Assembly: GCA_945631445.1 (NCBI GenBank)
Contig: CALZCR010000015.1
Location: 1-12,003, forward strand
Source of the DNA: an uncultured Corynebacterium sp.
GTDB taxonomy: Bacteria; Actinomycetota; Actinomycetes; Mycobacteriales; Mycobacteriaceae
DNA length: 12,003 bases
Direction: 5' to 3'
The notes under the pieces are model-generated. The model saw only the letters and a list, made by a program, of their open reading frames with translations, had not been told where the DNA came from and did not search any database. Numbering within the stretch: the first letter of the stretch is position 1; the number at the start of each line of letters is the position of its first letter. A program made the position numbers and the translations under genes. Shown in pieces: positions 1 through 12,003 of the stretch.

Positions 1-32
1 GGCCGATTCTTATTTCTAAGGTGCGCAATATC

Positions 33-743
33 ATGAATTATTCCGGCCCCCGGGACCTCGCCCGGCGGTATCTCTTGCTTTTCTTCGGCCTGGCGCTGAT
101 GTCGCTGGGCATCGCCTTGTCCATCCGCAGCGACCTGGGCACCACCCCGATCTCCAGCGTCCCGGCCACCCTGAACCTGATCACCGGGTGGACGGTGGGC
201 ACGTGGCTGATCCTGCTCAATCTGTTTTTCGTCGGCCTGCAGATTCTGTTGCTGCGGCGGCGCTTCCCGCCGATCCAGCTGCTGCAGATCCCCGTGGTGC
301 TGGTCTTCGGGCTGTTCAACGACGCCGCCCTGTGGTTGGTGCGCGACGTGGAGCCCGGAAACTATCTGCAGCAGTGGGGGCTGGTGGCCGCCGGCATCCT
401 GGTGGTCGGCGTCGGCGTGGCCTACCAGGTCAAGGCGAAGGCCACTCCCCTGGCGGGCGAGGGGCTGATCCTGACCATCAGCAACGAGTTGATCCGGGCG
501 TTCGGGCCGAAGAAGCCCTTCCTCTTCGGCAACGTGAAAGTCACGTTCGACACCACGCTGGTGGTGATCGCCGCGGCGCTGGGGCTGATTTTCCTGGGGA
601 ACCTGGGCGGGGTCCGCGAGGGCACCGTCGCCGCGGCGCTGCTGGTGGGCGTGGTCGCGCAGTGGACGCTACGGATTGTCGCCCCAAAGAAAACCCCCGA
701 CAACGCCGAGACGGAGATCAAAGACGAGAAGGACCCGGAGTGA
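33..743 (+). CDS. YczE/YitT-like integral membrane protein
   Basis: Predicted 236-residue multi-pass membrane protein. Hydrophobic segments lie near residues 13-31, 56-74, 81-104, 116-132, 172-190 and 198-215, followed by a short charged cytoplasmic-looking tail (KDEKDPE end). The motif SDLGTTPISSVP after the first segment and GGVREGTVAAALLVG near the last are typical of the YczE family of bacterial membrane proteins, whose biochemical role is not known; some members sit beside transport or regulator genes. I chose ATG at 33 because AAGGTG at 18-23 is a good ribosome binding site 9 nt before it. The GTG at 21, which gives four more residues, lies inside that site. The next gene starts 101 nt downstream, after a riboswitch, so co-transcription is possible but not required. 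The family call is by motif recognition; no substrate can be inferred. Confidence 0.8.
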   Translation: MNYSGPRDLARRYLLLFFGLALMSLGIALSIRSDLGTTPISSVPATLNLITGWTVGTWLILLNLFFVGLQILLLRRRFPPIQLLQIPVVLVFGLFNDAALWLVRDVEPGNYLQQWGLVAAGILVVGVGVAYQVKAKATPLAGEGLILTISNELIRAFGPKKPFLFGNVKVTFDTTLVVIAAALGLIFLGNLGGVREGTVAAALLVGVVAQWTLRIVAPKKTPDNAETEIKDEKDPE

Positions 744-747
744 GGCG

Positions 748-776
748 TTGCCGGGCGTCGATAAGCTCCGTAGGCT
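748..776 (+). promoter_or_regulatory. Possible promoter of the riboswitch-antiporter unit
   Basis: TTGCCG (748-753) and TAGGCT (771-776) are separated by exactly 17 nt and resemble sigma-A -35 and -10 boxes. A start 7 nt after the -10 would fall at about 783, the first base of the first riboswitch hairpin. The hexamers are imperfect, so this is inference from spacing and position. Confidence 0.4.
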
Positions 777-782
777 GGCCTT

Positions 783-830
783 GGTCAGGACGACCTGACC
801 CACAGGCAGGCTCTGCGGGGACGACCCCGC
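783..830 (+). promoter_or_regulatory. mini-ykkC (guanidine-II) riboswitch
   Basis: Two tandem hairpins with identical tetraloops are visible. Hairpin P1 is GGTCAGG (783-789), loop ACGA (790-793), CCTGACC (794-800), a perfect 7-bp stem. Hairpin P2 is GCGGGG (815-820), loop ACGA (821-824), CCCCGC (825-830), a perfect 6-bp stem extendable by one T-G pair. The linker is 14 nt. The ribosome binding site of the antiporter gene begins two bases after P2. Paired hairpins with ACGR loops closed by G-C pairs, just before a start codon, define the mini-ykkC motif, shown in the literature to bind guanidinium and interact loop-to-loop. Possible switch, inferred: ACCC at 798-801, part of P1 when folded, can pair with GGGT at 835-838 in the ribosome binding site, so ligand-stabilised P1 would free translation. 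Confidence 0.85.
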
Positions 831-844
831 GCAAGGGTTTGATC

Positions 845-1921
845 ATGTCTTTCAGCGTCATCGCGCGTCTCATCTCCGGATGGGGCGCTTTTGTCATTGT
901 CCAGTTCCTCCCGCCAGGGTTGCCCGTGTGGCCGCTGCTGATCGCGATCATCGCCGTGATCGTGGTGTGCGCCTTCGGGGTGATGGAGCAGGCCGAGCAC
1001 CTGGCGCGTCGTCTCGGCGACCCCTACGGCACCCTGGTGCTGACGATCTCGATCGTGACGATCGAGGTCATCCTCATTTCCGCGGTGATGCTCGGCCCCG
1101 GCGAGCACACCACCATCGCGCGTGACTCGATCATGGCGGTGTCCATGATCATCCTCAACCTGGTGCTCGGCGCGGCGCTGCTCGTCGGCGGGCTGCGCCA
1201 CAAGGAGATGACGCCGAACCATGACGGCGTTTCCGCGTATCTGGCGATGCTCATGGCCCTGGGCACCGTGGCCTTCGCCCTGCCGGCTGTCATCGGCGTC
1301 GACGGCTCCTACACCACCGCCCAGGCCGTGCCCGTCATCGTGTTGACCATCGGCTCTTATGTCTTTTTCCTGTGGCGGCAGATGGGCGCGCAGGCCGCCG
1401 ACTTCCAGGAACCCGGCGTCGTCGCCGCGGCCGGCCGACCCCCGGTCGGCGAAGTCATCGCCGAGCACCGCGCCGAATTGCTCAGCCGCACCGGGCTGTT
1501 GCTGCTCATGGCCATTCCCATCGTGTTGCTCAGCCACACGATGGCGGAGCTCCTCGACGTCGGGCTCACCCGACTGGGCGCGCCCGTCGCCCTGACCGGC
1601 ATCATCATCGCCGCGATCGTCTTCCTCCCGGAGACGATCACCACGCTGCGGGCCTCCTGGCTGGGCGAAATCCAGCGGGTGAGCAACCTGACCCAGGGCG
1701 CGCTGGTGTCCTCGGTGGGGTTGACGGTGCCCACGGTGCTGCTCATCGGGCTGCTGACCGGGCAGACGGTGGTCTTCGCGGAATCTCCCGCCAACCTCAT
1801 GCTGCTGGCCGTCACGGCGCTGCTGTCGGCGTCGGTCGCCTCAGGCACACGGGTGGGCGCGGTCCACGGCGTCGCGCACCTCATGGTCTTCGCCATGTAC
1901 GTGCTCAGCGTGTTCGTTTAA
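845..1921 (+). CDS. ChaA-like cation/proton antiporter (CaCA superfamily)
   Basis: A 358-residue membrane protein of about eleven segments built as two inverted halves, as in the Ca2+/cation exchanger superfamily. The alpha-1 repeat is at about residues 58-82 (GDPYGTLVLTISIVTIEVILIS, acidic residue E74). The alpha-2 repeat is at about 260-297 (FLPETITTLRAS, E263, then NLTQGALVSSVGLTVPTV). The C-terminal GAVHGVAHLMVFAMY matches ChaA proteins. E. coli ChaA exchanges Ca2+, Na+ or K+ for protons; its length is nearly the same. ATG at 845 is chosen because AAGGG (833-837) lies 7 nt before it. The guanidine-II riboswitch immediately upstream implies induction by guanidinium, so this member may export guanidinium or relieve its effect on cation balance; that substrate is inference. 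The central loop (about 180-212) is hydrophilic and divides the halves. Confidence 0.85.
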   Translation: MSFSVIARLISGWGAFVIVQFLPPGLPVWPLLIAIIAVIVVCAFGVMEQAEHLARRLGDPYGTLVLTISIVTIEVILISAVMLGPGEHTTIARDSIMAVSMIILNLVLGAALLVGGLRHKEMTPNHDGVSAYLAMLMALGTVAFALPAVIGVDGSYTTAQAVPVIVLTIGSYVFFLWRQMGAQAADFQEPGVVAAAGRPPVGEVIAEHRAELLSRTGLLLLMAIPIVLLSHTMAELLDVGLTRLGAPVALTGIIIAAIVFLPETITTLRASWLGEIQRVSNLTQGALVSSVGLTVPTVLLIGLLTGQTVVFAESPANLMLLAVTALLSASVASGTRVGAVHGVAHLMVFAMYVLSVFV

Positions 1922-1935
1922 CCAGGGCACAGGCA

Positions 1936-1949
1936 TATACTGCGCGGCA
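1936..1949 (+). promoter_or_regulatory. -10 box for a leaderless transcript
   Basis: TATACT at 1936-1941 fits the actinobacterial -10 consensus (TANANT). The A of the rhodanese ATG at 1949 lies 7 nt after it, exactly where transcription should begin. No Shine-Dalgarno sequence precedes that ATG. The -35 region falls over the end of the antiporter gene and is not well conserved. Confidence 0.55.
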
Positions 1950-2350
1950 TGGACACAGGAGCGATGGCCTATTTACGCCGGGCACGGGCCGGACTAGACC
2001 GGCTCACCCCCGCGCAAGCCCACCGGGAACAACGAGACGGGGCGCTGCTCATCGACGTCCGCATGCCCGCCCACCGCGCCGAGCAGGGAGAGATCCCCGG
2101 CGCGATCGTCATCGACTTGACCGTGCTGCCGTGGCGGCTGGACCCGAGCTTCGATTGGCGCATCCCCGAGGCCACCGGTTGGGACAACCGCTACATCCTC
2201 GTCTGCCGGCACAGTTATTCTTCGTCGGTGGCGGCGTGGCAGCTGCGGCAGATGGGGTTGACGGGCGCGACCGACGTGATCGGCGGGTTTGAGGCCTGGG
2301 CTGCCGCCGGGCTGCCCGTGGGGTCGGGCCCGGCGGACGTGCGGGACTAA
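1949..2350 (+). CDS. Single-domain rhodanese-like protein
   Basis: A 133-residue cytoplasmic protein with one rhodanese (sulfurtransferase) domain and no signal peptide. It shows LLIDVR (33-38, with D36 and R38), IPGAIVIDL (49-57), the active loop starting at Cys86 (CRHSYSS, 86-92) and the closing GGFEAWAAAGLPV (112-124). The Cys that would carry a persulfide is kept, but the loop ends in Ser where many rhodaneses have Arg (CxxGxRS), so substrate preference may differ. The start at 1949 is supported by a -10 box giving a leaderless mRNA; ATG at 1964 has AGGAG only 2 nt before it, too close. The stop overlaps the end of the convergent gene by 4 nt. Sulfur donor and acceptor cannot be told from sequence. 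Confidence 0.88.
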   Translation: MDTGAMAYLRRARAGLDRLTPAQAHREQRDGALLIDVRMPAHRAEQGEIPGAIVIDLTVLPWRLDPSFDWRIPEATGWDNRYILVCRHSYSSSVAAWQLRQMGLTGATDVIGGFEAWAAAGLPVGSGPADVRD

Positions 2351-3096
2351 CGGCGGGCGACGCCGTCGACGATGAGCATCTGGCCTAAGTTCGACAGGCT
2401 CGTGGCGGTGGCTTCCACCAGACGGGCGCCGACGCCGCGGCGGCCCTTGAGCAGGGTGGCCCGCACCAGGGTCAGCGCTTCGGCGGCGAGCACCAGGTTC
2501 GCGCCGTGGCCCAGGCCCTCGGCATGCGCGTTGCCGCGGCGGATCTTCGGGTCATCCGCCAGGTCGCTGGCATAGGCCAGCGCCGCCCCGCCGGCGACGG
2601 TGGCCGGGAGGATCGCGCGGTTGCGTAAGGCGGCCAGGCCCAGTCCGGCGGCGACCAGTCCGCCGCGCAGGGCGACGCCCACCCCGGAGGGCGCCACGTC
2701 ATAGGCGTCGCGCACGGCGAGTCCGTAGCCGGCGTGCTGCGCGGCGGCGGCGACGGTCGCGGCCGCCGTGGGGTTTTCCGGGTCGGTGCGCTTGCCCGTC
2801 TGGGCGACGGTGGCGCCGGTGATCGCGCCGGCCAGCAGCGCTTTTTCCTGTGCCGGTCGGCTGGTGCGGGCGACGGTGCCCAGCAGCATCGGCAGGGTCA
2901 TCGGCTGCGTCACGGACAGCACTTTTTGCCAGCCGAAGACGGTGGCCAGGGTGGTGGCGTCGTTGAGCGCCAAAAAAGCCAGGCGCTCCGGCTCGGTGCG
3001 GGCGGCGGCGATCGAGGCGATGGTCGATTCGATGCCCCGGTAGGTGCGGTCGAGGAACTCGCTGACGATGGTGTCGCCGAGCTCGGCCTGCTGCAT
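2347..3096 (-). CDS. Conserved hypothetical protein coupled to topA
   Basis: A 249-residue, Ala/Gly/Leu-rich protein that I do not recognise firmly. Its N-terminus (1-45) looks soluble and helical. Moderately hydrophobic stretches at about 60-75, 86-98, 138-156, 162-178 and 197-216 could be weak membrane helices. The pattern QPMTLPMLLGTV followed by short helices resembles YhhN-type lysoplasmalogenases only vaguely, and I do not assign that function. ATG at 3096 is preceded by a strong AGGAGG site (6 nt spacing) inside the end of topA. Its start overlaps the topA stop by one base (TAATG), so it is translated by coupling with topA. An uncharacterised gene also follows topA in mycobacteria (Rv3647c, from memory). 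The stop codon overlaps the convergent rhodanese gene. Confidence 0.75.
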   Translation of the reverse strand: MQQAELGDTIVSEFLDRTYRGIESTIASIAAARTEPERLAFLALNDATTLATVFGWQKVLSVTQPMTLPMLLGTVARTSRPAQEKALLAGAITGATVAQTGKRTDPENPTAAATVAAAAQHAGYGLAVRDAYDVAPSGVGVALRGGLVAAGLGLAALRNRAILPATVAGGAALAYASDLADDPKIRRGNAHAEGLGHGANLVLAAEALTLVRATLLKGRRGVGARLVEATATSLSNLGQMLIVDGVARR

Positions 3097-6047
3097 TATT
3101 TCCTCCTGCCTGCCTTGACCACGTTCTTGGTGGTCTGCGGCGGCTTCTTGCGGGTGGTCTTCTTCGTCGTTTTCTTCGTGGTTTTCTTGGCCGTCTTCTT
3201 GGTGGTCTTCTTCGACGTCTTCTTCGAGGCCTTAGTGCCGCCGTCGGCCGCGACCTTGGCCCGGCGCTCGGAGAGCAGCTCGTTGGCGCGGGAATCGGTC
3301 ATGGTCTCCGGGGTGTCGCCGCGGCGCAGGGAGGCGTTGGTCTCCCCGTCGGTGACGTACGGGCCGAAGCGGCCGTCTTTCACGCTCATCGGCTTGCCGG
3401 AGACGTCGTTGTCGCCGAGTTCCTTCAGCGGCGGCTTCGCGGCGGCGCGGCCGCGACGCTTGGGCTCCGCGTAGATGCGGCGGGCCTGCTCCAGGGTGAT
3501 GGTGAAGATCTGCTCCTCCTCCGACAGTGAGCGCGAGTCGGAGCCCTTCTTCAGGTACGGGCCGTAGCGGCCGTTTTGCGCGGTGATCATCTCGCCGTCG
3601 TCCTCGCCGACTTCCCGTGGCAGGGACAGCAGCTGCAGCGCTTCTTCCAGGGTGACTTCGGCCGGGCTCATGGAGGAAAACAGCGACGCCGTCTTCGGCT
3701 TGAGCTTTTCCTCGATGTGCTGGTCGATGCGTTTTTGCTTCTGCTTTTCGGCGGTCTTGGTCTCCCAGTTCTTCTTGCGCATGCCGTCGGCCTTGCGCTG
3801 CGCGTCCTCCGCGGCGCGCTCTTCGGCGACGATCTCCAGGGCCTCCTGCTCGGCGGCGGCCTGTTCGTCGTCACGCACGATCTCGGTGACGTATGGGCCG
3901 TAGCGGCCTTCTTTGGCCACGACCATGCGCCCGTTGGCCGGGTTTTCCCCCAGCTCACGGCCGCCCTGCGGAGTGGCGAAGAGCTTTTCCGCCAACTCCA
4001 GGTCGAGCTCGTCCGGGGTGGTGGCCTCCGGGAGGTTGGCGCGCTGGTAGTCGGGCTCGCCTTCGGCGGTGGTGCCGACGACGCGCTCGATGTAGGGGCC
4101 GTAGCGGCCCACGCGCACGACGACGTCGCGGCCCTGGTCGTCCTGGAAGAGCACGAGCGAGTTGACCTTGCGGGCGTCGATGGATTCGAGGTTGCCCTCG
4201 ATCATGTTCTTCAGTCCGCCCTGCTTGGCGATGGATTCCGCCATCGCGTCGGAGGCCTGCTCGTCGCCGTAGTAGAAGCCGCTCAGCCACTCGGTGCGGT
4301 CGGCGCTGCCCTCGGCGATCTCGTCGAGCTCGTCTTCCATCGAGGAGGTGAAGTCGTAGTCGACGAGCGCGGAGAAGTTGTCCTCCAGCAGGCCGACGAC
4401 GGCAAAGGCCACCCAGCTGGGCACCAGCGCGTTGCCGCGCGGGTAGACATAGCCGCGGTCCTGGATGGTCTTGATGATCGACGCGTACGTCGACGGGCGC
4501 CCGATGCCCAGGTCCTCCATCTTCTTGACCAGGGAGGCTTCCGTGTAGCGGGCCGGCGGGTTGGTGGCGTGGCCGTCGGCGGTGATCTGCTCCACCTCGA
4601 CGGAGTCGCCTTCCGCCAGCTGCGGCAGGCGCACGTCCGACTTGTCGGTCTTTTCACTCAAGGCACGCAAGAAACCGGGGAAGGTGATGGTGCGTCCGGT
4701 GGCGGAGAATTCCGTGTGCTCGCCGGCGGTGGTCTCGCCCTCGATGACGACCTTGAGGGAGGTGCCGCGCGCGTCGGCCATCTGGGAGGCGACGGTGCGC
4801 GCCCAGATCAGTTCGTAGAGTTTGAATTCCTCGGCGTCGAGCGCCCCATGCAGCTCACCGGGGGTGGCGAAGCGGTCGCCGGCGGGGCGCACGGCTTCGT
4901 GCGCCTCCTGCGAGTTCTTGACCTTGCGGTCGTAGCGCCGCGGGGCCTCGGCGACGAAGTTCTCGCCGTAGAGTTCGGTGGCCTGCTGGCGGGCGGCCTG
5001 CATGCCCTGGGCCGACAGCGAGGTCGAGTCCGTACGCATGTAGGTGATGTGGCCGTTTTCGTACAGGCGCTGCGCGATGCGCATCGTGCGCTCGGAGGTG
5101 TAGTGCAGGCGGCGGCCCGCCTCCTGCTGCAGCGTCGAAGTCATGAACGGCGCCTGCGGCTTGCGCGAGTACGGCTTCTGCTCGACGGAGGTCACCGTCA
5201 TCGTCGCGGCGTCCAGCCCGGCGGCGAGCGCCTCGGCCGTGGGCTTATCGACGACCGCAATCGCGTCCGCGGAGCCCTTCAGCCGGCCGCGGTCGTCGAA
5301 GTCGCGGCCCTGGGCCACGCGCTTGCCGTCGACGCCGGTGAGCTTGGCCTGGAAGGTGCGCGGGTTCTCCGCGTCCGACTGTTGCTCGCCGGTGTCCAGC
5401 GTCGCCGACAGATCCCAGTACTCCGCGGAGATGAACGCCATGCGCTCGCGTTCGCGCTCCACGATGACGCGGGTGGCCACCGACTGCACGCGCCCCGCCG
5501 ACAGCCGCGGCATGACCTTCTTCCACAGCACCGGGGAGACCTCGTAGCCGTAGAGCCGGTCCAGGATGCGGCGGGTCTCTTGGGCGTCGACGAGGTCGTA
5601 GTCGATCTCGCGGGTGTTGTCCGCGGCTTCGCGGATGGCGGCGGCGGTGATCTCGTTGAACACCATGCGCCGTACCGGCACCGTCGGCTTGAGCACCTCG
5701 AGCAGGTGCCAGGCGATGGCCTCGCCCTCCCGGTCCGGGTCTGTCGCCAGGAAAAGGCGGTTCGACTGCTTGAGCTTCGCCTTGAGGTCGGCGACCTTTT
5801 TCTTCTTGTCCGGGCTGACCACGTACAGGGCCTGGAAGCCGTCCTCGGTGTTGACGCCGAGACGGGCCCAGGGCTCCTTTTTGTACTTGGCCGGCACGTC
5901 CGCGGCGCCGCGCGGCAGGTCCCTGATGTGGCCGACGGAGGCTTCCACGATGTAGTCGGAACCAAGATACTCCTGGATCTTTTTGGCCTTGGTGGCCGAC
6001 TCCACGATCACTAAAGTCTTGGTTCCGGATTCTGAAGATTCTGCCAC
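3096..6047 (-). CDS. topA: DNA topoisomerase I (type IA)
   Basis: Type IA topoisomerase that relaxes negative supercoils by cutting and passing single strands in the nucleoid. The 983-residue protein has a Toprim domain (LVIVESATK at 12-20; DPDREGE metal-binding motif at 103-109), RLSAGRVQSVA at 181-191 and the catalytic Tyr336 in TYMRTDS. The C-terminal part has four topoisomerase repeats carrying GR(Y/F)GPY at about 647, 714, 826 and 892 in place of zinc fingers, usual in actinobacteria. A charged helical stretch (about 725-785) separates repeats two and three. The end (939-983) is a Lys/Thr tail of KKT units, as in other actinobacterial TopA, where it aids processivity. I chose GTG at 6047, preceded by AGAGGGA about 10 nt upstream. 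An upstream in-frame ATG (6101) would add 18 residues not typical of the family. First gene of a two-gene operon. Confidence 0.97.
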   Translation of the reverse strand: MAESSESGTKTLVIVESATKAKKIQEYLGSDYIVEASVGHIRDLPRGAADVPAKYKKEPWARLGVNTEDGFQALYVVSPDKKKKVADLKAKLKQSNRLFLATDPDREGEAIAWHLLEVLKPTVPVRRMVFNEITAAAIREAADNTREIDYDLVDAQETRRILDRLYGYEVSPVLWKKVMPRLSAGRVQSVATRVIVERERERMAFISAEYWDLSATLDTGEQQSDAENPRTFQAKLTGVDGKRVAQGRDFDDRGRLKGSADAIAVVDKPTAEALAAGLDAATMTVTSVEQKPYSRKPQAPFMTSTLQQEAGRRLHYTSERTMRIAQRLYENGHITYMRTDSTSLSAQGMQAARQQATELYGENFVAEAPRRYDRKVKNSQEAHEAVRPAGDRFATPGELHGALDAEEFKLYELIWARTVASQMADARGTSLKVVIEGETTAGEHTEFSATGRTITFPGFLRALSEKTDKSDVRLPQLAEGDSVEVEQITADGHATNPPARYTEASLVKKMEDLGIGRPSTYASIIKTIQDRGYVYPRGNALVPSWVAFAVVGLLEDNFSALVDYDFTSSMEDELDEIAEGSADRTEWLSGFYYGDEQASDAMAESIAKQGGLKNMIEGNLESIDARKVNSLVLFQDDQGRDVVVRVGRYGPYIERVVGTTAEGEPDYQRANLPEATTPDELDLELAEKLFATPQGGRELGENPANGRMVVAKEGRYGPYVTEIVRDDEQAAAEQEALEIVAEERAAEDAQRKADGMRKKNWETKTAEKQKQKRIDQHIEEKLKPKTASLFSSMSPAEVTLEEALQLLSLPREVGEDDGEMITAQNGRYGPYLKKGSDSRSLSEEEQIFTITLEQARRIYAEPKRRGRAAAKPPLKELGDNDVSGKPMSVKDGRFGPYVTDGETNASLRRGDTPETMTDSRANELLSERRAKVAADGGTKASKKTSKKTTKKTAKKTTKKTTKKTTRKKPPQTTKNVVKAGRRK

Positions 6048-6101
6048 TTTAGGCACTTCCCTCTCTCTACACCTGGTCGCCCTGGTTGGGTTTGGCCGCA
6101 A

Positions 6102-6129
6102 ACTCTAGCGTAAGAGTTTTGCATCGCCA
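6102..6129 (-). promoter_or_regulatory. Possible topA promoter
   Basis: On the minus strand, TAGAGT (6107 to 6102) fits the TANANT -10 consensus. TGGCGA (6129 to 6124) is a weak -35 box at 16-nt spacing. Transcription would start near 6095, giving a leader of about 48 nt before the GTG. If right, the longer start at 6101 would lie upstream of the transcript, which supports the shorter protein. Confidence 0.35.
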
Positions 6130-6239
6130 GTCACGTTACACAGTATTTGATGGCCTCCCTGCCGAAGCTCCCCACCCCTCGCCCCCGTGCGGTGGCCGAG
6201 GGCGGCGCCGTCGAGCGCCGCATGAGACCGTGTCGGGAT

Positions 6240-6263
6240 TAGACTTGGTGAAACTATTTCACC
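6240..6263 (+). promoter_or_regulatory. Likely dedA promoter -10 with an inverted-repeat operator
   Basis: TAGACT (6240-6245) in the context GGATTAGACTTGG resembles the extended corynebacterial -10. Transcription would start near 6252. Overlapping that point is a perfect inverted repeat, GGTGAAA (6247-6253), centre CTA, TTTCACC (6257-6263). Its place suggests a dimeric repressor site, although an RNA hairpin at the very 5' end is also possible. No clear -35 box was found. The rest of the 233-nt gap (6048-6280) is GC-rich with no other gene seen. Confidence 0.45.
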
Positions 6264-6280
6264 GGAATGGGAGGGCCGCC

Positions 6281-6907
6281 GTGACCGAGCAGCTGACGAT
6301 GTGGATCGAAGCCGTCATGACGATGCCCTTCTTCTATCCGCTCGTGGGCCTGACCGTGGCTTTCGACGCCCTGGTGCCCGCCTTTCCCAGCGAAACGGTC
6401 CTGAATCTCGCCGGCGCCTGGGCCGGCGCCCGCGGCGAGCCCGACATCACTCAAGTCATCTTGTGGGCGATCGGCGGCGCCATCATCGGCGACAACGTCT
6501 GTTATTTCTTGGGCACCAAAATGATGCGCTACGTCGACCGCTTCCCCGCCGACTCCAAGGCAGGGAACGCGCTGACCTGGGTGCGGCGCAACATGCGCAA
6601 ACGCGCCGGCTCCACGATCATCGCGGCCCGCTTCGTGCCCTGGGGGCGGTGGATCGCCACGATCGTGCTCGGCTCGGTGCGCTACCCCTGGCCCGCGTTC
6701 TTCTTCTTCGACACCATCGGCGTGGTGGTGTGGGCTCTGATCAACACGATGGTCGCCTACGTCGGCGGCATGGTGCTGCAGAATGTCCCGCTGCTGGGCC
6801 TGATCGTCGGCATGGGGCTGGGCCTGTTCGTGGGCTTTCTCATTCAGAAGGCGCAGAACCGTTTCTTCGAGTGGCGCGACGAGCGCCGCGGCTTCGCGGA
6901 GGCCTAA
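6281..6907 (+). CDS. DedA family membrane protein
   Basis: A 208-residue inner-membrane protein of the DedA (VTT/SNARE-associated) family, whose members are linked to undecaprenyl-phosphate or phospholipid flipping and to membrane potential. Family motifs are clear: DALVPAFPSE (29-38, acidic residues D29 and E38), GDNVCYFLG (70-78) and ARFVPWGR (116-123, with R117, P120 and R123). The C-terminal helix is at about 168-188, followed by a basic tail. GTG at 6281 is chosen because GGGAGGG lies 5 nt before it. The open frame upstream to 6086 runs through the promoter and is not convincing protein. It diverges from topA and converges on cspA, with a shared terminator hairpin 12 nt after the stop. 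The precise substrate cannot be read from sequence. Confidence 0.92.
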   Translation: MTEQLTMWIEAVMTMPFFYPLVGLTVAFDALVPAFPSETVLNLAGAWAGARGEPDITQVILWAIGGAIIGDNVCYFLGTKMMRYVDRFPADSKAGNALTWVRRNMRKRAGSTIIAARFVPWGRWIATIVLGSVRYPWPAFFFFDTIGVVVWALINTMVAYVGGMVLQNVPLLGLIVGMGLGLFVGFLIQKAQNRFFEWRDERRGFAEA

Positions 6908-6912
6908 ACCAG

Positions 6913-6946
6913 CGACAAAACCGCCCCGGCACATGCCGGGGCGGTT
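6913..6946 (-). terminator. Strong terminator of cspA, possibly bidirectional
   Basis: A perfect 12-bp stem (6919-6930 with 6935-6946) encloses the loop ACAT. In the cspA direction the stem is followed by TTTTGTC, a short U-tract. In the dedA direction only TT ends the stem before GCAG, so termination there would be weaker. It lies 44 nt past the cspA stop and 11 nt past the dedA stop, and is the only barrier between these convergent genes. Confidence 0.85.
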
Positions 6947-6990
6947 GCAGCGATCAGGATGGTTCTGCGTCAGAACCGTCGATGCTTGTC

Positions 6991-7194
6991 TTAGAGCGGG
7001 TGAACCTGCTGAGCCTGCGGGCCCTTGGCGCCTTCGCCGACCTCGAACTCAACCTGCTGGTTCTCCTCCAGGGTGCGGAAGCCCGCGCCCTGGATCTCGG
7101 AGTAGTGGACGAAGACGTCGGCGGAGCCGTCGTCCGGAGCGATGAAGCCGAAGCCCTTTTCAGCGTTGAACCACTTAACAGTTCCAGTTGCCAT
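6991..7194 (-). CDS. cspA: Cold-shock protein CspA
   Basis: A 67-residue single cold-shock domain, the normal length for CspA/CspB proteins, which bind single-stranded RNA and DNA and melt RNA structure. The RNA-binding motifs are RNP1 KGFGFI (13-18) and RNP2 VFVHY (27-31), after the typical start [10 protein letters not shown]. The ending [10 protein letters not shown] is usual for actinobacterial members. AGAAGG lies 9 nt before the ATG. Transcription ends at the strong hairpin at 6913-6946. The position between topA and the divergent helicase gene is conserved in related genera, as far as I recall. A weak TAGTTT -10 (7221 to 7216, minus strand) could start a short leader; a longer leader through the structured upstream DNA is also possible. 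Confidence 0.97.
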
Positions 7195-7270
7195 GATGAT
7201 GTACCTTCTCGGGATAAACTAGGTGTGGCGGTTATCGACAGATAAATCGATCCCCGGGTCGTACCGAACC

Positions 7271-7300
7271 ACCAGACCTCCGCTGCGGCGGAAACCTGGT
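7271..7300 (+). other. Hairpin overlapping the terminator stem
   Basis: ACCAG (7271-7275) pairs with CTGGT (7296-7300), and TCCGC (7279-7283) with GCGGA (7288-7292), around a 3 x 3 internal loop. Its 3' arm shares bases 7298-7300 (GGT) with the terminator stem, so the two structures partly compete. This arrangement is seen in attenuators, but it may also just be a stem stacked on a terminator. Confidence 0.4.
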
Positions 7301-7335
7301 GCTCGCGTGTACTTCTTTTGCGAGCACCTTTTATT
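7298..7335 (+). terminator. Intrinsic terminator without an upstream gene
   Basis: A perfect 9-bp stem, GGTGCTCGC (7298-7306) with GCGAGCACC (7320-7328), has a 13-nt loop rich in T and is followed by TTTTATT. This is a textbook Rho-independent terminator on the plus strand. No plus-strand gene ends before it: the nearest, dedA, stops at 6907 and is cut off by the convergent cspA. It must therefore end a small RNA or act as an attenuator in the leader of the helicase gene. Confidence 0.75.
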
Positions 7336-7395
7336 GAACTGCGCACAGAATCGCGACCAACACCGAGTGTGCCACGGGAGGGGAAGTGCGGCTAC

Positions 7396-7422
7396 CATTT
7401 TCCCCTACACAATCATTTTCCC
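7396..7422 (+). repeat. Direct repeat CATTTTCCC x2
   Basis: CATTTTCCC occurs at 7396-7404 and 7414-7422, an 18-bp period, in an AT-richer pocket upstream of the helicase start. The repeat could be a regulator binding site. TACCAT (7393-7398) next to the first copy is a possible weak -10 box. The rest of the 258-nt gap (7195-7452) holds the hairpins described at 7271-7335 and no further gene that I can see. Confidence 0.5.
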
Positions 7423-7452
7423 AGTTCACAGCGTCCCCCTGGGGGTAAAAAC

Positions 7453-9852
7453 ATGTCACTTGGTGACGGAATCGGCGGCGGCGACCAGCGCAATCCCCTG
7501 GGCGAGGAACTGTTGTCCGCCGCCGACCGGCGGTTCCCCGAATCCCGCCGCACCCACACCGCCACGCTGGCGCCGCGACCCGCCCGCCACGCCGACTGGC
7601 CCGAGTGGATACTGCCCGACCTGCGCGCGCACCTGCACGAGCGCGGCGTCGAGCGCCTCTACCTCCACCAGGTCGAATGCGCGGAGCACGCCTGGGCGGG
7701 CCGCGACGTGGTCGTGGCCACCGGCACGTCCTCCGGCAAATCGCTGGGCTACCAGCTGCCGATCCTCTCCCGCCTGGCGGCCGACCCGAAGGCCTGCGCG
7801 CTGTACCTGACGCCGACCAAGGCCCTGGGCTCCGACCAACTGCTCGCCGCGAGCGAGCTGACCGGCGCCGTGCCCGGCCTGGGCGGCGTCCACCCGGCCC
7901 CCTACGACGGCGACACCCCCACGGAAGCGCGCGCCGGTATCCGGGAGTCCTCGCGGCTGGTGTTCACCAACCCGGACATGCTGCACGTGTCCGTGCTCGG
8001 CCACCATCAGCGGTGGGCGCGACTGCTGCGCCGCCTGCAGTTCATCGTCGTCGACGAGTGCCACACCTACCGCGGCGTGTTCGGCGCGAACGTCGCTTTG
8101 ACCCTGCGCCGCCTGCTGCGCCTGGCGGCGCATTACGGCGCGCACCCGACGATCATCTTGGCCTCGGCGACCGCGGCGGATCCGGCGGAGCACGCCTCCC
8201 GGCTGACCGGCCGCGAGGTCGTCGCCGTCACCGACGACGGCGCCCCCACCGGCGCACGCACCGTCGCGTTGTGGGAACCGGGTTTCTTGGACGGCGTCGA
8301 GGGCGAAAACGGCGCGCCCGTGCGCCGGGCCGCCACCACGGAGGCCGCCGGAGTGATGGCCACGTTCGTCGCCGAGGGCGCGCGCACCCTGACGTTCGTG
8401 CGCTCGCGGCAATCCGCGGAGACCGTCGCGATGCGCACCCGAGAAGATTTGGTCGGCATGGGCCGGCGCGACTTCGCCGGGCGCATCGCCTCCTACCGGG
8501 CCGGCTACCTCGCCGAGGACCGGCGACAGTTGGAGCGCATGCTTGACGACGGCTCCCTGCTCGGCGTCGCCACCACCAACGCCTTGGAGCTCGGCGTGGA
8601 CGTCGGCGGCCTGGACGCCGTGGTCACCGCCGGTTTCCCCGGCACGGTGGCCAGCTTCTGGCAGCAGGCCGGGCGGGCCGGGCGCCGCGGCCAAGGTTCG
8701 GTGGTGGTGCTGGTCGCCCGCGACGAGCCGATGGACACCTACCTGGTCCACCACCCGGAGGCGCTGCTGGGCACACCCGTCGAGCGCAGCGTCTTCGACC
8801 CCACGAACCCGAACGTGTTGCGCGGGCACCTGTACTGCGCCGCGGTGGAGCACCCGCTGTCGGAGGCGGAGGTCGCGGACCTCGGCGCGGGCGAGGTCGC
8901 CGCAGAGCTCACCCGCGCCGGGCTGCTGCGCAAACGCCCCGCCGGGTGGTTTCCCGTGCCCCGGCCGGCGGGCGTCGACGAGCTGCCGACCCCGGAATCC
9001 GCGCACGCCTCGGTGTCGTTGCGCGGCGGCAGCGGCGCGGAGGTCATGATCGTGGACGTCTCCGACGGCCGGCTGCTGGGCACGATCGACGCCGGCCGCG
9101 CGCCTGCGCAGGTCCATCCCGGCGCGGTGTACCTGCACCAGGGGGTCAGCTACGTCGTCGAGGAGCTGGATCTGGCGGATTATGTGGCGCTGGTGCGCCC
9201 GGAGGTCCCGGAGTTCACCACCACGGCGCGCTCGGTGACCGACATCCGGGTGCTGGGCCAGCCCGGTGAAGAGGAGTTGGTCAACTACTCCCCCGGCCTG
9301 TGGGTGGCCAACATGGAGGTCGAGGTCACCGACCAGGTGGTGGGTTATGTGGTCCGGCTTGCCGACGGCAGCGTGGGCGACGTCGTCGCCTTGGACATGC
9401 CGCAGCAGCGGCTGGTGACCCGGGCGGTGGCCTACACGCTCGATCCGCTGGCGCTGGCCGCGATGGGCGTCGACGCGGCGGATATCCCCGGCGCGCTGCA
9501 TGCGGCGGAGCATGCGGCGATCGGATTGTTGCCGTTGTTGGCCACCTGCGACCGGTGGGACATCGGCGGGGTATCGACGGCGTTGCACCAGGACACGGGT
9601 TTGCCGACGGTGTTCGTCTATGACGGGCACCCGGGCGGGGCAGGGTTTGCGGACGAGGGGTTCGCGCGTTTCCCGGAGTGGGTGGCGGCGACTTTTGAGG
9701 CGGTGCGTTCGTGTCCGTGTGAGGCGGGGTGTCCGTCGTGCGTGCAGTCGCCGAAGTGCGGCAACGGTAATAATCCGTTGAGCAAGGACGGTGCGGTGAA
9801 GGTGTTGGGGGCGTTGACGACGATGACGCAGGCGTCCGGCCCGCGGGTTTAA
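7453..9852 (+). CDS. DEAD/DEAH-box DNA helicase with DUF1998 (SftH/MrfA clade)
   Basis: A 799-residue superfamily 2 ATPase. The motifs appear in order: I GTSSGKS (91-97), Ia PTKALGSDQL (121-130), Ib TNPDML (172-177), II DECH (201-204), III SAT (238-240), V TNALELGVDVGG (375-386) and VI QQAGRAGRRG (404-413). The C-terminal DUF1998/MZB domain has a Cys cluster, C754, C756, C760, C763 and C769, likely binding zinc. Family members are mycobacterial SftH, a 3'-to-5' DNA translocase and helicase, and B. subtilis MrfA (YprA), which repairs mitomycin C damage; a role in DNA repair is therefore expected. The ATG at 7453 has GGGGGT 6 nt upstream; the frame is open back to 7318 but that runs through the terminator. 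The gene diverges from cspA and its stop overlaps the convergent pilus gene by 4 nt. Confidence 0.93.
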   Translation: MSLGDGIGGGDQRNPLGEELLSAADRRFPESRRTHTATLAPRPARHADWPEWILPDLRAHLHERGVERLYLHQVECAEHAWAGRDVVVATGTSSGKSLGYQLPILSRLAADPKACALYLTPTKALGSDQLLAASELTGAVPGLGGVHPAPYDGDTPTEARAGIRESSRLVFTNPDMLHVSVLGHHQRWARLLRRLQFIVVDECHTYRGVFGANVALTLRRLLRLAAHYGAHPTIILASATAADPAEHASRLTGREVVAVTDDGAPTGARTVALWEPGFLDGVEGENGAPVRRAATTEAAGVMATFVAEGARTLTFVRSRQSAETVAMRTREDLVGMGRRDFAGRIASYRAGYLAEDRRQLERMLDDGSLLGVATTNALELGVDVGGLDAVVTAGFPGTVASFWQQAGRAGRRGQGSVVVLVARDEPMDTYLVHHPEALLGTPVERSVFDPTNPNVLRGHLYCAAVEHPLSEAEVADLGAGEVAAELTRAGLLRKRPAGWFPVPRPAGVDELPTPESAHASVSLRGGSGAEVMIVDVSDGRLLGTIDAGRAPAQVHPGAVYLHQGVSYVVEELDLADYVALVRPEVPEFTTTARSVTDIRVLGQPGEEELVNYSPGLWVANMEVEVTDQVVGYVVRLADGSVGDVVALDMPQQRLVTRAVAYTLDPLALAAMGVDAADIPGALHAAEHAAIGLLPLLATCDRWDIGGVSTALHQDTGLPTVFVYDGHPGGAGFADEGFARFPEWVAATFEAVRSCPCEAGCPSCVQSPKCGNGNNPLSKDGAVKVLGALTTMTQASGPRV

Positions 9853-10172
9853 AGGGGGCCGGCCCGGGCGGTGGTGTCCCGGTTGCCGACGGTCACGGTG
9901 ACGGTGACGTCGCCGGTGTCCTCGGTGCGGCAGGCGGTGACCTCCCCGTCGTTGAGCTGGGCGGTCTCGCGGGCGACGGAGCAGCCGTCTTCGCCGTAGG
10001 CGTGCGCCCAGGCGCCGGCGACGGCGGCTAAGTCCGCGGCAAGGCGGGATTGGTGGTCGTCCAGCACCGTCTGGAAGGCGGTGAGCACGACGAACAGCAG
10101 CCCCACCAGGGCGGCGATGATGCCGGCGCTGGTGACGGTGGCGTTGCCGCGGTCGTTTCTAAGCATGCTCAC
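9849..10172 (-). CDS. TadE/G-like secreted protein (Rv3654c type)
   Basis: A 107-residue protein with an N-terminal basic stretch (RNDRG, 5-9), one hydrophobic helix (about 15-35) and an exported C-terminal domain. Cys64 and Cys81 may form a disulfide. The head NDRG-NATV resembles a type IV prepilin-like processing site but lacks the Glu at +5 (Thr14 instead), as in TadG-like minor proteins. It is the last gene of the pilus cluster; its GTG start overlaps the TGA stop of the TadE gene (GTGA, 4 nt), showing translational coupling. ATG at 10166, two codons later, is a possible alternative start. It corresponds in place and size to Rv3654c of M. tuberculosis. Its stop overlaps that of the helicase gene, leaving no room for a terminator. 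Confidence 0.8.
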   Translation of the reverse strand: MSMLRNDRGNATVTSAGIIAALVGLLFVVLTAFQTVLDDHQSRLAADLAAVAGAWAHAYGEDGCSVARETAQLNDGEVTACRTEDTGDVTVTVTVGNRDTTARAGPL

Positions 10173-10468
10173 GGGGCGGTTTCGACGGGGACGATCGCCT
10201 GGGCGGTCATGGCGCCGAAGACGGCGGGGACTTCTGCGGTGACGGTGACCAGGCCGCCGGTCTCGCGCGCCGTGACGGTGCCCGCCGGCGGTTCGTAGGT
10301 CACGCCGATGGCGTGTGCCCGGGCCGCGGCGGCGGCCGCGTCGACGGCGGCGAGTTTGGCGGACATGGTGGCGATCGCCCCGATGATCGCGGCGGCGACG
10401 ATGATGAGGCTGCTCAGCGCGAGCGCGGCCTCGACGGTCACGGAGCCGCGGTCATCCAGGCGGGTCAT
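10169..10468 (-). CDS. TadE-like pseudopilin (Rv3655c type)
   Basis: A 99-residue minor pilin-like protein. The N-terminus MTRLDDRG-SVTVEAALALSS has the features of a prepilin peptidase site: Gly8 before the cut, then Glu13 at +5, then a hydrophobic helix (about 14-36). The remainder is a small beta-rich external domain (GTVTARETGGLVTVTAEVP). TadE proteins help assemble Flp/Tad pili in the inner membrane. The ATG overlaps the stop of the Flp-like gene by one base (TGATG), and its own stop overlaps the next start, so the three small genes are translated as a coupled set. The match to Rv3655c is by synteny and motif. Confidence 0.85.
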   Translation of the reverse strand: MTRLDDRGSVTVEAALALSSLIIVAAAIIGAIATMSAKLAAVDAAAAAARAHAIGVTYEPPAGTVTARETGGLVTVTAEVPAVFGAMTAQAIVPVETAP

Positions 10469-10659
10469 CAGGCCGGGGAGTTGGACAGGGCGTCGGTGAT
10501 GATGCCTTCGATGGCGTCGACGACGCCGCCGCTGTTGATCACGGCGTAGAGCACCGCGGCCAGGGCGGCGGCCCCAAGAGAACCCATGGCGTATTCAATG
10601 GTGGACATGCCGCGGTCGTTGCTGGTCAGGGAGTGGATTCGAGTGTACAGGGCGATCAT
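10468..10659 (-). CDS. Flp-like pilin, DUF4244 family (Rv3656c type)
   Basis: A 63-residue protein, the size of Flp major pilins. The leader MIALYTRIHSLTSNDRG is followed by MSTIEYAMGSLGAAALAAVLYAVI, giving a Gly17/Met18 cleavage site with Glu22 at +5 and an adjacent Tyr23, the classical Flp signature. After the helix only about 20 residues remain (VVDAIEGIITDALSNSPA), so the mature subunit is mostly one helix. It should form the pilus filament after cutting by a TadV-like peptidase not in this window. ATG at 10659 is chosen because AAAGGA lies 8 nt upstream. The frame is open further upstream but that stretch is Arg/Pro-rich shadow of tadC. A 44-nt gap separates it from tadC, the largest in the cluster. 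Confidence 0.88.
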   Translation of the reverse strand: MIALYTRIHSLTSNDRGMSTIEYAMGSLGAAALAAVLYAVINSGGVVDAIEGIITDALSNSPA

Positions 10660-10703
10660 GGTGCAGGTCCTTTCAAGACAGGTGATGAGGGTGAGAAATG
10701 GGG

Positions 10704-11273
10704 TTAGAACGGTAGGAGTTCGCTGCCCAGGCCGATGACCACGGGTGCGAGCCCGAGGAGCACGAAGGCCGGGAGGAAGCAGATGGACAGGGGCAGGGCG
10801 ATGAGCACGCCGGCGCGTTCGGCGACGGCCGTGGCCGAAGTTCCGGCGCCTTCGCGCAGGTCGTCGGCGATGCGTCGGCAGGCTTGCGCCAGCGCGGCTC
10901 CCGAGCGATCTGAGAGCCGGGCCAGCCGGGCGAGTTCGCCGAGGCCGTCGACGTGGGCGACGTCGGCCCACGCGCGTTGGGGCGTGACCCCCACCGCGAG
11001 CAGGGCGGCGACGTTGTGCCAGTGTCCGGCGGTGGCCTCGGTGGCTGCGGCGGCCACCGCGCGGGTGGAGGCCGCGGTGGATAAACCCGCGTCGATCAAG
11101 GCGGCGAACAAGTCGATGTCGCCGGCCAGGTGGAAGCGGTCCGGTTGCTCGGCCGGCCCGTCCCGCGGGTTTTTGGGGTTGACCCGTCCGTCGGGCGGGC
11201 CCAGGCGCAGGCGCGGCCCCGCGGCGGGCACGATAAGTGCGGCGGCGAGCAGCAGCAGGGGCAGCGCGGTCAT
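10704..11273 (-). CDS. tadC: TadC-like type II secretion F-domain membrane protein
   Basis: A 189-residue inner-membrane platform protein for Tad pilus assembly. An N-terminal helix (about 3-20) precedes a Pro/Arg-rich linker, a cytoplasmic T2SSF (GspF) domain from about 51 to 150 with the repeated pattern DLFAALIDAGLS, and C-terminal helices. The stretch AERAGVLIALPLSICFLPAFVLLGLAPVVIGL (151-182) is typical of actinobacterial TadC. It is shorter than proteobacterial TadC (about 300), as usual in this lineage (Rv3657c). The ATG at 11273 overlaps the tadB stop (ATGA, 4 nt), and GGAG lies 8 nt before it. A longer in-frame reading upstream lies inside tadB and is rejected. It should pair with TadB around the TadA ATPase. 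Confidence 0.87.
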   Translation of the reverse strand: MTALPLLLLAAALIVPAAGPRLRLGPPDGRVNPKNPRDGPAEQPDRFHLAGDIDLFAALIDAGLSTAASTRAVAAAATEATAGHWHNVAALLAVGVTPQRAWADVAHVDGLGELARLARLSDRSGAALAQACRRIADDLREGAGTSATAVAERAGVLIALPLSICFLPAFVLLGLAPVVIGLGSELLPF

Positions 11274-12003
11274 GAGCGGGCTCCGGAGATGATGCGCTGG
11301 GACCAGAGGAAGCCGGCGCAGACCAGACCCGTGCCGGCCACCAGCAGCACCCCGCCGAGACCGCCGCCCAGCAGCAGTCCCAAGGGCGCGGCGCCCATGG
11401 CGGTGCCCATCGCCAGCCCCGCCAGGGGCAGGGCCATGAGGATCACGGCGCTGGCCTGGGGCCCGTTCAGAGAGGCGGCGGTGGCGTCGTCGTGGCTGTT
11501 GCGCGCACTCAAGCGGTCGCGGATCTGGCTGAGTAACCCGGTGAGTTTCACGCCGTGGCGCTCCGCCAGTTCCCAGAGGTGGCCCACGGAGGCGAGGTCG
11601 GGCGAGTGCTCCGCGGCGGCCGAGAAGGTGGCCGCCGGGCTGGTGCCCCAACGTGCCTGGGACGTGCCGGCGGCGATCGCCTCCGCCACCTCTTTAGGCG
11701 CGCGCTCGTCGAGCTCTGCCGCGGCGCGTGCCAGGGCTTCCGCCGGGCGGGCGCCGGCCTGCAAGTCCGCGACCAGGTGCCCGAGCCATCCGGCCAACAC
11801 CTCGCGGGTGGCCCGGATCCGGCGGCGGGTGCGCAGCTCCTGCAGGTGGTGGACGAGGGTGGCGGCCAGCAGCAGCGCCGCGGCGGCGACGCTGAGGCGG
11901 TCGGCCAGCAGAAACGCCGCCATCGTCACGCCCACGACCACGGCGATGAGCGGGCCCGGCGCGGCGGTGCGCCGCGGGCGGGCCGCTCGGGCGATGCGCC
12001 CGC
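11270..12003 (-). CDS. tadB: TadB-like type II secretion F-domain protein (5' end beyond window)
   Basis: Inner-membrane partner of TadC in Tad pilus assembly. At least 223 residues are seen from GTG at 11941, with hydrophobic segments MAAFLLADRLSVAAAALLLAATLV and, at the C-terminus, two helices (SAVILMALPLAGLAMGTAMG; LGLLLGGGLGGVLLVAGTGLVCAGFL). Between them is a GspF domain with EVLAGWLGHLVADLQAGARPAEALARAA. The frame stays open through the window edge at 12003, reading an Arg-rich stretch (RIARAARPRRR) typical of the loop after a first membrane helix in actinobacterial TadB. I therefore think the true start lies outside the window; GTG at 11941 is the fallback. Equivalent of Rv3658c. Its stop overlaps the tadC start. 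Confidence 0.82.
   Translation of the reverse strand, partial: GRIARAARPRRTAAPGPLIAVVVGVTMAAFLLADRLSVAAAALLLAATLVHHLQELRTRRRIRATREVLAGWLGHLVADLQAGARPAEALARAAAELDERAPKEVAEAIAAGTSQARWGTSPAATFSAAAEHSPDLASVGHLWELAERHGVKLTGLLSQIRDRLSARNSHDDATAASLNGPQASAVILMALPLAGLAMGTAMGAAPLGLLLGGGLGGVLLVAGTGLVCAGFLWSQRIISGARS

Follow-up and report, generated by a model that had tools for sequence, protein, structure and literature searches.

A predicted guanidine-II riboswitch upstream of ChaA-like antiporter genes in Corynebacterium and related actinobacteria

Introduction

Guanidine-II (mini-ykkC) RNAs such as the leader of the gdx/sugE gene in E. coli are formed by two GC-rich hairpins with ACGR loops that adjoin the Shine-Dalgarno (SD) sequence. 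The ACG nucleotides of both loops are part of the guanidine-binding pocket (PMC7736828). Known representatives are found mainly in Proteobacteria (PMC12186494). Their usual partner genes code for SMR exporters or for guanidine/urea degradation. The SMR protein Gdx, a guanidinium/H+ antiporter, has four transmembrane segments (PMC12186494). Outside this family, the products of MATE and PnuC genes that are controlled by Guanidine-IV have been proposed to be guanidine exporters on the basis of riboswitch linkage (Lenkeit et al., PMC7736828).

The locus described here, from a member of the Actinomycetota, shares with the E. coli RNA the two hairpins next to the SD, but its partner gene encodes a protein of the CaCA/ChaA type. 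As with gdx, the gene stands under a predicted guanidine riboswitch, although its product has a CAX fold and belongs to an unrelated superfamily. The MATE and PnuC examples are similar in that they concern non-SMR transporters and rely on the same kind of linkage argument, whereas both the transporter families and the riboswitch class are different. A link between any guanidine riboswitch and a ChaA or CaCA exchanger was not found in the titles, abstracts and passages listed from the open-access literature, in which the nearest entry is a tabulated RF01068 leader of C. glutamicum (see below). Within this literature, as far as it was searched, the gene family thus appears to be unreported as a partner of guanidine-II.

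Results

Two ACGA hairpins precede a ChaA-like gene

The window analysed in this study is a 12 kb contig from a fragmented Corynebacterium genome that is 77% complete. On its forward strand, the P1 hairpin (positions 783-800) forms seven perfect base pairs around an ACGA loop (GGTCAGG-ACGA-CCTGACC), and the P2 hairpin (815-830) forms six perfect pairs around the same loop (GCGGGG-ACGA-CCCCGC). The two are separated by a linker (801-814) of 14 nucleotides, compared to 13 in the guanidine-II RNA of E. coli (PMC9300104). Only a two-base spacer (831-832) lies between P2 and the SD sequence AAGGG (833-837), which is followed by the ATG start codon of the ChaA-like gene at position 845. A preliminary description of this DNA had claimed two hairpins with identical ACGA loops and perfect stems two bases upstream of an SD, which can be read directly at 783-837. 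It had also called the RNA a Guanidine-II riboswitch and named the Rfam covariance model as a check. When both strands of the whole window were searched with cmscan, RF01068 (Guanidine-II) matched positions 782-829 of the forward strand with 39.4 bits, above the gathering threshold of 32 (E 4.4e-5). This score, along with the covariation and conservation presented below, bears out the assignment and supports the window RNA as a predicted new member of the known Guanidine-II class, with ligand binding being part of this prediction.

Upstream of P1 is the sequence TAGGCT (771-776, forward strand), which may be the −10 box of a promoter from which the leader would start at approximately P1. Among 97 leaders, 49% carry a TANNNT sequence 8-22 nucleotides before P1, compared to a mean of 9% and a maximum of 16% in 200 shuffles. 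This enrichment suggests a possible transcription start near P1.

Covariation of the RNA structure

In 18 leaders from Corynebacterium, 89.8% of the pair cells hold standard pairs, and changes on both sides are present in 7 of the 12 pairs. The covariation score of 0.329 for these leaders was reached by none of 500 shuffles, and it fell to at most 0.145 when the partner was slid by 1-3 columns. The stem pairs also vary in step across 97 parsed leaders, in which the distance between loops is 27-37 bases with a mode of 30. Loops with the sequence ACGA or ACGG are present in 97 of 102 leaders, although the loop itself served as the parsing criterion; the five unparsed leaders lie outside the loop and platform counts.

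Some RNAs that resemble a guanidine riboswitch might respond to another compound, as is known for ykkC subtype 2 RNAs that changed their ligand (PMC7266159), and the RNAs described here could likewise be guanidine-II look-alikes. We regard this as highly improbable, since the ACG nucleotides of the pocket are retained in both loops of the parsed leaders, though parsing required ACG, and since Guanidine-III units share the locus in two species.

Expression platform

In the minimum-energy fold predicted for the window leader, nucleotides 807-814 of the linker (CAGGCTCT) act as an anti-SD strand that pairs with 834-841 and masks the SD, on top of P2. The SD stays paired in the predicted fold when only P1 and P2 are forced, and its predicted exposure rises from 0.26 to 0.58 when the linker is also held open, as it would be on docking of the loops. 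This arrangement agrees with the model for E. coli guanidine-II, in which the anti-SD is located in linker L1/2 (PMC9300104). The same trend was not found over the 97 leaders, where mean SD exposure is 0.45 in both the free and the docked state and a rise occurs in 52 of the 97 (p 0.31). A general linker anti-SD mechanism is therefore unsupported on these 97 of 102 leaders, for which the automatic choice of the SD may be poor. Because this platform does not appear to be general, we infer from the family that the switch upstream of chaA is an ON switch.

Linkage between the RNA and chaA

In GC-rich genomes, a match to the RF01068 model carries little weight by itself. Of 298 genomes of the order (the genome of the window excluded), 15 had a match at E ≤ 0.001, all outside the genus and eight above the cut-off, and the surrounding DNA examined at these 15 revealed no ChaA homologue. 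Three of them (L025, L035 and L038) resemble repeats of acidic codons by eye, and beyond the genus, genome-wide matches to the model were not accepted as evidence. Within Corynebacterium, matches at E ≤ 0.001 are present in 22 of 201 genomes, with 17 above the cut-off. Eighteen of these 22 matches, including 16 above the cut-off, are located directly before a ChaA homologue; they comprise that of the window and 17 others, at protein identities of 45-96%. This positioning makes chance an unlikely explanation for the matches in the genus. No ChaA homologue lies downstream of the remaining four (L014, L018, L021 and L022), of which L014 is above the cut-off. In the genus searches for RF01068 and Guanidine-III, weak matches are lost to stricter filtering, and the counts are lower bounds.

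The preliminary description had suggested a survey of the leaders of other corynebacterial ChaA-like genes for the same hairpins. A protein search revealed a chaA homologue in 27 of the 201 sampled Corynebacterium genomes, and a pair of ACGR hairpins precedes the gene in all 27. The evidence is of three grades: 18 leaders are matched by Rfam at E ≤ 0.001, eight by R2, a covariance model trained on these 18 (rough E values from 6e-9 to 0.009), and one, in addition to the 26 found by covariance model, was recognized by eye. In this last genome (G048, locus L145), both hairpins are visible with a longer linker, and the model matches are weak and partial.

The association extends well beyond the genus. 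We scanned 80 loci from named records, which are the best 80 of 296 and come from genera including Microbacterium, Brevibacterium, Arthrobacter, Nocardiopsis, Kocuria, Leucobacter, Streptomyces and Saccharopolyspora. R2 matches upstream of chaA at E < 0.01 were observed at 74 of the 80 loci and at 69 of the 75 from other genera; of the five Corynebacterium loci, three appear identical to contigs used to train R2. The Rfam gathering threshold was reached at 50 of the 80 (8, 11, 14 and 17 of 20 per batch). One locus (L072) has a marginal R2 match (E 0.039), and the motif was not found by R2 at L058, L060, L070, L079 and L101, with L060 having only 15 bases upstream of the gene. Apart from these, R2 matched the 546 kb of DNA from the named loci at E < 0.01 only twice, both times at additional guanidine-II copies in Microbacterium.

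Because these 80 loci are the closest relatives, the search was widened to more distant ones, namely 15 plasmid-borne relatives picked from 60 listed of 100 records, and 16 further genomes with a match at E ≤ 1e-10 from a phylum sample of 296. No switch is in place at any of 28 more distant ChaA/y4hA genes in these two samples. Among the plasmid-borne relatives, only two Aminobacter copies carry the switch (27.4 bits with R2; 29.6 bits with Rfam, below gathering). Of the genes from the phylum sample, one alone scores high (G743, 467.8 bits), and it has a switch that scores 49.7 bits; none is in place at the other 15 genes, all of which score at most 209.1 bits. Three additional matches were not counted: an R2 match at L217 (21.5 bits, E 0.0048) is upstream of a distant ChaA but on the opposite strand and has an ACGC loop, and weak matches in L154 (17.8 bits) and L148 (15.2 bits) lie elsewhere.

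By identity to the window protein, the relatives form two groups, with nearly all of those at 43% or more having the switch and none of those at 35% or less. There are two misfits. A Methylobacterium protein (L148) is 45% identical and its gene lacks the switch, and an Aminobacter gene in two pieces (L161), whose product is 38% identical over 243 columns, has it. On the Aminobacter niigataensis plasmid (L147), the Guanidine-II match of 29.6 bits is at 1230-1275, right before the ChaA relative. This alphaproteobacterial plasmid copy might have been transferred from one phylum to another or be an old relic.

In C. glutamicum, the neighbour of the RF01068 leader is presumably the chaA gene cg1231. 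An RF01068 entry for this organism was tabulated in 2013 with no gene named, and the leader was marked 'not observed' in RNA-seq (PMC3890552), which counts against the reading favoured here.

The antiporter and its clade

The 358-residue product of the gene at 845-1921 (forward strand) had been described as a ChaA-type exchanger, which holds in the sense of a ChaA-like antiporter with a CaCA/CAX fold. Its sole Pfam domain is Na_Ca_ex (72.5 bits in two stretches, cut-off 24.9), and the Multi_Drug_Res (SMR) domain was not found in the protein. The score for the NCBIfam equivalog ChaA (NF007895) is 149.7 bits, under the cut-off of 505. An AlphaFold model made with 63 sequences has a pLDDT of 94.6 and a pTM of 0.91, and the best solved structures retrieved with Foldseek are the H+/Ca2+ exchangers CAX1, VCX1, YfkE and CAX (TM by query length 0.67-0.76); a Na+/Ca2+ exchanger ranks next. 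The neighbouring genes in the window encode a YczE/DUF6198-like membrane protein (33-743) and a rhodanese (1949-2350).

The protein combines the CAX fold with two core acidic residues, E74 and E263, one in each repeat. These align with two glutamates of VCX1, which we take to form the ion site of that exchanger, and every one of the 108 clade rows, a count that includes near-copies, retains both. Because the aligned residues belong to a Ca2+/H+ exchanger, transport of Ca2+, Na+ or K+ has to be considered. For the substrate, the preliminary description had raised two ideas, a new guanidinium exporter or a cation antiporter required when guanidinium builds up. The RNA could be a true guanidine-II switch and the ChaA-like protein a Na+/K+/Ca2+ antiporter that restores ion balance or pH in the presence of guanidinium without accepting it as a substrate. 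The fold and the retained glutamates are in keeping with this alternative, whereas the phylogeny argues against it in placing the protein in a clade that excludes E. coli ChaA and y4hA. The E. coli protein (L156) is only 28% identical and, unlike its relative here, is not preceded by a guanidine switch.

The tree was computed for 62 of 137 collected proteins, with a midpoint root used for drawing only. A branch with support 100/98 has on one side 33 switch-bearing rows and four rows without an intact switch, and on the other 25 switchless rows that include E. coli ChaA, rhizobial y4hA, a second actinobacterial type and Methylobacterium L148. The switch label requires four changes on this tree versus 20.9 in shuffles. 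For the four exceptions inside the clade, no hairpins are visible at L070 and L079, and at L058 and L101 the P1 loop is damaged while P2 can still be seen.

Four positions distinguish the clade from the other ChaA group. T67 is present in 108 of 108 clade rows (Ala in 20 of 26 rows of the other group), S69 in 107 of 108 (Ala in 18 of 26), A286 in 107 of 108 (Ser in 24 of 26) and S289 in 108 of 108 (Ala in 23 of 26); E. coli ChaA has Ser at both 67 and 69. These differences might indicate a changed ion selectivity of the clade. However, all four residues are also found in L148, which is without a switch and lies across the branch. Their presence is therefore not strictly tied to that of the switch, and export of guanidinium becomes slightly less likely as a result. 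A protein of broader selectivity is conceivable as well, either a general organic-cation antiporter or one for multiple cations, for which guanidinium would be one of several substrates. Even Gdx carries Cs+ with low affinity (PMC13064478), but the switch class located before the gene is a guanidine class, and we consider such broad selectivity quite unlikely.

Guanidine-III and gdx as an alternative unit

Guanidine-III RNAs are present in 38 of the 201 Corynebacterium genomes (37 above the cut-off), and a Gdx-like SMR gene lies behind the RNA at all 12 of the 38 loci inspected, with two of the alignments being only partial. The RNA occurs in just one of the 27 chaA-bearing genomes (G154), compared to 37 of the 174 others. 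The expected number is 5.1, which corresponds to a hypergeometric P of 0.019, uncorrected for kinship. Guanidine-I was not found in the 27 chaA-bearing genomes. SMR genes as such occur in 15 of them, and five hold a Gdx-like SMR gene (more than 50% identity to the Gdx of L085), four of these without a Guanidine-III match.

The 80 named loci come from 79 genomes, 12 of which have Guanidine-III above the cut-off (8 of 42 and 4 of 37). All four genomes in which the Guanidine-II RNA before chaA is lost or damaged carry Guanidine-III followed by gdx, versus 8 of the 74 with an intact switch (the marginal L072 included, L060 left out). The Fisher value for this comparison, 3.5e-4, overstates independence because the four losses lie in one subclade. 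Among the eight, the gene behind Guanidine-III was inspected in four and is gdx in L049, L052 and L085 and a cytochrome b gene in L075.

The rarity of chaA together with Guanidine-III, and the presence of Guanidine-III and gdx in all four genomes with a lost or damaged switch, form the pattern expected if both units perform one job. Guanidine-III with Gdx thus seems to be an alternative to the unit of switch and chaA, and this replacement pattern is suggestive of guanidinium export, against which must be set the eight of 74 genomes that hold Guanidine-III as well as chaA with an intact switch. For an antiporter that only restores ion balance, the pattern is a difficulty: overlapping function predicts that chaA will rarely coexist with Guanidine-III in Corynebacterium, as is seen, and the four genes with a missing or damaged switch all reside in genomes that have Guanidine-III and gdx. 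A point in its favour is that the chaA locus of Microbacterium oxydans has Guanidine-III upstream of cytochrome b, a non-exporter. On balance, we judge restoration of ion balance to be rather unlikely.

Several of these loci have unusual arrangements. In Pseudarthrobacter albicanus (L085), Guanidine-III (1216-1282, reverse strand) and the SMR Gdx gene (892-1314, reverse strand) are about 1.6 kb from the guanidine-II/chaA unit. In M. oxydans BEL163 (L075), the Guanidine-III RNA (2330-2394, reverse strand, 42.7 bits) is upstream of the cytochrome b gene (447-2150 with an approximate start, reverse strand; PF13631, PF00033), which is an unexpected partner to find in the same locus as guanidine-II and chaA. 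Two Microbacterium species have a second Guanidine-II RNA (L075, 2476-2519; L105, 2493-2536) before a 94-codon gene (2533-2814 and 2550-2831, respectively), and this pair sits directly upstream of the guanidine-II/chaA unit. No Pfam family above the cut-off was found for the 94-codon protein of L075.

Other features of the window

On the reverse strand, the Rfam model for the cspA thermoregulator matches positions 6916-7367 (90.9 bits, gathering 78) and overlaps what appears by eye to be a cold-shock protein gene. Small ORFs and a T2SSF gene identified with Pfam occupy 9849-11941, also on the reverse strand, in a group that we take to resemble a Tad pilus cluster.

Discussion

Judged from sequence comparison, the best explanation is probably that a guanidine-II switch turns on a putative proton-coupled CaCA antiporter that would export guanidinium. 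In the mechanism we envisage, the two ACGR hairpins form, as supported by the covariance score and by covariation. By analogy with the family, two guanidinium ions would then bind and the loops would dock. Docking is predicted, from the fold of the window leader only, to draw the linker away from the SD so that the ribosome can start. The antiporter would finally swap internal guanidinium for H+, which is the job of Gdx in relatives.

Applied to the whole actinobacterial clade of proteins named 'calcium:proton antiporter', this proposal predicts a family of dedicated guanidinium/H+ exporters that evolved separately from SMR Gdx and can stand in for it or be replaced by it, with a different guanidine riboswitch class controlling each of the two. 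We favour this broader prediction by a slight degree. Among 8000 candidates scored, 2220 relatives have E ≤ 1e-20, although members of the other ChaA group may be among them, and the name 'calcium:proton antiporter' is found among the 120 listed.

If the proposal is true, a superfamily known for transporting Ca2+, Na+ and K+ would enter guanidine biology, and the annotation of a large clade that carries the source name 'calcium:proton antiporter' would be corrected. The clade would also lend itself to studying how a CAX pore shifts from a spherical to a planar cation. Actinobacteria, including Corynebacterium, would gain a defined guanidine response.
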